Source: Acidimicrobiia bacterium (lineage in GTDB: Bacteria > Actinomycetota > Acidimicrobiia > IMCC26256 > JAMXLJ01). Taken from it: a stretch of 64,000 bases of DNA. This document shows, piece after piece, positions 1 to 64,000 of the stretch. Both the position numbers and the translations under genes were made by a program. The stretch's first letter is position 1. Each line of letters begins with the position of its first letter. The stretch spans positions 1 to 64,000 of the forward strand of contig JAMXLJ010000117.1 of assembly GCA_024281095.1 (NCBI GenBank). Direction: 5' to 3'. Below the pieces are notes generated by a model. It was not told where the DNA came from. It saw only the letters and a list, made by a program, of their open reading frames with translations, and did not search any database.

Positions 1-184
1 GGATGCGGTGCACCCAGTCGATGTCACTCTTGGCCCGAACTGCCGGTTCGACCGTGAAGACGTGGTCGTACTTGTTCTTGAAGTACCGAGCTTCGTGCGC
101 TCGGAGGCCCGCGAGCGCCGTCGCCACCGGCGATGACTCGAGCCCGACGGTCGAGACGTTGACGAAGTCCACGGCGTAACTCAT
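1..184 (-). CDS. Hypothetical protein, N-terminal part only
   Basis: An open frame reads leftward from an ATG at 184 and runs off the window edge, so only about 61 residues are visible. It starts MSYAVDFVNVSTVG and continues with a charged stretch rich in Lys, Tyr and His. There is no signal peptide or membrane segment. Codon use matches neighbouring genes, with GC at third positions. I do not recognise the family. The start rests on the first in-frame ATG; a weak purine-rich stretch lies before it. The remainder of the gene lies outside the window. Confidence 0.45.
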   Translation of the reverse strand, partial: MSYAVDFVNVSTVGLESSPVATALAGLRAHEARYFKNKYDHVFTVEPAVRAKSDIDWVHRI

Positions 185-476
185 CTCGTCGTTCCGTCTA
201 GTCGTCGGAGGCTGAGGACGTCAACGAACCGAGGGTCAGAGCTGTCTGTCCGCGTCCCTGGCCTGCCGGTCCACCGTGCGGCTCGAGCGTTGATTTGCTG
301 TGCGATGCGTGTGCGAATCCCGTGGACGCTCGTGTACTACGACGCGATGAGCTTCCGGGGGCACAAGCCACCCGCGGAGCCGTTGCTACCGGGAGTCCTG
401 CGTCCCGCGTGAGCGGTACTGACGCGCGGCGCCTCATCTCGCTTCGTATGAGCCAGCGCGAGACGAAGCACGACGT

Positions 477-1880
477 TCAGACCTCGGGGGACGGTGTGGA
501 TCCTGCTGCGATGCGCAGCAGGCGGCGGATCCCGTCGACGACGCCGGTCGGCGCGCCCGAGGACGGCGAGCCGCCCGGGTGTTGGGGCGCGATCCGCACG
601 CGCAGCGCTCCGGGCCGGATCGTGAAGTGCAGGGGTGGGTCCATCTTCAAAGCCTCGCCGTCGATTCCCATCGGCACTGGTGCGTCGGCTTCGACGGTGA
701 GCTCGGGTGCTTGCCAGCTCGAAAGGATCGGCGCGGGCGGCCGCGCTTGGTCCGGATCAGGTGTCGACACGATTCCGAGCACGCCGCGGTCGAGCCGCGG
801 ACGGGTGCCGGGTGCGACGAGGCCACCGAGCCGGTAGGGGTTGTTCGACACGAGCAGTACTGCGGCGGACCGATGCGCCGTGCCGTCCGGCCCCGTCCAA
901 CGAAGGCGGTGCTCGGCCGAGGGCTCCTGGCCGACGACGTCGGGCACGGTGTCCAGCAAGGTGTGGAGCTTCGCATCGCGATACGCGTCGCGTTGGACCG
1001 CTGAGCCGTAGATCCCGAGCGAGACGTTGTTGACGAACACGCGTCCGTTGACCTCGCCGAGATCGACGCGGCGTTCACGGCCGTTGACGAAGGCGTCCAG
1101 CGCACCGACAACGTCGTTGCGGTCCACCCCGAGGTCGAGCGCGAAGTGATTCCGTGTCCCGGCCGGGATGCAGGCGTATGGCAGCTTGTGTTGGGCGGCG
1201 ATGCTGGCGACCAATGCCTGGGTGCCGTCACCACCCGCGGCCCCGAGCGCGTCGGCCCCGCCCGCGACAGCGTCCTCTACGAGTTGCAGGAGATCGTGAC
1301 CCGGGCGCAGCTCGATCGTCTCGATACCGCGCGCCTCGGCCTCGGCGGCGAGATTGCACGCGGCCGCCTTGCCGCCGCCCGATCGCGGATTCCATACGAG
1401 CACCGCGTGCTTCGGCGGTGCCGCGGAGGAGAGCTCGACGACGGGTCGGAACGCGTGGCGAACGGCGATCGCGAGCACGGCCAGGCAGACCGCTTCCAGC
1501 GCGAGCGGGGCGAAGAGGTGGGCCCAGACGAGCACCCCGACGGCAGCGACGACGAACACGCCGCCGACGACGCTCAGGGCCATCCGTGCAGCGCCCCGCC
1601 GCCCGACGGCGAGGAGCACGGCGGCAGCGCCGAGAGCGAGCAGGGCGAACGCGAGCAGTCCCATGGCAAAGCTTCTGGTGATCGACACGGCGACCACGAC
1701 GACGAGCAACACCGCGACGCCGAGCGCGGCCGTCGCTGCAAGTCGAGACACCAGGCTCGGGCGGCCGGTGGTTGCCGTGGTGCTGATCGGCACGATGTCA
1801 CCCTGGGAACGTCGGAGCGGTGCGTCGCCGGACCGGATCGGCGAAAGGCCATTGTCCTCTGGCGGGCGCGCACCTCGCAC
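477..1880 (-). CDS. Diacylglycerol/lipid kinase family protein with N-terminal membrane segments
   Basis: The C-terminal two thirds form a DAGK catalytic domain. A nucleotide-binding segment NPRSGGGK lies near residue 160 and the phosphate-binding loop GGDGTQ follows about 65 residues later; then comes AGTRNHFALDLG, typical of the YegS/BmrU lipid kinase family. About four hydrophobic helices lie before the kinase domain, so the enzyme is probably anchored in the cytoplasmic membrane and phosphorylates a lipid such as diacylglycerol. Total length is 467 residues, longer than the usual 300 because of the membrane part. The start is GTG at 1880 after GAGG; a GTG at 1793 with AGGG upstream is a credible alternative. 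The lipid substrate is not shown by the sequence. Confidence 0.85.
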   Translation of the reverse strand: MRGARPPEDNGLSPIRSGDAPLRRSQGDIVPISTTATTGRPSLVSRLAATAALGVAVLLVVVVAVSITRSFAMGLLAFALLALGAAAVLLAVGRRGAARMALSVVGGVFVVAAVGVLVWAHLFAPLALEAVCLAVLAIAVRHAFRPVVELSSAAPPKHAVLVWNPRSGGGKAAACNLAAEAEARGIETIELRPGHDLLQLVEDAVAGGADALGAAGGDGTQALVASIAAQHKLPYACIPAGTRNHFALDLGVDRNDVVGALDAFVNGRERRVDLGEVNGRVFVNNVSLGIYGSAVQRDAYRDAKLHTLLDTVPDVVGQEPSAEHRLRWTGPDGTAHRSAAVLLVSNNPYRLGGLVAPGTRPRLDRGVLGIVSTPDPDQARPPAPILSSWQAPELTVEADAPVPMGIDGEALKMDPPLHFTIRPGALRVRIAPQHPGGSPSSGAPTGVVDGIRRLLRIAAGSTPSPEV

Positions 1881-2005
1881 GCGAGGATCCTCGTCGTGGC
1901 GTGCCGGAACCTCTCCCGGTAAGGCTCGTCCGGCCGTCCGGCCGAAACGCTCGTTGTCCGTTTGGCAGAGCCGTATTGGAACTCGGTCTCGGGGAGCGCA
2001 CGACG

Positions 2006-2410
2006 ATGGAACCGGAACTCCTCGTTCTCTCGAACATCATCACGTCAGGAATCGTCGCCATCTTCGGGCGGGCCCGCGAGCGCCGCCCAGGAGCGTTTGC
2101 GCCGGGCCTCGCGGTCAGCCGTGCCGGCGAGAAGACGACGCGCGCCGTTGCCTGGGGTATCGCCGCGCCCGGGCGACTCGCGCTGTTCGCGATGCGGAGT
2201 GGTGGAGTGGCGGCCAGCCGGGCGACGGGGCAGGTCATCGACGGGTGGGTCGAGATCGCGGCCGTCGCAGTGCGCGCCGGAAGCCATGTGTTCGCGGCTC
2301 CTGGTGCGGCCGACGCACCGCGCAGCGAGCCGTCCGCAGCCGAGCCCGGCCCGGCGCGCAGGCTCGAGCGGCGGCGGACACCTCGCGGTGGGGCAGTCGC
2401 TACGGCCTGA
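2006..2410 (+). CDS. Hypothetical protein
   Basis: This frame encodes 134 residues. The ATG at 2006 is preceded by GGGGAG with suitable spacing. The first 95 residues have an amphipathic, weakly hydrophobic character; the tail is rich in Ala, Pro and Arg and looks disordered. No catalytic motif or signal peptide is evident and I do not recognise the family. Its 3' end overlaps the convergent PPOX gene by 11 nt. The coding call rests on the ribosome-binding site and plausible composition, so it is moderate only. Confidence 0.5.
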   Translation: MEPELLVLSNIITSGIVAIFGRARERRPGAFAPGLAVSRAGEKTTRAVAWGIAAPGRLALFAMRSGGVAASRATGQVIDGWVEIAAVAVRAGSHVFAAPGAADAPRSEPSAAEPGPARRLERRRTPRGGAVATA

Positions 2411-2879
2411 CGCCGGCGTCGAATCCCCGGGCTTCGTTCATCACGGTCTGCCGTATGCGGCGGCCGGTCACGGCCCGAGGAATGATCCGAAGCACGTACG
2501 GGCGATCGCCGGCGGGCCACGGGGCCGGTGCGATGCGCACGGCGCGTTCTCGAGTTTCAGCATCCCGCCGTGTGGTTGCTTCTTCCGCGGTGCCGAGCAC
2601 CATCACGCTCCACCCGGAGAGCTGGGAAGGGTCGAAGCTGTCGACTTCGAATGTGACGTTTCGGCCCTGCGCGGCGGCGAGCTTCTGCCCTACGTCGGTG
2701 CGAATGACCACCACCTCGCCGTCGAGCCGGTAGTTCACGGGGAAGATCAGCGGGTATCCGTCGACGACGACCCCGAGACGTCCGATCACTTGTGCACCGA
2801 GCAGAACCATGCACTCGGCCGTGCTCAGCTCGGCAAGCCCGCTCGGTTCTCGTCGCACGTCGCCATCTCCGGTGCTCAT
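2400..2879 (-). CDS. Pyridoxamine 5'-phosphate oxidase family (PPOX-fold) flavin-binding protein
   Basis: The 159-residue product has the split-barrel pattern of small PPOX/NimA-like proteins: an N-terminal helix, then a GRLGVVVDGYPLIFPVNY strand pair, a segment with RTDVGQKL, and a long strand VTFEVDSFD. Such proteins bind FMN or F420 and reduce or oxidise small molecules in the cytoplasm. The start chosen is ATG 2879 because a strong AGGAGG lies about 10 nt upstream; an upstream in-frame ATG at 2924 has no such site. Substrate and cofactor cannot be told from the sequence. Confidence 0.8.
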   Translation of the reverse strand: MSTGDGDVRREPSGLAELSTAECMVLLGAQVIGRLGVVVDGYPLIFPVNYRLDGEVVVIRTDVGQKLAAAQGRNVTFEVDSFDPSQLSGWSVMVLGTAEEATTRRDAETRERAVRIAPAPWPAGDRPYVLRIIPRAVTGRRIRQTVMNEARGFDAGVRP

Positions 2880-3334
2880 CGCGTGCTTGCCTCCTCGTCG
2901 CTCGCAGCCGCCGCGAGGGTCCACGTCTGCTCAGCATGATCCCGCCGAGGCGGGGCCGGCAGGGGCAGAAGTCCCCACTCCGGGGCGTGGGCGCTTCGGA
3001 CGCCGCACCGTCAGGATCTTCGGCCCGACACCTTCACGACTCGGCCGCGAACTCGGGCCCGGACGACGACCGCCTGGAACATCTGGACCTCCGGTGATTC
3101 GGTTTACCTGCCCCTGTGTACGAGTCGCTTCTGAGGTCACATCGTGCACGGCACGACGAGGCGACACATCACGTGCTCACGCCAAATCGAGAGGTCCGAA
3201 CTCATTGGTTCATCTGCGCGACGCCGGGAGACGGCGGCGGGGTTCGTCGACTGTTTCGCTGCAGATGGTCGATTCGCGTGACGAGGCTAGGGACTCCACT
3301 GCGCTGGCGGATACACCGACAGAAGCGATCCGTG
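2880..3334. other. Intergenic stretch without a supported gene
   Basis: About 455 bases between the PPOX start and the next plausible gene. Short frames exist on both strands, but they are rich in Arg and Pro, lack ribosome-binding sites and have no recognisable motif. The promoter of the leftward PPOX gene must lie at its left end. I see no RNA gene or strong hairpin. Confidence 0.4.
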
Positions 3335-3712
3335 GTGGAGCACACGCCGTTGGGGTCGCCCAGTGACGCGATCGTGTCTGCCATCGACGCGGCCATGACA
3401 TTCACGTCGACACGCGAGCTCTTGAGTGGGGCGCAAGTGGCGTCGCTCTTCGACATGTTGCTCTGCGCGGCAGGTCCTCATGAAGAGACTCAGGCCACGC
3501 GTGACCCGATCCAGGGGGCCACTGTGTTGTTCGCACACCGGCGGCTCGTTTCGACCGCCGAGCTCCGCGACAGGCTGCTCGACCTTCGCCTCACCGCACG
3601 CCCAGCCCATGACGCCGAGATTTCTGTGCAGGCCGCGGGGCCGCATCCGCTTGCACCGGTCTCAGGACGGTCCGCTTCGTATATCCCTTACGGCGGACCG
3701 TCCGCACTTTGA
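3335..3712 (+). CDS. Hypothetical protein, possibly ANTAR/helical type
   Basis: The last 125 codons of a longer open frame have natural composition: a helix SDAIVSAIDAAMTFTSTREL, then LLSGAQVASLFDMLLCAAG and VSTAELRDRLLDLRL. Upstream codons of the same frame look random, so I place the start at one of two adjacent GTG codons, 3332 or 3335. The C-terminal 25 residues again look poor, so the true end may be affected by a frameshift. No family is recognised. It lies 60 nt before a small DUF2630-like gene in the same orientation. Confidence 0.35.
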   Translation: MEHTPLGSPSDAIVSAIDAAMTFTSTRELLSGAQVASLFDMLLCAAGPHEETQATRDPIQGATVLFAHRRLVSTAELRDRLLDLRLTARPAHDAEISVQAAGPHPLAPVSGRSASYIPYGGPSAL

Positions 3713-3773
3713 GCATTGCGTCCGGCGGATCGGAGCCGACTCGTTCCCGAACGCGGGGTACACCTGTATCCCG

Positions 3774-3962
3774 ATGCCGCTTGATCATTCGTCGAGGGCC
3801 ATTGCCGAGGAGCTCGCAGTATTGGGTCGGGAACGCGTCACGCTCCGTCAGCGCGCGCTGGCCGGCGATCTTGACGATGCGGGGCGGGCGCGGCTCCGGG
3901 TGTTGGACAGGCGGATGGGCGAGCTCTGGGACGAGCTGTGCGGGCCGGCAAGTCAGGCATGA
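3774..3962 (+). CDS. Small helical protein resembling DUF2630
   Basis: Sixty-two residues with a coiled pattern: ELAVLGRERVTLRQRALAG, then RARLRVLDRRMGELWDELC. The spacing of leucines, the L-x-x-R run and the final W-D-x-L resemble DUF2630 proteins of actinobacteria, which are small predicted two-helix proteins of unknown role. A similar small protein lies at 17840-18073 on the other strand. The ATG at 3774 has no clear ribosome-binding site, and the frame is open further upstream. Confidence 0.4.
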   Translation: MPLDHSSRAIAEELAVLGRERVTLRQRALAGDLDDAGRARLRVLDRRMGELWDELCGPASQA

Positions 3963-4027
3963 CGGGCGGTGCCCGGTGATGCCTGCTCGTCTTGCCGATG
4001 TGCGCGGGCGCAAGCTGGCTGGAATCG

Positions 4028-4237
4028 AGCCAGCTGATCCACCATCTGTCGTCGATCACCACACTGCTGCCCGGCGATCTGATCTTCACGGGCACGCGGT
4101 CGGGTGTCGGCGACTCGCGAACTCTGCCACGATTCATCAAACCGGGGGACGAGCTGGTCTCCACGATCCAAGACGTCGGGACGATCCGGAGATCCGCAAT
4201 GACTTCGTCGGGAGGGAGCACACGTCATGACTGCTGA
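4028..4237 (+). pseudogene. C-terminal remnant of a fumarylacetoacetate hydrolase family gene
   Basis: The frame encodes LIHHLSSITTLLPGDLIFTG, then a TRSGVG turn and PRFIKPGDEL ending near VGTIRR. This is the conserved C-terminal core of FAH-family hydrolases (S-x-x-x-TL-x-PGD-x-I-x-TGTPSGVG, then KPGD). The metal-binding N-terminal two thirds are absent upstream, where unrelated small genes lie. FAH enzymes often act next to extradiol dioxygenases in meta-cleavage pathways, and this fragment directly precedes one, overlapping its start by 11 nt. I read it as a 5'-deleted relic of an operon partner. The exact 5' boundary is approximate. Confidence 0.7.
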
Positions 4238-5126
4238 TCTGGAAGTCGCGTACGTCGGCCTCGAAGTCGCCGACCTCGCGGCGTTCGAGTCGTTCTTCAC
4301 CAACGTCATCGGGCTGGTGCCGGGCGACACGACAGCCGACGGCGCGGTCACGTGGCGCAACGACGACCGAGCTCACCGGTTCATCCTCACGGAGGGACCC
4401 GCCAACGACGCGGTCTTCGTTGGCTTCGAAGCAGCGTCCGCCGAGGCCTTCGGGCGCGCGGTGGCCCGCGCACGGAAAGCCGGCGCAACAGTGGTCGAAG
4501 GGACGACTTCGGACCTCGCCGCTCGCCGCGTGGACGGCCTCGTGCGAATGGAGACACCATGGGGTGTTCCGGTGGAGATCGTGTACGGCCTCGCGGTTGC
4601 GCCGTCGCCTTACGACTCGCCGCTCGTGCCCGGCGGCTTCCTCACGAAGGGCCAGGGCTTCGGCCATGTCGTCTTCGTGACCGACGATTTGGACTCGGCG
4701 GACCGCTTCGCACGCGAGGTGATCGGCCTCGTGCAGTCGGACTGGCTCGAGACGGACCTTGGCGGCCTGCCGCTCACCGTGCGCTTCTACCACTGCAACG
4801 CGCGGCACCATTCGCTCGCGATCGGCGCAGCGCCGATCCCGCTTCCCCAGAAGCTGCACCACGTCATGGTCGAGACCGTGTCACAGGACAATGTCGGGAG
4901 CGCGTTCGATCGCGCGTGGAACGCCGGCTTGCCGATCGCCAACGCGCTCGGCAAGCACGACAACGACAAGATGTTCAGCTTCTACATGGTCACACCCGCA
5001 GGGTTCCAGCTCGAGTTCGGCTACGGCGCCCGGACCATCGACGAACCCTGGAGGGATGACCGCCGCTACGACCGCATCAGCGAATGGGGCCATCAGCCCA
5101 TCGCATCTCCTCTGCACCAGTCGTGA
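4227..5126 (+). CDS. Type I extradiol ring-cleavage dioxygenase (BphC/HsaC-like)
   Basis: The 299-residue protein has two VOC-type domains, as in 2,3-dihydroxybiphenyl 1,2-dioxygenase. Iron ligands are visible at His147 (GFGHVVF), His211 or His212 (LHHVMVE) and Glu263 (QLEFGYG); the catalytic histidine pair is near 194-195 (NARHHSLA), and Asp and Tyr of the HDNDKMFSFY segment are also as in active enzymes. It should open a catechol ring next to the hydroxyls using Fe(II) and O2. The ATG at 4227 follows GGGAGG. An FAH remnant sits directly upstream, pointing to a former meta-cleavage operon. Whether the substrate is steroid-derived or another catechol cannot be told. Confidence 0.9.
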   Translation: MTADLEVAYVGLEVADLAAFESFFTNVIGLVPGDTTADGAVTWRNDDRAHRFILTEGPANDAVFVGFEAASAEAFGRAVARARKAGATVVEGTTSDLAARRVDGLVRMETPWGVPVEIVYGLAVAPSPYDSPLVPGGFLTKGQGFGHVVFVTDDLDSADRFAREVIGLVQSDWLETDLGGLPLTVRFYHCNARHHSLAIGAAPIPLPQKLHHVMVETVSQDNVGSAFDRAWNAGLPIANALGKHDNDKMFSFYMVTPAGFQLEFGYGARTIDEPWRDDRRYDRISEWGHQPIASPLHQS

Positions 5127-5248
5127 GCGATCATCGACGCCCGATATGCAACCGGGCAGGTGCTCGTCGTCGCCGGCGGGTTGGCGTTGCGATGACACGC
5201 GACTTCTGATTCCGCTGACGGGTTCTCCTTCAGCGGTAGCGACCGCTT

Positions 5249-5542
5249 TCAGCTACGAGAGCGCAAGACGAGAACCCGCCGTCTGTGACATTGCACTCCC
5301 GGCAGCGACACTGAGAAGCAGTGCGGCGAGATCGTCAACGGGAAGCCGCAGTCGGCGAAGTACTGGCGTTGCTCGGCGAGATTCAGCGTGCGGAGCTGGT
5401 CCGCCACAGCTTGGGTGTCGGTCGCGGTCGCGCACGTCACGACACGAGTCGGGCTCGCTCCCGCCGATGAGCCGCCCGCGGCCCCTACGAGCAGCAGCAG
5501 CGTCAGCGTTGCAACTGCAGCGTGCCGAGCTCGACGCGGCAT
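5249..5542 (-). CDS. Small secreted hypothetical protein
   Basis: Ninety-seven residues beginning with a clear signal peptide: basic MPRRARHAA, a leucine-rich core TLTLLLLVGAAGG and a small-residue cleavage region. The mature part contains several cysteines and the phrase QRQYFADCGFP, which recurs in small secreted actinobacterial proteins of unknown role. No ribosome-binding site is visible; instead TACGAT lies 6 nt before the ATG, as in leaderless genes. The far C-terminal region is Arg-rich and less convincing. Confidence 0.5.
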   Translation of the reverse strand: MPRRARHAAVATLTLLLLVGAAGGSSAGASPTRVVTCATATDTQAVADQLRTLNLAEQRQYFADCGFPLTISPHCFSVSLPGVQCHRRRVLVLRSRS

Positions 5543-5722
5543 GGACAAATCGTATAGCCCTCCGTCAAGGCCTGGTAGGTGGCGCAAGGTGGTGTGTTCG
5601 TCGCTCCGGCTGAGGGGCCCCACGATAGGTGCGACTCTCGCGTCGGCTCTCAAATGGGTCGTGCGGGGCGGACCCGCCACGGCGCAAGAGGCAAGCGGCC
5701 GAGACTGGGGGGCGCACTCCGG

Positions 5723-6119
5723 ATGACCGATGAGCAGTTCGCAGCGCGGGGCGCTGCGATCGCCGTACTCGGCGATCCAACGCGGCGGCTCTTGTACCGC
5801 TACGTCGCGGACGCTGCCGAGCCGGTGGCGCGCGAGCAGGCGGCAGCGGCTCTCGGCATCCCGCACCACACGCGTCGACCGCTCGAGTTCGCACGCGAGA
5901 CGCTCGATGTGCACGGCTTCGAGCCCCGAACGGACGGCGCCCGTGTCGTACTGATGAACTGTCCCTTCCGCGCCCTCGCACCAGCAGGCACCGGAGGTGA
6001 TCTGCTCGATGAGCGTCGCCCTCGTCGGCGAGCCTCTCCACGCCGTCGGCGGCCGCGACGCGTCGGCCACACTTGACCCGGCGCCTGGACGGTGCTGCGT
6101 CATCATCACCGCCCGATGA
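5723..6119 (+). pseudogene. Broken HTH transcriptional regulator with internal deletion and frameshift
   Basis: The N-terminal part reads LGDPTRRLLYRYVADAAEPV followed by a helix ending ALGIPHHT, the start of a winged-helix regulator family common in actinobacteria. It passes at once into VHGFEPRTDGARVVLMNCPF, which in that family belongs to the far C-terminal half, so about 100 residues are missing. After NCPFRAL the match continues in the next frame (ICSMSVALVGEPL, then LDPAPGRCCVIITAR, stop at 6117-6119), showing a second lesion. The final CC motif is typical of the family's ligand domain. With the recognition helix and core lost, it is unlikely to function. Confidence 0.7.
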
Positions 6120-6153
6120 ATCACTCGTGACGACGCCCCGAACCGAGAACCGC

Positions 6154-6720
6154 TTACGCCCCGGTCCAGCACGCCAACACGGCGATGCCCACTCCGGCGG
6201 CAATCTTCCATCGGGGAACCGGCGGCGCTCCGAGAACGGCCGGGAGCGCGGAGGCGTCGACGAGGAGCGCCTTGGTGTCCTTACGCAGCACGAACGAGCC
6301 GTGCTTCGTGGCGAACGCACCCTGCGCGATGTCGGGGAACGCTTGCTGTTGCCCGAGATGATCGCGAAGCGCTGCGAAGTACTGGTCCGTTGCACGCCGG
6401 CTTCCGAGCTCCTTCACCGACAGCGTGAGCGCGCCATGCGGCAGCACGTATCGGCACGAGTACACCGCGTCATGCCAGGTCGGACGCAGCATCACGGGCT
6501 TCGCGGCCACGACATCCGCTATTTCGCCGGCGGCTTCGGGCGTGCAGATCATCCGCGCCGAGCGCGACGGATCGTTGCCGCTTCGTTCCAAACGATGACG
6601 TGACGCCGCGACACCGGCCGACTCCGGTGGTCTCGCGGGTGTGGAGCATCCAGCCAGCATGCCCGCGAGCATTACCGCCGCGACGACTGGCCCGCGTGCG
6701 AGGCGGCGACGGAGTCGCAC
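6154..6720 (-). CDS. Hypothetical lipoprotein with a C-terminal hydrophobic segment
   Basis: The product has a type II signal peptide: basic MRLRRRLARG, a hydrophobic core and the lipobox LAGC, so it should be lipidated and held outside the cytoplasmic membrane. The mature part has two cysteines (MICTPEAAGE and YSCRYVLP) that could form a disulfide, and a hydrophobic stretch IAAGVGIAVLACW near the C terminus that could be a second anchor. This layout recurs in uncharacterised actinobacterial lipoproteins. It lies 25 nt upstream of a secreted cupredoxin gene read the same way. Confidence 0.7.
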   Translation of the reverse strand: MRLRRRLARGPVVAAVMLAGMLAGCSTPARPPESAGVAASRHRLERSGNDPSRSARMICTPEAAGEIADVVAAKPVMLRPTWHDAVYSCRYVLPHGALTLSVKELGSRRATDQYFAALRDHLGQQQAFPDIAQGAFATKHGSFVLRKDTKALLVDASALPAVLGAPPVPRWKIAAGVGIAVLACWTGA

Positions 6721-6745
6721 GTTCGAGACGCCCGTGCCGACTCGT

Positions 6746-7207
6746 TCAGCCTGTGAAGCGCGGCTGGGCCGTGGTGGCCCGGGCCACAGGTGCAGCCGGT
6801 GTCGTCGTAGCGCTCATGCCGCTACCGGAGGCGCTGGTCGAGGTCGTGGCCGCGAGCACGACGACCGTGCCGGACATTCCGATCCCGCCCGCGGCACCGT
6901 GGATCTTGCAGTGGTACGCGAACGTGCCGGGCTGGTTGAACGTGAACGAGAATGTCTGCCCGGTCGACAGTGTCGCGCTTCCGCCTCCTGACGAGTCGAA
7001 CGCACCGTTGTCGGCGGTAACGGTGTGTGGATTGCTCCCGTTGTCGGTCCACACGACGGTGTCGCCCTGTGTCACCGTGATCTGCTTCGGCTGGAACGCG
7101 TTGTCGACGAGCGTTACGTGCGCGGTCGCGGCTCCGGCTCCCATCAACCCGAACGCGCCGAATGCGAGCGCTGCGATTGCTACGACGACAATGACGAAAC
7201 GGCGCAC
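6746..7207 (-). CDS. Secreted cupredoxin (plastocyanin-like) protein
   Basis: After a signal peptide (VRRFVIVVVAIAALAFGAFG) the 153-residue protein shows a type I copper fold: the first His in NPHTVTADNG and the Cys-His-Met loop YHCKIHGAAGGIGM. Such proteins shuttle electrons outside the membrane or bind copper. A Ser/Thr/Ala-rich tail follows. I chose GTG 7207 because GGGGGAGG lies 4 nt before it; a longer reading from 7267 lacks this. Two further cupredoxins lie within 3 kb, which suggests a shared copper or redox theme. Confidence 0.88.
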   Translation of the reverse strand: MRRFVIVVVAIAALAFGAFGLMGAGAATAHVTLVDNAFQPKQITVTQGDTVVWTDNGSNPHTVTADNGAFDSSGGGSATLSTGQTFSFTFNQPGTFAYHCKIHGAAGGIGMSGTVVVLAATTSTSASGSGMSATTTPAAPVARATTAQPRFTG

Positions 7208-7300
7208 GTTGCCTCCCCCGGTCGGACCCGAGCCGTGGTTGACCCACAGGAATCCTCTACGGCGCAAGACCCGCCCGGGATTGCGCGAGCCGCGGAGGTG

Positions 7301-8122
7301 TCATGCGACAACGTCGACCGGGTCGCCAAGCTCGATGCTGCCGGCCAGCGTTGTGACGTCGGCGTTGCGGAGCCGGACGCAACCGTGGCTGATCCGGCCC
7401 GGGATGAGGTCGGGCTCGTTCGTCCCGTGGATGGCCCAGCGGCCGTCAGCACCGTTGAACTCCGACAAGGTGTCGCTGTGACCGGACATACCCAGGGCGT
7501 ACGGCCCGTAGACGCCGTTGGGTGACACGCTCCGGAGCGCTTCGAGCACGTAGAAGTGCCCGACCGGGGTCGGGTTCTGCACGGTGCCGACGCCGGCAGA
7601 CCACGTGTCGACGACGCGGTTCCGGTCGAACAGCGTGACGGTGCGCGCGGTCACGTTCACGAGGATGCGATGGCGCAGGCCACTGACGTCGACGTCCGTT
7701 CGCCGTAACCATCCCGTGCGGCCATTTGGCCGCAGCGGCAGCAGTACTTCGTACCAACCCGGTCGCTCCGACCGAATGCCGAACACGTACGGTCCGCCGG
7801 TGTCCGGATTCATGTGCGGCAGATACGCGCTCGGCGATCCGTCGGGACGGTCGAACACGATGACCGCGTCCACCTTCGCCGTGGCCGCATACGCGGGGTA
7901 GCCGCGCAAGGACGCCGCCACGTCGGGCGTGGACATCGCGCGCGGCAGAGTCACGGGGGAGAACGCTCGGGTGGTCGACGGCGGATCGCGGCGCGCCCCC
8001 GCGCCCGCCTCGGAGCTCGCACAACTCGCCGCGATCACCACCGCAGCCAATGCACCCCATACCGATCGAAGAGCGACGACTCGACCCCCCGTGTGTCGGA
8101 CACTTCCTTCGACACGTCGCAT
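7301..8122 (-). CDS. L,D-transpeptidase (YkuD family) lipoprotein
   Basis: The C-terminal half carries the YkuD catalytic motif: IHGTNEPD, then GRISHGCVRLRN with the nucleophile Cys and its His. These enzymes make 3-3 cross-links in peptidoglycan outside the membrane. The N terminus has a hydrophobic run ending in AASC, a plausible lipobox. Between lies a region with an SH3-like WYEVLLPLRPNGRTGWL segment that may contact the cell wall. The start is placed at ATG 8122; an open frame extends to 8161 and no ribosome-binding site decides between them. Confidence 0.88.
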   Translation of the reverse strand: MRRVEGSVRHTGGRVVALRSVWGALAAVVIAASCASSEAGAGARRDPPSTTRAFSPVTLPRAMSTPDVAASLRGYPAYAATAKVDAVIVFDRPDGSPSAYLPHMNPDTGGPYVFGIRSERPGWYEVLLPLRPNGRTGWLRRTDVDVSGLRHRILVNVTARTVTLFDRNRVVDTWSAGVGTVQNPTPVGHFYVLEALRSVSPNGVYGPYALGMSGHSDTLSEFNGADGRWAIHGTNEPDLIPGRISHGCVRLRNADVTTLAGSIELGDPVDVVA

Positions 8123-8216
8123 ACGAACGTCGCCGCTGCGAGGATTGCGCGACCGGGTCAATCCTCACCGCGCGCCGGTGCGTATAGCCCCTACGCCGGC
8201 AACGAGCGAAGGGGTC

Positions 8217-8708
8217 ATGATGCGAAGGTTCACGGCGAGCGCGGCGCTCGTAGTCGTGGCGCTGATCGTGTTCGGCGCCTGCGGGGGCAGCTCCTCGCGC
8301 TCGAAGAAGAGCTCGACGCCCGGTTCGGCGCCCGTAACCTTGACCGGTTCCGTGACCGACAAGGGAACCAAGGACGCGTCGTCAAGCTCGTCCGTCGAGA
8401 TCGAAGCCGACGACTTCTACTTCAACCCGACGTTCATCAAAGCGAAGCCGGGACAGACCGTAACCGTGGAGCTGAAGAACGAAGGCAAACAGCCCCACAC
8501 GTTCACGATCGACGGCATGGTGGACCAGATGCTGAACCCGGCCCAGACGATGAACGTTCAAGTCGCCGTGCCGCAATCCGGGGCGCTGAACTTCTACTGT
8601 CGCTTCCATCGAGGCCGCGGGATGCAGGGCGCGATCTACACCACCGCGGGCTCCTCGGCGACGGGCGCTCCCACCACGACGGGGGCAGGGAGCGGCGCGG
8701 GCTACTAG
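8217..8708 (+). CDS. Cupredoxin-domain lipoprotein
   Basis: The ATG at 8217 follows GAAGGGG. The first residues form a lipoprotein signal ending FGACGG, then a Ser-rich linker. The 163-residue product has a cupredoxin domain with copper ligands in PHTFTIDG and FYCRFHRGRGM. It should be anchored outside the membrane and bind copper for electron transfer or storage. It is divergent from the L,D-transpeptidase gene and one of three cupredoxins in this stretch. The tail is rich in Gly, Thr and Ala. Confidence 0.88.
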   Translation: MMRRFTASAALVVVALIVFGACGGSSSRSKKSSTPGSAPVTLTGSVTDKGTKDASSSSSVEIEADDFYFNPTFIKAKPGQTVTVELKNEGKQPHTFTIDGMVDQMLNPAQTMNVQVAVPQSGALNFYCRFHRGRGMQGAIYTTAGSSATGAPTTTGAGSGAGY

Positions 8709-8889
8709 GACTCGCCCGACGCCGCTTGGCCGCGGCGCGACCCTCGCGTGGGATGTCTCGGCCCGTCTTGCCCGCGAGCCTCGAGACCGGCTGCTGCGAG
8801 GGTCGCTGCCGCAGGAGCCGCGCGCAGCGCAGGCCGTACAGATCGCCGAGATCGCCGAGATCGCCACACGGGGGCGTTGTCGCCCCCGG

Positions 8890-9130
8890 TCGCTGGGCAG
8901 GTTCGTGCGCCATCGTGATGACAAACTGCTGCAAGGCTTCGTCCAAGGGGGCCACTGCCGCGGCTGCGGGGGCGATCGGCGGCGCCACGATCGTGCTGAC
9001 CAAGAGTGCAGTTGTGGACTATCGCACCGCCATCATCGCGGTGGTGGCTCTTGGTCTGCTCTGGCAGTTCAAGCTCAAGGAGCCCTACATCGTGTTGCTC
9101 GCAGCCATAGCCGGCATCGCCCTTCATTGA
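8890..9130 (+). pseudogene. C-terminal remnant of a chromate transporter (ChrA family) with a frameshift
   Basis: The first part reads FVRHRDDKLLQGFVQG in one frame; after a run of five G at 8947-8951 the match continues in another frame as ATAAAAGAIGGATIVL and then a hydrophobic pair ending LLAAIAGIALH. Together this is the last quarter of ChrA: a loop before the helix pair, the G-x-TAAA-x-GAI signature, then LLWQFKLKEPYIVLLAA. Removing one G restores the frame. The rest of the transporter (over 300 residues) is absent upstream. It cannot transport as it stands; the G-run shift could also be a sequencing error, but the truncation could not. Confidence 0.65.
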
Positions 9131-9132
9131 GC

Positions 9133-9495
9133 GTGTCGATCGCCACGACACAGTTCTCGACCGCTCACATCGCGGGAACTGCCGCCGTTGTCGGAGTGCT
9201 TGCGGTACCCGCCGCCTTCTGCTGGCTGCGATCGGAACGGCCCGTGAGCGTCGCGCTTGTGTGTCTTGCCGCGGCACTGGCCACGTTCGGGGAGCGCCTG
9301 TGCGCCAACATGACGCAACTGAACGACGACGGCGTCCCGGGCATCAGCGCGAACGATCTCCTGGCGCCGGCGCTGACGTACGTCGTTCTCAGCATCTACG
9401 CCGATATCTTCGGCGTGTCGGATCCCGTGCGGTTCGGCCGTTTTCGGGCCGCCGTCACGGGCATTGCTTTCGTCGTGAACGTGGTGACCATCTGA
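9133..9495 (+). CDS. Small integral membrane protein of unknown function
   Basis: The 120-residue product has about four hydrophobic helices separated by short loops, for example HIAGTAAVVGVLAVPAAFCW, PVSVALVCLAAALATFG and LLAPALTYVVLSIYADIFGV. The loop between helices 2 and 3 has NDDGVPGIS. I do not recognise a family. Its start (GTG 9133; TTG 9127 is possible) lies at the stop of the chromate transporter remnant, so it may once have been translated with it. It should sit in the cytoplasmic membrane. Confidence 0.55.
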   Translation: MSIATTQFSTAHIAGTAAVVGVLAVPAAFCWLRSERPVSVALVCLAAALATFGERLCANMTQLNDDGVPGISANDLLAPALTYVVLSIYADIFGVSDPVRFGRFRAAVTGIAFVVNVVTI

Positions 9496-9576
9496 GCGCG
9501 CGCCATGGGAGAGCGTTCAGCGCGGAAAATCCACGATGAGTCGTCGGAGCCCGGCCGCCGCCCCGTCGGTAGAAGT

Positions 9577-10203
9577 TCAGGACACCACCGTGATGCTGAG
9601 GTGCATGCCGAGGCGGAAGTGTCCGGGCAGGTTGCACGCGAAGACGTAGTGACCGGGGCCGAGGTTGACGTGCATCGTCCGTTGCGTACCCGGGGCAAGG
9701 TCGGTGCCGGTGTCGAGAACCTTCGTCATCATGGCCGAGTCTTCGTTGACGTTGCGGCCCGCATCGAGGGGGAGTGTGGCGTCGTCGAGGTCCGTACGGA
9801 AGCCGAGCAGCTCGTGGGAGGACGGCCCTGCGTTGTGAATGGTGATCGCGACGTCGCCGGCGCGAGCGGTTTGGCTCGACGCGGTGATGGTGAAGTCTTG
9901 TTCGTCGAACGTGATGGCTCCGACCGCCACGGCGGTCGAGGTCGCAGGTGACGCGGGTTTGCCGGCCGCGCCATGGGCCGCTTCGTTTCGGGTCGCGGCC
10001 TCTGCTACCCGATCGGCTTGCTGCGACGCATGTTCCGCGTGGTCCTGGGCGGTGGACGACACCCAGAACGCGGCGGCGGCGAACGCGGTCGCGAGGATCG
10101 CGAGCGTGATCGAGAAGATCCCGAAAACGTCGCGGCGCGAAGTGTGCGCGGCGCGGGATTCGTTACGCTCCTCGCCTGCGAACACGTCCGGGCCGCCGGT
10201 CAC
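9577..10203 (-). CDS. Membrane-anchored cupredoxin (sulfocyanin-like) protein
   Basis: The protein has a cytoplasmic N-terminal tail, one transmembrane helix (FGIFSITLAILATAFAAAAF), a short coiled region, then a cupredoxin domain. Copper ligands are seen as SSHELLG, and in the loop FACNLPGHFRLGMH, which gives Cys, His and Met. The NLPGH variant resembles sulfocyanin-type and nitrosocyanin-like blue copper proteins. It should face outward and carry electrons. Length is 208 residues. A universal stress protein gene lies upstream in the same direction with a gap of about 95 nt. Confidence 0.85.
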   Translation of the reverse strand: MTGGPDVFAGEERNESRAAHTSRRDVFGIFSITLAILATAFAAAAFWVSSTAQDHAEHASQQADRVAEAATRNEAAHGAAGKPASPATSTAVAVGAITFDEQDFTITASSQTARAGDVAITIHNAGPSSHELLGFRTDLDDATLPLDAGRNVNEDSAMMTKVLDTGTDLAPGTQRTMHVNLGPGHYVFACNLPGHFRLGMHLSITVVS

Positions 10204-10297
10204 GAGTGGAGCCTTTCTCGCATCGGAGTCCTCCAGATGTAGGCCGGCACGACGAACCGGCGCGGCAACGGCGGGGACGGGGCTGGGCTCTTCGCGG

Positions 10298-10717
10298 TCA
10301 GTGCGCGAGCTCCTGGCTTGCGATGACGTGCGTCACTGGGACGGCGAAACGGCGCCGTAACCGGTTGGGTAGGTCGAGTTTCACCCACCGGGACACGCTC
10401 GGCGGCAGCGTCGAGACGATGATCTCGTCATAGTCATGTTCTCGTAGCGCATCGCTCACGGCGAGCAGTGGGCTCTCGTCTCCGACCGTGCCAGTCGCGG
10501 CAAGGCCGGCCTGGCGAAGCCGTTCGAGCGCGTCTTCGAGTCGCGCTCGGGCATGAGCGTGGGCCTGACCCTCACTCCACACGATGCCTTCGCCAGCGAG
10601 GTTCAATGGGACGACGACGTGGAAGCGGCATGGTCCTCGCGCCCGTCGTGCGCATGCCTCGGTGATGAGGTGGGGACCGGTCAACGTGCGATTCGCAACA
10701 ACGAGATACCGGCGCAT
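10298..10717 (-). CDS. Universal stress protein-like protein
   Basis: The 139-residue product starts MRRYLVVANRTLTGPHL and ends with DEIIVSTLPPSVSRWVKLDL and VPVTHVIASQ. This is the Rossmann-like alpha/beta layout of UspA-like proteins found in actinobacteria. The usual ATP-binding G-x2-G-x9-G(S/T) motif is not evident, so it may be a non-ATP-binding member. The ATG at 10717 follows GGAG. A strong palindrome lies 55-105 bases upstream and may be its operator. Confidence 0.75.
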   Translation of the reverse strand: MRRYLVVANRTLTGPHLITEACARRARGPCRFHVVVPLNLAGEGIVWSEGQAHAHARARLEDALERLRQAGLAATGTVGDESPLLAVSDALREHDYDEIIVSTLPPSVSRWVKLDLPNRLRRRFAVPVTHVIASQELAH

Positions 10718-11199
10718 CGACGTCTCCAATCGTTGGGTGCGACGTCCTGACGTCACATCCGTCCCTCGAGAGATGCCGGATGCTCTTCGCAAGGACCGCG
10801 CGGTCCTCCTACGGCATCTCGACCGCGATGGATTGTGAACAGCAGGAAAATGCCCGACCCGCTGGCGGTCCGGTGAACTCTCGTCACACCCAAATCCCTG
10901 ACACGGGCGTGCCCGTATCGCATCGTGCGTCCGCAAACGCGTCATCGGAAAGGTTGCCGTAGGCGTCATCCGGGCCGTCCCTGTGTAACGAAACAGTGGT
11001 GAGAGGCCGGGGCCGTCGCCGGTCCGTGGACGTCGACACCGTGGGCCTGACCGAGTCACCGGCCGTCTCCAACGTCGGGATCTTTGAATGCGGATCGCGG
11101 GCGGTGAGACAGCGCGTCGAGGGCAGGCGGGTCGTGCACGCGTCGGGTCTTGGCTCGACGTGCTGTCACATATGCCCCCGTAGTGAAGGGGATGGACGC
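10718..11199. other. Intergenic region between the Usp-like gene and the metal-transporter operon
   Basis: No frame here has both good composition and a ribosome-binding site. The region holds the nested palindrome at 10770-10820 and must hold the divergent promoters of the leftward Usp-like gene and the rightward gene at 11200. Nothing else could be recognised. Confidence 0.4.
10770..10820. promoter_or_regulatory. Nested palindrome upstream of the Usp-like gene
   Basis: A perfect 16-bp palindrome AGGACCGCGCGGTCCT (10792-10807) is flanked by a 9-bp inverted repeat, GAGATGCCG at 10770-10778 and CGGCATCTC at 10812-10820. The inner palindrome has the A-GGACC...GGTCC-T form of DevR/OsdR-type response-regulator sites known before Usp genes in other actinobacteria. 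Its place 55-105 bases before the Usp-like start fits an operator; a structured RNA is the alternative. No regulator gene of that type is seen here. Confidence 0.4.
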
Positions 11200-11376
11200 A
11201 TGGGGAGACGTGGCGAGTACGGCACGATCGATGTGATCGCCAGGCTCGCCAAGATCAACCAGCAGGTCTACAACCGCCTTGTCGCGCGCTTCTACGCGGA
11301 CCACGACGTGTACGGCTACGACCCGTACGCATGGGCGCTGTACGAAGCTCGGGCGGCGCTGGCCGAGATCGCGTGA
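11200..11376 (+). CDS. Small hypothetical protein upstream of the nickel/cobalt exporter
   Basis: Fifty-eight residues, with GAAGGGGA before the ATG. The sequence is hydrophilic and helical: TIDVIARLAKINQQVYNRLV followed by a Tyr-rich segment DHDVYGYDPYAWALYEARA. No Cys or His cluster is present. I do not recognise it. Its stop overlaps the start of the next gene (TGATG), so the two are translated together, which suggests a link to metal export. Confidence 0.6.
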   Translation: MGRRGEYGTIDVIARLAKINQQVYNRLVARFYADHDVYGYDPYAWALYEARAALAEIA

Positions 11377-12905
11377 TGGGCATGCGTCGCGTCCTCGCGG
11401 TGGCCGGTCTCGCCGTCACGGCGGTGATCGTGACGCCCGCGATCGCGTCTGCGCACCCGCTCGGCAACTTCACGATCAACCGCTACGACGGCTTGCGGGT
11501 CGGCCCCGATCGTATCGACGACGATTACGTCGTCGACATGGCCGAGATCCCGACCTTCCAAACCAAGCCGAGTATCGACCGCAATCACGACGGTCAGGTC
11601 AGTACAGCGGAAGCCGGCGCCTATGTCCGTACGACATGTGCATCGCTGGCGCGTGGCGTTCACGTCGCCATCGACGGCCACACGGTCAGACTGAGCAGCG
11701 TCGACGGCGCCCTGAGCTTCCCGCCGGGCCAAGCGGGCCTCGACACGCTGCGTCTGCAATGCCGGCTCGCCGCGACATTTCCGGCCGCGCTGACGTCTCG
11801 GCAGCATCGCCTCGACATCGTCGACACCAACCTCACGGACCGGATCGGCTGGCGCGAGATGACGGCCGTCGGCGATCGAGCCACCCTCGTCGGCAGCACG
11901 CTGCCCACCCGGTCCATCAGCAACCGGCTGACCGCCTACCCGAAGGACCGGCTCCGCTCCGCGCCAGACGACCGCCGCGCCGAACTTCGCGTCAGCCCCG
12001 GGGGTGCCGCGCTGCCTCAGGTGAGCGTGCCGCTCAAGAGCCCGACCGCGTCGGTCGTTCGCGGGTTTGACCACTGGACGCGATCCTTCACCGCCTCAGT
12101 GGCGGCGCGACGGTTGACGCTTGGGCTCGCGCTCGTCGCGCTCGCTGCCGGCATGGGGCTCGGAGCGCTGCACGCCTTCGCGCCGGGCCACGGCAAGACC
12201 GTCATGGCCGCCTACCTCGTCGGTGAACGCGGCACCGTACGCGACGGACTGCTCATCGGAATCACGGTCGCCGTGACGCACACCGCCGGTGTGCTCGCCC
12301 TCGGCCTCGTGCTCACCGCGTCGCAGACGTTCGCGCCCGAGAGCCTGTACCCATGGCTCGCCCTCACCAGCGGCATCACGTTCGTCGTACTGGGCATCAC
12401 CCTCCTCGTCGGCGCGCTCCGGCGACGCCGTACGCTGCGCCCAGTCCTGCACGCGCACCACCATCATCACGGCATCGGGCACAGTCACGCGCACTCCGAC
12501 CACGGCGACGCCGCGCAACACCAACACCACGAACACCAGCACACTCACGACGCCGACTCAGGTCACGATCGACTCGACGACGCGGCGCTGTCACGGCGAC
12601 GGCTCCTGACCCTCGGCTTCGCCGGCGGATTGGTCCCCACTCCGAGCGCCATCGTCGTGCTGCTCGGAGCAACCGCAATCGGGCGCGCCTGGTTCGGTGT
12701 CGCCCTCGTCGTCGCCTACGGCGTCGGCATGGCCCTGACCCTGGTTGCCGCCGGCCTCCTGCTCGCCCGTGCCCGACACCGCTTCGAGATTCGCGGCACC
12801 GGCGGACGGCTCGTACGCTACGCCGCCGTCATCCCGATCGCCACGGCGGCCATCGTCACCGGTTCAGGACTCTGGCTCGTCGCACGCGCCGCGATCTCGG
12901 TATAG
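11376..12905 (+). CDS. NicO/RcnA-family nickel/cobalt exporter with EF-hand-like N-terminal domain
   Basis: A signal peptide (VLAVAGLAVTAVIVTPAIASA) is followed by HPLGNFTINRYDGL, typical of this family, and an external domain of about 200 residues. That domain holds a full EF-hand-like loop, DRNHDGQVSTAE. The membrane part has about six helices, with HAFAPGHGKT near the first and a second motif GGLVPTPSA. A cytoplasmic loop between them is very rich in His (HAHHHHHGIGHSHAHSDHGD and beyond), suitable for binding Ni or Co. It should export nickel or cobalt. The start ATG 11376 overlaps the upstream small gene; ATG 11382 is possible. Confidence 0.88.
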   Translation: MGMRRVLAVAGLAVTAVIVTPAIASAHPLGNFTINRYDGLRVGPDRIDDDYVVDMAEIPTFQTKPSIDRNHDGQVSTAEAGAYVRTTCASLARGVHVAIDGHTVRLSSVDGALSFPPGQAGLDTLRLQCRLAATFPAALTSRQHRLDIVDTNLTDRIGWREMTAVGDRATLVGSTLPTRSISNRLTAYPKDRLRSAPDDRRAELRVSPGGAALPQVSVPLKSPTASVVRGFDHWTRSFTASVAARRLTLGLALVALAAGMGLGALHAFAPGHGKTVMAAYLVGERGTVRDGLLIGITVAVTHTAGVLALGLVLTASQTFAPESLYPWLALTSGITFVVLGITLLVGALRRRRTLRPVLHAHHHHHGIGHSHAHSDHGDAAQHQHHEHQHTHDADSGHDRLDDAALSRRRLLTLGFAGGLVPTPSAIVVLLGATAIGRAWFGVALVVAYGVGMALTLVAAGLLLARARHRFEIRGTGGRLVRYAAVIPIATAAIVTGSGLWLVARAAISV

Positions 12906-13013
12906 GAACATGACGCTACAGATCGGTTCCGAAGCATCCGAGGGGCGACCGCCCGCTCTCGGCGCCCGCGCCGTGAGCGAACATGACGTCTCGGCACGGA
13001 GGGGCAGCACAGG

Positions 13014-13928
13014 ATGATGCATTTCGCCGCAACCGTCGGCGGCGGTCGTGCGTTCCACGCCGGTCTCCTCGTCACCGCGTTGGCGTTCGGCTTCCGCCAC
13101 GGTATCGACTGGGACCACATCGCCGCGCTCACCGACATCACGAGCTCCCAAGACGAGCCGCGCCGATCGATTTGGTTCGCCACGCTGTATGCACTGGGCC
13201 ACGCACTGGTCGTGTTCATCCTCGGTGTCGGCGCCATCGTCCTCGCGGAGCGCCTGCCGCCGGCAGTTGACACCGTCATGGAACGGATCGTCGGCGCCAC
13301 CCTCGTCATTCTCGCCATCTACGTCTTCGCGGCCCTCGCGCGACACGGTCGCGATTTCCGCATGCGCAGCCGGTGGATGCTGCTCTTCCGCGGCGCGCGC
13401 AGAACCGTGCGCTGGATGCGTGCCCGCGTCAGCCCGCCCGCGGTCATCGAGATCGTGCATACCCACGCCCATCCGATTGACGACCGACACGACACTCCAC
13501 ATGAGTCGGTCACCGCGCACGGCCCGCATGCAGCAACCGTGACGACCATGACGCACCGGCACCCGCACCGGCACGTGCTGCCGGTGCCCGACGATCCGTT
13601 CGCCAACTACGCCCCGAAAACCGCCTTCGGTATCGGCATGATCCACGGCATCGGAGCGGAAACACCGACCCAGGTACTTATCTTCGCCGCCGCGGCCGGC
13701 GCCGGCGGCAAGGGCACCGGTCTGCTGCTGCTCGTTTGCTTTCTCGTCGGTCTCCTGTCCTCGAATTCACTCGTCGCTCTCGCCGGGACGTTCGGCTTCC
13801 TTGGCGCGACGCGAAACTTCCCGCTCTACGTCGCGATCTCTCTCGTCACTGCGGTGTTCAGTCTCGTGATCGGCGCGATCTTCCTTCTCGGAAACGCCAC
13901 CGTCCTGCCGGCGATCTTCGGCGGTTGA
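13014..13928 (+). CDS. Nickel/cobalt-type membrane transporter (NiCoT/UreH-like)
   Basis: The 304-residue membrane protein has the segment FRHGIDWDHIAALTD near residue 25, a variant of the NiCoT signature RHA-x-DADHI. About seven helices are visible. A central loop is rich in histidine (HTHAHPIDDRHD, HRHPHRHVLP), and GIGMIHGIGAETPTQ later forms a second His-containing motif. It probably moves nickel or cobalt across the cytoplasmic membrane, inward if it behaves like NiCoT. It follows the NicO exporter by about 110 nt in the same direction, with GGAGGGG before its ATG. The substituted signature leaves the substrate open. Confidence 0.8.
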   Translation: MMHFAATVGGGRAFHAGLLVTALAFGFRHGIDWDHIAALTDITSSQDEPRRSIWFATLYALGHALVVFILGVGAIVLAERLPPAVDTVMERIVGATLVILAIYVFAALARHGRDFRMRSRWMLLFRGARRTVRWMRARVSPPAVIEIVHTHAHPIDDRHDTPHESVTAHGPHAATVTTMTHRHPHRHVLPVPDDPFANYAPKTAFGIGMIHGIGAETPTQVLIFAAAAGAGGKGTGLLLLVCFLVGLLSSNSLVALAGTFGFLGATRNFPLYVAISLVTAVFSLVIGAIFLLGNATVLPAIFGG

Positions 13929-14041
13929 AACGGGGGACACCGCCGCCCGCGGCATCGTGTCAGCGCTGCGCCCCTTCGTAGCTCGGCACCACGACTTCGC
14001 ATCGGGATGTGTGACAGCCTGGTCCCGCGAGAGGGGGACGT

Positions 14042-14920
14042 ATGTCACGAGTTGGGGGCGGTCGACTGCAGTGGGTCGAGGCTGACGCGCCGGCAGAGCA
14101 AGTCGCAGGCGCACTCTTGCAAGACGGGGCCGTCATCATCCACGAGTTGGTGCCTTCTGCCGTCGTGAGCGCGATCAATGCGGAGGTGCAGCCATTCGTC
14201 GACTCGGCCGACCCCGATATGCGCCATCTGAACCCCGGCGTGCAGCTCTTCCATGCTCAGACCCGTCACGTGTCCGGTCTGGCGGGCAAGTCGCGAACCT
14301 TCGCGACCGAGGTCATGATCCATCCGCTTCTCATGGCCCTGTGTGACAGGATCCTCGGCCCGTCGTGTGCCCGGTACCAGCTCAATCTGGCTCACCTCCT
14401 CGAGCGTCTACCCGGCGCGGGCGACCAGTTCTGGCATCAGGACGAGATCGTGTGGAACCTGGTGCCCGAACCCAAGCCCGAGCTTCAGGTGGCGTCGGTG
14501 ATCGCGCTGGTCGATTTCACCGCCGAGAACGGTGCGACCCGGGTGTTTCCCGGAAGCCACCGCTGGTCGGCCGGGCGATATCCGACGGACGACGAGGCGG
14601 TCGTCGCGGAGATGCCGGCGGGCTCGGCGGTCGTGTATCTCGGATCGACCTTCCACGGCGGTGGCGCTCACTGCGGCGGCGAGCCGCGGCGCGGGGTCCA
14701 TCTCTCGTACACGCTCGGCTGGTTACGCACCGAAGAGAACAACTACCTCGCCGTACCGCCGGAAGTTGCCTGCCGACTCCCGCGACAGTGCCAGGAAGTG
14801 TTGGGCTACGCGGTGCACGACGCGATCGCGCGGGGTGGGGGTTATCTCGGGATGCTCGACCTGCGCGATCCGATCGAGATGCTCGCCGAGCTCGCCTGTG
14901 GTGTGGCGTTGCCAACATGA
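14042..14920 (+). CDS. Phytanoyl-CoA dioxygenase (PhyH) family Fe(II)/2-oxoglutarate oxygenase
   Basis: The 292-residue protein has the PhyH fold: an N-terminal QDGAVIIHELV segment, iron ligands His and Asp in QFWHQDEIVW, a strand GATRVFPGSHRW, and a distal His in GSTFHGGGAH followed by the Arg of RRGVHLSY that binds 2-oxoglutarate. It should hydroxylate a small molecule with Fe(II), O2 and 2-oxoglutarate. GAGGGGG precedes the ATG. Its stop overlaps the GH15 start by ATGA, so both are made together. The substrate is unknown. Confidence 0.85.
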   Translation: MSRVGGGRLQWVEADAPAEQVAGALLQDGAVIIHELVPSAVVSAINAEVQPFVDSADPDMRHLNPGVQLFHAQTRHVSGLAGKSRTFATEVMIHPLLMALCDRILGPSCARYQLNLAHLLERLPGAGDQFWHQDEIVWNLVPEPKPELQVASVIALVDFTAENGATRVFPGSHRWSAGRYPTDDEAVVAEMPAGSAVVYLGSTFHGGGAHCGGEPRRGVHLSYTLGWLRTEENNYLAVPPEVACRLPRQCQEVLGYAVHDAIARGGGYLGMLDLRDPIEMLAELACGVALPT

Positions 14921-16734
14921 GCAACGTCGCGATCGCGGACCACGCACTGCTTTCCGACCGTCATTCGGCGGCACTCGTGACCCGCGATGGATCGGTCGAC
15001 TGGCTCTGCCTGCCGCGTTTTGACAGCAGCTCGGTGTTCGGCCGGTTGCTCGGTGACGAGGCAGGGCATTGGTCGATCAAGGCTGTGGGCGCCAAGAGCC
15101 TTTCTCGTCGCTACGTCGACCGCACGATGGTGTTGGAGACGACCTTTCGGACAGCGACCGGCACCCTGACGCTCGTCGACGCGTTGGCGATGGGACCGGG
15201 AAATCGCGGCCACGAGCTCGGCGTCGACGTGCCGCATCTGCTCGTGCGCTGTGTCACCTGCACACACGGTGACGTGGAAGTCGCGATGGAGTACGTGCCG
15301 CGAACTGAGTACGGGCTCATCCATCCACGCCTCGAGGAGATCGATGGTGGTGTGTCGGCACGCGGTGGCGCCGACGTGCTCGTGTTGTCGTCGCCGCGTC
15401 ATCTGACCATCGCCGGCTCATCCGCAACCGCGCAGTTCTCGCTTCGAGATGGGGAGACATTGGCGTTCGCGCTGCATCACTGCCTGCGCGCCGATCGAGC
15501 GACCGCGCGTGTCTGGAGCCAGGCCGAGATCGACGAGCGGCTGCAAGACACGATCACTGCGTGGGAGTCCTGGTCACAGCTACACCAGGCGTACGAGGGG
15601 CCGTGGCGCCATCATGTGCACCAGAGCGGACGGGTGTTGCAGGCGTTGTCGTTCCAACCGACCGGCGCGATCTGTGCCGCGGCGACGACCTCGCTACCCG
15701 AGACCGAGGGCGGCGTCCGCAATTGGGACTACCGGTACTCGTGGGTTCGGGACGCGTGCTTCACCATCGAGGCGCTGTGGGTCGCGGCATGCCCGGACGA
15801 GGCGAACGAGTTCTTCGACTATCTGACCACGTCGGCCGCGACGTCGGTCGGCCGGGGAAACGATCTTCAGATCATGTTCGGCATCGGCGGTGAGCGGGAT
15901 CTGGCCGAACGCGAGCTTCCGCATCTGCCGGGTTGGCGCAACAGCGCGCCGGTGCGGGTCGGCAACGGGGCGTGGAGCCAACGGCAAATCGACGTGTACG
16001 GCGAGCTGCTCAACTCGGTCTACAGGCTGTCGGACCAGTTGACCGCTCTTGCGCCGGCGACGAAGCGGTTTCTCGTCGAGCTGGCCGACGCCGCCGCGGT
16101 CCGCTGGAAAGACAAGGATCAGGGCATCTGGGAAATCCGCGGTGAGCCGCGCGATTTCGTGTATTCGAAGCTGATGTGCTGGGTCGCGCTCGAACGCGCG
16201 ATCGCGCTCGCCGATCTTCTCGACGCGCACGACAAGGTCGGCGCGTGGAAGCAGACGCAGGACGAGATCCGCGAAGCGATCGTCACGTTCGGCTGGAGCG
16301 AAGAGGCGAACGCGTTCACCCAGTCGTTCGGTTCGACCGATCTCGACGCCTCCAACCTCATGATGGCTACGGTCGGTTTCCTGCCTCCCGACGACCCACG
16401 GGTGCTCGCGACCATTGACGCCACGGCTGACCGCCTCACCGACGATCGTGGCCTCGTCTACAGGTACAGGGCCCACGACGGGCTCGAGGGCGAGGAAGGC
16501 ACGTTCCTCTTGTGCACGTTCTGGCTCGCGCAGGCACTGGCCGTCTCGGGTCAAGTGGAACGCGCACGCGAGGTGTTCGAACGCGCCGCGGGTTTCGCGA
16601 ATGACCTCGGCTTGCTCGCCGAGGAGATCGATCCGGCGACGGGCGAGCTCCTCGGGAACTTTCCCCAGGCCTTCAGCCATATCGGCCTCGTCAACGCGGC
16701 GTGGGCCATCTCGCAGGCCGAGCAGTCCGGATAG
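14917..16734 (+). CDS. Glycoside hydrolase family 15 protein (glucoamylase/trehalase type)
   Basis: The 605-residue product has the two-part GH15 layout: an N-terminal beta-sandwich beginning IADHALLSDRHSAALV with DGSVDWLCLPRFDS, then an (alpha/alpha)6 barrel with GGVRNWDYRYSWVRDA, a signature of this group. The C terminus has EEGTFLLCTFW and then LGLLAEEIDPATGELLGN, which carries the second catalytic Glu region. Similar actinobacterial proteins act as trehalases or glucan hydrolases; no signal peptide is present, so a cytoplasmic role such as trehalose breakdown is likely. It is translated with PhyH through an ATGA overlap. Confidence 0.9.
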   Translation: MSNVAIADHALLSDRHSAALVTRDGSVDWLCLPRFDSSSVFGRLLGDEAGHWSIKAVGAKSLSRRYVDRTMVLETTFRTATGTLTLVDALAMGPGNRGHELGVDVPHLLVRCVTCTHGDVEVAMEYVPRTEYGLIHPRLEEIDGGVSARGGADVLVLSSPRHLTIAGSSATAQFSLRDGETLAFALHHCLRADRATARVWSQAEIDERLQDTITAWESWSQLHQAYEGPWRHHVHQSGRVLQALSFQPTGAICAAATTSLPETEGGVRNWDYRYSWVRDACFTIEALWVAACPDEANEFFDYLTTSAATSVGRGNDLQIMFGIGGERDLAERELPHLPGWRNSAPVRVGNGAWSQRQIDVYGELLNSVYRLSDQLTALAPATKRFLVELADAAAVRWKDKDQGIWEIRGEPRDFVYSKLMCWVALERAIALADLLDAHDKVGAWKQTQDEIREAIVTFGWSEEANAFTQSFGSTDLDASNLMMATVGFLPPDDPRVLATIDATADRLTDDRGLVYRYRAHDGLEGEEGTFLLCTFWLAQALAVSGQVERAREVFERAAGFANDLGLLAEEIDPATGELLGNFPQAFSHIGLVNAAWAISQAEQSG

Positions 16735-16867
16735 ACCGGCCGTCACCCGGCGAGCTCGGCGACGCATACCCCGGGTCGGCAGGTTGGTGGAGCGCCTGGT
16801 CAGGCGACGCTCACCGGACCACGAGAGCGGAGCAACTCGCGATCAGCGCGTCATGCGCCCGCGACCG

Positions 16868-17551
16868 TCAGGCCGTTCGGTCGCTGCGCGGCGAGTCGAA
16901 GCCCGGCAGCTCCAGTCCGGAGACGAGGGCGAGGCGTTGCACGCGGCGGAATCTGCCCAGCCCGCGCAGTGTGATGTCACGGGTACCCACGACGTCGACC
17001 CAGAGTGGCAGCGCGTCCCGCGAGTAGCCGACCGCGAGGAACTCACCTGGCCGGGCGGCCTGGCACAGTCGCGCGGCCAGATTCGCCGGACGCCCGATGT
17101 AGTCGTCGCCGTCGAAGAGCAAAACCGAACCGTGCGCGATGCCGCCCCGGAGCGCCAAGGTGTTACCGCCGTACCGGCCGATCAGTTCCGCACCGGCGGC
17201 GATCGTCGGGCCGGCCTCGACGCCGACGAGCATCGCTCCATCACCCAGCCATTTCGCGGCACGAACTCCCCGACGGGTGGCGACCTCGCGAGTCAGGCTC
17301 CGGAAGCTGCTCAACGCGTCGATCGCCGCGTGCTCGCCGTACGCGGCCATGAACGACGTGAAACCGCACAGGTCCACGAAGACGAACGCCCGCTCGACCA
17401 ACGGGATGCTCCCGGCGAGCTCGCTCGGATCCTGCATCCCTACACGACCGTCGTCGCCGGCAGCCGGCGCATCGATCGAGCTTGACGGGACGCTGCGAAG
17501 ACGCCGAAGCGAACGGGTCATCCGCATCAGCGGGTCTGCGCGCGACGTCAT
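16868..17551 (-). CDS. Class III adenylate/guanylate cyclase domain protein
   Basis: The catalytic domain starts FVFVDLCGFTSF, giving the first metal-binding Asp; KWLGDGAML gives the substrate Lys and the second metal-binding Asp. Later GRPANLAARLCQAARPGEF supplies the Asn and Arg that hold the transition state. It should make cAMP (or cGMP) in the cytoplasm. The first 60 residues are polar without a known sensory domain. ATG 17551 is chosen because GGAGAAGGAG lies 8 nt upstream. At 227 residues it is close to a minimal single-domain cyclase. Confidence 0.85.
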   Translation of the reverse strand: MTSRADPLMRMTRSLRRLRSVPSSSIDAPAAGDDGRVGMQDPSELAGSIPLVERAFVFVDLCGFTSFMAAYGEHAAIDALSSFRSLTREVATRRGVRAAKWLGDGAMLVGVEAGPTIAAGAELIGRYGGNTLALRGGIAHGSVLLFDGDDYIGRPANLAARLCQAARPGEFLAVGYSRDALPLWVDVVGTRDITLRGLGRFRRVQRLALVSGLELPGFDSPRSDRTA

Positions 17552-17839
17552 TGTCTGCGCTCCTTCTCCATGGCGTCCACCGGTGCGTTCCCACGATAGG
17601 GCGCTCGGCATGGCAACGACGCGAACTCCGCGTTACGACATCCGAACTTTCCCGCGTGACAATCGTCACGACTCGAGGCACCGTCGAAAACCTGAACGGA
17701 ACCCTCGAAGTCCCGACGAGTCAACGGAGAACGCGGGCTTGGAGCAGGGAACGCGTCAGTTCGCGTAGCTCGCTCTCGAGCGATCAACGAGCGGCTGAGA
17801 GAGCTCGGTCTGGACCATCCGGTCCCTTACGCAGTGCGG

Positions 17840-18073
17840 TTAGAAATCGGCGCGCGTCCGGCGTCCGGCGCGACCGGCGGCACGCACAGAGCGGATCCCG
17901 TTCCATGCCGCCGTAGCTTCGACGTCGATCTGTCGCATCCGTTCCACGCCTTTGGCGTCCAGCCCGGCCGCCGCCGCGTGTGCTCGCAGTTTGGTCTGTT
18001 CGTCGCGGAGCTTGGTCAGCTGTTCGAAGAGTTGTCGCTCCCGAACGTGCGGCGCGACCTGATTTGGCTCCAT
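17840..18073 (-). CDS. Small helical protein (DUF2630-like)
   Basis: Seventy-seven residues, predicted largely helical: RERQLFEQLTKLRDEQTKLR, then GVERMRQIDVEATAAWNGIR. The heptad-like leucines and the I-D-x6-W pattern resemble DUF2630 and the small protein at 3774-3962. It has no Cys, no signal peptide and a basic tail. The ATG at 18073 has a weak ribosome-binding site (GAAG). Function unknown. Confidence 0.5.
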   Translation of the reverse strand: MEPNQVAPHVRERQLFEQLTKLRDEQTKLRAHAAAAGLDAKGVERMRQIDVEATAAWNGIRSVRAAGRAGRRTRADF

Positions 18074-18135
18074 GGCGAGACGCTACTTCACTTCCTGGAT
18101 CATGGCGCCGGGGAAAACCGGGCTACGGTGCGGTC

Positions 18136-18273
18136 GTGGCAAAACTGAGCGCAAAGAAGGTTGGATCGAGCGGTGGTCGCTCCGGGAGCGGCGAGTCCGG
18201 TGGGCCGCCGGGCAAGAAGCAGCGGCGCAAACAACGCCGGAATCAACGCCGCCGCGGGAATCGCAGGGACTGA
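18136..18273 (+). CDS. Short basic Gly/Ser/Arg-rich protein
   Basis: A 45-codon frame from GTG 18136 encodes VAKLSAKKV, a Gly/Ser-rich spacer and a tail of Lys, Arg and Gln (KKQRRKQRRNQRRRGNRRD). It resembles short nucleic-acid-binding tails. There is no convincing ribosome-binding site, and low-complexity GC-rich DNA can open such frames by chance, so this is a weak call. Confidence 0.3.
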   Translation: MAKLSAKKVGSSGGRSGSGESGGPPGKKQRRKQRRNQRRRGNRRD

Positions 18274-18336
18274 TCGGCTCGCGGATCTGATGTGATCCGT
18301 GCGCGCGGGTCCGGGTGGCGTGCGCCGCGCCGGTAG

Positions 18337-18507
18337 CTAGTCGTCCGCGCCGGTGCGTTGGCGCGCGCGCTCGTGGGCTTGTGCGAGCTCTTTGTCGATC
18401 TGGTCGGGCAACGGACGGCGCTCGTCGTGCGTCGTTTCGGCGTCAGCACGCTTGGCCGTACCAGGCGTCTTGCGCACCCGTTCGGGAGTCGTTTGCCGTT
18501 TGGGCAT
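18337..18507 (-). CDS. Small hydrophilic hypothetical protein
   Basis: Fifty-six residues beginning MPKRQTTPERVRKTPGTAKR and ending with a charged helix DQIDKELAQAHERARQRTG. No membrane, metal or enzyme motif. The composition looks like a real small intrinsically disordered or helical protein. No strong ribosome-binding site is visible. It lies downstream of the VC0807-type membrane gene in the same direction, 86 nt after it. Confidence 0.4.
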   Translation of the reverse strand: MPKRQTTPERVRKTPGTAKRADAETTHDERRPLPDQIDKELAQAHERARQRTGADD

Positions 18508-18593
18508 GGCCGAGGGTACCCGACCTGCCCGTTCTGCGGAGAAACGTCGGGGCCGAACCGACGGACCAGCTCGCGGTATGGCCGATCTGACGC

Positions 18594-19304
18594 TCATACG
18601 TGTGCGAGAACGAGTTGCTCCTGGTGCGCAGTCCGCAGCGCCCACCAGACCGTGATCACGATGGCTGTGGCGGTGATCGCGAGGCATCCGATCGTCTTGA
18701 CCATCACGAATGTCGCAGCCGGCATGCTGACGAGCATGCCGAACGTGGTTGCCGCGGTCAGCAGATGGACCCCGGCCCAGAGCAGTGTGAGCCCAGCGAA
18801 CAGTCGGACGACAGCGGGTCGTCTCGCAACGTCCGGCGAAAGAGGGCAGAAGTCGTGCGCGAGCCGGGCCACCACAGGCCGTCGCATCAGCACGGAGACG
18901 AGGAACACACCTGCAAGCGCGACCGTGGTCGCAATCGGCTGGATGAAGTAGGCGAAGACGCTCCCGCTCAGGAGCCCGATGAGGGTGCGGATTGTCAGCC
19001 CCAGCGTCGCCAGGAGCAGAACCGCGGGCACCGGCCGCTTGCGTGTCACTCGGCGCAGGATCGCGCCGTAGGCCCACACGAGCACAACCGCCATCGCGAC
19101 GTTCGCTCCCGCCGTCGTCATCGCGACGACGAAGAGGGCCGCCGGCACGACCGTTGCCTCGACGATGTTCGGGAGCCCACGCCGCGCGACCGCGAGCAGT
19201 ACCCGACGCTTGGCGAGCGGGGCAGCGCCTGTGGCGGCTGGGTCACCGTGCACCGCCGCGACGAGTTGCCATGACTCTTTGTCGCGGATTCGCGCTTCGC
19301 TCAT
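18594..19304 (-). CDS. VC0807-type integral membrane protein
   Basis: The 236-residue product has about six membrane helices and the pattern SGSVFAYFIQPIATTVALAG, then RPVVARLAHDFCPLSPDVAR and FAGLTLLWAGVHLL, typical of the VC0807 group of uncharacterised membrane proteins. No transport or enzyme motif is known for the family. Its ATG at 19304 overlaps the stop of the gene upstream (TGATG), so they form an operon. Confidence 0.7.
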   Translation of the reverse strand: MSEARIRDKESWQLVAAVHGDPAATGAAPLAKRRVLLAVARRGLPNIVEATVVPAALFVVAMTTAGANVAMAVVLVWAYGAILRRVTRKRPVPAVLLLATLGLTIRTLIGLLSGSVFAYFIQPIATTVALAGVFLVSVLMRRPVVARLAHDFCPLSPDVARRPAVVRLFAGLTLLWAGVHLLTAATTFGMLVSMPAATFVMVKTIGCLAITATAIVITVWWALRTAHQEQLVLAHV

Positions 19305-19579
19305 CAGGTCGGCCGCTCGTTGCGGGGTCGGGCGCTGGCATCCACCTCGCGACGCTGTTTCCATGCTCGCTCGGCGAGGCGCCGCATCCGAGCCAGCTTT
19401 TCCTCGTCGACCGACGGATGTTGATATGACAGAGCGAGCCGGCGCTGCTGGGTCTCGGGATCGCTGATCTCGGTGAAGATCGCCATGCGGTTGCCGTCCC
19501 GGTTCTTGATCCCGATGCGATAGGCCACCGGGATCAACTCGGGCTGACGACGTGCGCGAATCGTTCCGTCCGATGCCAC
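19304..19579 (-). CDS. Hypothetical protein, operon partner of the VC0807-type gene
   Basis: Ninety-one residues with a segment RARRQPELIPVAYRIGIKNR, then MAIFTEISDPETQQRRLALS and a charged helical tail. Conserved-looking Asp/Glu and Arg suggest a soluble protein. I do not recognise it. The start is GTG 19579 without a clear ribosome-binding site. The stop overlaps the next start (TGATG). Confidence 0.5.
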   Translation of the reverse strand: MASDGTIRARRQPELIPVAYRIGIKNRDGNRMAIFTEISDPETQQRRLALSYQHPSVDEEKLARMRRLAERAWKQRREVDASARPRNERPT

Positions 19580-19918
19580 TGCAAGGTGGTCGATATCGCC
19601 ACGGGATCTCCTGTTCCGCCAGTGGGGGACACGACCGATCCGACGGACGGAATCGGAGGAGACGCCAGATGGCGACGACCGAACCTTAGCCGCCGGCAGG
19701 CCGGCCCACAGTCACGGCGTAGAGAGAACCGCGTTACGCTGCATGTGCACACGCGGGCCGCGCCTCCGTTCCCGTCCGTCGGACCGGTCGCCTCCTCTGT
19801 CGGCGGATCGAGACGGAGCGCCCATTTCCAGGCGTCTCCGAGAAGGGGCGTCGTGACCGTCACGCTGCACGAACGCCGGCAGCCTCATGGCCGGCAGCGC
19901 CGTCACCGTCAATGAGCC
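19580..19918. other. Intergenic region without a supported gene
   Basis: About 340 bases with only Arg- and Pro-rich frames on both strands that lack recognisable motifs. It should carry the promoter of the leftward 19579 gene and perhaps of the PASTA gene at 19919. No RNA gene or strong terminator hairpin was recognised. Confidence 0.35.
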
Positions 19919-20134
19919 ATGCCTCGACGCGGTGAGCCGGTCTGCGTGCCGAACGTGTTGGGTCGTTCGCTCGCTGACGCGACCCGGATCCTCGAGGCCG
20001 TCGGCCTTCGCGTCCATGTGTCCGAGCGAACCGTGTCGGGGCCGGCGCCCGAACGGGTCACGGCGCAGCAGCCTGGGCCCGGTTCGTCGGTCGGACCGTG
20101 GTTCGTGGTGCGGCTCTGGGTCGCCACTCGTTGA
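19919..20134 (+). CDS. Stand-alone PASTA-domain protein
   Basis: The 71 residues are almost entirely one PASTA domain: VCVPNVLGRSLADATRILEA followed by VGLRVHV and a QQPGPGSSV end. PASTA domains bind muropeptides or beta-lactams and usually sit as repeats outside serine/threonine kinases or penicillin-binding proteins. Here there is one copy, no signal peptide and no membrane helix, so the location is unclear. The ATG at 19919 lacks a strong ribosome-binding site. It could be a small modulator or a relic. Confidence 0.65.
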   Translation: MPRRGEPVCVPNVLGRSLADATRILEAVGLRVHVSERTVSGPAPERVTAQQPGPGSSVGPWFVVRLWVATR

Positions 20135-20184
20135 GCCGCGGCCGGCGCGGGTTCGCGCTCAGTCGCGAGCGGGTTTCGCTCCCG

Positions 20185-20388
20185 TCAGTTCGCCTTCACC
20201 CACTCGTTCGTGACACGAAGCAGTTCATCGTAGGAACGACACCGCAACGCGGCTTCGGTGTACTCGGCCGCGACACCCGCGGGCTGCTCGGCCAGCATGA
20301 GTGCCCGTCGCACGACGCTGATGGTCTGAAGCACACCACGCTCGTCGTGGTCGAGGTCTACCTGGATCCCGGTCTGTCTCGGCGCCAT
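20185..20388 (-). CDS. Small hypothetical protein
   Basis: Sixty-seven residues from ATG 20388, preceded by GAGGAG. The sequence has TGIQVDLDHDERGVLQTISV then RRALMLAEQPAGVAAEYTEA and ends SYDELLRVTNEWVKAN. It looks like a small alpha-helical cytoplasmic protein. No family recognised; a longer frame to 20439 lacks a ribosome-binding site. Confidence 0.5.
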   Translation of the reverse strand: MAPRQTGIQVDLDHDERGVLQTISVVRRALMLAEQPAGVAAEYTEAALRCRSYDELLRVTNEWVKAN

Positions 20389-20919
20389 CGGCACTCCTCG
20401 CGTGCACTCGCTCGGCGAGGTCCGTACGCCTGAGCACAAATCCAGTGGTGCAGGGACTCACCCCGCCGAGCAATTCGACCCTACACCTCGTGTCGAGCAG
20501 GACTGCCGGTGTTGTCGTCCGTGGCTACTCGAGCGTGAGTCGACCTGCACTCGACAGCCGACGCGCGCGTGCGCACGAAGCGATCGCGACGACCTGTCGC
20601 GACAACCCAGCCGTGTCAGGGTCGTCGCGACAGCACGTGTGGAGCAGTCACTCGAACACGCGCGACTGTCGGTCCAGATCGACGACGCGAAATACCGGCG
20701 TTGAGTCCAGTCCTGGTGACGCCTTTCTGTCGTCCGCGCTGCTGACCCCGACGTGTATGCCGTCGTCATCGACGCTGACATCAATCCGGGTGCGCGCGGC
20801 GTGACCGCGCCAGTGGCTTGGCTGCCGGTAGCCTGATGGCCTCAGCGAGGTCGACGAACTGATCTCATCCGGAACGCGCCCCTGGGGCCTGGACGCGGTG
20901 GAGCCAGAGGAGCGCGGCC
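20389..20919. other. Intergenic region without a supported gene
   Basis: About 530 bases. Several short frames exist on both strands, but all are rich in Arg, Ser and Thr and none has a motif or ribosome-binding site. The desaturase promoter should lie at the right end. I see no tRNA, repeat or strong hairpin. Confidence 0.35.
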
Positions 20920-21876
20920 ATGCCCGTTGCAGCCGACATGCCGCGCGCGCGGGGTGCCGTTCCGTCGCACGTCGCGTCGAACGCTTTCCCGCCCGTGAGT
21001 GGTGCGCCACTGGCGGCGTCGCGCACGATCACGACGTTTCTGGTCGTGGGGCCGGCCTTGGCGCTTGCGATCGGCCTGTGGCTGCTGTGGGGCCACGCGC
21101 TCGGTGCACGCGACTTGCTGCTCGCTGCCGGCTTCTATGTCGTCACCGCGTTCGGAATCACCGTCGGCTTTCATCGGCTCTTCACCCATCACAGTTTCGT
21201 ACCGAACCGGCCACTGAAGATCGTGCTTGCCGCCGCGGGCTCGATGGCGATTCAAGGGTCATTGATCCCATGGGTCGCCGCGCACCGCCGGCATCACATG
21301 TTCAGCGACTGCGCCGGTGATCCGCATTCACCGCACGGGTTCGGCAGCGGCACCCGTGGCTTGCTGCGCGGCTTGGTGCATGCCCACGTCGGCTGGTTGT
21401 TCAAGCCCGACAGCACTCCCGCGGAGCGCTTCGCGCCCGACCTGCTCGCAGATCGAGACCTCGTCCTCGTCAGCCGGGTGTTCCCGCTCCTGGCCTTCGT
21501 CTCGTTCGCAACACCGTTTGCCGTCGGCTGGGCGTGGTCGGGCACCGTCGCAGGCGGCATCACCGCGCTGCTGTGGGCGGGGATCTTGCGGATGGCGGCG
21601 CTTCACCACGTGACGTGGAGCGTCAACTCCCTGTGCCACGTCTTCGGCAAGCGGCCGTTCGCGAACAAGGACAGGAGCACCAACCTCGCGCCGCTGGCCC
21701 TCCTGTCGTTGGGCGACAGTTGGCACAACTTCCACCATGCGCACCCCAGCGCGGCTCGACACGGTGCGACACGCGGACAGGTCGACCCTTCTGCCGCGCT
21801 CATCCGCCTGTTCGAGCGTGCGGGCTGGGCCACCAAGGTGCGCTGGCCCGAGCGGCTCAGCGACGCTCGTACATAG
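20920..21876 (+). CDS. Acyl-CoA/acyl-lipid delta-9-type fatty acid desaturase
   Basis: All three histidine boxes of membrane desaturases are present: HRLFTHHSF, HRRHHMF and HNFHHAHPSAARH, which bind the di-iron centre. Four hydrophobic helices surround them. The enzyme should introduce a double bond into fatty acyl chains using O2 and reduced ferredoxin or a similar donor, altering membrane fluidity. GAGGAG precedes ATG 20920. The 318 residues match stearoyl-CoA desaturase-like proteins. No dedicated electron donor gene is nearby. Confidence 0.9.
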   Translation: MPVAADMPRARGAVPSHVASNAFPPVSGAPLAASRTITTFLVVGPALALAIGLWLLWGHALGARDLLLAAGFYVVTAFGITVGFHRLFTHHSFVPNRPLKIVLAAAGSMAIQGSLIPWVAAHRRHHMFSDCAGDPHSPHGFGSGTRGLLRGLVHAHVGWLFKPDSTPAERFAPDLLADRDLVLVSRVFPLLAFVSFATPFAVGWAWSGTVAGGITALLWAGILRMAALHHVTWSVNSLCHVFGKRPFANKDRSTNLAPLALLSLGDSWHNFHHAHPSAARHGATRGQVDPSAALIRLFERAGWATKVRWPERLSDART

Positions 21877-21991
21877 AGACGAGAGTCGAGACCATCGAAA
21901 CGGCGTGGTCAAGGTCACGGTGACCCACGACGGCTTCATGCCGGGCAGCGCGCAAGGGTGGCCCGCCGTGTTGTCGAGCCTGAAGACGCTC

Positions 21992-23512
21992 CTAGCGATC
22001 AGCGGCGAGGATGCCCTGTTCGATCGCGTACAGCGCGGCGGCGCCCCGCGTGGAGACCCCGATCTTCGTGTAGATGTGCTGCACGTGATGGTCCGCGGTC
22101 TTGGATGAGATCACGAGACGATCGGCGACTTCGCGAGTCGTGAGCCCGAGCGCCAGCAACCGCAGCACTTCGGCTTCCCGCGTGGTGAGCCCCCCGGGCA
22201 GCGGCGGGCGTGCCGCGCGTCGATGACCGGCTGCGACGAGGACGCGCTCGACCGCTTCGCCGTCGAGACGTCCGCCCGCACTCATGGCCCGGAGTTCGAC
22301 GGCCGCGAGCTCTGGCGGCAAGGCATCCCGGTATGGGCGGTCGGACACCATCGCCTGGTAACAGTCGGCGGCCGCGAGCACGCGTTGGCGTTCGTCGAGG
22401 TGGGCGCGGTTCACGCGGCGGTGGTAGCCGCTGCCGTCGTTGCGTTCGTGCGCCGCGCATGCGATGTCGGCGAACTCCGCGGTGTAAGGGAGTCGACGGA
22501 GGAGCTGATCGGTCACGACTGCGTGCAGCTCGGCGCGGTCGCGCTCGTCGCGCGTCAACCCACCCGGCTTGTCCCACACGGTGTTCGCGACCGCGACCCG
22601 CCCGAGGTCGTGGACGAGTGCGGCGCGCTGCGCGTCGGGTCCGCACGCCTCGGCTGCGAGCGCGGCCACGGCCCGCGAGTGGCCGCCGAGCCAGGGGGAC
22701 TTCAGATCGGAGAAGTCGGCGAGGACGAGCAGCGCTTCGTGGATTACGGCGTCGTCGAGTGGCGGGCTCGCCGGCGCGACGGCAAGGGCCGCGTCCCAGG
22801 GGTCGAGCGGTTCCATCACTTCGCACCATCGTTCGCCCTCGGACAACACCATGTCCGTCAGATCGGGGTCGTACGCCCTGCCCCGCCGTTTTCGGATGAT
22901 GTCGAGCGAACGGTCGACGCCTTCGATTCGTGCGAGCACCTCGAGCTCCTGGCTCAGCTGGGCGATGCGCATCGGCCGCGGAATCGCAGTTCCTTTCGCT
23001 CCGGTAGGCACGCCGCGTCCGTTCCAACGCTCGAAGCTCGCAGCGAGCGACGCCCTGACCTGTTCGTCGAGATCGAGGCGCTTTGCGAACACGTCCGCGA
23101 CCTCGCACGCGGAGCGGAAGTTCAGCTCGGCGGCCTTCTTCCCGCCGGCCAGGACGGACAGAACCGAACGCAACCGGTCGATGCCCGAAGTGCCGGGACC
23201 GGCGTGCGTGATCATCAGCCGCATCATGTCGAACGGGTTGGCGAAGTCGGCCCGCATGGACTCGGCCCGCATCGCGATCTCGTCGCCGAACACGACCGCC
23301 ATGTCGAAGGCATGGCCGGTACACCCGAGGAACCGCAGCGCCGAGGTCCACCACGTGGTCCCGTGCTCATCCACGTCGAGACCCGCCGCCGTGGCGAGAT
23401 GCTGGCCCAGCACGGTGGCGCGCAGCTGCGAGCCGGGCGGCTGCGCGAAGGCATGGTCCTGCGCGACGGCGAGTAGGGCGCCGAACTCGACCTGCGTGAC
23501 GTCGGCCCGCAC
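21992..23512 (-). CDS. HD-domain phosphohydrolase with C-terminal LuxR-type HTH
   Basis: The protein has a long N-terminal region, then an HD domain with GGHSRAVAALA, VHDLGR and an HERNDGSGYHRR segment like the GYP variant in HD-GYP proteins. The last 65 residues are a LuxR-type DNA-binding domain, LTTREAEVLRLLALGLTTRE followed by SSKTADHHVQHIYTKIGV. It may hydrolyse a nucleotide signal and control transcription. Family members of this layout are common in actinobacteria. The start is set at GTG 23512 because TACGGT lies 7 nt before it, as in leaderless genes, and longer readings overlap the divergent gene. Confidence 0.82.
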   Translation of the reverse strand: MRADVTQVEFGALLAVAQDHAFAQPPGSQLRATVLGQHLATAAGLDVDEHGTTWWTSALRFLGCTGHAFDMAVVFGDEIAMRAESMRADFANPFDMMRLMITHAGPGTSGIDRLRSVLSVLAGGKKAAELNFRSACEVADVFAKRLDLDEQVRASLAASFERWNGRGVPTGAKGTAIPRPMRIAQLSQELEVLARIEGVDRSLDIIRKRRGRAYDPDLTDMVLSEGERWCEVMEPLDPWDAALAVAPASPPLDDAVIHEALLVLADFSDLKSPWLGGHSRAVAALAAEACGPDAQRAALVHDLGRVAVANTVWDKPGGLTRDERDRAELHAVVTDQLLRRLPYTAEFADIACAAHERNDGSGYHRRVNRAHLDERQRVLAAADCYQAMVSDRPYRDALPPELAAVELRAMSAGGRLDGEAVERVLVAAGHRRAARPPLPGGLTTREAEVLRLLALGLTTREVADRLVISSKTADHHVQHIYTKIGVSTRGAAALYAIEQGILAADR

Positions 23513-23570
23513 GCTCCAAACCGTAGATGGGGTGTTCTCCCGATGCGACCGACGACTGCGGAGGCGCATC

Positions 23571-23996
23571 ATGCTCGGTATGAGCACACAGACCACATCA
23601 GATGCAAAGGTCCAAGCGGTTCAGCGGCTGTACGCCGCGTACGGGCAGGGCGACATCGATGGCGTCCTCGCGACGGTCGCCAGCGACGTCGACTGGGCGG
23701 CCGAGGCAGCCGGAACGGCGGTCCCGTGGTGGGGCAAATTTCGCGGGAAGGACGAAGTGCCGCGGTTCTTCGAGGCGATCGGGACGAACGTCGACGTCAC
23801 GGAGTTCGACATCGTCTCGTTCACTTCGAACGACACCGACGTCGTCGCCACGGTGCACTGGACGTTCACCGTCAAGGCAACCGGCAAGACGGCGTCGATG
23901 TACATGCAGCACTGGTGGCGCTTCGCCGAGGGCAAGATCGTGTTCTTCCGCGGTTCCGAGGACTCCGAGCAGTCGGCCGCCGCGTTCAGGCGGTGA
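23571..23996 (+). CDS. SnoaL-like (NTF2-fold) protein
   Basis: The 141-residue product has the SnoaL/ketosteroid isomerase-like pattern: VQRLYAAYGQGDIDGVLATV, DVDWAAEAAG, FRGKDEVPRFFEAI, and a closing sheet MQHWWRFAEGKIVFFRG. Such proteins bind small hydrophobic molecules or catalyse simple isomerisations. GGAGG precedes ATG 23571. It is divergent from the HD-LuxR gene, which could regulate it. Function beyond the fold is unknown. Confidence 0.75.
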   Translation: MLGMSTQTTSDAKVQAVQRLYAAYGQGDIDGVLATVASDVDWAAEAAGTAVPWWGKFRGKDEVPRFFEAIGTNVDVTEFDIVSFTSNDTDVVATVHWTFTVKATGKTASMYMQHWWRFAEGKIVFFRGSEDSEQSAAAFRR

Positions 23997-24275
23997 CGGG
24001 AGTCGGCTTCCGGCCCGCCTGCATCTCGTCGGGCCGCTCGCAAGGCGAGGAACTGCCTTTCCCGACCGCGCAGCTCGTCGAGAATGCGATGCCGACGGGG
24101 AGGATCTCGATCTGACTTTGACGGATTAGACGCCAAATGGTCTGGGTACACCGGGCCTCATCCGGCGTGGACGTAGCCACCTGAGTCCGCTCTGCCGACT
24201 GCAGTGCACCTCTGGCACGGACCCGGTTCGGCGCCCATGAGCATCCGGTCTCGAGGTCGAGGGAGGCAGGACGGA

Positions 24276-26633
24276 ATGTCAACGCGACCCACGATGGGAC
24301 GACGCGCGCGGGCATGTGCGGTCTTGACGAGCGTCGCGCTCGTCGTCGTCGGGTTCGTGACGGCGACCGGCGCTTCCGGCGCGACGCCGACCTTTCACGC
24401 GGCCGGCAGCGTGAACCAGGTGTACGTCACCGGCCTCGCACCCAACGCTTCGATGTCGCTCGTGACTTCCGCGGGACAGACGCTCGAGACGCAACAAGCC
24501 AACTCACTCGGTGGTCTGCTCTTCCGCAACGTGCCGGCGGCGAGCGGTTACCGCGTACGGAGTAACTCGGATGGGTCGACGTCGCCGGCCGTCACCGTCT
24601 ACGCGCCCACGCCGGCGCCCTGGGATCCAGGGATCTACAACCAATCGATTCCCGCCAACGGATACACGTACCTCACCACCCGCGACGGGACGAAGCTCGC
24701 GGTGGACGTGCACCCGCCGACGAGCCCGGCGGGCGAGCCCGGCCTACCCCCGGGCACGCCTCTTCCAAAGGGGCCCGCGTACCTCCCGCCGTATCCGACG
24801 CTGATCGAGTACTCGGGCTATGGATATGCCAACCCGGCCGGGCCCGTGAGCGGCATCGCGGTTCTCGCGAACCTCATGGGGTTTGCGGTCGTCGACGTGA
24901 ACATGCGCGGAACGGGCTGCTCGGGCGGCGCGTTCGATTTCTTCGAGCCGCTCCAGAACCTGGACGGGTACGACGTGATCGAGACGATCGCCCGGCAACC
25001 GTGGGTGCGGGACCACAAGGTCGGGATGATGGGCATTTCCTACGGGGGGATCAGCCAGCTGTTCACCGCACAGCTCAACCCGCCCGACCTCGAGGCGATC
25101 TCCCCACTGTCCGTCATCGACGCGACCGCGTCGACCCTCTATCCCGGCGGCACTCTCAATACCGGCTTTGCCGTCGCCTGGGCGCAGCAACGCCAGCAGG
25201 AGGCCCAACCCGCCGGGCCCAACAGCGGACAGCCCTGGGCATACCAGCGAATCCAGGGCGGGGACACGACGTGCGCGGCCAACCAGGTGCTCCACGGCGA
25301 GGCGGCCGACCTGAACGCGAAGATCGCCGCCAACTCTCACTACAACCCTGCGGTCGCCGACCCGCTGGACCCGGTCACGTTCGTCCACAACATCAAGGTG
25401 CCGGTCTTCATGGCCTGTCAGTGGGAGGACGAACAAACCGGAGGGCACTGCCCGGAACTGGCCCGCCACTTCACCGGGACGACCCAGAAGTGGTTCACCT
25501 TCACCAACGGCCCTCATATCGACTCGCTCGACCCGAACACTTACAACCGCTGGTACGACTTCCTCGAACTGTTCGTCGCGCACCAGGCGCCGATCGAGAA
25601 CGTGGCCGTCACGCGCGCGGCCGCGCCGCTCATCTATCAGGCCGCGATGGGTCTCCCGCAGTCGGACGTGGTGACGCTGCCCGTCGACCCCATCCAAGTG
25701 CTGCCGACGTACAACTTGGCGCTCGCCGCGTTCCAGCAACTTCCGAGCGTCCGCGTGCTGTTCGACAACGGCGCGGGCACGTCGCCCACTGGAAGCTCGA
25801 CGCCGGGCGACCCCTATCCCGGATTCGAACAGAGCTTCTCGTCCCTTCCGATCACGGGCACCACCGCGCGCACCTGGTACTTCGGCCCCGGCGGAGTGCT
25901 CACTGACAAACCACCGGCCGGCGGCGGGATCAACTCGTTCGGTTGGAACGCCAACGCGCTTCCACTCACCGACTACGGCACCAACACCGGTGGCGGCGGG
26001 TTGTGGGGCAATGCGTCGCAATGGCAATGGAACTGGCGGCAGAACCCATCGGGCAGCGCGGTCTCATACGTCTCGGCGCCCCTCACCGCGAACACGACGG
26101 TCATCGGGAGCGGAGCCGTCGACCTCTGGGTGCGATCGTCGACTCCCGACGTCGACCTGCAAGCCACGGTCACCGAAGTGCGGCCCGACGGCAACGAGAC
26201 GTTCGTCCAGAACGGCTGGATCCGCGCGAGCGAGCGCAAGCTCTCGACCGACTCGAACAACATCTTCAAGCGGCCGAGCACCACACTCGAACCCGTCCCG
26301 ACGTTCACCGCGGCCGACGCTTCGCCCATGCCGGCGGGTCAGTTCGTCAAGGTCGTCGTCCCGCTCTACTACGAGGGCCACGCCTACCGCACCGGCTCTC
26401 GCATCCGCGTGACGATCGCCGCCCCGAACGGGACGCAACCCGTGTGGTCCTTCGGTCAGACGGTTCCCAACCCCACCGGTACGGTCTCGATCGCTTTCTC
26501 CGCGTCGATGCCTTCGAGCCTCGTCCTTCCTGTCGTTCCCGGCGTCAGCGTGCCTACGTCGCTCCCGCCGTGTCCGAGCCTGCGCAACGAGCCGTGCAGG
26601 CCGTATCAGGCGATCGTCAACTCCACGCAGTAG
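24276..26633 (+). CDS. Secreted CocE/NonD-family hydrolase (X-Pro dipeptidyl-peptidase type)
   Basis: A signal peptide is followed by an N-terminal beta domain, then an alpha/beta-hydrolase with NMRGTGCSGG (oxyanion region), nucleophile Ser in MMGISYGGIS, and a later His in NGPHIDSLDP. The C-terminal jelly-roll domain typical of X-prolyl dipeptidyl-peptidase and cocaine esterase follows (VDLWVRSSTPDVDLQATVTE). It should hydrolyse an ester or an X-Pro peptide bond outside the cell. GGGAGG precedes ATG 24276. At 785 residues it is longer than CocE because of the N-terminal domain. A related lipoprotein lies at 32864. Confidence 0.87.
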   Translation: MSTRPTMGRRARACAVLTSVALVVVGFVTATGASGATPTFHAAGSVNQVYVTGLAPNASMSLVTSAGQTLETQQANSLGGLLFRNVPAASGYRVRSNSDGSTSPAVTVYAPTPAPWDPGIYNQSIPANGYTYLTTRDGTKLAVDVHPPTSPAGEPGLPPGTPLPKGPAYLPPYPTLIEYSGYGYANPAGPVSGIAVLANLMGFAVVDVNMRGTGCSGGAFDFFEPLQNLDGYDVIETIARQPWVRDHKVGMMGISYGGISQLFTAQLNPPDLEAISPLSVIDATASTLYPGGTLNTGFAVAWAQQRQQEAQPAGPNSGQPWAYQRIQGGDTTCAANQVLHGEAADLNAKIAANSHYNPAVADPLDPVTFVHNIKVPVFMACQWEDEQTGGHCPELARHFTGTTQKWFTFTNGPHIDSLDPNTYNRWYDFLELFVAHQAPIENVAVTRAAAPLIYQAAMGLPQSDVVTLPVDPIQVLPTYNLALAAFQQLPSVRVLFDNGAGTSPTGSSTPGDPYPGFEQSFSSLPITGTTARTWYFGPGGVLTDKPPAGGGINSFGWNANALPLTDYGTNTGGGGLWGNASQWQWNWRQNPSGSAVSYVSAPLTANTTVIGSGAVDLWVRSSTPDVDLQATVTEVRPDGNETFVQNGWIRASERKLSTDSNNIFKRPSTTLEPVPTFTAADASPMPAGQFVKVVVPLYYEGHAYRTGSRIRVTIAAPNGTQPVWSFGQTVPNPTGTVSIAFSASMPSSLVLPVVPGVSVPTSLPPCPSLRNEPCRPYQAIVNSTQ

Positions 26634-26652
26634 GCGAGTCGGCGAGCGCGGG

Positions 26653-27771
26653 TTACGACGCCGACTCGCAGCGCGGTGCGACCGCACGCGCAACATGGAT
26701 TCGGGTCACGGACGCGCCGGTGGACGAGTGACCCGCCGACCCTGAGGAAGCCGCCGAGGCGGACGCGTCGGTCCAATCCAGCGGCGTCCTGAGCGAGGTT
26801 CGATGCTGCGACCATGAAGTGAGGAGGTGTCGCGAGAAGCGTCGTTCGACCTCACTCAGAGCTCGGGCGCCGAACAACAGGGTTCCCGCAGTCGCAGGCT
26901 CGGACTCGAGGAGCCCGGCAACCATCTCGTCTTGCGCGACACGCTCGTGCACTTGGTCGGCCTCGACATGCACACGGTAGAACCGTTGGTGCTCCGTCGT
27001 CGCGCCGAGTCGTTGCAACGCCGCTGCGTACCTGCCCATCGGCACCACAGACGTCATTTCGAACAACGCCAGATGACCGACACTTGCCGCTCGCCACCGT
27101 CGGTGCAGGCCGAACAGGGTCGCGAGATTGTCAGTGGCGAGCGTCGCACCCGGGAGCAGATCGAGATACGCGCCGTACGTCGGGTCCAGGCCCATCCCGC
27201 GCATCGTGGTCGCGAACAGTTCGGCATGCATCGCCGTCGCGATGCCGTCGCCGTACTCGTCGTACTGAATGGCCACCATCGCGGCCTTCGCCCGGCCGGA
27301 CAGGCGTGGAATCGCCCACGTGTGCGGATCGGCTTCCTTGCGTTGATAGGCAGACCGATGGACCAGGAACTCCCGCAGCTCGCGAAGTGTTGCCTGCTTC
27401 TCGACATATGCCGACAGGGACGGCCCGTCTCCGTGCGCCAGATCCATGAGCGCCGTGATCGCCGCACGACCCGGCACGGGCACCGGAGGGCCGACCTCGT
27501 CGGCCAGCCGATCGACGAAGGCACGCTCGAGCCGGGACGTCGCGGACAGCAGGTTCGCATCCCACTCCCAGCCGTCGTCGACGCCCGAGAAGGACCGGTA
27601 GTGCAGCTCGTAACAGCAGGTAAGCGCGAGTTGCGCGTCGTCGTCGCCCAGGACGTCGATGTCGTCGAGGCTCGGTAACCGGACCGATCCCACCGGGCCG
27701 CGGAGCGCGCCGATCACTGCAGCGCTCACAGGACCGCGCGCTCGGGGCAGTTTCGGCTGCGCGTCGTTCAT
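26653..27771 (-). CDS. Iron-containing redox enzyme family protein (heme oxygenase-like fold)
   Basis: The 372-residue protein has helices with metal-binding style motifs: YELHYRSFSG, then DEYGDGIATAMHAELFATTM followed by MGLDPTYGAYLD, and later EHQRFYRVHVEADQVHERVA. Repeated Glu and His on helices is the pattern of heme-oxygenase-like di-iron oxygenases and oxidases. It may oxidise a small molecule using iron and O2. The ATG at 27771 is divergent from a glycosyltransferase gene with 65 bp between. The tail (TDASASAASSGSAG) is low complexity. Substrate unknown. Confidence 0.72.
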   Translation of the reverse strand: MNDAQPKLPRARGPVSAAVIGALRGPVGSVRLPSLDDIDVLGDDDAQLALTCCYELHYRSFSGVDDGWEWDANLLSATSRLERAFVDRLADEVGPPVPVPGRAAITALMDLAHGDGPSLSAYVEKQATLRELREFLVHRSAYQRKEADPHTWAIPRLSGRAKAAMVAIQYDEYGDGIATAMHAELFATTMRGMGLDPTYGAYLDLLPGATLATDNLATLFGLHRRWRAASVGHLALFEMTSVVPMGRYAAALQRLGATTEHQRFYRVHVEADQVHERVAQDEMVAGLLESEPATAGTLLFGARALSEVERRFSRHLLTSWSQHRTSLRTPLDWTDASASAASSGSAGHSSTGASVTRIHVARAVAPRCESAS

Positions 27772-27836
27772 GCGCCGCCTGGTACCCCGCGCCGGCGTAC
27801 GGCATACATCGTCGGTCGTCCGGGCACACGTGCGGT

Positions 27837-28826
27837 GTGATCTCCTACGTGCTCCCGTTGCGCAGTTCTGTTGCGCGTCCCGACCTGAGCGACTACCTCG
27901 CCTGGTTGTCGACTCGCGCCGACGTCGTCGTCGTGGACGGATCAGGCCCCGAAGTCTTCGCGGCGCATCAGGCATGGTGGGGCGCCACGGTGCGCCATGT
28001 ACCGGTGGACCCGGCGCGCCGGAGTGCGATGGGCAAGGTAGGCGGCGTCCTGACGGGTCTCGATCACGCTCTGCACGAGCGGGTGATCATCGCCGACGAC
28101 GATGTGCGCTACACGGACGAGACACTCACCCGTATGGGTCGGCTCCTCGAGGACGCGGACGTCGTGCGGCCGCAGAACGTCTTCACCGACTGGCCGTGGC
28201 ACGCGTGGTGGGACACCGGGCGAACATTGATGGCACGCCTCCTCGGCGGCGACTGGCCGGGCACGCTCGGCGTGCGGCGGGGGACGCTCCTCCGCGGCGG
28301 CGGGTACGCGGGTGACGTCCTGTTCGAGAACCTCGAGCTGGTCCGCACCGTCCAGGCCCTCGGCGGTCGCGAGCTGGTCGCGCTCGACCTTGTCGTGCCG
28401 CGCGTGCCGCCGCCGACCCGGCATTTCGTCAGTCAGCGTGTACGACAGGCCTATGACGAGTTCGCACGCCCCGGTCGGCTCGCCGCTTCGCTTTCGATTG
28501 GGCCGCTCGTGATGCTGTTCCGTCGTCGGGCCTTAGTGCCGTTCGTGGCGCTCGCTCTGGTCGCGGCCGAGCTCGGCCGGCGGCGTGGCGACGGACGGGC
28601 TCACTATCCGGTCGTGACGGCGCTTGCCGCCCCCTTCTGGCTAGCCGAACGCGCGGTGACGTCGTGGCTCGCAGTCGTGAGTCGCGTCGTGCGCGGCGGC
28701 GTCCGATACGGGGATGGCACGCTCGTTCGAGCCGCGACCAGTCGAAGGGTGCTTCGCGAACGATTCGAGCGCGGTGCCGACGACGACCGTGGGACACGAG
28801 CGCGGCGCGACCGCGGGAATACTTGA
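27837..28826 (+). CDS. Family 2 glycosyltransferase, membrane-associated
   Basis: The product starts VISYVLPLRSSV and has a GT-A fold with VVVVDGSGPE, the metal-binding triad IIADDDVRYT, an FENLELV segment that may supply the catalytic acid region, and RVRQAYDEFARPGR in place of Q-x-x-RW. Two hydrophobic segments follow, so it is likely attached to the membrane and transfers a sugar to a lipid, as ceramide glucosyltransferase-like enzymes do. The start is GTG 27837 without a clear ribosome-binding site. The donor and acceptor cannot be assigned. Confidence 0.72.
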   Translation: MISYVLPLRSSVARPDLSDYLAWLSTRADVVVVDGSGPEVFAAHQAWWGATVRHVPVDPARRSAMGKVGGVLTGLDHALHERVIIADDDVRYTDETLTRMGRLLEDADVVRPQNVFTDWPWHAWWDTGRTLMARLLGGDWPGTLGVRRGTLLRGGGYAGDVLFENLELVRTVQALGGRELVALDLVVPRVPPPTRHFVSQRVRQAYDEFARPGRLAASLSIGPLVMLFRRRALVPFVALALVAAELGRRRGDGRAHYPVVTALAAPFWLAERAVTSWLAVVSRVVRGGVRYGDGTLVRAATSRRVLRERFERGADDDRGTRARRDRGNT

Positions 28827-28836
28827 CGCGTCGCGA

Positions 28837-29403
28837 TCAGCCGGGATCGGGCGTGTCCCACGGCACGCTTCCGGAAACCCAGTGCGTGATGCGTTCTTCC
28901 TGATCGTTGCGATGCAGGTGACGCGGCGGCTGGGCGAACGTTGCGTAGGGGCGGCAACGGAGCACCACGCGGTGTTCTTCCGTCGCCATCGACTCGACGA
29001 ACGGGCGCGCGTCCTCACCGAGCGGCACACCGGACATACGGCCGCCGACCGCCATCATGACGTCGACGACGAGCCCGGGGTCACGGTCCACGACGGCGTC
29101 GGCGTAGACCTGGAGGTAGGCGAACGGCCAGCGCTCGTCGAGCACGCAGAGGCTGACCTTCGCGTCGCGTGCGACCGCGCGGCATTTGCTCCGGCCGGCC
29201 ATCGTGGACACGAGGAGCTCGTCGCCGTCGGTGGGCACGTAGTACACGACCGACATCGCCGGCCCGTCGTGCAGGCGGCCGTAGCCGAAGATGCATGTTC
29301 GATGCGTGCGCACGAACTCCCGCCGCTCGGACGGGAGCATGTCGCGATCGGTGGGGGCGACGAACGGTTCCGCAGCGAGAGGCAGCAGCACAGGGAGGGC
29401 CAT
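28837..29403 (-). CDS. PPOX-class (pyridoxamine-phosphate-oxidase fold) flavin/F420-binding protein
   Basis: The 188-residue product has CIFGYGRLHDGPAMSVVYYV, GDELLVSTMAGRSKCRAVAR and VSLCVLDERWPFAYLQVYA, the split-barrel pattern of PPOX-class proteins that bind FMN or F420. It should act in the cytoplasm on a small substrate. AAGGAG precedes ATG 29403 inside the 16-nt gap after the TetR stop, so the two genes form one operon with the regulator first. Confidence 0.8.
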   Translation of the reverse strand: MALPVLLPLAAEPFVAPTDRDMLPSERREFVRTHRTCIFGYGRLHDGPAMSVVYYVPTDGDELLVSTMAGRSKCRAVARDAKVSLCVLDERWPFAYLQVYADAVVDRDPGLVVDVMMAVGGRMSGVPLGEDARPFVESMATEEHRVVLRCRPYATFAQPPRHLHRNDQEERITHWVSGSVPWDTPDPG

Positions 29404-29419
29404 CACACGCTCCTTACGA

Positions 29420-30052
29420 TCAGTGGCCGAAGAGGAACATGCACACTGCGTCCGCGTGCGCGTCGACGACTTCGTCGGACGTCGGGTCGAGGCCGGAGAG
29501 CCGCCGGCACTCCGGGCCGAGCACGAACATCGTGGGCGCCGCGCCCGTGAGGATGTAGTACAGGTGAGCGGGCGGGATCGCGGGGAGATGCCCCTGCTCG
29601 GTGAGCGCAGAGAACAACGCCGTGATGCCGTCGTACATCGGCCGGACGTGCCGTTCGACGAGCCAGTCCATGCGGGGCCCGTCGACCTTGCACTCCTGCG
29701 TGATGATCCGGTGCAGCTGCGGCATCTCGGCCGAGAACGCGATGAACTCGCGCACCAACAGTCGCGCGGCCGTGAGCTCGTCGACGCCGCGTAGGCCGGC
29801 TGTGCGATCGGTCATCGCACGCGTGAGCGCCGCGAACAAGCCGTCGACCGCGGCACGCCACAGATCGTCCTTCGAGCTGAAGTGGTAGTTGAGGAGCGGC
29901 TGTGTCACCTCGGCGCGCTGCGCGATCTCGCGCGTCGACGCCCCGTCGAACCCGCGATCGGAGAACAGGTCGAGCGCCGCGGCGAGGATCCGCTCCCGGG
30001 TCTGGTCCGCCGACGGTCGCGTCCGCCGCGTTCTTGTCACCGTCCGTGCCAT
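29420..30052 (-). CDS. TetR-family transcriptional regulator
   Basis: The N-terminal DNA-binding domain reads TRERILAAALDLFSDRGFDG followed by STREIAQRAEVTQPLLNYHF, standard for TetR regulators. The 210-residue length and a variable helical C-terminal ligand domain with YYILTGAAPTMFVLG match the family. It likely represses itself, the PPOX gene downstream and perhaps the divergent LVIVD gene 132 bp away. TAAGGT lies 8 nt before the ATG. Confidence 0.9.
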   Translation of the reverse strand: MARTVTRTRRTRPSADQTRERILAAALDLFSDRGFDGASTREIAQRAEVTQPLLNYHFSSKDDLWRAAVDGLFAALTRAMTDRTAGLRGVDELTAARLLVREFIAFSAEMPQLHRIITQECKVDGPRMDWLVERHVRPMYDGITALFSALTEQGHLPAIPPAHLYYILTGAAPTMFVLGPECRRLSGLDPTSDEVVDAHADAVCMFLFGH

Positions 30053-30071
30053 GCAGCAGGACCTTATCGAT

Positions 30072-30100
30072 CGATCAGACTTCTGACCAGACCCTGATCG
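30072..30100. promoter_or_regulatory. Candidate TetR operator in the divergent promoter
   Basis: CGATCAG at 30072-30078 and CTGATCG at 30094-30100 form a perfect 7-bp inverted repeat with a 15-bp spacer, and a near-perfect palindrome TCAGACTTCTGA sits within it. The site lies 20-48 bp before the TetR start and about 85 bp before the divergent LVIVD gene. Binding by this TetR protein is an inference from position and symmetry. Confidence 0.45.
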
Positions 30101-30184
30101 ACTGATCATTTTCTTCCAGGGACCCCGGGCGTACCGTCGGGCTGGGTACACGAATCTCTGATGGCACCGCGGAGAGGGACGACG

Positions 30185-31666
30185 ATGCGCGTCGCGCTGG
30201 CCGTGGTGTTCGTCTTCGGGCTCCTTGCCGTGCCGGTCGCGCCCTCGGGAGCGGGATCGTCGGGGTGCGGACCTCTCGACCGTCCCGAAACGGGCTTGCA
30301 GGGTGAGGTGCCGATCGCGGACCAGGCGTCGGGTCGAGCCCTTCAGGGTTACGACTGCGGCCTCGCGCTCGTCGGCCACGTCGCACTCCCCGGAGCGTCG
30401 GCGAACATGGCGTGGGCCGGTCATTGCGCGTATGTCGCCACTTCCGGCAGCGGCATCAACGTGGTCGACGTCTCCGACGCCCAACACCCGAAGGTCACGA
30501 CGACGTTGCACGGCCCGGGCTCTGACCTCACGATCGAGACGATCGCGACGAAGCAGATCGGGTCGCGTGCCGTTCTCGTCGCCGGTCGCTACGGCCTCAC
30601 GGCCGGCGTTCCCGTGCCCGCGCCGATGGACATCTACGACGCGTCCGACTGCGCGCAACCGAAGTTCCTCACGACGTTCAACTTCCCCGAGAACATCCAC
30701 AACCTCACGTTCTCGCCGGACGGAAGCCGCGTGTACGCGACGTTGCCGTTGCAAGCGGTGGACGTCCACGACCCCGCGCACCCGGTGTACCTCGGGAACC
30801 TCGAGCAGCAGATCCCGCAGTCGAACCTGTTCCAGCAGGCCGGCGTGCCGAACGCGAGCTACTTGGCCCACGAGGTGTGGACGAGCTCCGACGGCAACCT
30901 TCTCTACCTCGGCGGGCAGACCCCGACGTTCGGATGGTTCACGATCGCCGACATCACCGGTTGGCCGGCGCGCAAGCCGACGGTCCTGAGCCAGGTCGAA
31001 GGGCGTGGGCACTCCATCCGGCTCGCGACGATCAACGGCCGAACGTATGCGTTGCACTCGGAGGAGAGCATCGTCGGGCCGACCGCGAAGGGATGCGTCT
31101 CCCCGACGCTCAACCCGTTCGCCGGTGCCGCGCAGCCGTGGCTCAGTGACGTGACCGACCCCACGCGTCCCTTGATGCACCTCAGCCAGCTCACCCTCGC
31201 GATCAACGATCCCGCGAACTGCGCTCGGGAGGCGGCGGACGGGGAGAACGCGAGCGTCCACTACCACGACGTCGACAACCCGCAACGCACGACCTTCGTG
31301 ATGGCGTCGATGTGGAACGCGGGGCTCCGGATCTTCGACGTGCGCCGGCCGTTGCAACCCAAAGAGGTGGCGTACTTCAACCCGGGGATGTTCCTGACGC
31401 CTTCGGACAGCGGTGTGCTCGACAAGGCATGGGGTCACGTCCACTACGACGAGACCACCGGGCGGATCTGGTTCGCGACCCAGAGCGGGGGCTTCTGGGT
31501 CGTCGAGCTCGAGCCCCAGCTGCGCCAACAGCTCGGCCTCCCCGCGGTTCCGGTACTGCACCCGAACGGAACCGCTCCCAGGCCGGCCGATACGATCGGC
31601 ACGCCGGCCCGACCCGCGGTCGCGACCCAGCAGTACTACTGCGTCATCGGCTCGGTGTCGCAATAG
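30185..31666 (+). CDS. Secreted LVIVD-repeat beta-propeller-like protein
   Basis: A signal peptide (VALAVVFVFGLLAVPVAPSG) leads to repeats of the LVIVD type: YVATSGSGINVVDVSDAQHP, AVDVHDPAHPVYL and MWNAGLRIFDVRRPLQPKEV, each ending in a D-x-(S/R)-x-P turn. Such repeats build a beta-propeller outside the cell; the role is unknown. Several Cys may form disulfides. GGAGAGGG precedes ATG 30185. The 493-residue gene is followed after 8 nt by a type I binding-fold gene, so they are probably co-expressed. It is divergent from TetR. Confidence 0.78.
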   Translation: MRVALAVVFVFGLLAVPVAPSGAGSSGCGPLDRPETGLQGEVPIADQASGRALQGYDCGLALVGHVALPGASANMAWAGHCAYVATSGSGINVVDVSDAQHPKVTTTLHGPGSDLTIETIATKQIGSRAVLVAGRYGLTAGVPVPAPMDIYDASDCAQPKFLTTFNFPENIHNLTFSPDGSRVYATLPLQAVDVHDPAHPVYLGNLEQQIPQSNLFQQAGVPNASYLAHEVWTSSDGNLLYLGGQTPTFGWFTIADITGWPARKPTVLSQVEGRGHSIRLATINGRTYALHSEESIVGPTAKGCVSPTLNPFAGAAQPWLSDVTDPTRPLMHLSQLTLAINDPANCAREAADGENASVHYHDVDNPQRTTFVMASMWNAGLRIFDVRRPLQPKEVAYFNPGMFLTPSDSGVLDKAWGHVHYDETTGRIWFATQSGGFWVVELEPQLRQQLGLPAVPVLHPNGTAPRPADTIGTPARPAVATQQYYCVIGSVSQ

Positions 31667-31674
31667 GAGGCAAG

Positions 31675-32748
31675 GTGGAACCGGTCAAGATCGGTTGGCT
31701 CGGTTCGGCGCTCGACGGTCGCGATGGGGGCTACGACAAGATTCACCGGCTCGCGTTCGATCAAGCGGTCGAGTCGGGGCTGTTGGATCGGCCGTACGAG
31801 TTCGTGATCCACGCCGAGAACGGCCTGCCGAACGGCTCGGCGAAGAACGCGACCGACGGCTTCAAGTACCTCGTCGACGAAGGCTGCATCGGAGTCGCGG
31901 GCGCGTACAGCTCGGACAACGCCATCACGGTGGGCCCGCTCGCCAACGCGCTCGAAGTGCCGCTGATCTCCTGGGCGGGCACGGAACGCCTGCGCGGCGA
32001 ATACTGCTTCCGTCTCGGGAACGGCGACTGCGGGGGTGACGCCGCGCTGGTGGTGTCGTGGTTGGTGCGGCACGGTCACACCCGGATCGCGGTGTTGAAC
32101 GAGATCTCGCCCAACGGGGAGGAGTACTTCCGGTTCCTGCGCCAGGAGTGCCGCCGCCGCGAAGTGAGCGTCGGCGCGGTCGAGACGGTGACTCAGAGCC
32201 CTGCCGACCTTGCGTCGAACCTCGACAACCTGCGTCAGACGAGCCCGGACGCCCTCGTCTACATGGGTTACGGCATGCTCGCGGCCAAAGGCTTGCTGCG
32301 CGAGGCGCTGGACAAGCTCAACTGGGATCCGCCCCGGATCATGGGCACCGCGTTCATGTTCTACCTGATGGGTTTCGACAAGTTCGAGGGTTGGGTGGGC
32401 ATCGACCAACTCGATCCGACGAATCCGTTGGTGCAGCGGTTCCACCAGCAGTTCGTCGCCCGCCACGGCGAGGATCCGCCCATGTGGCCGAACGCGATCC
32501 CCGTACTCGCGTACGACACCGCGCGGGTGCTCGTGGAAGGGTTGTTCCGCGCGCCGATCCTGAGCGGGCCCGGCCTCAAGGACGGACTCGAACGGATCCG
32601 TTTCATGCCGAGCGCCACCGGCGGCGCGCACACGCACATCGCGTGCTCGCCGTACGAGCACGGCATGTTCCGGGGCGACTGGCTGCTCTACGGGCGGATT
32701 CGCAACGGCAAGCTCGAGTTCGAAGGCCTCTTCGAGCCCTGGGAATGA
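31675..32748 (+). CDS. Type I periplasmic-binding-fold protein without a signal peptide
   Basis: The product has the two-lobed receptor fold of branched-chain amino acid/amide-binding proteins: VKIGWLGSALDGRDGGYDKI, GCIGVAGAYSSDNAITVGPL, then VPLISWAGTERL, GHTRIAVLNEISPNG and MPSATGGAHTHIACS near the end. Typical transport receptors are exported, but this one starts directly at the first strand. The start GTG 31675 is fixed by AGGAGG 4 nt upstream, so a missed signal peptide is unlikely. It could be a cytoplasmic sensor like AmiC. No ABC permease or ATPase is adjacent. Confidence 0.75.
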   Translation: MEPVKIGWLGSALDGRDGGYDKIHRLAFDQAVESGLLDRPYEFVIHAENGLPNGSAKNATDGFKYLVDEGCIGVAGAYSSDNAITVGPLANALEVPLISWAGTERLRGEYCFRLGNGDCGGDAALVVSWLVRHGHTRIAVLNEISPNGEEYFRFLRQECRRREVSVGAVETVTQSPADLASNLDNLRQTSPDALVYMGYGMLAAKGLLREALDKLNWDPPRIMGTAFMFYLMGFDKFEGWVGIDQLDPTNPLVQRFHQQFVARHGEDPPMWPNAIPVLAYDTARVLVEGLFRAPILSGPGLKDGLERIRFMPSATGGAHTHIACSPYEHGMFRGDWLLYGRIRNGKLEFEGLFEPWE

Positions 32749-32863
32749 CACAGGGGCACGGAGGTGCCCGTGTGACCGCGACCGTTGAAGCTGTGTCCGG
32801 ATTCGCCCGGCGCGCGGTCGGAGCGCGCTCGGTGCCGGCACCCGGTGTGTCAGCATCGGGGCA

Positions 32864-34537
32864 ATGCAGACGCGACAGTTCCGGCCCTTCGGCGTCGCCG
32901 CCGTCCTGTTCACCTTCGTGAGCGTCTCGGCGGCGTGCTCCGGCTCGAGCCCGTCGAGCGGGTCCAAGAAGCCGGTGACGGCGTCGCCTTCGTCGGGATC
33001 GAGCGGGTATGTACGGCCGGCGTGCCGGCAGACCCGGCCCGGCCCGCCGGGAGCGGTCGCGACAGGCGGCGCACCGTCGGAATACGACGTCACCTCCTTC
33101 GACGGCACCCGCCTCCGGGTGCACTGGTTCCCCAACCCGAAGGCCACCGGATCGATCATGATGCCGACGATCCTCAAGGGCCCGGGCTGGGGCTCACCGG
33201 GCGACAAGGACACGAAGACGCACAGCTACGGGCTGTTCGGCGACGTGAGCATCGCCGACCTCTGGGACGCCGGATACAACGTGCTCACCTGGGATCCGCG
33301 CGGGTTCGGCAAGTCCGACGGTGCAGTATCGGTCGACTCTCCGGACGTCGAGGGTCGCGACACGCAGGTTCTGCTCGATTGGGTCGCGGTGCGTCCGAAC
33401 GTGCAGCTGGACGCGCCGGGCGACCCGCGCGTCGGAATGGTGGGCGGGTCGTACGGCGGTGGCATCCAACTCGTGCTCGCGGCGATCGACTGTCGCGTCG
33501 ACGCGATCGTCCCGACGATCGCGTGGCACTCGCTGACCACGAGCCTGTTCAAGGCGGCGACGGTGAAGCAGGGGTGGGGCGATCTCCTGTATGCCGCCGC
33601 GAGTGGTCGCAAGCTCGACCCGCACATCACGAGCGCGCACGACGCGGGCGACGCGACCGGAGCGATCAGCGCCGAGGATGCAGCATGGTTCGCGTCACGG
33701 GGTCCCGGCGATCTCGTGAACAGAATCAACGCGCCGACGTTGTTCGTGCAGGGAACCGTCGACACCTTGTTCACCCTCGACGAAGCCGTGACGAACTCCT
33801 CGATCCTGAAGTCGCACGGCGTGCCCACTGCGATGCTGTGGTATTGCGGCGGGCACGGTGTGTGTCTCACCAAGGGTGGTGACGCGGCACTCGTCGGGAC
33901 GGCGACGATCTCGTGGCTCCAGCGTTACCTGAAGGGCGACACCTCGGCGCAGCTCGGGCCGGGCTTCACGACGGTCGACCAGAACGGCGCCGAGCTTGCT
34001 TCCGAGACGTACCCGCCGTCTCCCGGCCCCGCGGTCACCGCGCACGGCGCCGGCGACCTCCCGTTGACGAAGACCAACTTCGTGCCCGTGCACGCAGTCT
34101 CCGGCGCGTCGTCCTCGGCTCTCGGCGGTGTTGCGGGCGGCATCACGCCGACCCCGGCGAGCAATGCCCTGGAGGTCGGCATCCCGTTCAGCGGCCCGCT
34201 GCTCGTGCTCGGCGCGCCAACACTGACGCTCACCTATTCGGGCATGGCTGGCGCAGGCGATCGCCCGACTCGCGTGTTCGCGCAGTTGGTCGACGCCACG
34301 ACCGGGCTCGTGCTCGGCAACCAGGTCACGCCGATCGACATCGAACTCGACGGCGCGACCCACACGGCGACCGTCCCGCTCGAAATGGTGGTGTTCTCGG
34401 CCTCGCCCGGCGCCACCTTGACACTCCAGTTGACGTCGTCAGGCGTCGGGTACGCGCCGCCCCGTCTGGGCGGCCACGTGATGTTCAGCTCCGTCGACGT
34501 CTCACTCCCGACTGCGAACGGAATGCGCGCCCGCTGA
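32864..34537 (+). CDS. CocE/NonD-family alpha/beta hydrolase, lipoprotein
   Basis: The N terminus has a lipoprotein signal ending SAACSG. The alpha/beta-hydrolase domain has WDPRGFGKSDG, nucleophile Ser in VGGSYGGGIQ, an acid in VQGTVDTLFTLDEA and a His in CGGHGVCL. A C-terminal jelly-roll domain follows (LTLTYSGMAGAG, then VFAQLVDATTGLVLGNQ). It should be anchored outside the membrane and cleave esters or peptides. It is 557 residues, close to CocE. It ends 6 nt before a convergent cupin gene. A secreted homologue lies at 24276. Confidence 0.85.
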   Translation: MQTRQFRPFGVAAVLFTFVSVSAACSGSSPSSGSKKPVTASPSSGSSGYVRPACRQTRPGPPGAVATGGAPSEYDVTSFDGTRLRVHWFPNPKATGSIMMPTILKGPGWGSPGDKDTKTHSYGLFGDVSIADLWDAGYNVLTWDPRGFGKSDGAVSVDSPDVEGRDTQVLLDWVAVRPNVQLDAPGDPRVGMVGGSYGGGIQLVLAAIDCRVDAIVPTIAWHSLTTSLFKAATVKQGWGDLLYAAASGRKLDPHITSAHDAGDATGAISAEDAAWFASRGPGDLVNRINAPTLFVQGTVDTLFTLDEAVTNSSILKSHGVPTAMLWYCGGHGVCLTKGGDAALVGTATISWLQRYLKGDTSAQLGPGFTTVDQNGAELASETYPPSPGPAVTAHGAGDLPLTKTNFVPVHAVSGASSSALGGVAGGITPTPASNALEVGIPFSGPLLVLGAPTLTLTYSGMAGAGDRPTRVFAQLVDATTGLVLGNQVTPIDIELDGATHTATVPLEMVVFSASPGATLTLQLTSSGVGYAPPRLGGHVMFSSVDVSLPTANGMRAR

Positions 34538-34543
34538 AGCGCA

Positions 34544-34942
34544 TCACGTGCCGTCGGCGTGATATTCGGCATCGCTGATGTGCTCGCCCCACTCGGCGGC
34601 GCCTTCGGTCACGGCGATGTGCGTCATGAAGTGATCGGGTGCAGCCCCGTGCCAATGCCATTCGCGGCCGGGCGTGGAGACGATGTCACCCGGGCGGATC
34701 GTCACGATCGGCTCACCGCGTGACTGCACCCGCCCTTCGCCCTCGGTGACATAGAGCGTCTGTCCGATTGCATGCGAATGCCATGCGGTGCGCGCTCCCG
34801 GAGTGAAGTGCACCGCGGCGATGAACATCGGCGACGATCCGTGACCTTGGGCGATCGTGTCGATCCACACCTCGCCGGTGAACCATTCGGCGGGGCCTTT
34901 GGCGGTCGGCTTCCTCGGTTCGACGTCCATGAGCCTCATCAT
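34544..34942 (-). CDS. Cupin-domain protein
   Basis: The 132-residue product has both cupin motifs: HFTPGARTAWHSHAIGQTLY with Glu in VTEGEGRV, then PGDIVSTPGREWHWHGAAPD, giving three His and one Glu as metal ligands. It resembles small cupins paired with carboxymuconolactone decarboxylases. It may isomerise or cleave a small oxygenated substrate. Its start lies 21 nt after the DUF35 stop in the same direction, so it is the last gene of the long leftward cobalamin operon. Confidence 0.82.
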   Translation of the reverse strand: MMRLMDVEPRKPTAKGPAEWFTGEVWIDTIAQGHGSSPMFIAAVHFTPGARTAWHSHAIGQTLYVTEGEGRVQSRGEPIVTIRPGDIVSTPGREWHWHGAAPDHFMTHIAVTEGAAEWGEHISDAEYHADGT

Positions 34943-34963
34943 TGACGCGATCGCGCGCCGGTG

Positions 34964-35464
34964 TCACGCGTCACGCGTCGTGGCGTCTCGCGTCACGCGT
35001 CGTGGCGTCTCGCGGCGCGACGAGGACGGGTCCTCCGGCTGGCGCCGCTCTCCCGCGTCGGCGGCGCGGAAGAGCGGCAAGCGGAAGCCGGGCTCGACTT
35101 CGGTGATACAGACCTCGACGGGCATTCCGACCACGACGTCGCCGGGGTCGCGGTCGACGACGTTGCCCACCATGAAGACGCCCTCCACGAGGCGCACGAC
35201 CACCGCGGCGTACGGAGTGCGCGCCGCGAACGCGGGCAGCGTGGGCGGATGGATCACGGTCCGCGCCCACACCTCGCCACGACCGGAGACCGCGACCCAA
35301 TCGACCACATCCGACCCGCATGCAGCGCAGACCGGACGGGGTGGGTGCCGATACGTCGCACAGTCCGCGCAACGCTCGATCCGCAGCTCGCCTTCCGCGA
35401 CGTACGACCAGAACCGGGCGTCGTCCGCGCCCATCGGGTCGGGTCGCGGGTACGGCTCGCTCAC
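34964..35464 (-). CDS. DUF35 OB-fold/zinc-ribbon acyl-CoA-associated protein
   Basis: The 166-residue protein has a rubredoxin-like zinc ribbon with four Cys (CADCATYRHPPRPVCAACG) and then an OB fold, VSGRGEVWARTVIHPP to VVVRLVEGVFMVGNVVD. DUF35 proteins bind acyl-CoA and pair with thiolase-like enzymes, for example ChsH2 with the aldolase Ltp2 in steroid breakdown. The GTG start at 35464 overlaps the thiolase-like stop by four bases. The C terminus is a low-complexity tail made by a tandem repeat. Confidence 0.85.
   Translation of the reverse strand: MSEPYPRPDPMGADDARFWSYVAEGELRIERCADCATYRHPPRPVCAACGSDVVDWVAVSGRGEVWARTVIHPPTLPAFAARTPYAAVVVRLVEGVFMVGNVVDRDPGDVVVGMPVEVCITEVEPGFRLPLFRAADAGERRQPEDPSSSRRETPRRVTRDATTRDA
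34969..35012. repeat. 22-bp direct tandem repeat, two copies
   Basis: The 22-base unit at 34969-34990 is repeated exactly at 34991-35012. It lies in the last codons of the DUF35 gene. Because 22 is not a multiple of three, the two copies are read in different frames, giving the tail ETPRRVTRDATTRDA. It probably arose by replication slippage and has moved the stop codon. Confidence 0.85.
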
Positions 35465-36654
35465 CGGTCCACCCCGAGGAGCACTGCGCCCGACGGATCG
35501 CTGATCGCGCCGCAGACGAACGCGATCTCCGCGCCTGGCACCTGGTTGGCCGCCGCACCGCGGAGCTGACGGACCGCCTCGGGAAGGTGGTTCACGCCGT
35601 GGATGAACGCCTCGCCGTTGGACCCGCCGTGCGTGTTGACGGGGAGCGCGCCGTCGGGCCATCGCGTCGCGCCGCTCTCGATGAACGGTCCGCCGGCGCC
35701 GCGTTCACAGAAGCCGTACTGCTCGAGGGCGAGCGGCACCGCGACCGTGAACGGCTCGACGATCAGCGCGACGTCGACGTCTGTAGGCGTGAGGGCTGCC
35801 TGCCCGAAGAGCCGACGACCTGCGTCGACCGCACCGCCGTCGCGCTCGCCGAACGCCGCGGTGGCCGCGAAGAAGTCGCACAGCTCCATGTGAATCGGCG
35901 CGCCGTACTGCACGTGCGACAGCACCCGGACCGCAGCCTGGCGGAGGTCGCGCGCGCGTTCGAGCGTTGTGACGAGTACCGCCGCCGCGCCGTCGTTCTC
36001 CAGCGAGCAGTCGAACAACCGGATCGGATCCGCGATCGGGCGGGACGCGCGCCAGTCGTCGAGCGTGATCTCCGTGCGCATGATCGCGTCGGGGTTGCGG
36101 CTGGCGTGGTAGCGCTGGGCGACGGCCTGCATGCCGAAATGCTCAGGCCGTGTGCCGTAGACGTGCATGTGCCGGCTCGCGATCAGTGCGAATTCGTGCG
36201 CGGGTGCGGCGACGCCGAAGGGATGGTGCCATTGGCGCGCGTCGCGCAGACGGCCGCCTCCCTTTGCCCAGGGCCGCCCGCCCTGGTTCGGGTCCGCGCC
36301 GTACGACGCGGCCTTCGAGCGATTTCGGGCTCGGAACGCCACGACGCAGTCAGCCGCGCCTTGTTCGACCGCGAGTGCGGCGAGGCCGAGGATGGACGCC
36401 GCGCCACCCCCACCGGATGGTGTGCGCAACATCAGGCGCAGCTCGGGGATGCCGAGCGCGGTCATGAGGTCGACTTCGGCGACCTGTTCGACGTGGTAGC
36501 TGACGAAGCCGTCGATTGCAGCGACGCCCAGGCCGGCATCGTCACACGCGGTTCGAACCGCCTCGCACGCGAGGTCGAGCTCGGTGCGCCCCATGTCCTT
36601 GGCGTAGCGCGTCTGGCCTATCCCCGCGACGGCCGCCGCCGTCGACGACTTCAC
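35461..36654 (-). CDS. Thiolase-like protein lacking the nucleophilic Cys (possible Ltp2-type aldolase)
   Basis: The 397-residue protein has the thiolase fold: VAGIGQTRYAKDMGRTELDL, then SGGGGAASILGLAALAVEQG in place of the usual C-x-SG loop, and NTHGGSNGEAFIHGVNHL near the C terminus. The nucleophilic Cys is absent, as in SCP-x-like/Ltp2 aldolases that work with DUF35 partners. It may cleave a beta-hydroxy acyl-CoA. GTG 36654 overlaps the cobF stop by four bases, and its own stop overlaps the DUF35 start likewise. Its link to cobalamin is unexplained. Confidence 0.82.
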   Translation of the reverse strand: MKSSTAAAVAGIGQTRYAKDMGRTELDLACEAVRTACDDAGLGVAAIDGFVSYHVEQVAEVDLMTALGIPELRLMLRTPSGGGGAASILGLAALAVEQGAADCVVAFRARNRSKAASYGADPNQGGRPWAKGGGRLRDARQWHHPFGVAAPAHEFALIASRHMHVYGTRPEHFGMQAVAQRYHASRNPDAIMRTEITLDDWRASRPIADPIRLFDCSLENDGAAAVLVTTLERARDLRQAAVRVLSHVQYGAPIHMELCDFFAATAAFGERDGGAVDAGRRLFGQAALTPTDVDVALIVEPFTVAVPLALEQYGFCERGAGGPFIESGATRWPDGALPVNTHGGSNGEAFIHGVNHLPEAVRQLRGAAANQVPGAEIAFVCGAISDPSGAVLLGVDR

Positions 36655-37415
36655 GGCAATCGCCGCCGGCGCAGGACGTAGGTGTCCATGATCCAGCCCT
36701 TTGCGTCCCTCGCTCGCTGTCGCCGCCGCTGGATGTCGGACTGCACGTCGCGCAGTCTGCCGGAGACGAGGATCTCGTCGTCGGTGCCCAGATACGCACC
36801 CCAGTAGATGTCGACGTCGTCGGTGACCGTCGTGAAGGCGCAGTTGCCGTCGAGCATCACGACGACATGGTCGAAGTCTTCGGGAAGGCCCGACGATGCC
36901 AGCCGCCTTCCCGTCGTGATCGCCACGGAACCGGCGATCTCGTTGAGCGGGATGCGGTGCTTCGCGGCCAGCACCTGAACGCTGCTGATGCCCGGCACGA
37001 CCTCGTACTCGAACACCGGGGTGCTGCGCGACGCGAGCTCGCACAGGATCCGGAGGATGCTGTCGTACAGCGACGGGTCGCCCCAGGCGAGGAAAGCTCC
37101 GCACTTCCCGTCGTCGATCTCGTGTTCGATCAGCTCGGCGTACTGCTCCGTCCGGGCATCGTGCCAGGAGCGGACGGCATCTCCGTACGCAGGGTCGGTG
37201 CGGTCGCGTGCCGGGTCGTCCACCTCGACGATGCGGTACGGCTTGGCGGTCGCGTAGCGCCGGCAGATCTCTTTCCGGACGGCGGCGAGCTCGGCTTTCT
37301 CGTCGCCCTTGTCGACCACGAAGAAGACGTCGACCTCGTTGAGCGCCTTGATGGCCTGCACGGTGAGGTGGTCGGGGTCGCCGGCACCGATGCCGATGAC
37401 GAACACCTTCCTCAT
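36651..37415 (-). CDS. cobF: Precorrin-6A synthase (deacetylating)
   Basis: The 254-residue tetrapyrrole methyltransferase starts MRKVFVIGIGAGDPDHLTVQ, with the SAM-binding G-x-G-x-GD-x-x-x-LT motif, then FLAWGDPSLYDS and VVPGISSVQVLA. CobF methylates C1 of precorrin-5 and releases acetate, making precorrin-6A in the oxygen-dependent pathway. Strong similarity is seen in the KGWIMDTYVLRRR end. Its start overlaps the HAD-CobT stop by ATGA and its stop overlaps the thiolase start by GTGA. Confidence 0.92.
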   Translation of the reverse strand: MRKVFVIGIGAGDPDHLTVQAIKALNEVDVFFVVDKGDEKAELAAVRKEICRRYATAKPYRIVEVDDPARDRTDPAYGDAVRSWHDARTEQYAELIEHEIDDGKCGAFLAWGDPSLYDSILRILCELASRSTPVFEYEVVPGISSVQVLAAKHRIPLNEIAGSVAITTGRRLASSGLPEDFDHVVVMLDGNCAFTTVTDDVDIYWGAYLGTDDEILVSGRLRDVQSDIQRRRQRARDAKGWIMDTYVLRRRRLP

Positions 37416-38941
37416 CGTCGGCCGTCGTCGGGCTCGGATGCCGACTGGGCTTCGAGCTCGTCGAACGTCGCCATCTCGTTGAGCACGCGCACCGCGGCCT
37501 GCACGATCGGCACTGCGAGGCACGCGCCCGTTCCCTCACCGAGACGGAGCTCGAGGTCGATCAGGGGGTCGAGGTTGAGATGTGCGAGCGCGACCGTCGC
37601 GCCGGGCTCCGACGAGCGGTGTCCGGCGACACAGTGCTCGGCGACTCCGGGAACGAGCGCGTTGGCCGCGACGAGCGCCGCGCAGGCGATGACACCGTCG
37701 ACGATCACGGGCACACGCTCGGCGGCGCCACCGACGATCAGCCCCGCGATCGCGGCGATCTCGAGGCCGCCGACCTCGGCCAGAACCGACACCGGGTCGA
37801 GGTAGCCGTCGACGCGGCCGACGGCGTTGGCGACCACCTTGGTCTTGTGGGCGAGCATCGCGTCGTCGATGCCGGTGCCGCGACCAGTCACCGCGTCGGG
37901 GTGCGTGTGTGTGAACGCGGCGATGAGCGCGGCGGACGCCGTCGTGTTGCCGATTCCCATGTCTCCGGTGACGAGTAGGTCGTGACCGGCGGCGACGAGA
38001 CCGGCCGCGACGTCCGCGCCGGTGTCGAGCGCGGCCCGCGCATCGGCGGTGCTCATCGCGGGGCCGATCATGAGGTCGTCGGTGCCGGCCCGGACCTTGC
38101 GGTGTACGACGCCGGGGAGGCCTTGGAGGTCGGCCGCCACGCCGACATCGACGACGTGCACCTCGGCGCCGACCTGTCGCGCGAACGCGTTGATCGCCGC
38201 GCCACCCGCGGCGAAGTTGGCGACCATCGCCGCGGTGATGTCCTGCGGCCACGGCGTGACGCCCGACGCGACCACACCGTGGTCCCCCGCGAAGACCACC
38301 ACCACCGGGCGGCTCGGAACCGGCGGCGGGCACCGGCCCGTGATCGCGGCGACGAGGTTTCCGAGGGTCTCGACCCGTCCGAGCGAACCGGCCGGCTTCG
38401 TGAGCTGAGCCTGACGCGCCTCCGCGGCAGCGCGGGCGTCGCGGTCGAGCGGCACGACCGCGTCGGCCGCGGCCGTGAAGGGTCCCGAACGGGCCGCGAT
38501 CGCGCGGCTGATCGCGTCGGGGAGCCCTCCATCGACTGCGGCGAACGCGACGCCCGCCGTCGCGGCGGCGTCACGATCGACATCGTTGTCGCCGACGAGC
38601 AGCGTGCGTTCCGGTGCCACACCGAGCCGCGCGCATGCTTCGAGCACGCCGCGTGGGTCGGGTTTCGCGGCGCCCATGTCGCTCGACGTGACGACGACCT
38701 CCAGGAGCGCGTCGATGCCAGACGGTGCAAGCAGCGCGCGGACGGTCGACTCACCCATCGTCGCGGTGTCGGTGACCGCGCCGAGACGGTGATGCGCAGC
38801 CAGGGAACGCAGTGTCTCGACGACGCCGGGCAGCGGTCGGGCGGCGAGATCGCTGACCGGTGTCGCCGGTGCCGCCTGTTCCACCAGCGTGCCGCCGACG
38901 TCGAACAGGACCGCGTCGATGCCGGGAATGCTGCCGTTCAT
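37412..38941 (-). CDS. cobT: Fusion of a HAD phosphatase and nicotinate-nucleotide:DMB phosphoribosyltransferase (CobT)
   Basis: Residues 1-185 form a HAD hydrolase: FDVGGTLVE with nucleophile Asp14, VTDTATM, AAKPDPRG and LLVGDNDVDRDAA. Residues 190-509 are CobT: LTKPAGSLGRVETLGNL, VVVFAGDHGVVASGV, TGDMGIGNTTASAAL, GRGTGIDD and the catalytic Glu region LRLGEGTGACLA. CobT makes alpha-ribazole 5'-phosphate from nicotinate mononucleotide and dimethylbenzimidazole; a phosphatase must then act before or after CobS. The HAD part could do this. The second acidic residue of the HAD motif is Gly, as in some active sugar phosphatases. Overlaps with cobC and cobF are ATGA. Confidence 0.92.
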   Translation of the reverse strand: MNGSIPGIDAVLFDVGGTLVEQAAPATPVSDLAARPLPGVVETLRSLAAHHRLGAVTDTATMGESTVRALLAPSGIDALLEVVVTSSDMGAAKPDPRGVLEACARLGVAPERTLLVGDNDVDRDAAATAGVAFAAVDGGLPDAISRAIAARSGPFTAAADAVVPLDRDARAAAEARQAQLTKPAGSLGRVETLGNLVAAITGRCPPPVPSRPVVVVFAGDHGVVASGVTPWPQDITAAMVANFAAGGAAINAFARQVGAEVHVVDVGVAADLQGLPGVVHRKVRAGTDDLMIGPAMSTADARAALDTGADVAAGLVAAGHDLLVTGDMGIGNTTASAALIAAFTHTHPDAVTGRGTGIDDAMLAHKTKVVANAVGRVDGYLDPVSVLAEVGGLEIAAIAGLIVGGAAERVPVIVDGVIACAALVAANALVPGVAEHCVAGHRSSEPGATVALAHLNLDPLIDLELRLGEGTGACLAVPIVQAAVRVLNEMATFDELEAQSASEPDDGRR

Positions 38942-39840
38942 CGGTATCCCTCCAGTGCCTTCAGAAGCCGTTCGAGACCATCGGGGTCTGGCACGGCGAT
39001 GCGGACGCCGCCGACAAAGCCGAAGTTCGCGGTGTCGCGCACGAGCACGCCGCGCTGTGCGAGGTGGTCGCGCAGCCCTCGCGCCGCGCGGAAGAGAACG
39101 AAATTGCTGTCGGACGGATCGGCTTCGAGGTCGAACGCGGCCAGAGCAGCGACGAGGTCGGCACGCGCGCGCCCGATCGCGCCCGCCCAGCGCGGGAGAT
39201 CGGCGAGGTCGAGCAACTGAGGGACGATCGCGCACGCGAGCGCATTGACTGACCATTCCGGCTGGTGACGCGCGACGCGCTGCGCCGTCTCGCCGTCAGG
39301 AGCGACGACGTAGCCGACGCGCAGGCCCGGACAGGCGAAGACCTTCGTGAGCGACCCGACGACGATCGCGTCGTCGCCGCGTGTCCACCGGCCGGTCGCG
39401 AGCGGATAGAAGGCTTCGTCCCACACGGCGGCGGTGTCGTCGCGAGCGGCGAGGCGGCCGGTGGGATTGTTGGGATTGGAACGCCAACGTGGCGCACCGG
39501 GTGCACAGGTGCGGAGGTGACGCGAGTAGAGGGAGAACTCGGGACCTTCGACGTGGCCGGCGGGAAACTCTGTTGCCACGAGCGCGATGGCCTCGGCCCC
39601 GCCGTTCGTCAGGACGACCCGATCCGCGCTCACACCGAGGGCCCGGGCCAGCGCCTCAGTGGGGAGCGAGGTGTCGGGATACTCACGCGCTGCGTCAGCG
39701 TGCTCGGCGACGAGTGGTCCGACGTCGGGCGCGAACGGGTTGATGCTCATCGACAGGTCGAGCACGGACGCGGGCGGGATGCCGAGCATGCGGGCAAGGC
39801 GCGCGCCGTCACCGCCGTGGGCTCCGGGAGCGGGAATCAC
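38938..39840 (-). CDS. cobC: Threonine-phosphate decarboxylase-type aminotransferase CobC
   Basis: The 300-residue protein is a fold I PLP enzyme: LDLSMSINPFAPDV, TNGGAEAIALVA, SNPNNPTGRL, an aspartate in VWDEAFYPL and the PLP Lys in GSLTKVFACPGLRVGY. It should supply the aminopropanol arm (P. denitrificans CobC, enteric CobD), decarboxylating threonine phosphate. It is shorter than the 330-360 usual, with a compact N-terminal half. The GTG start overlaps the CbiB stop, and the stop overlaps the HAD-CobT ATG. Confidence 0.88.
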   Translation of the reverse strand: MIPAPGAHGGDGARLARMLGIPPASVLDLSMSINPFAPDVGPLVAEHADAAREYPDTSLPTEALARALGVSADRVVLTNGGAEAIALVATEFPAGHVEGPEFSLYSRHLRTCAPGAPRWRSNPNNPTGRLAARDDTAAVWDEAFYPLATGRWTRGDDAIVVGSLTKVFACPGLRVGYVVAPDGETAQRVARHQPEWSVNALACAIVPQLLDLADLPRWAGAIGRARADLVAALAAFDLEADPSDSNFVLFRAARGLRDHLAQRGVLVRDTANFGFVGGVRIAVPDPDGLERLLKALEGYR

Positions 39841-40742
39841 CGCAACCTCGCGGCGAGGGCCAGCGCAACGAGCAGCCCGAGAAGCGCGAGCTCGACGTGC
39901 GACGCGAGCGTGAGCGCACGATCGATGTCGGCGGCGGTGGGACGCGGGCCCCATCCCAGCCGCGGTCGCTCCTCGTCCCGGTCGCCGTATCGCAACGGGC
40001 CACCGAGCTCGACGCCGAGCACCGCCGCGAACGCGGCTTCGGCGACGCCGGCATTGGGTGAGGGGTGCTCCGGTGCTTGCCGGAGCACCGCGTGGCGCAC
40101 CGCGACCGCCGACGCCGGGCGCACGAGCGCGACGAGCGCGGCGGTGAGACGCGCGGGCACGTAGTTGGCCGCGTCGTCGAGCCGGGCACTGGCCCAACCG
40201 AACCGCTCGTATCGCGTCGATCGGTGCCCCACCATGGCGTCCATGGTGTTGACCGCGCGGTACGCCGCCGCGGCGCGGCGACCGCCCGTCATCGCCCACC
40301 ACACCGGTGCGACGACCGCGTCGACGGTGTTCTCGGCCAGCGATTCGATGACGGCCGCGGCGAGGCCGGAGTGGTCGAGCTGCGACGGATCCCGGCCCAC
40401 GAGCGCGCTGACCCGAGCGCGCGCGTGGCCGACATCGTCGGCTACGACCGCGTCGCGCACTTCGGACGCGACGCGGCGCAGCTCGCGCCCGGCCGCCGTG
40501 CACCCGACGACCAACGCGAGCGGACAGATCGAACCGACCGTGAAGCCGAGCGCGACGCCGCTCGCCGTGTAGACGGCACCGGCGCCGCGCGTGTCCGCGT
40601 AGCAGCGACGTTCGAATGCTTCCATGAGGCGGCCGAAGATCGCGACCGGATGCACCGGAGCGGGCGGCTCGCCCGCGACCCGGTCGATCATCAGGCCGCA
40701 CGCAACCGCGGCAGCGCGCCGGCGCAGCGCCCGGCTCACCAT
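39837..40742 (-). CDS. cbiB: Adenosylcobinamide-phosphate synthase (CbiB/CobD)
   Basis: The 301-residue membrane protein has GEPPAPVHPVAIFGRLMEAF, then LAENTVDAVVAPVWW, AVNTMDAMVGHRSTRYERFG and ARLDDAANYVPARLTA, all hallmarks of CbiB. It joins the aminopropanol moiety to adenosylcobyric acid in the membrane. The start is ATG 40742 or GTG 40739; the latter overlaps the cobS stop by four bases. Confidence 0.93.
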   Translation of the reverse strand: MVSRALRRRAAAVACGLMIDRVAGEPPAPVHPVAIFGRLMEAFERRCYADTRGAGAVYTASGVALGFTVGSICPLALVVGCTAAGRELRRVASEVRDAVVADDVGHARARVSALVGRDPSQLDHSGLAAAVIESLAENTVDAVVAPVWWAMTGGRRAAAAYRAVNTMDAMVGHRSTRYERFGWASARLDDAANYVPARLTAALVALVRPASAVAVRHAVLRQAPEHPSPNAGVAEAAFAAVLGVELGGPLRYGDRDEERPRLGWGPRPTAADIDRALTLASHVELALLGLLVALALAARLR

Positions 40743-41437
40743 TTCGCCGCGGCCACGACGAGGCCGACGGTCTCGGCGACGACGATCGTGGCGCCGAGGA
40801 CGTCGCCGGTGAAGCCCCCGATCCGCCGTTGCGCGAGAACGAGGACGCCGACACCGGCAAGCACGCCGGCGGCGACTCCGGTCGCGCCGGCGACGCCTGC
40901 ACCGAGTGCCGCGCCGGCGAGCGCGATCGGGATGGTGAGCGCCGGCCACCGTGGCGCGCCGTCGAGCAGCGGCGACGCGATGCCGACGTCCCGCGCGTAC
41001 CTCATCGTCGAGGGCACGGAGGCAACGAGTGAGCGGGCCGCGGCCCACAGCCCGATCAGAAGAAGGACCGAGACCGGTCGCGACGCGAGCGCGGTGACGC
41101 GCAGGACGAGCGCGAGCGCAACCGCGGCGACGGCGAAGGCGCCGACGTCGGGCGCGCGCATGATCGCGAGCCGCCGCTCGCGCGACGCGTGCGGCAGCAG
41201 GCCGTCGGCCGCGTCGGCCAGACCGTCGAAATGCAGCATGCCGGTCGCGCCGAGGTCGACGGCGACCACGATCGCCGCGGCGACCGGCGCGGGCCACCAC
41301 CGCTCTCCGAGCCACCACACGCCACCGAGCAGTGCACCGAGCGCGGCGCCGACGAGGGGGAACCACCCGAACGCGCCCGGCCGGAGCCGGCCGCCGCGGC
41401 GTCCGAACGTGGTGAGGAATGCCAATGCGTCACGCAT
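40736..41437 (-). CDS. cobS: Adenosylcobinamide-GDP ribazoletransferase
   Basis: The 233-residue membrane protein starts MRDALAFLTTFGRRGGRL and has GMLHFDGLADAADGLL, the Asp-rich motif that binds Mg and substrate, followed by MRAPDVGAFAV. Six or more hydrophobic helices are predicted. It joins alpha-ribazole (or its phosphate) to adenosylcobinamide-GDP, the last step of nucleotide-loop assembly. Its start overlaps the cobU stop by 8 nt. Confidence 0.93.
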   Translation of the reverse strand: MRDALAFLTTFGRRGGRLRPGAFGWFPLVGAALGALLGGVWWLGERWWPAPVAAAIVVAVDLGATGMLHFDGLADAADGLLPHASRERRLAIMRAPDVGAFAVAAVALALVLRVTALASRPVSVLLLIGLWAAARSLVASVPSTMRYARDVGIASPLLDGAPRWPALTIPIALAGAALGAGVAGATGVAAGVLAGVGVLVLAQRRIGGFTGDVLGATIVVAETVGLVVAAAKW

Positions 41438-41927
41438 CGACGGCGCCGAGCTCGAGTGTGCGACCGGCCACCACGAGCAGCGCACGGTTCGCGACCTCGG
41501 CCAACTGCCGATTGCAGTCGCCGACGGCATCGGTGAAGCGGCGCCCCGCCTCCGTCGGCGGGTGCACCGCGAGGCCGACCTCCTCGCTCACGAGCACCGT
41601 GTCGCCGCGGCGACCCGTGCACGCGCGGCACAGCGCGTCGACGTCGGTGGCGAAGTCGGGCCGGCCGGCGATGTAGGCGCCGATCGAGTCGACGAGCACC
41701 GTGCCCTCGAGCTCGAGCAGTCGCGTCGCGAGGTCGTCGGCTTCCTCGACGGTGCGCCAGGAAGATGGTCGGCGGGTGCGGTGCTTCGCGATACGGGCTT
41801 CGAAGTCGGTGTCGCCGGCCGCCCGTGCGGTCGCGACGTACGTCACGGGCTCGGGGAGCGTCGACACGATGCGTTCGGCGATCGCCGACTTTCCCGAGCG
41901 CGTTCCGCCGAGGACGAGCACGATCAC
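41430..41927 (-). CDS. cobU: Adenosylcobinamide kinase/guanylyltransferase
   Basis: The 165-residue protein has the P-loop LVLGGTRSGKSAIAE, then VTYVATARAAGDTDFEARIA with the HRTRRPSSW segment holding the guanylylated His, and TVLVDSIGAYIAG. It phosphorylates adenosylcobinamide and transfers GMP. Length matches the family. The start is GTG 41927, 16 nt after the cobL stop; no strong ribosome-binding site is seen, so it may depend on coupling. Confidence 0.92.
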   Translation of the reverse strand: MIVLVLGGTRSGKSAIAERIVSTLPEPVTYVATARAAGDTDFEARIAKHRTRRPSSWRTVEEADDLATRLLELEGTVLVDSIGAYIAGRPDFATDVDALCRACTGRRGDTVLVSEEVGLAVHPPTEAGRRFTDAVGDCNRQLAEVANRALLVVAGRTLELGAVDA

Positions 41928-41943
41928 GCGAACACCGCGCTGC

Positions 41944-43140
41944 TCACGACGGCCCCCAACATACGAACACAGGGTTCTCGGCCGCGAGCCTGACGCCGTG
42001 CTCACCCAGCGCGACCCCACGAGAGACCGAGAGCTCGACGATGTTGCCGAGGCGCTGCCATGCGGCGACGGCGCGGTCGACGAGCGCGTAGTTCGCGACC
42101 ACCACACCACCCGGGCGCAGGCGCGCGAGTGCCGCGTCGAGTACGCCGATGCCGCCGCCGCCGACGAACACCCGGTCGGGGTCCGGAAGAGTCGCGAGCA
42201 CGTCGGGCGCAGCGCCCGACACGGCATCGACGGCAACCCCGTGCGTCTCGGCGTTCGCGACGATGCGCGTCACGCTCTCGGCGTCCTGTTCGATCGCGAA
42301 GACCTTCAGGTCCGGCGCCAGGCGCGCAGCTTCGATCGCGATCGAACCGCTGCCGGCTCCGACGTCCCAGAGCACTCCGGTACGCGGGAGTTGGAGCTTG
42401 CCGAGCGCGACCGCCCGCACCTCGGCCTTCGTGATCATCCCGTCGCGGTGGGCGAATCGATCCTCCGGCATGCCCCACGAGAGCGTCTTTGGGCCTTGTT
42501 CGGGGCGCCGTTCGCGCAACACCACGATCGACATCGCATCGAGATCCGAGGCTGCGAGCGCGGCGAGGTCGCCGTGGAACACGTGCTCGTCGAGCTCGCC
42601 GAGCCGCGTCAGCACGGTGACGTCGCGAGGCCCGCAAGCCAGCGAGAGGAGCGCGGCGCCGATCGCCTGTGGCGGGTTGTCGGGCGACGTGAGCACCGCC
42701 GCCTTGGGCGCGTCGATGAGCTCGCGCGCGGCGTCGTCCATCGCGCGCCCGTGGGCCGATACGACGACCGCGTCGTCCCACGAGCAGCCGAGCCGCGCGA
42801 AGGCCAACGAGACGGATGACGGTGCCGGATGCACGCGGAGCGCGTCCGACCCGAAGCGGGAAGCGAGCGCGCGGACGATGCCGAAGAAGCCCGGGTCACC
42901 GGAGGCGAGCACCGTCACGCGTGCACCGTGCTCGACTGCGTCCGCGATCTCGTCGAACGCGTCGGACAGGTTCGCGGTGAGCGGCACCCGCTCTGCCTCC
43001 GCGGCCGGCGACGCGAGCTTCAGCTGGCGGTCGGACCCCACGACGACCATCGCACCGTCGACCGCGGCGCGGGCGGCGGTGCCGAAGCATTCGCCGCCGA
43101 CCAGACCGACGACGTCGATGATCGCCGGCCCGTCAGGCAT
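41944..43140 (-). CDS. cobL: Precorrin-6Y C5,15-methyltransferase (decarboxylating), CbiE-CbiT fusion
   Basis: The 398-residue protein has an N-terminal CbiE methyltransferase domain (VTVLASGDPGFFGIVRALAS, then HPAPSSVSLAFARLG) and a C-terminal CbiT domain with the SAM motif LWDVGAGSGSIAIEAARLAP. It methylates C5 and C15 and removes the C12 acetate carboxyl to give precorrin-8X. The ATG at 43140 overlaps the cobM stop by 8 nt. All motifs are intact. Confidence 0.94.
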   Translation of the reverse strand: MPDGPAIIDVVGLVGGECFGTAARAAVDGAMVVVGSDRQLKLASPAAEAERVPLTANLSDAFDEIADAVEHGARVTVLASGDPGFFGIVRALASRFGSDALRVHPAPSSVSLAFARLGCSWDDAVVVSAHGRAMDDAARELIDAPKAAVLTSPDNPPQAIGAALLSLACGPRDVTVLTRLGELDEHVFHGDLAALAASDLDAMSIVVLRERRPEQGPKTLSWGMPEDRFAHRDGMITKAEVRAVALGKLQLPRTGVLWDVGAGSGSIAIEAARLAPDLKVFAIEQDAESVTRIVANAETHGVAVDAVSGAAPDVLATLPDPDRVFVGGGGIGVLDAALARLRPGGVVVANYALVDRAVAAWQRLGNIVELSVSRGVALGEHGVRLAAENPVFVCWGPS

Positions 43141-43906
43141 CACCACGCCCCGACCGGAACGAGTGCGAGTAGCCGGCCGCGTACACGTGGCTGCGGGCTG
43201 CGACCTCGCGCAGGGCCAGCGCGTCACCCACGAGCACCAACACGGTGGTCGTGCGGGCGAGCGCGCGCAGGTCGTCGGCGAGCCTGCCAACCGTCGTGTG
43301 GACGATCTGTTCGTCGGGCCACGACACCCGCGAGGCGATGACCGCCGGCGTCTCTTCCGTGTACGCGGAACGGAGCGTGAGCAGCTCGGCCCGCAACTCG
43401 TCGGGGCGCGCCGCGGAGAGGAACACGGCCATCGTGCCGCCGACCCGCGCGTACTCGGCGACGCCCTCGTTCGCCGGCATCGATGCCGCGGTGCGATGGG
43501 CCAGACGCGTCAGCACGACGCTCTGTGCGACCGCGGGTGACGTGAGCTCACGCCCGATTGCGGCCGCAGTCGCGGCCAAGGAGCTCACGCCCGGCACGAT
43601 CTCGAACGAACGTCCGTTGGCGACGCACCAGTCGATCTGCTCGCCGATCGCGGAGTACACCGTCGGGTCACCCGAATGGAGGCGGACGATCGCGGCCTCG
43701 GGGTGCGCCTCGTACACCGCGATGACGTCTTCCAGCGTCATGGCCTTCGAGTCGTGGACGACCACGTCCGGCTTGCAGTGCGACAACAACGCCTCGGGTA
43801 CGAGCGATGCGGCCCATACCACGACGTCGGCGTTCGCCAGACGCTGCGCGCCCCGCACGGTGACGAGATCGGCCGCGCCCGGCCCGGCGCCGACGAACGA
43901 GATCAT
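43133..43906 (-). CDS. cobM: Precorrin-4 C11-methyltransferase
   Basis: The 257-residue protein starts MISFVGAGPGAADLVTVRGA and has VWAASLVPEALL, VRLHSGDPTVYSAIGEQ, VPGVSSLAATAAAIGREL and LTRLAHRT, characteristic of CobM/CbiF. It adds a methyl group to C11 of precorrin-4. Its ATG overlaps the stop of the RHH-CobI gene by four bases (ATGA), so the two products are translated together. Confidence 0.94.
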   Translation of the reverse strand: MISFVGAGPGAADLVTVRGAQRLANADVVVWAASLVPEALLSHCKPDVVVHDSKAMTLEDVIAVYEAHPEAAIVRLHSGDPTVYSAIGEQIDWCVANGRSFEIVPGVSSLAATAAAIGRELTSPAVAQSVVLTRLAHRTAASMPANEGVAEYARVGGTMAVFLSAARPDELRAELLTLRSAYTEETPAVIASRVSWPDEQIVHTTVGRLADDLRALARTTTVLVLVGDALALREVAARSHVYAAGYSHSFRSGRGDA

Positions 43907-44787
43907 CGGGCGGCCGCCCGCACCGCGGGCACGACGACCGTCGCGAGATAGGACGCCGGGCGGTCGGCGACGGCGGCGACCCGGGCCGACCGGCCACCCG
44001 GCAGGCCGAGCATCTCTCCGACCACCGCGCCGTCGAGGCGGCCGTTGCTGCGCAATCGGTCGGCGACGGAAGGAAGGTGCCGGCCGCCCTTGTACAGCAC
44101 GATGGTGCTGTCCGTGTCGGTCAACATGGTGTCGAGCACGGACGTGTCGCCATCGGCGACGGCGAGCACGAGATGCTCACCTTCCTCCGTGAGCACGACC
44201 GCGGTCTCGGCGGCCAGCTCCTGGAACGCCATCACTCCCGGCACGGTGGCGACCGGAACGGAAGGCCGCTGGGCGGCGACGATCCGGGCGAGTGCGGGGA
44301 AGGTCGAATAGACGTTGGGGTCCCCGAGCGTCACGAACGCGACGACGGCTCCGGTGTCGAGCGCGTCGACCACCGCCGCGGCTGCGGAATCGAGCGAAGC
44401 AGATCGCGCGGTCGCGTCGCCCGCGATGTCGAAGGCGAGACGGTCGACGCGAACCTCGGGTGCGACGGCCCGCACGACGGCCTCCGCGCGCCCGATCGCG
44501 TCCGGCGCGGTGGACGCGGCGAAGACCCGGCCGGCCGAGGCCAACGTCGCGATGGCCCGTTGGGTGACGAGGCCCGGATCGCCCGGGCCGACTCCGACTC
44601 CGACGAGCCGGGGGCCGGCGGCGCGTGGTCGCTCCGGAGCGCCCGGCGTGCCCTCGGCTTCGGCCGCACGCACCAGGCGCTCGACCGCGAGCCGCACCAG
44701 CTCGGCCTCCGAGCGCCCGGACCGTCGGGCGAGCGTGGCAAGTTGCTCCTTCAGCTCCTCCGGCAGGTACACGGACGTCTTGAGCAC
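43903..44787 (-). CDS. Ribbon-helix-helix DNA-binding domain fused to a CobI/CbiL-type precorrin-2 C20-methyltransferase
   Basis: The first 45 residues are a CopG/Arc-like ribbon-helix-helix unit: VLKTSVYLPEELKEQLATLA followed by RRSGRSEAELVRLAVERLV. After a short linker comes a complete tetrapyrrole methyltransferase: LVGVGVGPGDPGLVTQRAIA, FVTLGDPNVYSTFPALA, VPGVMAFQELAAETAVVL and STIVLYKGGRHLPSVA, closest to CbiL/CobI. A separate CobI lies at 48771. The RHH part could bind DNA and the enzyme part sense precorrin-2 or SAM. I place the start at GTG 44787, where TACCCT lies 6 nt upstream; GTG 44802 is an alternative. Confidence 0.85.
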   Translation of the reverse strand: MLKTSVYLPEELKEQLATLARRSGRSEAELVRLAVERLVRAAEAEGTPGAPERPRAAGPRLVGVGVGPGDPGLVTQRAIATLASAGRVFAASTAPDAIGRAEAVVRAVAPEVRVDRLAFDIAGDATARSASLDSAAAAVVDALDTGAVVAFVTLGDPNVYSTFPALARIVAAQRPSVPVATVPGVMAFQELAAETAVVLTEEGEHLVLAVADGDTSVLDTMLTDTDSTIVLYKGGRHLPSVADRLRSNGRLDGAVVGEMLGLPGGRSARVAAVADRPASYLATVVVPAVRAAAR

Positions 44788-44792
44788 GGACG

Positions 44793-44810
44793 TAGGGTAC
44801 ACATAGGGCA
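44793..44810. promoter_or_regulatory. Direct-repeat candidate operator at the RHH-CobI start
   Basis: TAGGGTA at 44793-44799 and TAGGGCA at 44804-44810 are direct repeats with an 11-bp period, about one helical turn. The first overlaps a TACCCT box (minus strand) that could be the -10 of a leaderless transcript from GTG 44787. The same half-site forms a perfect inverted repeat at 46712-46728. Binding by the RHH domain encoded here is inferred. Confidence 0.5.
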
Positions 44811-44828
44811 GTGGCCGGGTCTCCGGAG

Positions 44829-46160
44829 TCAGGAGCCGGCGGCCGACCGTACGAACGCCGCGGCGAGGTCGGGCGCAGCCCCCAGGTGCACGTGGAGGTA
44901 GGAGGCCAACAGGCGCGGGCTCGCGAACGCCGGCGGCGTGGTCGTGCCCGGCGTCACCGCCGCGAGCGCATCACCGCGCGGCGACACGGTGGAGTAGTGG
45001 AACTCGTGGCCGCGGATCTCGAGGCCGGCGGGCCCGAGCGGCGTCGGCACCCTGGTGCGCGCGTGGCGGTAACCGAGCGTCACGCGCGAGCCCATCGCGG
45101 CGCGGGCCGGGACGACGCCGGCCATCGCGCGGTCGTCGAGGCGTTGTGAGAGCCAGAGGAGGCCGCCGCACTCGGCCCACACCGCGATGCCGTCGGCGAC
45201 CCGGCGCCTCACGTCGTGCAGCAGCGGTTCGTTGTCGGCGAGTGCGGACGCGTAGACCTCGGGGAAGCCGCCACCCGCGATCAACCCCTGACAGTTCTCG
45301 GGGACGCGCGCATCGTCGCACGGATCGAACGGAACGAGCTCGGCGCCTGCGGCCGCCAGCGCTTCGAGGTTGTCCTCGTAGGCGAAGCTGAACGCGCGGC
45401 CGCTCGCGACCGCGACTCGAACGTCGCCCGTTCGTGCCGGGAGTGGAGGTGCGTCGAAGTCGCGCCGCGGCACGCCGGCCGCGACACGTGCGATCGCGTC
45501 GAGGTCACAGGAGCGCTCGATCGCGTGCGCGAGCCGGTCGAGTGCGGCGCGCACCGTATCGGGCTGCTCCACGACCGGAACGAGGCCGAGATGGCGGTCG
45601 CGCCACGCGAACGCGTCGTCTCGGCGCAACGCCCCGAGCAACGGGACACCGGTCCGTTCGAGCGCCGTCCGCAACAAGTGCTCGTGGCGGTCCGACCCGA
45701 CCCGGTTGCAGATCACGCCGGCCAGGCGCACCCGGGCGTCGAGCGTGGCGAATCCGTGCACGATGGCGGCGATCGAGTGACTCAACCCGGAGGCGTCGAC
45801 CACGAGCACGACCGGAGCATCGAGCAACACCGCGACATCGAACGTCGACGACGGCGTGCCGTCGGCGGCGCCGTCGAACATCCCCATGACGCCCTCGACG
45901 ACGAGAAGGTCGGCACCATCGGCGGCCCGCGCCGCGAGCGGACCGATCGCGCCCGTACCCGACATCCACGGGTCGAGATTGCGACCCGGACGACCGGTCG
46001 CGAGCGCGTGGTAGCCGGGGTCGATGAAGTCGGGGCCGACCTTCGCGGCCGCGACGTTCGTGCCGCGGCGCGCGAACGCGGCCATCAACCCGCTCGCGAT
46101 CGTGGTCTTGCCGACGCCCGAGCCCGTGCCGGCGATGACGACGCGCGGGCCGAGGGTCAT
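44829..46160 (-). CDS. cobB: Hydrogenobyrinic acid/cobyrinic acid a,c-diamide synthase
   Basis: The 443-residue protein has an N-terminal dethiobiotin-synthetase-like domain with P-loop IAGTGSGVGKTTIASGL, KVGPDFIDPGYH and EGVMGMFDGAA. The C-terminal glutamine amidotransferase domain has the Cys in WAECGGLLWLSQ and His in IRGHEFHYS. It amidates the a and c carboxyls with ATP and glutamine; in the aerobic pathway this precedes cobalt insertion by CobN. Start ATG 46160 lies 7 nt after the cobO stop. Confidence 0.94.
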   Translation of the reverse strand: MTLGPRVVIAGTGSGVGKTTIASGLMAAFARRGTNVAAAKVGPDFIDPGYHALATGRPGRNLDPWMSGTGAIGPLAARAADGADLLVVEGVMGMFDGAADGTPSSTFDVAVLLDAPVVLVVDASGLSHSIAAIVHGFATLDARVRLAGVICNRVGSDRHEHLLRTALERTGVPLLGALRRDDAFAWRDRHLGLVPVVEQPDTVRAALDRLAHAIERSCDLDAIARVAAGVPRRDFDAPPLPARTGDVRVAVASGRAFSFAYEDNLEALAAAGAELVPFDPCDDARVPENCQGLIAGGGFPEVYASALADNEPLLHDVRRRVADGIAVWAECGGLLWLSQRLDDRAMAGVVPARAAMGSRVTLGYRHARTRVPTPLGPAGLEIRGHEFHYSTVSPRGDALAAVTPGTTTPPAFASPRLLASYLHVHLGAAPDLAAAFVRSAAGS

Positions 46161-46167
46161 GTGGCCG

Positions 46168-46689
46168 TCAGTACTCGATGCCCTTGCGGGCACCAATGCC
46201 TTCGTCCATCGCGTGCTTGACCTTCACCATCTCGGTAACGGTGTCGGCAATCGCGATGATCTCGTCGGGTGCGTATCGACCGGTGACGACGACGTTCGTG
46301 CGCGCGGGTCGGTCGCGCAACACCTGCACGATGTCGTCGACGGGAACCCAGCCGTACTTCACGGTGTAGGTGAGCTCGTCGAGGATCACGAGGTCGTGCG
46401 CACCACTGTCGATCTTCGCCGCGGCAACGTTCCACGCGTGGCGGCCCTTCGCGATCGTCTCGTCCATGTCGGTCGATTCCCAGGTGAACCCGTCGCCCAG
46501 CGTGTGCCATTCGATGCCGAGATGGTCTGCGAGCTTCCGTTCGCCGGCCCGCCACTTCTCGCTCTTGACGAACTGCACGACGCAGACCGACCAGCCCCGC
46601 GCCCACGCCCGCCCCATCACGCCGAAGGCGGCCGAGCTCTTCCCCTTGCCGGTGCCGGTGTTGACGAGGAGCCGTGAAGCCTGCGTCAT
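46168..46689 (-). CDS. cobO: Corrinoid adenosyltransferase (CobA/CobO type)
   Basis: The 173-residue protein has the P-loop LLVNTGTGKGKSSAAFGVMG, the CVVQFVKSEKW segment and LVILDELTYTVKYGWV. It transfers the adenosyl group of ATP to Co(I) corrinoid. I choose ATG 46689: TACGGT lies exactly 7 nt upstream, as for leaderless mRNA. A longer frame begins at ATG 46722, but that codon sits in the centre of an operator-like palindrome shared with the divergent gene. Confidence 0.93.
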   Translation of the reverse strand: MTQASRLLVNTGTGKGKSSAAFGVMGRAWARGWSVCVVQFVKSEKWRAGERKLADHLGIEWHTLGDGFTWESTDMDETIAKGRHAWNVAAAKIDSGAHDLVILDELTYTVKYGWVPVDDIVQVLRDRPARTNVVVTGRYAPDEIIAIADTVTEMVKVKHAMDEGIGARKGIEY

Positions 46690-46696
46690 GGCGCGC

Positions 46697-46702
46697 ACCG
46701 TA
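46697..46702 (-). promoter_or_regulatory. Likely -10 element of a leaderless cobO promoter
   Basis: TACGGT on the minus strand is followed by 7 nt and then the cobO ATG, matching the TANNNT spacing of leaderless actinobacterial mRNAs. The expected -35 region falls inside the palindrome at 46709-46731. The mirror-image promoter of cobG has the same box and spacing. Confidence 0.5.
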
Positions 46703-46708
46703 GCCCGG

Positions 46709-46731
46709 ACATAGGGCAGCATGCCCTACGT
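46709..46731. promoter_or_regulatory. Palindromic operator candidate between divergent cobO and cobG
   Basis: TAGGGCAGCATGCCCTA (46712-46728) is a perfect 7-bp inverted repeat with a 3-bp centre; the arms extend to 10 bp with one mismatch (46709-46718 and 46722-46731). CCTACGTAGG follows at 46725-46734. The half-site matches the TAGGGCA/TAGGGTA repeats at the RHH-CobI gene. It covers the -35 positions of both divergent promoters, as expected for a repressor site. Confidence 0.55.
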
Positions 46732-46737
46732 AGGCGC

Positions 46738-46743
46738 TACGGT
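46738..46743 (+). promoter_or_regulatory. Likely -10 element of a leaderless cobG promoter
   Basis: TACGGT is followed by 7 nt (TGCCGGC) and GTG at 46751. Neither start codon at 46721 nor 46751 has a ribosome-binding site, so a leaderless transcript from 46751 is the best reading. The box and spacing are identical to those of cobO on the other strand. Confidence 0.5.
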
Positions 46744-46750
46744 TGCCGGC

Positions 46751-48100
46751 GTGGCGACGACTGCAGCTCCGGCAGCGCGGGCCGGGCGCGGCGCGTGCCC
46801 GAGCGTGCACGCTCCGTTCCTCGAGCTCGACGGGGCGCTCGCCCGGATCCGGCTGCCCGGCGGCATCCTGCCTTCACCGGCGGCCCGCGCGATCGCGACG
46901 CTCGCGACAGAGCTCGGGGCGGGCCCCGTCGAGCTGACCAACCGGGCCAACCTCCAGCTGCGTGCCATACCTCCCGACGCCATCGGTCGAGGACGCGACG
47001 CGCTGATCGCCGCCGGGCTGGCGCTCGAGGACCCGGACGCCGACGAGCGCCGCAACGTGCTCGCGAGCCCCACGGCCGGTGTCGACGCCGAGGAGCTGGT
47101 CGACACGCGGCCGCTCGTGACCGACGTCGCGGCGCGGCTCGCGTCCACCGCGGCGACCGGGCTCACGCCGAAGTTCGGCGTGCTCGTCGACGGTGGCGGT
47201 TCGGTGCACGTGCGCGGCCGGGTGCACGACGTCGCCTTCGGCGCGGTGCGCGCCCGCGACGGTTCGGTGCGTTATGAGATCCGTCTCGCCGAGCCCCTGC
47301 CCGTCGTGTTCGTCGCGGGAGAGGCCGTGTTGCAGGTCGATCCGTCGCAGGCTCTCGATGCGGTCGACGCGGTCATCGCGCTGTGCGCGCCGTTCGGCCG
47401 AGCGTCGGACGCGCTCGGCGAGCTCGGAAGAGAGCGCGCGGCACGCGAGCTCACGCGGCGCTCCGGTGGCGCGGTGATCGCCCGCGACGGCGGTGAACTG
47501 CGCGGCCCGATCAACGAGTCGGCGTCAGCCGTCGGTGTGCACGGGCAGCGCAACGCGGGTCGAGTTTGGGTAGGCGGAGTGCCGGTGCTCGGTCGCCTCG
47601 AGCCCGCCGCGCTCGCCGCGCTCGCGACGCTGGCGGAACAGGGCGGAAGTGGCGAGCTTCGGATCACGCCGTGGCGGGGACTCGTCGTGCCCGACGTCGC
47701 CACCGACGACGTCGCGGCGGTTCTCGCGGCGTGTACCGACCTCGGGCTCGTGTGCGATCCGGAACATCCGGTCAACACGGTCGTCGCCTGCGCGGGGGAG
47801 TGCGGATGCGCGGCCGGGCTGGCCGACACGCAGTCCGACGCGCGTGCGGTGATCGACCACTTGCTCACGGTTCCGGTCGCCGAGCGGCCCCGATCGCTAC
47901 ACGTGTCGGGGTGCGAGAAGGGCTGTGCGCGACCACGACCCGCCCAGGCCTCGCTCGTCGCGGGCCCGGTGCGCGGCACCTACGACGTGTACGCGGCGCG
48001 GGCGGGCGCCACCGGTTCGCGATTCGGCGAACGGATCGCGTCGGGGCTCGACCTGCGCGCGGCGATGGAGCACGTCGACGCAGAGGGAACGCGGGGATGA
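46751..48100 (+). CDS. cobG: Precorrin-3B synthase (oxygen-dependent)
   Basis: The 449-residue protein belongs to the nitrite/sulfite-reductase hemoprotein-like family: IRLPGGILPSPAARAIATLA, then VELTNRANLQLRAI, RITPWRGLVVPDV and Cys-rich ACAGECGC and SGCEKGCAR segments that bind a 4Fe-4S centre. CobG hydroxylates precorrin-3A with O2 to start ring contraction, so the cluster is of the aerobic type. Start GTG 46751 has TACGGT 7 nt before it; ATG 46721 lies within the palindrome. The stop overlaps cobH by ATGA. Confidence 0.9.
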   Translation: MATTAAPAARAGRGACPSVHAPFLELDGALARIRLPGGILPSPAARAIATLATELGAGPVELTNRANLQLRAIPPDAIGRGRDALIAAGLALEDPDADERRNVLASPTAGVDAEELVDTRPLVTDVAARLASTAATGLTPKFGVLVDGGGSVHVRGRVHDVAFGAVRARDGSVRYEIRLAEPLPVVFVAGEAVLQVDPSQALDAVDAVIALCAPFGRASDALGELGRERAARELTRRSGGAVIARDGGELRGPINESASAVGVHGQRNAGRVWVGGVPVLGRLEPAALAALATLAEQGGSGELRITPWRGLVVPDVATDDVAAVLAACTDLGLVCDPEHPVNTVVACAGECGCAAGLADTQSDARAVIDHLLTVPVAERPRSLHVSGCEKGCARPRPAQASLVAGPVRGTYDVYAARAGATGSRFGERIASGLDLRAAMEHVDAEGTRG

Positions 48101-48774
48101 GCGCGTCGGAACCGACCGAGCGACAGGACGCGCTCGACGTGCTCGACGGGTACGTGCGTGACGGGGCCGAGATCTACCGCAGGTCGTTCGCGACGATTCG
48201 ATCCGAGGCCGACCTCGCTCGTGTGCCTCCGGATCTGGAGACGGCCGCGGTCCGCATGATCCACGCGTGCGGGATGGTCGACCTCGTCGACGACCTCGAC
48301 TGGTCCCCAGGCGTGGGCGACGCGATCCGGACCGCGCTGAGGGCCGGAGCCGGTGTGTTCACCGACTCTTTGATGCTGGCGAACGGCATCACGCGCCGCC
48401 GACTTCCGGCGGGCAATGCGGTGCGGTGCACGCTGCGCGACGACGACGTGGTCGCGCGCGCGGCCGCGCTCGGCACGACACGTTCCGCGGCCGCGGTGGA
48501 CGCATGGATCCCGCAGCTCGCCGGTGCTGTCGTCGCCATCGGCAACGCGCCCACCGCACTCTTCCGCCTGTTGGAGCTGCTCGACGGCGACGCGTCGGTG
48601 CCGCGTCCGGACGCGATCATCGGTGTGCCGGTCGGGTTCGTCGGCGCGGTCGAGTCGAAGCTCGTGCTGGCGCGGGGCGCGCACGGCGTGCCCTTTCTCA
48701 CCGTGCACGGGCGCCGGGGCGGCAGCGCCATCGCGGCCGCGGCCGTGAACGCATTGGCGAGCGAGCCGGAATGA
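48097..48774 (+). CDS. cobH: Precorrin-8X methylmutase
   Basis: The 225-residue protein has RRSFATIRSEADLARVP, the catalytic His in VRMIHACGMVDLV, VFTDSLMLANGITRRRLP and IGVPVGFVGAVESKLVL. CobH moves the C11 methyl to C12, giving hydrogenobyrinic acid. Length and motifs match the family. ATG 48097 overlaps the cobG stop, and the stop overlaps the cobI start by ATGA. Confidence 0.94.
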   Translation: MSASEPTERQDALDVLDGYVRDGAEIYRRSFATIRSEADLARVPPDLETAAVRMIHACGMVDLVDDLDWSPGVGDAIRTALRAGAGVFTDSLMLANGITRRRLPAGNAVRCTLRDDDVVARAAALGTTRSAAAVDAWIPQLAGAVVAIGNAPTALFRLLELLDGDASVPRPDAIIGVPVGFVGAVESKLVLARGAHGVPFLTVHGRRGGSAIAAAAVNALASEPE

Positions 48775-49511
48775 CGCAGCGACCGGAAGCGGGTCGGTGC
48801 TTCGGCGTCGGAGTCGGCCCCGGCGATCCCGAGCTGGTGACGGTGAAGGCGGTACGGGTGCTCGAGGAGTGCTCCGTGGTCGCGTACTTTTGCGCGACGC
48901 GTCGCGAGAGCAATGCCCGTCGTGTCGTGCAGCAGTATCTGCGTGCTCACCACACCGAGATGCGCCTCGTGTACCCGGTCACCACCGAGCCGGTCGCACC
49001 GGACAAGTACGAGACCCTGCTTGCCGACTTCTACGACGAGTCGGCGAAGCGGATCGCCGAGGTGCTCGACGCGGGTGTCGACGTCGCCGTGCTCTGCGAA
49101 GGTGATCCGCTGTTCTACGGCTCGTACATGTACCTGCACACCCGCCTGCACGATTCGTACGCGAGCGTGGTGGTGCCCGGGGTGTCGTCACCGTTCGCGG
49201 GCGGGGCGGTGCTCGGTGCTCCGCTCGCGTCACGCAACGAGGTCTTCAGCGTGCTGTCGGGGGTGCTCCCCGCCGACGAGCTGGTCGCGGGAATCGCAGC
49301 CGCCGACGCCGCGGTGGTGATGAAGGTCGGCCGCAATCTCGAGAAGGTGCGCGACGCCGTCGCGCGTGCGGGTGTGCTCGACCGCGCGTCGTACGTGGAG
49401 TGGGCCACGACCCCGCGGCAGCGCACGATGCCGCTCGCCGAAGTCGACGGCCGCAGCGCGCCGTACTTCTCGATGGTCGTCATCCCGAGCGCGGGCGCGC
49501 TGCGCCGATGA
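48771..49511 (+). CDS. cobI: Precorrin-2 C20-methyltransferase
   Basis: The 246-residue protein has CFGVGVGPGDPELVTVKAVR, VLCEGDPLFYGSYMYLHTRL, VPGVSSPFAGGAVLGAPL and VVMKVGRNLEKV, the standard CobI order. It methylates C20 of precorrin-2 to precorrin-3A, the first committed step of the aerobic pathway. A second CobI-like enzyme, fused to a DNA-binding domain, lies at 43903. Overlaps by ATGA tie it to cobH and cobJ. Confidence 0.94.
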   Translation: MTQRPEAGRCFGVGVGPGDPELVTVKAVRVLEECSVVAYFCATRRESNARRVVQQYLRAHHTEMRLVYPVTTEPVAPDKYETLLADFYDESAKRIAEVLDAGVDVAVLCEGDPLFYGSYMYLHTRLHDSYASVVVPGVSSPFAGGAVLGAPLASRNEVFSVLSGVLPADELVAGIAAADAAVVMKVGRNLEKVRDAVARAGVLDRASYVEWATTPRQRTMPLAEVDGRSAPYFSMVVIPSAGALRR

Positions 49512-50311
49512 CGGCCGGCCGGCTCGCGGTGGTCGGCCTCGGGCCGGGTACGTCGTCGTGGCGCACGCCCGAGGCGCACGAGCGGCTCGCGCGGGCGAGC
49601 GACCTCGTGGGGTACGGCCCGTACCTCGCGCTCGTGCCCGCCGCGGACACGGCGGCCCGCCGGCACGAGTTCGACAATCGGGAAGAGGCCGAACGGGCGC
49701 GGTTCGCCCTCGATCTCGCGCTGGAGGGTCGCGACGTCGTCGTGGTGTCGTCGGGCGACCCGGGAATCTTCGCGATGGCCACCGCCGTGGTCGAGGAGCT
49801 CCATCGCACTCGTGACGACCGCTACCGGGCGCTCGACGTCACGATCATTCCCGGAGTCACCGCGGCATCCGCGGCCGCCGCGCAGGTGGGCGCGCCACTG
49901 GGTCACGACTTCTGCTGCCTGTCGTTGTCCGACGTCCTGAAGCCGTGGGAGGTCGTCGTGCAGCGTCTCGAAGCGGTCGCGTCGGTCGACCTCGTGATCG
50001 CGCTCTACAACCCGATCTCGCGGCACCGCCCGTGGCAGCTCGGTCGGGCACTCGAGATCCTCTCGGCGCACCGCGCGCCGGCGACGCCCGTCGTGCTCGG
50101 GCGCAACGTCGGACGCGACGGCGAGACGATGCAGGTCACGACGCTCGGCGAGCTCGATGTCGCCGACGTCGACATGCGGACGGTCGTCATCGTCGGCTCG
50201 ACGACGACACAGGCCTTTCGCGACGTGAACGGCCGAACGTGGGTCTACACGCCCCGCGCGTATCCGGGTGCGTCGCCGTATGGAGCCTCCGCCGGCGCGT
50301 CTTCGAGCTGA
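49508..50311 (+). CDS. cobJ: Precorrin-3B C17-methyltransferase
   Basis: The 267-residue protein has LAVVGLGPGTSSWRTPEA, VSSGDPGIFAMATAVVEEL, IPGVTAASAAAAQVGAPLGH followed by FCCLSLSDVLKPWEVV, and a conserved ALYNPISRHRPWQL. CobJ methylates C17 and contracts the ring. ATG 49508 overlaps the cobI stop by ATGA. Its last 67 bases are also read as the end of convergent cobK. Confidence 0.94.
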   Translation: MTAGRLAVVGLGPGTSSWRTPEAHERLARASDLVGYGPYLALVPAADTAARRHEFDNREEAERARFALDLALEGRDVVVVSSGDPGIFAMATAVVEELHRTRDDRYRALDVTIIPGVTAASAAAAQVGAPLGHDFCCLSLSDVLKPWEVVVQRLEAVASVDLVIALYNPISRHRPWQLGRALEILSAHRAPATPVVLGRNVGRDGETMQVTTLGELDVADVDMRTVVIVGSTTTQAFRDVNGRTWVYTPRAYPGASPYGASAGASSS

Positions 50312-51066
50312 GCGAGCCAGGCGAGGGCCTCGTCCACCGATGCGGCAGTCGGTCCGGGCGGGCCCGGGGGTCGCTCGACCATCACGACAGGCAGACCGAG
50401 CGCCCGTGCCGCGACGAGCTTGGCCACGGCGCCGCCGCCGCCGCTGTTCTTGCTGACGACCACGTCGATCTCGTGGTCGCGCAGCAGCGCGACCTCGCGT
50501 TCTTCGTCGAACGGGCCGCGGGCGAGCACGACTGACGCGTCGGCCAGCGGCATGCTGTCCGGAGGTTCGATCGCGCGGACCAGGAACCACATGTCGGGCA
50601 GGCGCGCGAACGGCTGCAGCTCCTGACGACCCGTCGTGAGGAAGACGCGCCGGGGGCGCAGCTCGGCGAGGAGCGCGGCGGCCGCGTCGAGGTCGACGAC
50701 GTTGTGCCAGTGATCCCCTGCGACCGCCTGCCACGCCGGCCGGCAGACACGAAGGCGCGGCACTCCCGCGCGCGCACATGCCGCGGCCGCGTGGTGCGGC
50801 ATGCGCGCCGCGAACGGGTGTGTGGCGTCGAGGAGCACGTCGACGCGATGTGAGACGAGGTGGTCGACGAGGCCGTCGATCCCCCCGAAGCCGCCCACCC
50901 TGATGCGCCCTGGTGTCGACGTTCGCTGCCGTGTACGACCGGCGTACGAGACCGTGACGTCGTAACGCTCGCGCGGCGCGAGCTCCCGGGCGAGGCGCGA
51001 TGCCTCGGTGGAACCACCGAGGATCAGGACGCGTCGCGGCGTGCCGGCCGCGTCACCCGCTTGCAT
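50245..51066 (-). CDS. cobK: Precorrin-6A reductase
   Basis: The 273-residue Rossmann protein starts with VLILGGSTEASRLARELAPR, then VLLDATHPFAARMPHHAAAA, VFLTTGRQELQPFA and VVSKNSGGGGAVAKLVAAR, typical of CobK/CbiJ. It reduces precorrin-6A with NADPH. ATG 51066 has TACCGT 7 nt before it, as in leaderless genes. It is convergent with cobJ, overlapping 67 bp, and divergent from the riboswitch-led operon. Confidence 0.93.
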   Translation of the reverse strand: MQAGDAAGTPRRVLILGGSTEASRLARELAPRERYDVTVSYAGRTRQRTSTPGRIRVGGFGGIDGLVDHLVSHRVDVLLDATHPFAARMPHHAAAACARAGVPRLRVCRPAWQAVAGDHWHNVVDLDAAAALLAELRPRRVFLTTGRQELQPFARLPDMWFLVRAIEPPDSMPLADASVVLARGPFDEEREVALLRDHEIDVVVSKNSGGGGAVAKLVAARALGLPVVMVERPPGPPGPTAASVDEALAWLAQLEDAPAEAPYGDAPGYARGV

Positions 51067-51073
51067 CGCCGGC

Positions 51074-51079
51074 ACGGTA
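51074..51079 (-). promoter_or_regulatory. Likely -10 element of a leaderless cobK promoter
   Basis: TACCGT on the minus strand lies 7 nt before the cobK ATG. No ribosome-binding site is seen. The box is of the same TANNNT form as those before cobO and cobG, but no TAGGGCA repeat is near it. Confidence 0.45.
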
Positions 51080-51126
51080 CCAACGGAGCCGGGGACGCCT
51101 GTGCGGTCGCGCGCCCCACTTGCTAA

Positions 51127-51290
51127 GTTCCCCGGTGCCACAGGGAACCCGGTGTGAATCCGGGGCTGTCCCGCAACTGTGACCGGGGAGCGACCCTCCG
51201 CCACGTTCGAGGTGGGCAAACGGCCACGGCCTCTCGGGGCTGGAAGGCCGGAGGAGAGCGGCGATCCGGGAGCCAGGATACCTGTGCACC
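51127..51290 (+). ncRNA. Cobalamin (B12) riboswitch
   Basis: The conserved core is plain: CAGGGAACCCGGTGTGAATC, followed by CCGGGGCTGTCCCGCAACTG, then variable stems, and the B12 box AGCCAGGATACCTG at 51271-51284. It should bind adenosylcobalamin and turn off the downstream genes. No terminator hairpin was seen after it, while a ribosome-binding site GGGAG lies only 21 nt past it, so control of translation is likely. It leads the cobQ-FhuF-cobN-chlID-btuCDF operon. Confidence 0.95.
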
Positions 51291-51321
51291 CACATACCGA
51301 GACGCTGACGCGGGAGACGTC

Positions 51322-51384
51322 ATGGGTATCACGGTCACGCCGCCGGACGGCATCGTCCACCTCTCGAGAGCCCCGTCCGCGTGA
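51322..51384 (+). CDS. Leader peptide ORF between riboswitch and cobQ
   Basis: A 20-residue frame MGITVTPPDGIVHLSRAPSA begins at ATG 51322 with GGGAG 5-10 nt before it, the first ribosome-binding site after the riboswitch. Its TGA overlaps the cobQ GTG (GTGA, 51381-51384). It may serve to pass riboswitch control to cobQ by coupled translation. The peptide has no known motif and could act only through being translated. Confidence 0.55.
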   Translation: MGITVTPPDGIVHLSRAPSA

Positions 51385-52892
51385 CGATCGTGTCGCGTGG
51401 GCTGCGCGGCGCGCTCATGGTGTGCGGCACGACTTCCAACGCGGGCAAGACCACGCTCGTGACGGGTCTGTGTCGCTTCCTCTCGCGCGCCGGTGTGCGC
51501 GTCGCGCCGTTCAAGGCCCAGAACATGGCCCTCAACTCGGTCGTGACGCCGTCGGGCCACGAGATCGGGCGGGCGCAGGGCATTCAGGCCGCGGCCGCGC
51601 GCGTCGAACCCGAAGCCGTCATGAACCCGATCCTGCTCAAGCCGACGGGCGAGCGCAGCAGTCAGGTCGTCGTGCTCGGCCGCCCGTGGCAGGTGATGAG
51701 TGCGGCGGAGTACCACGACCACAAGCTGCAGCTGCTCCCCGTGGCATTGGAGGCCCTGGCCGACCTGCGGTCCCGTTTCGACGTCGTGCTGTGCGAAGGC
51801 GCCGGCAGCCCGGCGGAGATCAACCTCCTCGATCACGACATCGTCAACCTGCGCATCGCCTACGAGGCGGGAATGCCGGCGGTCATCGTCGGTGACATCG
51901 ACCTCGGCGGAGTCTTCGCCGCGCTCTACGGGACCGTCGCTCTGTTGCCCGACAGCTACCGCGGCCTGGTGCGGGGCTTCGTCATCAACAAGCTGCGTGG
52001 TGATCCGGCGCTCCTCCTCGACGGTTGCGAGCAGTTGCGCGAGCGCATGGGCATTCCGACGCTTGGTGTGGTGCCCTGGGCCGACGGTCTCGGCATCGAC
52101 AGCGAGGACTCGCTCGCGCTGCGTGACGCACGGGCGGCGGGTGGGCCGGCGTTGGGCGACGAGCTGGACGTCGCGGTGGTGCAGTTCCCGCGGCTGTCGA
52201 ACTTCACCGACCTCGACCCGCTTCTGTGCGAGCCGGGTGTGCGGGTGCGCTTCGTGGCCGACGTCGCCGCGTTCGGCCGTCCCGATCTTGTCGTGCTCGG
52301 CGGCACCAAGGCGACGGTCGCCGATCTCGCCTGGCTGCGGGCCCGCGGCCTCGACGACGCGATTCGTCGCAGCGACGCGACCGTTGTGGGGATCTGCGGC
52401 GGATACCAGATGCTCGGCGAGTACATCGACGACACGGTCGAATCGCGTGCGGGGCGGGTCGAGGGACTTCGTCTGCTGCCGGTGACGACGCGATTCGCCG
52501 GCGACAAGGTGACCGAGCTGCGCACGGGCACGAGCCTCGGCCACCCGGTCTCCGGGTATCGCATCCACCACGGGCGTGTGCACGCGGTCGGCGGTGAAGC
52601 GTTCGTGGAGCTCGACGGCTCATCTGTCGTCGACGGCGTGCGGGCCGGCGCGGTGCACGGCACCACGCTTCACGGCCTGTTCGAGGCCGACACCTTCCGC
52701 CGTGCCTTCCTCGAACAGGTGGCGGCGCGACGGGGCAAGAACTTCGTGTCGGCTCACGTGTCGTTCGCGACTGAGCGCGAGGCACGCATCGACCGCGTGG
52801 CGGACATGCTCGAGCGGCATCTCGACGTGGAAGCGGTCGTCGAGCTCGTGGCCTCGGCCCAACCCGCCGGCGCGTGCGGAGTCCCCTCGTGA
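51381..52892 (+). CDS. cobQ: Cobyric acid synthase
   Basis: The 503-residue protein has the P-loop LMVCGTTSNAGKTTLVTGLC, APFKAQNMALNSVV, CEGAGSPAEINLLDHDIVN and a C-terminal amidotransferase with Cys in VGICGGYQMLGEY and His in GYRIHHGRV. It amidates four carboxyls of adenosylcobyrinic diamide. GTG 51381 overlaps the leader ORF stop; it has no strong ribosome-binding site of its own. Its stop overlaps the FhuF-like start by GTGA. Confidence 0.95.
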   Translation: MTIVSRGLRGALMVCGTTSNAGKTTLVTGLCRFLSRAGVRVAPFKAQNMALNSVVTPSGHEIGRAQGIQAAAARVEPEAVMNPILLKPTGERSSQVVVLGRPWQVMSAAEYHDHKLQLLPVALEALADLRSRFDVVLCEGAGSPAEINLLDHDIVNLRIAYEAGMPAVIVGDIDLGGVFAALYGTVALLPDSYRGLVRGFVINKLRGDPALLLDGCEQLRERMGIPTLGVVPWADGLGIDSEDSLALRDARAAGGPALGDELDVAVVQFPRLSNFTDLDPLLCEPGVRVRFVADVAAFGRPDLVVLGGTKATVADLAWLRARGLDDAIRRSDATVVGICGGYQMLGEYIDDTVESRAGRVEGLRLLPVTTRFAGDKVTELRTGTSLGHPVSGYRIHHGRVHAVGGEAFVELDGSSVVDGVRAGAVHGTTLHGLFEADTFRRAFLEQVAARRGKNFVSAHVSFATEREARIDRVADMLERHLDVEAVVELVASAQPAGACGVPS

Positions 52893-53635
52893 CGCTCGAC
52901 GAGGTACTCGCGGCAGTGGCCGGTCACGTCTCCTACCTGCGCGCGTCCACGGCGACCGAGGGCCCCGACTGGCAGCCCTGTGCTCCACTCGTCTCCGACG
53001 CCGACACGTTGGCGCGCGTGGTCGCCAACACGAAGACCGGGTTCGCCACCGACGACGACGCGGTCGCCGCGTCCCTGTTCACGCAGGCGTACGCGTTCCG
53101 TGTGGCCGGCGTCGCGCTCGCGGCGCACGCGCTCGATCTTCCCGTGCCCAACGTGGATCCGGCCGTGACCGCGGTGCGTCTCGACAAGCCGCGGCCGTCG
53201 GCCGTCGCCTACCTCGACCCGCACGTGACCGCCCGCGATGCCCCTGCACTCGTGGCGGCGCTCGTCGAGGGTCATTTCGCTCCGTTCGTCGCGCACGTCC
53301 ATGGTGCGTTTCGGGTGGGGGAGCGGCTGCTGTGGGGCAACGTTGCCGCCTCGTGCGCGGCTGCGTTCCGGGCCGTGGAGTCGAGTGGGGTGCCACGTGA
53401 GCCGGTACGAGAGCGTGCGGGCGCGTTCGTCGCCGCCGCGCAGCCGTGGTTCGCCGGCCTCGGAGATTTCACGGTCGTCGAGCACGCGGACCGCAACGGT
53501 TGGTACTGGGACCGCGGGAGCTGCTGCCTCTGGTTCCGCACGACCAACGGCGGGCTGTGCGACAACTGCAGCCTCATCGACGCTTCGGAGCTGCACGAGC
53601 GTCGAATCCGCGAGTTGGCCGAGCGCGCCTCGTGA
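52889..53635 (+). CDS. FhuF-like (2Fe-2S) reductase-family protein
   Basis: The 248-residue protein ends with a Cys motif GSCCLWFRTTNGGLCDNCSL, as in FhuF-type ferric siderophore reductases that bind a 2Fe-2S cluster with C-C-x10-C-x2-C spacing. The rest is helical and resembles FhuF-like proteins of actinobacteria (PRPSAVAYLDPHV; FVAHVHGAFRVGERLLWGN). It is tied to cobQ and cobN by GTGA overlaps on both sides. It could reduce Co(II) corrinoid for adenosylation or cobalt insertion, or be a siderophore reductase. No siderophore genes are near. Confidence 0.75.
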   Translation: MTLDEVLAAVAGHVSYLRASTATEGPDWQPCAPLVSDADTLARVVANTKTGFATDDDAVAASLFTQAYAFRVAGVALAAHALDLPVPNVDPAVTAVRLDKPRPSAVAYLDPHVTARDAPALVAALVEGHFAPFVAHVHGAFRVGERLLWGNVAASCAAAFRAVESSGVPREPVRERAGAFVAAAQPWFAGLGDFTVVEHADRNGWYWDRGSCCLWFRTTNGGLCDNCSLIDASELHERRIRELAERAS

Positions 53636-56600
53636 TCCTCTTCGTCACCAACGTCGACACCGAGGTGCTCGCGTTGCGCACCGCGATCGAGGCGTTGCCC
53701 GACGGGTTCGGCCCGGTGCGCGCCGCGCAACCCTGGACTGTCGATGGTGTGCCCGACCTTGCCGGCGTGCGGTGCGTCCTCGTCCGCCTGCTCCGGGGCC
53801 GCCGCGCGTGGCCGGAGGGTTTCGACGCGTTGCGTTCCGGGTGCGAAGCACGCGGGATCCCGTTCATCGCGTTCGGGGGCGAAGCGGTTCCCGACCCCGA
53901 GCTCACCGAGCTGTCGACGGTCGCCACCGGCATCGTCACCGCGGCGTTCGCGTATCTGGTGAACGGCGGTCCGTCGAACTTCGAGCACCTGCTGCGTTTC
54001 GTCGCCGACACGGTGCTCCTCGAGGGCTTCGGCTTCGACCCGCCGCGGGAGATCCCGGCGTACGGCGTCTGGCGCAACCCCGCGGCCCGCGACCCGGACC
54101 GTCCCCTCGTCGCCGTCGTCTTCTACCGCGCCCACCTCGTGGCCGGAAACACCCAGTTCGTCGACGACCTGTGCGACGCGCTCGAGGCCCAGGGCGCCGA
54201 TGCGATCGCATGCTGGTGTTACTCGCTGCGGGACGCAGAGGCCGCGCGCTCACTCGTGGATCTCGTCGAGGAGCGCGACGTCGACGTGCTCGTCACGACG
54301 GTGCTCGCGGCCGGCGGTGTCGCGGCGGGTGCCGGCACCACCGGCCGGGCCGGCGGCCTCGACGGCGAGACGTGGGACGTCGGCACGCTCGCCGAGCTGG
54401 ATCGGCCCATCATCCAGGCGCCGTCCGCGGGCATGTCGCGCGCGGCGTGGGAAGCATCGGAACAGGGCCTCGGCCCGTACGACGCCACCGCGGGCGTGGC
54501 CATCCCCGAGTTCGACGGCCGGATCATCGCGCCGGTCTTCGCGTTCAACGAGGTCGTCGACGACGGCGACGAGCTCGGCCTTCCCGTGCGCGCGTACCGC
54601 ACCGTTCCCGACCGCACACACCGTGTTGCCGGGCTCGCAGTGCGCTTTGCCCGTCTGCGCACGACGCCGCCGGGTGAGCGGCGCATCGCGCTCGTGCTGA
54701 GCGCGTATCCGACCAAGCGCAGCCGGCTCGGCAACGCGGTCGGCCTCGACACGCCGGCATCGACGATCGCGTTGCTCGACGCGCTCGCGCGCGCCGGATA
54801 CTCGATCACGCAACGCCCGGTCGACGGCGACGGGCTCATGGCCGCGCTCGCCGACGGCATGACGTACGAAGCCGAGGAGCTGTCCGAGGGGCAGCTCGCG
54901 AAGGCGGCCGGCGGGCTCGATGTCGCCCGTTACGCAGCATGGTTCGCGACGCTTCCCGAAGCGGCCCGTCTCGAGGTCGAGGGTGCATGGGGCCCGGCGC
55001 CGGGCACGCAACGCGTCCACGACGGCGCGCTCGTGTTCAGCGGCCTCGATCTCGGCAACGTGCTCATCGCGATCCAACCACCGCGTGGTTACGGCGACGA
55101 CCCCGTCGCCGTCTACCACTCGCCGAACCTTCCGCCCGCGCACCACTACCTCGCGTTCTACAGATGGCTCGACGAGGTGTGGGGCGCGGACGCGATCGTG
55201 CATCTGGGGAAGCACGGGACGCTCGAATGGCTGCCCGGGAAGGCTCTCGCGCTCTCCGCGGGCTGCTGGCCCGACGCCGCGCTGGGCGACGTGCCCCTCT
55301 TCTACCCGTTCGTCGTCAACGACCCGGGTGAGGGCGCGCAGGCGAAACGGCGTGCGCACGCGGTCGTCGTCGACCACCTGGTGCCCCCGTTGACCCGGGC
55401 CGACACCTACGACGAGCTCGCCCGTCTCGAGCAGCTCTTCGACGAGTACGCGCAGCTGCAGGCGCTCGACCCGTCGAAGCTGCCCGAGCTGCGGGCCCGG
55501 ATCTGGTCGCTCCTGCGCGAGGCGGCGATCGACCGCGATCTCGGGCTCGAGCACACCGACGACGACGCGTTCGACGACGTGCTGCTCCACGTCGACGGGT
55601 ATCTCTGCGAGCTGAAGGACGCGCAGATCCGCGGCGGACTGCACGTGCTCGGCCGGCCACCGGTCGGTGACGCGCTCGTCGACCTCGTGCTCGCGATCAC
55701 GCGCCTGGGCCAAGGTCGCGTGCCGTCCCTGCGGGAAGTCGTCGCCGCGCAGCTCGGCGTGGACGCGACCGCGCCGCACGCGCTCGACGCCATCGAGGTC
55801 CGTGCGCGTGAGCTCGTGGAGGCGGCGGCCGCGCGAGGCTGGACCGCGGCGGATGACGATGCGCCGACGCTGCAGTGGATCTGCAGCTGGCTCGCCCCGA
55901 AGATCGGGCAGGCCACCGACGAGATCGACAACCTCGTCCGGGGGCTCGACGGCCGTTACGTTCCCGCGGGGCCGAGCGGCGCGCTCACACGCGGCAGCGC
56001 GCACGTGCTGCCCACCGGTCGCAACTTCTACGCGCTCGATCCGAAGGCCCTGCCCACCGAGCTCTCGTGGGACGTCGGGCGCGCCCTCGCCGACGGTCTC
56101 GTTGCCCGTCATCTCGAGGAAGAGGGCGACTATCCCCGCACGGTCGGCCTCGTGCTCTGGGGCACCGCGAGCATGCGCACGCAGGGCGACGATGTCGCCG
56201 AGGCGCTGGCGTTGCTCGGCATCCGGCCCGTGTGGGAGTCCGAGTCGCGCCGGGTCGTGGGGCTCGAACCGGTGCCGCTCGACGAGCTCGGCCGGCCCCG
56301 CATCGACGTGACGCTGCGGATCTCCGGCTTCTTCCGTGACGCGTTCCCGAACCTCGTCCACCTGCTCGACGACGCGACCCGGCTCGCGGCGTCGCTTCCC
56401 GAAGCGCCCGAGTGCAACTTCGTGCGCGCCGCGGGCGACGACGCGCCACGTGTGTTCGGGCCGGGGCCGGGTGCCTACGGCTCGGGGATCCTCCAGCTCC
56501 TCGAGCAACGCACGTGGCGCTCCGACGACGACCTCGCCGCGGTCTACATCGCGTGGTCGGGTTACGCGTACGGACGCGACGGCTTCGGCGTGCCGGCATC

Positions 56601-57162
56601 CGACGCGATGCGGAGACGGTTCGCCGCCATCGACGTCGCGATCAAGAACCAGGACAACCGCGAGCACGACATCTTCGACTCGGACGACTACCTCCAGGAG
56701 CACGGCGGGATGATCGCCACCATCCGGTCGCTCACCGGCCGCGACCCCAAGGCGTGGTTCGGCGATTCCGCGAATCCCGAACGGCCCGTCGTTCGCTCGC
56801 TGGCCGAGGAGGCGGCCCGAGTCGTACGAACACGCGTGATCAACCCTCGATGGATCGACGCGATGCAGCGGCACGGGTACAAGGGCGCCTTCGAGATGGC
56901 CGCCACCGTCGACTACCTCTTCGGCTACGACGCGACGGCGCACGTCGTCGACGACTGGATGTACGAGCGTGTCACCGCGGCGTACGTCGCCGATCCGGAG
57001 ATCCGGAAGTTCTTCGAACGCTCCAACCCGTGGGCGCTCCAGTCGATCGCCGAACGGCTGTTGGAGGCCGCGGACCGGGGCCTGTGGAACGCGTCGGCCG
57101 GCGCGTTGCAATCGTTGCGCGACGCGGTGCTCGAGGCCGAGACGTGGCAGGAATCGCGATGA
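53632..57162 (+). CDS. cobN: Cobaltochelatase large subunit CobN
   Basis: The 1176-residue protein is a full-length CobN/BchH-type chelatase: an N-terminal region VILFVTNVDTEVLALRTAIE, VVFYRAHLVAGNTQFVDDLC, HLGKHGTLEWLPGKALALSA with the metal-binding His, PFVVNDPGEGAQAKRRAHAV and ATVDYLFGYDATAHVVDDW near the end. It inserts cobalt into hydrogenobyrinic acid diamide using ATP through an AAA partner, here ChlID next door. GTG 53632 overlaps the FhuF-like stop, and ATGA joins it to chlID. Confidence 0.95.
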   Translation: MILFVTNVDTEVLALRTAIEALPDGFGPVRAAQPWTVDGVPDLAGVRCVLVRLLRGRRAWPEGFDALRSGCEARGIPFIAFGGEAVPDPELTELSTVATGIVTAAFAYLVNGGPSNFEHLLRFVADTVLLEGFGFDPPREIPAYGVWRNPAARDPDRPLVAVVFYRAHLVAGNTQFVDDLCDALEAQGADAIACWCYSLRDAEAARSLVDLVEERDVDVLVTTVLAAGGVAAGAGTTGRAGGLDGETWDVGTLAELDRPIIQAPSAGMSRAAWEASEQGLGPYDATAGVAIPEFDGRIIAPVFAFNEVVDDGDELGLPVRAYRTVPDRTHRVAGLAVRFARLRTTPPGERRIALVLSAYPTKRSRLGNAVGLDTPASTIALLDALARAGYSITQRPVDGDGLMAALADGMTYEAEELSEGQLAKAAGGLDVARYAAWFATLPEAARLEVEGAWGPAPGTQRVHDGALVFSGLDLGNVLIAIQPPRGYGDDPVAVYHSPNLPPAHHYLAFYRWLDEVWGADAIVHLGKHGTLEWLPGKALALSAGCWPDAALGDVPLFYPFVVNDPGEGAQAKRRAHAVVVDHLVPPLTRADTYDELARLEQLFDEYAQLQALDPSKLPELRARIWSLLREAAIDRDLGLEHTDDDAFDDVLLHVDGYLCELKDAQIRGGLHVLGRPPVGDALVDLVLAITRLGQGRVPSLREVVAAQLGVDATAPHALDAIEVRARELVEAAAARGWTAADDDAPTLQWICSWLAPKIGQATDEIDNLVRGLDGRYVPAGPSGALTRGSAHVLPTGRNFYALDPKALPTELSWDVGRALADGLVARHLEEEGDYPRTVGLVLWGTASMRTQGDDVAEALALLGIRPVWESESRRVVGLEPVPLDELGRPRIDVTLRISGFFRDAFPNLVHLLDDATRLAASLPEAPECNFVRAAGDDAPRVFGPGPGAYGSGILQLLEQRTWRSDDDLAAVYIAWSGYAYGRDGFGVPASDAMRRRFAAIDVAIKNQDNREHDIFDSDDYLQEHGGMIATIRSLTGRDPKAWFGDSANPERPVVRSLAEEAARVVRTRVINPRWIDAMQRHGYKGAFEMAATVDYLFGYDATAHVVDDWMYERVTAAYVADPEIRKFFERSNPWALQSIAERLLEAADRGLWNASAGALQSLRDAVLEAETWQESR

Positions 57163-59012
57163 CCATGCTTCCGTTGTCCGCGGTCGTCGGTCAGGACGAC
57201 GCCAAGCTGGCTCTGGTGCTCGCCGCGATGGAGCCCCGCCTCGGCGGTGTGCTGCTGCGCGGGCACAAGGGCAGCGCGAAGACGACACTCGCGCGCGGGC
57301 TCGCCCGGCTCGTCCCGGGCGACGGCCCGTTCGTCGAGCTGCCGCTCGGCGCGACCGAAGACCGCGTCGTCGGGTCGCTCGACCTCGCCGAGCTCCTCAC
57401 CGGTGGCACACCCCGGTACCGCGCCGGCCTTCTGGCCGCCGCCCACGGCGGCGTGCTCTACGTCGACGAGATCAACCTGCTCGCCGATCATCTCGTCGAC
57501 CTGTTGCTCGACGTCGCGGTCTCCGGTGTCAACCGGGTCGAACGCGACGGGATCTCGCACACCCATCCGGCCCGCTTCGTGCTCGTGGCGTCGATGAACC
57601 CCGAGGAGGGCGAGTTGCGTCCGCAGCTCCTCGACCGGTTCGGACTCGCGGTCGACGTCGTCGCACCCGACGACGTGCCGACCCGCACGCGAGCGGTCGC
57701 GGCACAGCTCGCCGCGGAGAGGGGCAACGGCCCGACCGGTGACGCGCTCGAAGCCGACCGCGCGCTTCGCGACCGTCTCGCGCGTGTGCGGCCTGCGATC
57801 GTGACCGATCAGGTCATCGCGGCCGCGTGCCGTATCGCACTCTCGGTCGGGGCCGAGGGGCTGCGCGCCGACCTGATGCTGTGCCGAGCCGCCGCGGCCA
57901 ACGCGGGATGGGAAGGACGCGACACTGCAACCGACAACGATCTGCGTCGTGTCGCGCCGCTCGTGCTGTCGCACCGGCGTCGCCGCACGCCGTTCGAGGA
58001 GCCCGGGCTCTCGCCCGACGAGCTCGATCGCGCCCTGTCCGAGCTCGACGATCCATCCGAGCTCGACGATCCATCCGAGCTCGACGAGCGCTACGAGCCC
58101 GAAGGACCTGACGGGCCCGGGGAACCTCGCAATGGTGGCCCGCGCCCTGACGAGGGCGACACCGGCGAGCGAGATCGCGAAGAGGTCGTCGAGCCCGACC
58201 GCGCGCCGGCGCCCGCGCTCCCGTCGATCGATCGCACCCTTGCCGCGGGACCGTCCGGGCGTCATGTGCGGTCCGCCGGCCCGCGCGGTCGCTTCGTGCG
58301 CGACGTTCCGGCAAGCGACGCGACGACGTCGTTCGCGGCCGTCGGTACCGCGGTCGCGGCCGCGTCCCGCCGCGCCACAACGCCCGATGCACCGGCGGTC
58401 GTGCGCGACGACCTCCGTGAGGCGATCCGTGAGGAGCGCTCGGGCAGTCTCGTCGTGCTCGTCGTCGACACGTCGGGTTCCATGGGCGCGCAACGGCGGA
58501 TCGCGGCGGCGAAGGGCGTGGCCCTCGGCCTGCTGACCGACGCATATCAACGGCGGAACCGGGTCGCGGTCGTCGCGTTCTCCGGCGAGCGGGCGACGCT
58601 CGTCATGCGGGCCACCGGCTCGGTCGAGATCGCGCGTGCACGGTTGAGCGAGCTGCCCACGGGCGGCACGACGCCGCTTGCCGACGCGCTCGACACCGCG
58701 CTCGACGTCGCGGTCTCGGCCCGCCGCGAGAACCTCGAGCCGCTCGTCGTATTGATCACCGACGGGCGCGCGACGGTCGGTGGCGACGATCCGGTGGCCG
58801 CTGCGCACGCCGCCGCGGCTCGGGTCGCGGCCGCGCGCGTGCCGGCGATCGTGGTCGACGCCGAACAGCAGGGCACCCGGCTCGGGATCGCGGCCGACCT
58901 CGCACGAGTGCTCCAGGCCGAATGCGTCCCGCTTGCGGCGCTCGGCGACGACGAGCTCGAGCGTCGCGTGCGTCGAAGCCCGGCCGGCGACAGCACAACC
59001 GGGTCTCGCTGA
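57159..59012 (+). CDS. ChlI-ChlD-type AAA/VWA chelatase subunit fusion
   Basis: Residues 1-320 are an AAA+ domain: VLLRGHKGSAKTTLARGLAR (Walker A), LYVDEINLLADHLVDLLLDV (Walker B) and VASMNPEEGELRPQLLDRFG. A linker rich in Glu, Asp, Pro and Arg follows, with a short tandem repeat. The C-terminal VWA domain has VLVVDTSGSMGAQRRIAAAK (MIDAS). It powers CobN in actinobacteria instead of the proteobacterial CobS/CobT subunits. ATG 57159 overlaps the cobN stop; ATG 57165 is a possible alternative. Length is 617 residues. Confidence 0.92.
   Translation: MTMLPLSAVVGQDDAKLALVLAAMEPRLGGVLLRGHKGSAKTTLARGLARLVPGDGPFVELPLGATEDRVVGSLDLAELLTGGTPRYRAGLLAAAHGGVLYVDEINLLADHLVDLLLDVAVSGVNRVERDGISHTHPARFVLVASMNPEEGELRPQLLDRFGLAVDVVAPDDVPTRTRAVAAQLAAERGNGPTGDALEADRALRDRLARVRPAIVTDQVIAAACRIALSVGAEGLRADLMLCRAAAANAGWEGRDTATDNDLRRVAPLVLSHRRRRTPFEEPGLSPDELDRALSELDDPSELDDPSELDERYEPEGPDGPGEPRNGGPRPDEGDTGERDREEVVEPDRAPAPALPSIDRTLAAGPSGRHVRSAGPRGRFVRDVPASDATTSFAAVGTAVAAASRRATTPDAPAVVRDDLREAIREERSGSLVVLVVDTSGSMGAQRRIAAAKGVALGLLTDAYQRRNRVAVVAFSGERATLVMRATGSVEIARARLSELPTGGTTPLADALDTALDVAVSARRENLEPLVVLITDGRATVGGDDPVAAAHAAAARVAAARVPAIVVDAEQQGTRLGIAADLARVLQAECVPLAALGDDELERRVRRSPAGDSTTGSR
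58041..58087. repeat. 18-bp tandem repeat in the ChlID linker
   Basis: GAGCTCGACGATCCATCC occurs at 58041-58058 and 58059-58076, then a partial copy follows. It is in frame and encodes ELDDPS twice in the acidic linker between the AAA and VWA domains. Slippage here would only change linker length. Confidence 0.85.
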
Positions 59013-59013
59013 C

Positions 59014-60078
59014 GTGCGCGCGTCGCCCGGCGACGGTCTCCGGCGCCCCGTTTTCATGAGCGCACCGGTTGCGCTCATGGGCGGGAGCGCGGTGCTCCTG
59101 CTCGCCGCGGCGGCCGCGGTGACGCTCGGTTCCGTCCGTCTGAGCCCTGGGCAGGTGTGGTCGGTGGTCGCGGCTCACCTCGGCGGCCACCGGGCCGGCG
59201 ACGTGATCGCCGAGCAGATCGTCTGGCAGATACGAATCCCGCGCATCATCCTCGCCATGCTGGTCGGAGGAAGCCTCACCATCGCGGGCACGGTGGTGCA
59301 GGCGCTGGTCCGCAATGCGCTGGCCGATCCCTTCCTCCTGGGCGTCTCGTCGGGCGCGAGCGTCGGCGCGACCGCGGTGCTCCTGTTCGGCGTGCTCGCG
59401 TCGTTCGGCCTGTGGGCTTTGTCGATCAGCAGCATCATCGGTGCGCTCGTCGCGATGCTCGCCGTGTTCGCAGTCGCGCGCGAGTCCGGTCAACTCGCGC
59501 CGACGCGACTCGTGCTGTGCGGTGTCGCGCTCGCGGCGATGTTCGAGGCGCTCACGAGCTTTCTCTTGTTCCGTGGGAACCCGCAGGCGACGCAGTCGGT
59601 GCTGTTCTGGCTGCTCGGCAGCTTCGGTCGCGCCTCGTGGTCGCACTTGTGGTTGCCCGGCGCCGCGCTCACGATCGGCATCTGTTATCTCATGGTTCAG
59701 GCACGGGCGCTCAACGCGCTCGCGGTCGGCGCCGAGACGGCCACGACGTTGGGTGTCGATGTCGGCCGGCTGCGCCGCAACCTGTTCCTCGTGACGTCGG
59801 TGGTCGCCGGCGTCTCCGTCGCCGTGAGCGGCGTGATCGGCTTTGTCGGTCTCGTCGTGCCGCACATCGTGCGTCTCGCCGTCGGGTCCGACCACCGACG
59901 AACCCTTCCGGTCGGGCTCGTGTGGGGCGCAGCCTTCATGGTGCTGGGCGACATCCTCGCCCGCACGGTGGTCGCACCGCAGGAGATGCCGATAGGCGTC
60001 ATCACCGCGTTCATCGGCGCGCCGGTCTTCGTCCTGCTGATCCGCCGCCGCACGTACCGCTACGGCAGCCTCGGATGA
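59014..60078 (+). CDS. btuC: FecCD/BtuC-family ABC transporter permease
   Basis: The 354-residue permease has about ten helices and the family motifs IVWQIRIPRIILAMLVGGSL, GTVVQALVRNALADPFLLGV, SGASVGATAVLL and GVIGFVGLVVPHIVRLAVGS. Given the place between chlID and a cobalamin-style ABC set, it should import corrinoid (vitamin B12) across the cytoplasmic membrane. The start is GTG 59014, 1 nt after the chlID stop; ATG 59056 is a possible alternative. Its stop overlaps the ATPase start by ATGA. Confidence 0.88.
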   Translation: MRASPGDGLRRPVFMSAPVALMGGSAVLLLAAAAAVTLGSVRLSPGQVWSVVAAHLGGHRAGDVIAEQIVWQIRIPRIILAMLVGGSLTIAGTVVQALVRNALADPFLLGVSSGASVGATAVLLFGVLASFGLWALSISSIIGALVAMLAVFAVARESGQLAPTRLVLCGVALAAMFEALTSFLLFRGNPQATQSVLFWLLGSFGRASWSHLWLPGAALTIGICYLMVQARALNALAVGAETATTLGVDVGRLRRNLFLVTSVVAGVSVAVSGVIGFVGLVVPHIVRLAVGSDHRRTLPVGLVWGAAFMVLGDILARTVVAPQEMPIGVITAFIGAPVFVLLIRRRTYRYGSLG

Positions 60079-60863
60079 CGCTGGAACTGCGCGATGTGTC
60101 AGTCGACCTCGGCCCGAGACGCATCCTTTCCGATGTCAGCCTGACGGTCCGTGACCGGGCGTTCGTCGGGCTGCTCGGCCCGAACGGCAGCGGCAAGACG
60201 ACACTCCTGAAGTCGGTCACCCGCGTGAATCGCCCTGCGGCCGGCAGCGTCCTGCTCGACGGGCGGACGGTTCACGAGCTTCGGGCGCGTGAAGTCGCGC
60301 GGCGCATCGCGTTCGTCGGCCAGGAGACGGTGGTCGAGTTCGACATCACCGTGCGGGACATGGTGATGCTCGGGCGACTCCCGCACCAGCGGGCGTACGC
60401 GGCCGACAACGAAACCGATCGTTCGGTGGTTGCGTCTGCACTCGCGACCGTGGACTGTTCGCACCTCGCGACACGGACCTTCCACACCTTGTCGGGCGGG
60501 GAGAAGCAACGGGTCCTCGTGGCCCGGGCGCTCACGCAGCAGGCGGACCACCTGGTGCTCGACGAGCCGACCGCGCACCTCGACATCCGGTACCAGACCG
60601 AGATTCTCGAGCTCGTCGCGGGTCTCGGTCTCACGGTGCTCGTCGCGCTGCACGACCTCGGCCTCGCTGCGATGTACTGCGACGAGGTGCACCTGCTGTC
60701 GTCGGGGCGGCTCTGCGCCAGTGGGCCGCCCGGACAGGTCATCACCGTCGAACGGGTCCAGCAGGTCTACGGCGCGGACGTGATCGTGATCGCGCATCCC
60801 GAGACCGGGACGCCGCAGCTGCTGCCCCGGCGCGCGGTCTCGAACCTTCGAGCGGCCCGATGA
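60075..60863 (+). CDS. btuD: BtuD-type ABC transporter ATPase
   Basis: The 262-residue protein has Walker A GLLGPNGSGKTTLLKS, a Q loop VGQETVVEFD, signature LSGGEKQRVLVARAL, Walker B HLVLDEPTAHLD and the switch His in VLVALHDLGLA. It drives the BtuC-type permease. Family resemblance is to iron-siderophore/B12 ATPases, so the substrate call rests on the operon and riboswitch. Overlaps on both sides are ATGA. Confidence 0.9.
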   Translation: MTLELRDVSVDLGPRRILSDVSLTVRDRAFVGLLGPNGSGKTTLLKSVTRVNRPAAGSVLLDGRTVHELRAREVARRIAFVGQETVVEFDITVRDMVMLGRLPHQRAYAADNETDRSVVASALATVDCSHLATRTFHTLSGGEKQRVLVARALTQQADHLVLDEPTAHLDIRYQTEILELVAGLGLTVLVALHDLGLAAMYCDEVHLLSSGRLCASGPPGQVITVERVQQVYGADVIVIAHPETGTPQLLPRRAVSNLRAAR

Positions 60864-61864
60864 CCCGGACATCCGCGAGAACGGTTGTTGCGCTGGTCGC
60901 GCTCATCGCCGCGGCATGCAGCTCGAGCACGTCGACCACGAACGCCGCGTCCACGCGTTCCGTGCCGCGCCCGTCCGGGTTTCCGGCCACGGTACGGAGC
61001 TGCGGTCAGCCCCTCGTGTTCGACACCCCGCCGAGCCGGGCGGTGTCGAACGACATCAACTTGACCGAGGACATGCTGGCGCTGGGGCTCGCCGATCGCA
61101 TGGTGGGAACGTTCGGTGTCAGCGAACCGATGCCCGAGGAGTACCGGAGCTCGTTCGACCGCGTCGTGCACGTCTCGCCCGACTACGTGAAGCTCGAGCC
61201 TCTCGTCGCGCTCCACCCCGACTTCCTGTTCGCGGGGTGGAACTACGGACTGTCCGAGGAATCGAACCTCACGCCGGAGTCGCTCGGGCGCTACGGGATC
61301 AAGACCTATGTGCTCGAGGAGTCGTGCGCGCACGTCCGACGGGACAAGCGCAGCGTGAGTGTCGACGACACCTACACCGACGTCCGCAATCTCGGAGCCA
61401 TCTTCGGCGTGCGCGCTCGAGCGGAGGGCCTGGTCACCACGATGAAGGCAAAGGTCTCCGACGTGGCCCGGCGGATCGCGAACGTTCGCCGGAAGCGGGT
61501 CTTCGTCTACGACAGTGGCGAGGCGTCACCGTTCACGGCGCCCGGCCTCGCGCTGCCCGACGACCTGATCGCGCGCGCCGGCGGCGCGAACGTCTTCTCC
61601 GACCTCGGGCAGTCGTGGACGTCAGTGTCATGGGAGCAGGTCGTCCGGCGCGCGCCCGAATGCATCGTGATCAACGACTACGGCAGCACGACGGCTATGC
61701 AGAAGCGCCAGTTCCTCGAGCAGTCATCAATGACGCGAAGCCTTCCTGCTGTGCGGGATCACTGCTTCCTCGCGCTGAGCTACGACCAGCTCACACCGGG
61801 GCCGCGCAACGCGGATGCGGTCGAGGCGATGGCACGGTGGCTCCATCCCGACGCGTTCCGCTGA
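60860..61864 (+). CDS. btuF: BtuF-type ABC transporter substrate-binding lipoprotein
   Basis: The 334-residue protein has a lipoprotein signal ending IAAACSSS. The mature part is a type III binding protein with FPATVRSCGQPLVFDTPPSR, INLTEDMLALGLADRMVGTF, VSPDYVKLEPLVALHPDFLF and SYDQLTPGPRNADAVEAMAR. It should capture corrinoid outside the membrane for BtuCD. It ends the riboswitch-led operon. Iron-siderophore receptors look alike, but the operon favours B12. Confidence 0.88.
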   Translation: MTRTSARTVVALVALIAAACSSSTSTTNAASTRSVPRPSGFPATVRSCGQPLVFDTPPSRAVSNDINLTEDMLALGLADRMVGTFGVSEPMPEEYRSSFDRVVHVSPDYVKLEPLVALHPDFLFAGWNYGLSEESNLTPESLGRYGIKTYVLEESCAHVRRDKRSVSVDDTYTDVRNLGAIFGVRARAEGLVTTMKAKVSDVARRIANVRRKRVFVYDSGEASPFTAPGLALPDDLIARAGGANVFSDLGQSWTSVSWEQVVRRAPECIVINDYGSTTAMQKRQFLEQSSMTRSLPAVRDHCFLALSYDQLTPGPRNADAVEAMARWLHPDAFR

Positions 61865-61932
61865 TCGGAGCAACGGTCGACGGGTAGTGTGATCGGCGTG
61901 CGACGGGTGCGCGCTCGGCGCGCGGACCTGCG

Positions 61933-64000
61933 ATGAAGTCGGGCGGTCCCCGCCCGAGCCGCAACAACTTCGCGCCCCCGGCGCTGATCGCCGGGCTGCT
62001 CGCAGCCGTGCTGACGGTGTCGATCGGGTCGATCGTGCCGGTCACCGCGGCGCCCGCACTCTCGGTGCCGCAGGGCACAGGCGGCCCGCGCTTCACCTGT
62101 GCGTACGACGGCGTGATCGACGCAATCAGCGGCGCGTATGGCAGCGCGTCCGCCATCGGATGGCCCGGCAATTCGCAAGGAGTGGTCACCTGCCTGGGTG
62201 GAAGCTTCTTCGTGCAGGGCCCGATCAACCGCGCGTTCGGCTTCGGGATCTACGCGGGGAGCCCGGTGGAGTGGGTGGACGCCGACGGGTATCTGCCCGC
62301 GCAGATCACGACCTTCCGGCGCGACGGCGCGAGCGTCGCGATCACGGAGTTCGCGGACCGGGTGGTCCTCGACGGCCACGCCTTCGTCATGGTGTACGCG
62401 CGCGTCGCCATCACGAATCGAACGAGGCGGACACTGGCCGTCGATCCGCAACCGTCGTCAGGTCTGGTGCCGCTCACCGCCGCGTACGACGCGGTGCGCC
62501 CGCACCGGACGGTCGTGCACGACTACGCGGTGGCGGCCGACCGGTTCGGCAACACATACCCGTGGCCGGCTGCTGCATCGGTGGTAGCGGCGGGTGGCTT
62601 CGCGGCGCATTACGCGCACATGCGAGCGTTCTGGAACCGGCAGCTCGAACAGATCGCGAGCATCCGTGTTCCGGACCGCCAGCTTGCCGACGCGTACCGG
62701 AGCGGTTTCATCTACACGCAGATCGCGCGGAGCGGCACGCACCTGAACACGGGTGTCAACGGCTATCAGGACGAGTTCAGCCACGACGTCATCGGCATCC
62801 TCGTCAACCTCTTCACCCAGGGGTACGACGCCGATGCACATGCCCTCCTGCTCGAAGCGCGCAACGTCGTGGGCTCGCAAGGCCAGTACCGCGACGGAGT
62901 GTGGACCTACTCGTGGCCCTGGGCCGTGTACCTCCTCAAGACCGGAGACATCGAGTTCGTGAAGTCCAATTTCGCGACACCCGGTGCCGGAGGCGCCGGG
63001 CAACCCGGCATCGAGCAGACCGCACATCAGATCGCGGCGGACCGCACGGGGCCGAACGGGATCATGCGGCTCACAGACGACATCGACAGCAACGGCTATT
63101 GGACGGTCGACGACTACGAGGCGCTCACCGGCCTCGCCGCGTATCGCTATCTCGCGACGCGTATCGGAGACGTGACCGAGGCGCAGTGGGCCACGCGCGA
63201 GTACGAGAGCCTGCTGGCCTCCGTCGACCGCACCCTCAGCGCGACGATCAACCGGTACCACCTCGGCTATCTCCCCTGTTCGATGGTCGAGCCGAACACC
63301 GCGAACCGCTGCGCGAACCCCTCCGACGCGAACTGGGCGGCACCGTTCCTCTTCGGCCGGTGGGCGTGGGACGCGCAGTTGTTCGGGGTGCCGGTCCGTG
63401 GCCCCGGGGTGCAACTCATCGACCCGACGTACGCGTACGGGTTCGGGCGCTTGGCCGGCGTGCTCCCGCGCGACACCTACGGCGGATACCCGTTCGACTA
63501 CTACTCGACCGGGTACAACGCGGGATACGGCAGCTGGGCCCTGGCGGGAGCTCGATACCGCGACGAGGGCATCCGCGGCTACGAGTTCATGATCAGGCAC
63601 ACCCAGAGCGGGCCGTATTCGTGGTGGGAGAGCGCGACGTCACCGGCGCTCGATACACCCTGGATCGGCAGCCATCCGGCGGCGGGGCAGGGCTCGTCTC
63701 CTCACGGGTGGGGCATCGCGAACGCGAACAAGGTCCTCCTCGACTCGCTCGTCGCCCAGGCCGCCGATGGCTCGCTCATTGTGGGCCGCGGCGTGCCGGA
63801 CAGCTGGTTGTCTTCGGGGAAGACCATCGCGGTCGAGAACTTCCCGACCACGAACGGAAGACGCGCCGGCGTGGAGATCTCCGCGACGGACGGCGTCGTG
63901 CGGCTCGAGATCAGTGGCTCGCTTGCCGCCGGTGTCCTGTTCCAGCTCCCGCTGTTCGTCGACAACGTCGCGTCGTCGAGCGCGGGAACGGTCGAACCGA
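61933..64000 (+). CDS. Large secreted protein, (alpha/alpha)6-barrel glycosidase-like; 3' end outside window
   Basis: The frame is open from ATG 61933 to the window edge, 689 residues without a stop. A signal peptide follows the basic start (LIAGLLAAVLTVSIGSIVPV). The next region is a beta-sandwich, then helices in pairs with DSNGYWTVDDYEALTGLAAY and ANWAAPFLFGRWAWDAQLFG, like the six-hairpin glycosidase superfamily. It probably acts on a polysaccharide outside the cell. No ribosome-binding site is clear and I cannot name a GH family. It follows btuF by 68 nt but seems unrelated. Confidence 0.65.
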   Translation, partial: MKSGGPRPSRNNFAPPALIAGLLAAVLTVSIGSIVPVTAAPALSVPQGTGGPRFTCAYDGVIDAISGAYGSASAIGWPGNSQGVVTCLGGSFFVQGPINRAFGFGIYAGSPVEWVDADGYLPAQITTFRRDGASVAITEFADRVVLDGHAFVMVYARVAITNRTRRTLAVDPQPSSGLVPLTAAYDAVRPHRTVVHDYAVAADRFGNTYPWPAAASVVAAGGFAAHYAHMRAFWNRQLEQIASIRVPDRQLADAYRSGFIYTQIARSGTHLNTGVNGYQDEFSHDVIGILVNLFTQGYDADAHALLLEARNVVGSQGQYRDGVWTYSWPWAVYLLKTGDIEFVKSNFATPGAGGAGQPGIEQTAHQIAADRTGPNGIMRLTDDIDSNGYWTVDDYEALTGLAAYRYLATRIGDVTEAQWATREYESLLASVDRTLSATINRYHLGYLPCSMVEPNTANRCANPSDANWAAPFLFGRWAWDAQLFGVPVRGPGVQLIDPTYAYGFGRLAGVLPRDTYGGYPFDYYSTGYNAGYGSWALAGARYRDEGIRGYEFMIRHTQSGPYSWWESATSPALDTPWIGSHPAAGQGSSPHGWGIANANKVLLDSLVAQAADGSLIVGRGVPDSWLSSGKTIAVENFPTTNGRRAGVEISATDGVVRLEISGSLAAGVLFQLPLFVDNVASSSAGTVEP

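Follow-up and report, generated by a model that had tools for sequence, protein, structure and literature searches.

The window, by which we mean the whole 64,000-nucleotide stretch of DNA that was analysed, encodes a protein in which a ribbon-helix-helix (RHH) domain precedes a CbiL/CobI-type tetrapyrrole methylase, and this fusion protein is probably an autogenous trigger enzyme of the PutA type. We observed the fusion itself, its recurrence, conserved and unique sites, covariation between a residue of the RHH domain and a base of the site, and a pattern of second CobI proteins. DNA binding and repression by the fusion protein and its control by a ligand are what we infer. Two marks of a trigger enzyme were found: the enzyme is joined to a DNA-binding domain, and the promoter of its gene holds an operator-like site.

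Architecture and distribution of the fusion gene

The initial annotation had placed both parts in a single frame, and the translation bears this out: both lie on one continuous minus-strand open reading frame (ORF, 43903-44802) with no stop or shift, and Pfam domains of both kinds were found in it. The features at this locus are:

44792-44809, minus strand: tandem operator GCCCTATGTGTACCCTAC (conserved pattern), with 4 bp between its end and the inferred start codon
43903-44787, minus strand: gene of the RHH-CbiL/CobI fusion, 294 aa when read from the inferred start GTG 44787 (domain scans, upstream comparison)
44659-44787, minus strand: ribbon-helix-helix domain, residues 1-43 from GTG 44787 (Pfam RHH_1 and RHH_5, VapB26 match, AF2 helix pair)
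43915-44610, minus strand: CbiL/CobI-type tetrapyrrole methylase domain, residues 60-291 from GTG 44787 (Pfam, NCBIfam and structure matches)
43133-43906, minus strand: cobM (TIGR01465 above cut-off), the next gene after the fusion and part of its predicted operon

The RHH domain comprises the strand KTSVY and helices at about residues 10-23 and 27-46. Two Pfam models, RHH_5 (30 bits against a cut-off of 26) and RHH_1 (29.4 bits against 20.5), exceeded their curated cut-offs within residues 9-48 of the ORF, which by sequence places the domain in the RHH (CopG/MetJ/Arc) family. The proposed N-terminal RHH domain was thus recovered, except that the first five codons of the ORF ('VYPTS') coincide with conserved operator DNA. 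Since the 'YPTS' codons of the longer ORF are operator DNA, the gene most likely starts at GTG 44787 and not at 44802. A comparison of upstream regions showed that the operator is out of frame, or lies well upstream, in several relatives. In the C-terminal part we detected TP_methylase (117 bits, residues 65-271 of the ORF); the best NCBIfam model was TIGR01467, precorrin-2 C20-methyltransferase (residues 65-292), and CbiL structures were the top sequence and fold matches. An AF2 monomer (pLDDT 67, pTM 0.51, four-sequence alignment) reproduced the helix pair with the strand not formed, and we considered this model too weak to serve as evidence for an RHH dimer.

A search for the domain pair in other genomes had been proposed. 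Across relatives, class and phylum it returned 16 loci with a full-length fusion, spread over 14 genomes that all belong to the bacterial class of the window (G000, which is the genome of the window, G035, G087, G015, G025, G031, G061, G062, G331, G286, G304, G093, G266 and G172). Two copies each were present in G062 and G331, and one G331 copy is broken; the second RHH-CbiL copy of G331 (L162) has a frame change inside the methylase domain with the tandem operator still present. No full-length fusion was found outside the class in a sample of 396 genomes from the phylum, nor in the plasmids that we searched. The RHH domain is retained and the position of the linker conserved in all 16 loci, and at least nine families of the class share the conserved strand and helices. 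The same CbiL clade also has many unfused members. Several independent fusions were considered and not adopted: the tree needs two changes, yet a single fusion clade is not rejected (p-AU 0.43), and a single origin is compatible with the tree but not proven. All named records carrying the fusion are metagenome assemblies, which would favour an assembly or gene-calling artefact. However, architecture, linker position and operator are shared by the 16 loci, and full-length relatives in 13 other genomes rule out an accident of assembly; the shared architecture likewise led us to discard a chance match, and we regard an artefact as next to impossible.

Operator-like sites and their predicted recognition

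The pattern GCCCTAY-N5/6-CCCTAC or a close variant precedes 15 of the 16 fusion genes and none of nine unfused relatives (Fisher p 5e-6, uncorrected for shared ancestry). At the window locus it overlaps a possible -10 element (TACCCT), and CCCTAY-N5/6-CCCTAC has one match in the 4.39 Mb genome, at the fusion promoter. The site is close to the start codon in many fusion loci, that of the window included, and farther upstream in others; in G266 the tandem repeats have the opposite orientation. The exception is G172, which has no CCCTA tandem and shows a degenerate CCATAC...CCACCC about 216 bp upstream. A large CCCTA regulon was not supported, as the relatives had roughly equal numbers of other tandem matches and of matches to the reversed control pattern.

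A second site lies upstream, among the neighbouring cobalamin genes:

44829-46160, minus strand: cobB (cobyrinate a,c-diamide synthase), with CbiA and GATase_3 domains, between cobO and the fusion
46168-46722, minus strand: cobO, start probably ATG 46689, divergent from cobG (named from gene order and homology)
46711-46729: inverted operator ATAGGGCAGCATGCCCTAC in the divergent promoter of cobO and cobG, a unique pattern match
46721-48100, plus strand: cobG, start probably GTG 46751 (nitrite/sulfite reductase domains, gene order)
48771-49511, plus strand: canonical cobI (PRK05990 325.6 bits and TIGR01467 214.6 bits, both above cut-off)

The pattern TAGGG-N7-CCCTA has a single match per whole genome in G000, G035 and G087, and in all of them the match falls in the divergent promoter next to cobG, the first gene of cobG-cobH-cobI-cobJ; its position in G035 corresponds to that in the window. 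Among the fusion genomes, that operon was seen in just these three. The window cobO is 93% identical to its G035 counterpart. The sites first noted at 44.8 and 46.7 kb both proved to be conserved elements in the cross-genome comparison. Given the domain pair and the matching sites at these two positions, regulation of the cob promoters, as originally suggested, appears likely and is supported by the comparative evidence; cobG and cobO would be targets of the fusion protein.

The window has further genes of the oxygen-dependent pathway, cobG and cobF among them, and one frame was taken as cobN from gene order, length and homology. By eye, the translation of the cobT frame (37412-39000; nicotinate-nucleotide:DMB phosphoribosyltransferase) has an apparent N-terminal HAD-like phosphatase domain. 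Elsewhere, cobF occurs alongside cbiG at L093 (G061), L094 and L092 (G062) and L155 (G331), with cobN also at L093 and L094; these neighbourhoods mix genes of the oxygen-dependent and cobalt-early pathways.

The closest solved relative of the RHH domain is VapB26 (5x3t). We compared the fusions with the free VapB-like RHH genes of the class and their upstream DNA, counting only visible paired half-sites, and found that a strand residue and the third base of the half-site vary together. CCCTA pairs accompany a KTS or KSS strand in 17 genes, including two free RHH genes with KTS, and CCATA pairs accompany a KTT strand in 13 free RHH genes, one of them mixed. Many KTT genes have a single half-site or none; two free RHH genes of the S class, L241 (KTS) among them, have no site. 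The covariation within the S class rests mainly on related fusions. G172 is the sole fusion with a KTT strand. In a phmmer alignment the varying residue falls on T6 of CopG, which we take to be a DNA-facing position in contact with DNA; the covariation thus lends indirect support to the predicted contact of the strand with DNA. Among the free VapB-like RHH genes L212-L251 a simple rule can be read, KTT with CCATA and KTS with CCCTA half-sites.

These relatives also bear on the idea that the RHH domain is a mere remnant of an antitoxin gene, attached by chance, with a role in oligomerisation at most. The domain is nearest to VapB-type antitoxins, and the free RHH genes L189 and L246 carry the same operator as the fusion. 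As a point against the trigger-enzyme reading, the tandem site could have been inherited from an antitoxin promoter. That origin leaves the cobG site unexplained, and both the conservation and uniqueness of this site and the preserved strand and helices make a leftover very unlikely.

A cobalamin riboswitch (51142-51283, plus strand, 81.3 bits) precedes cobQ in the window and not the fusion gene. In the unfused G120 a riboswitch lies between cobB and cobI, where fusion loci have the tandem operator, and this suggests a division of labour between riboswitch and operator. Replacement of the riboswitch by the operator was only partly supported as a general rule: directly before unfused cobI, a riboswitch stands out in G120 and gives a weak signal in G234, most other such loci yielded none, and most unfused loci have neither element. 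In G172 a cobalamin riboswitch (L160, 10739-10870) stands before two apparent small membrane-protein genes, cbtBA-like by eye, which sit with it between cobB and the fusion.

The methylase domain beside a canonical CobI

The window protein had been described as a full CbiL/CobI-type enzyme with intact SAM motifs. In the column comparison its catalytic and SAM motifs are conserved and it keeps 38 of 39 strongly conserved columns, the exception being P to A at alignment column 31; the family score is less clear-cut, as TIGR01467 gave 159.8-160.3 bits, just below the equivalog cut-off of 163.25. The G035 fusion scored 149.2 and departs from two of the 39 columns. The G087 fusion scored 122, has lost ten of them, with YSTF and YKxG among the losses, and sits on the longest end branch of the tree. 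Canonical CobI is present in these three genomes; the initial annotation had not mentioned the copy in the window. The 12 fusion loci in genomes without it range from 166.8 to 189.9, all above the cut-off, and the gap between the three and the 12 has an exact p of 0.002, drawn from three genomes and few independent lineages.

Eleven genomes have no kind of protein other than the fusion above the TIGR01467 cut-off, so that the fusion is presumably their working C20-methylase. These cobalt-early genomes have cbiG, save the incomplete G025; cbiG was not found in G000, G035 and G087, and among the fusion genomes it is otherwise missing only in G025. In the window, a score just below the cut-off and a canonical CobI alongside indicate that the fusion may now be more regulator than enzyme. 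As a sub-case of the trigger-enzyme reading, the methylase of this lineage could be catalytically dead and the protein a dedicated regulator, possibly sensing an early corrinoid intermediate. The lower scores beside canonical CobI, the columns lost in G087 and the absence of cbiG from exactly the three CobI genomes and G025 speak for it, but the nearly intact columns of the window copy and the few lineages behind the score difference weigh on the other side; we see it as possible, with the balance somewhat against it. A broader proposal is that in cobG-type genomes, the window included, a former C20-methylase has become a sensor of early tetrapyrrole or corrinoid intermediates that represses the ring-synthesis operons and replaces riboswitch control by the finished cofactor there. 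We put this forward tentatively and think it a little less likely still.

Antitoxin RHH domains regulate by concentration. The fusion protein might be a plain autorepressor that keeps its operon at a fixed level through protein concentration alone, with a methylase that provides dimerisation and catalysis and senses nothing. The overlap of the operator with the start region would suit such a protein, as would the concentration-type regulation typical of antitoxin RHH domains, and no allosteric feature was identified. However, the three cobG genomes retain the fusion and two operators despite a canonical CobI, which fits a signal-bearing role better, and we rate plain autorepression as rather improbable.

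Proposed mechanism and relation to known systems

We therefore return to the trigger-enzyme reading. Here a dimer of CbiL, the C20-methyltransferase, bears an N-terminal RHH domain seemingly taken from a VapB-like antitoxin, and the two RHH chains of the methylase dimer would pair and read CCCTA half-sites. The protein would bind its own tandem site, which overlaps the start as well as the probable -10 region, and would repress the operon that it heads (RHH-cbiL, cobM and others). In the cobG genomes the second, inverted site would extend control to the divergent promoters of cobO and cobG-H-I-J. Substrate, product or SAM on the methylase domain probably sets the affinity for DNA, so that ring synthesis would report on itself. 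In cobalt-early genomes the fusion would double as the sole C20-methylase; in the window genome, with its canonical CobI, it seems to be shifting from enzyme to dedicated regulator.

The statement that no described repressor is built this way is not supported, as trifunctional PutA is a proline dehydrogenase with an N-terminal RHH domain and an autogenous repressor of its own regulon (PMC5293562). Both proteins are metabolic enzymes with an N-terminal RHH domain, whereas autorepression is known for PutA and predicted from sequence for the fusion. PutA differs in enzyme, pathway and signal, and its membrane switching has no counterpart in the fusion, whose RHH domain is VapB-like and whose operators are tandem and inverted CCCTA sites. 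With CbiL/CobI (TIGR01467; 8xj3, 2qbu, 2e0k) the fusion shares the full-length domain and the SAM-binding GVGPGD, GDPxxYSTF and PG motifs, but it has an additional RHH domain of about 45 residues and a linker, and the window copy falls short of the family cut-off. VapB-type antitoxins resemble it in RHH sequence and in operators whose half-sites are spaced by 12 bp and lie shortly upstream of the start; in the fusion, however, the enzyme takes the place of the toxin-binding tail, S replaces T in the strand and CCCTA replaces CCATA. It is not itself a VapB antitoxin, since cobM and not a toxin gene follows it and its C-terminal part is a methylase. The cobalamin riboswitch (RF00174) controls cob operons, as is predicted for the fusion, but it is an RNA that senses the finished cofactor.

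What is known of the control of B12 synthesis mostly concerns riboswitches sensing the end product, and no paper in the literature searched joins ribbon-helix-helix with precorrin-2. Because the predicted sites are short, defined to the base and each present once in the genome, a single gel shift would suffice to test the operator claim. If the fusion binds its operons, it would add a second control principle, exerted by an intermediate inside the pathway, and the series from sole enzyme through enzyme beside canonical CobI to motif-losing copy would show an enzyme turning into a regulator. Taken together, the comparisons suggest that this fusion in uncultured Actinomycetota switches its own B12 pathway, much like PutA.
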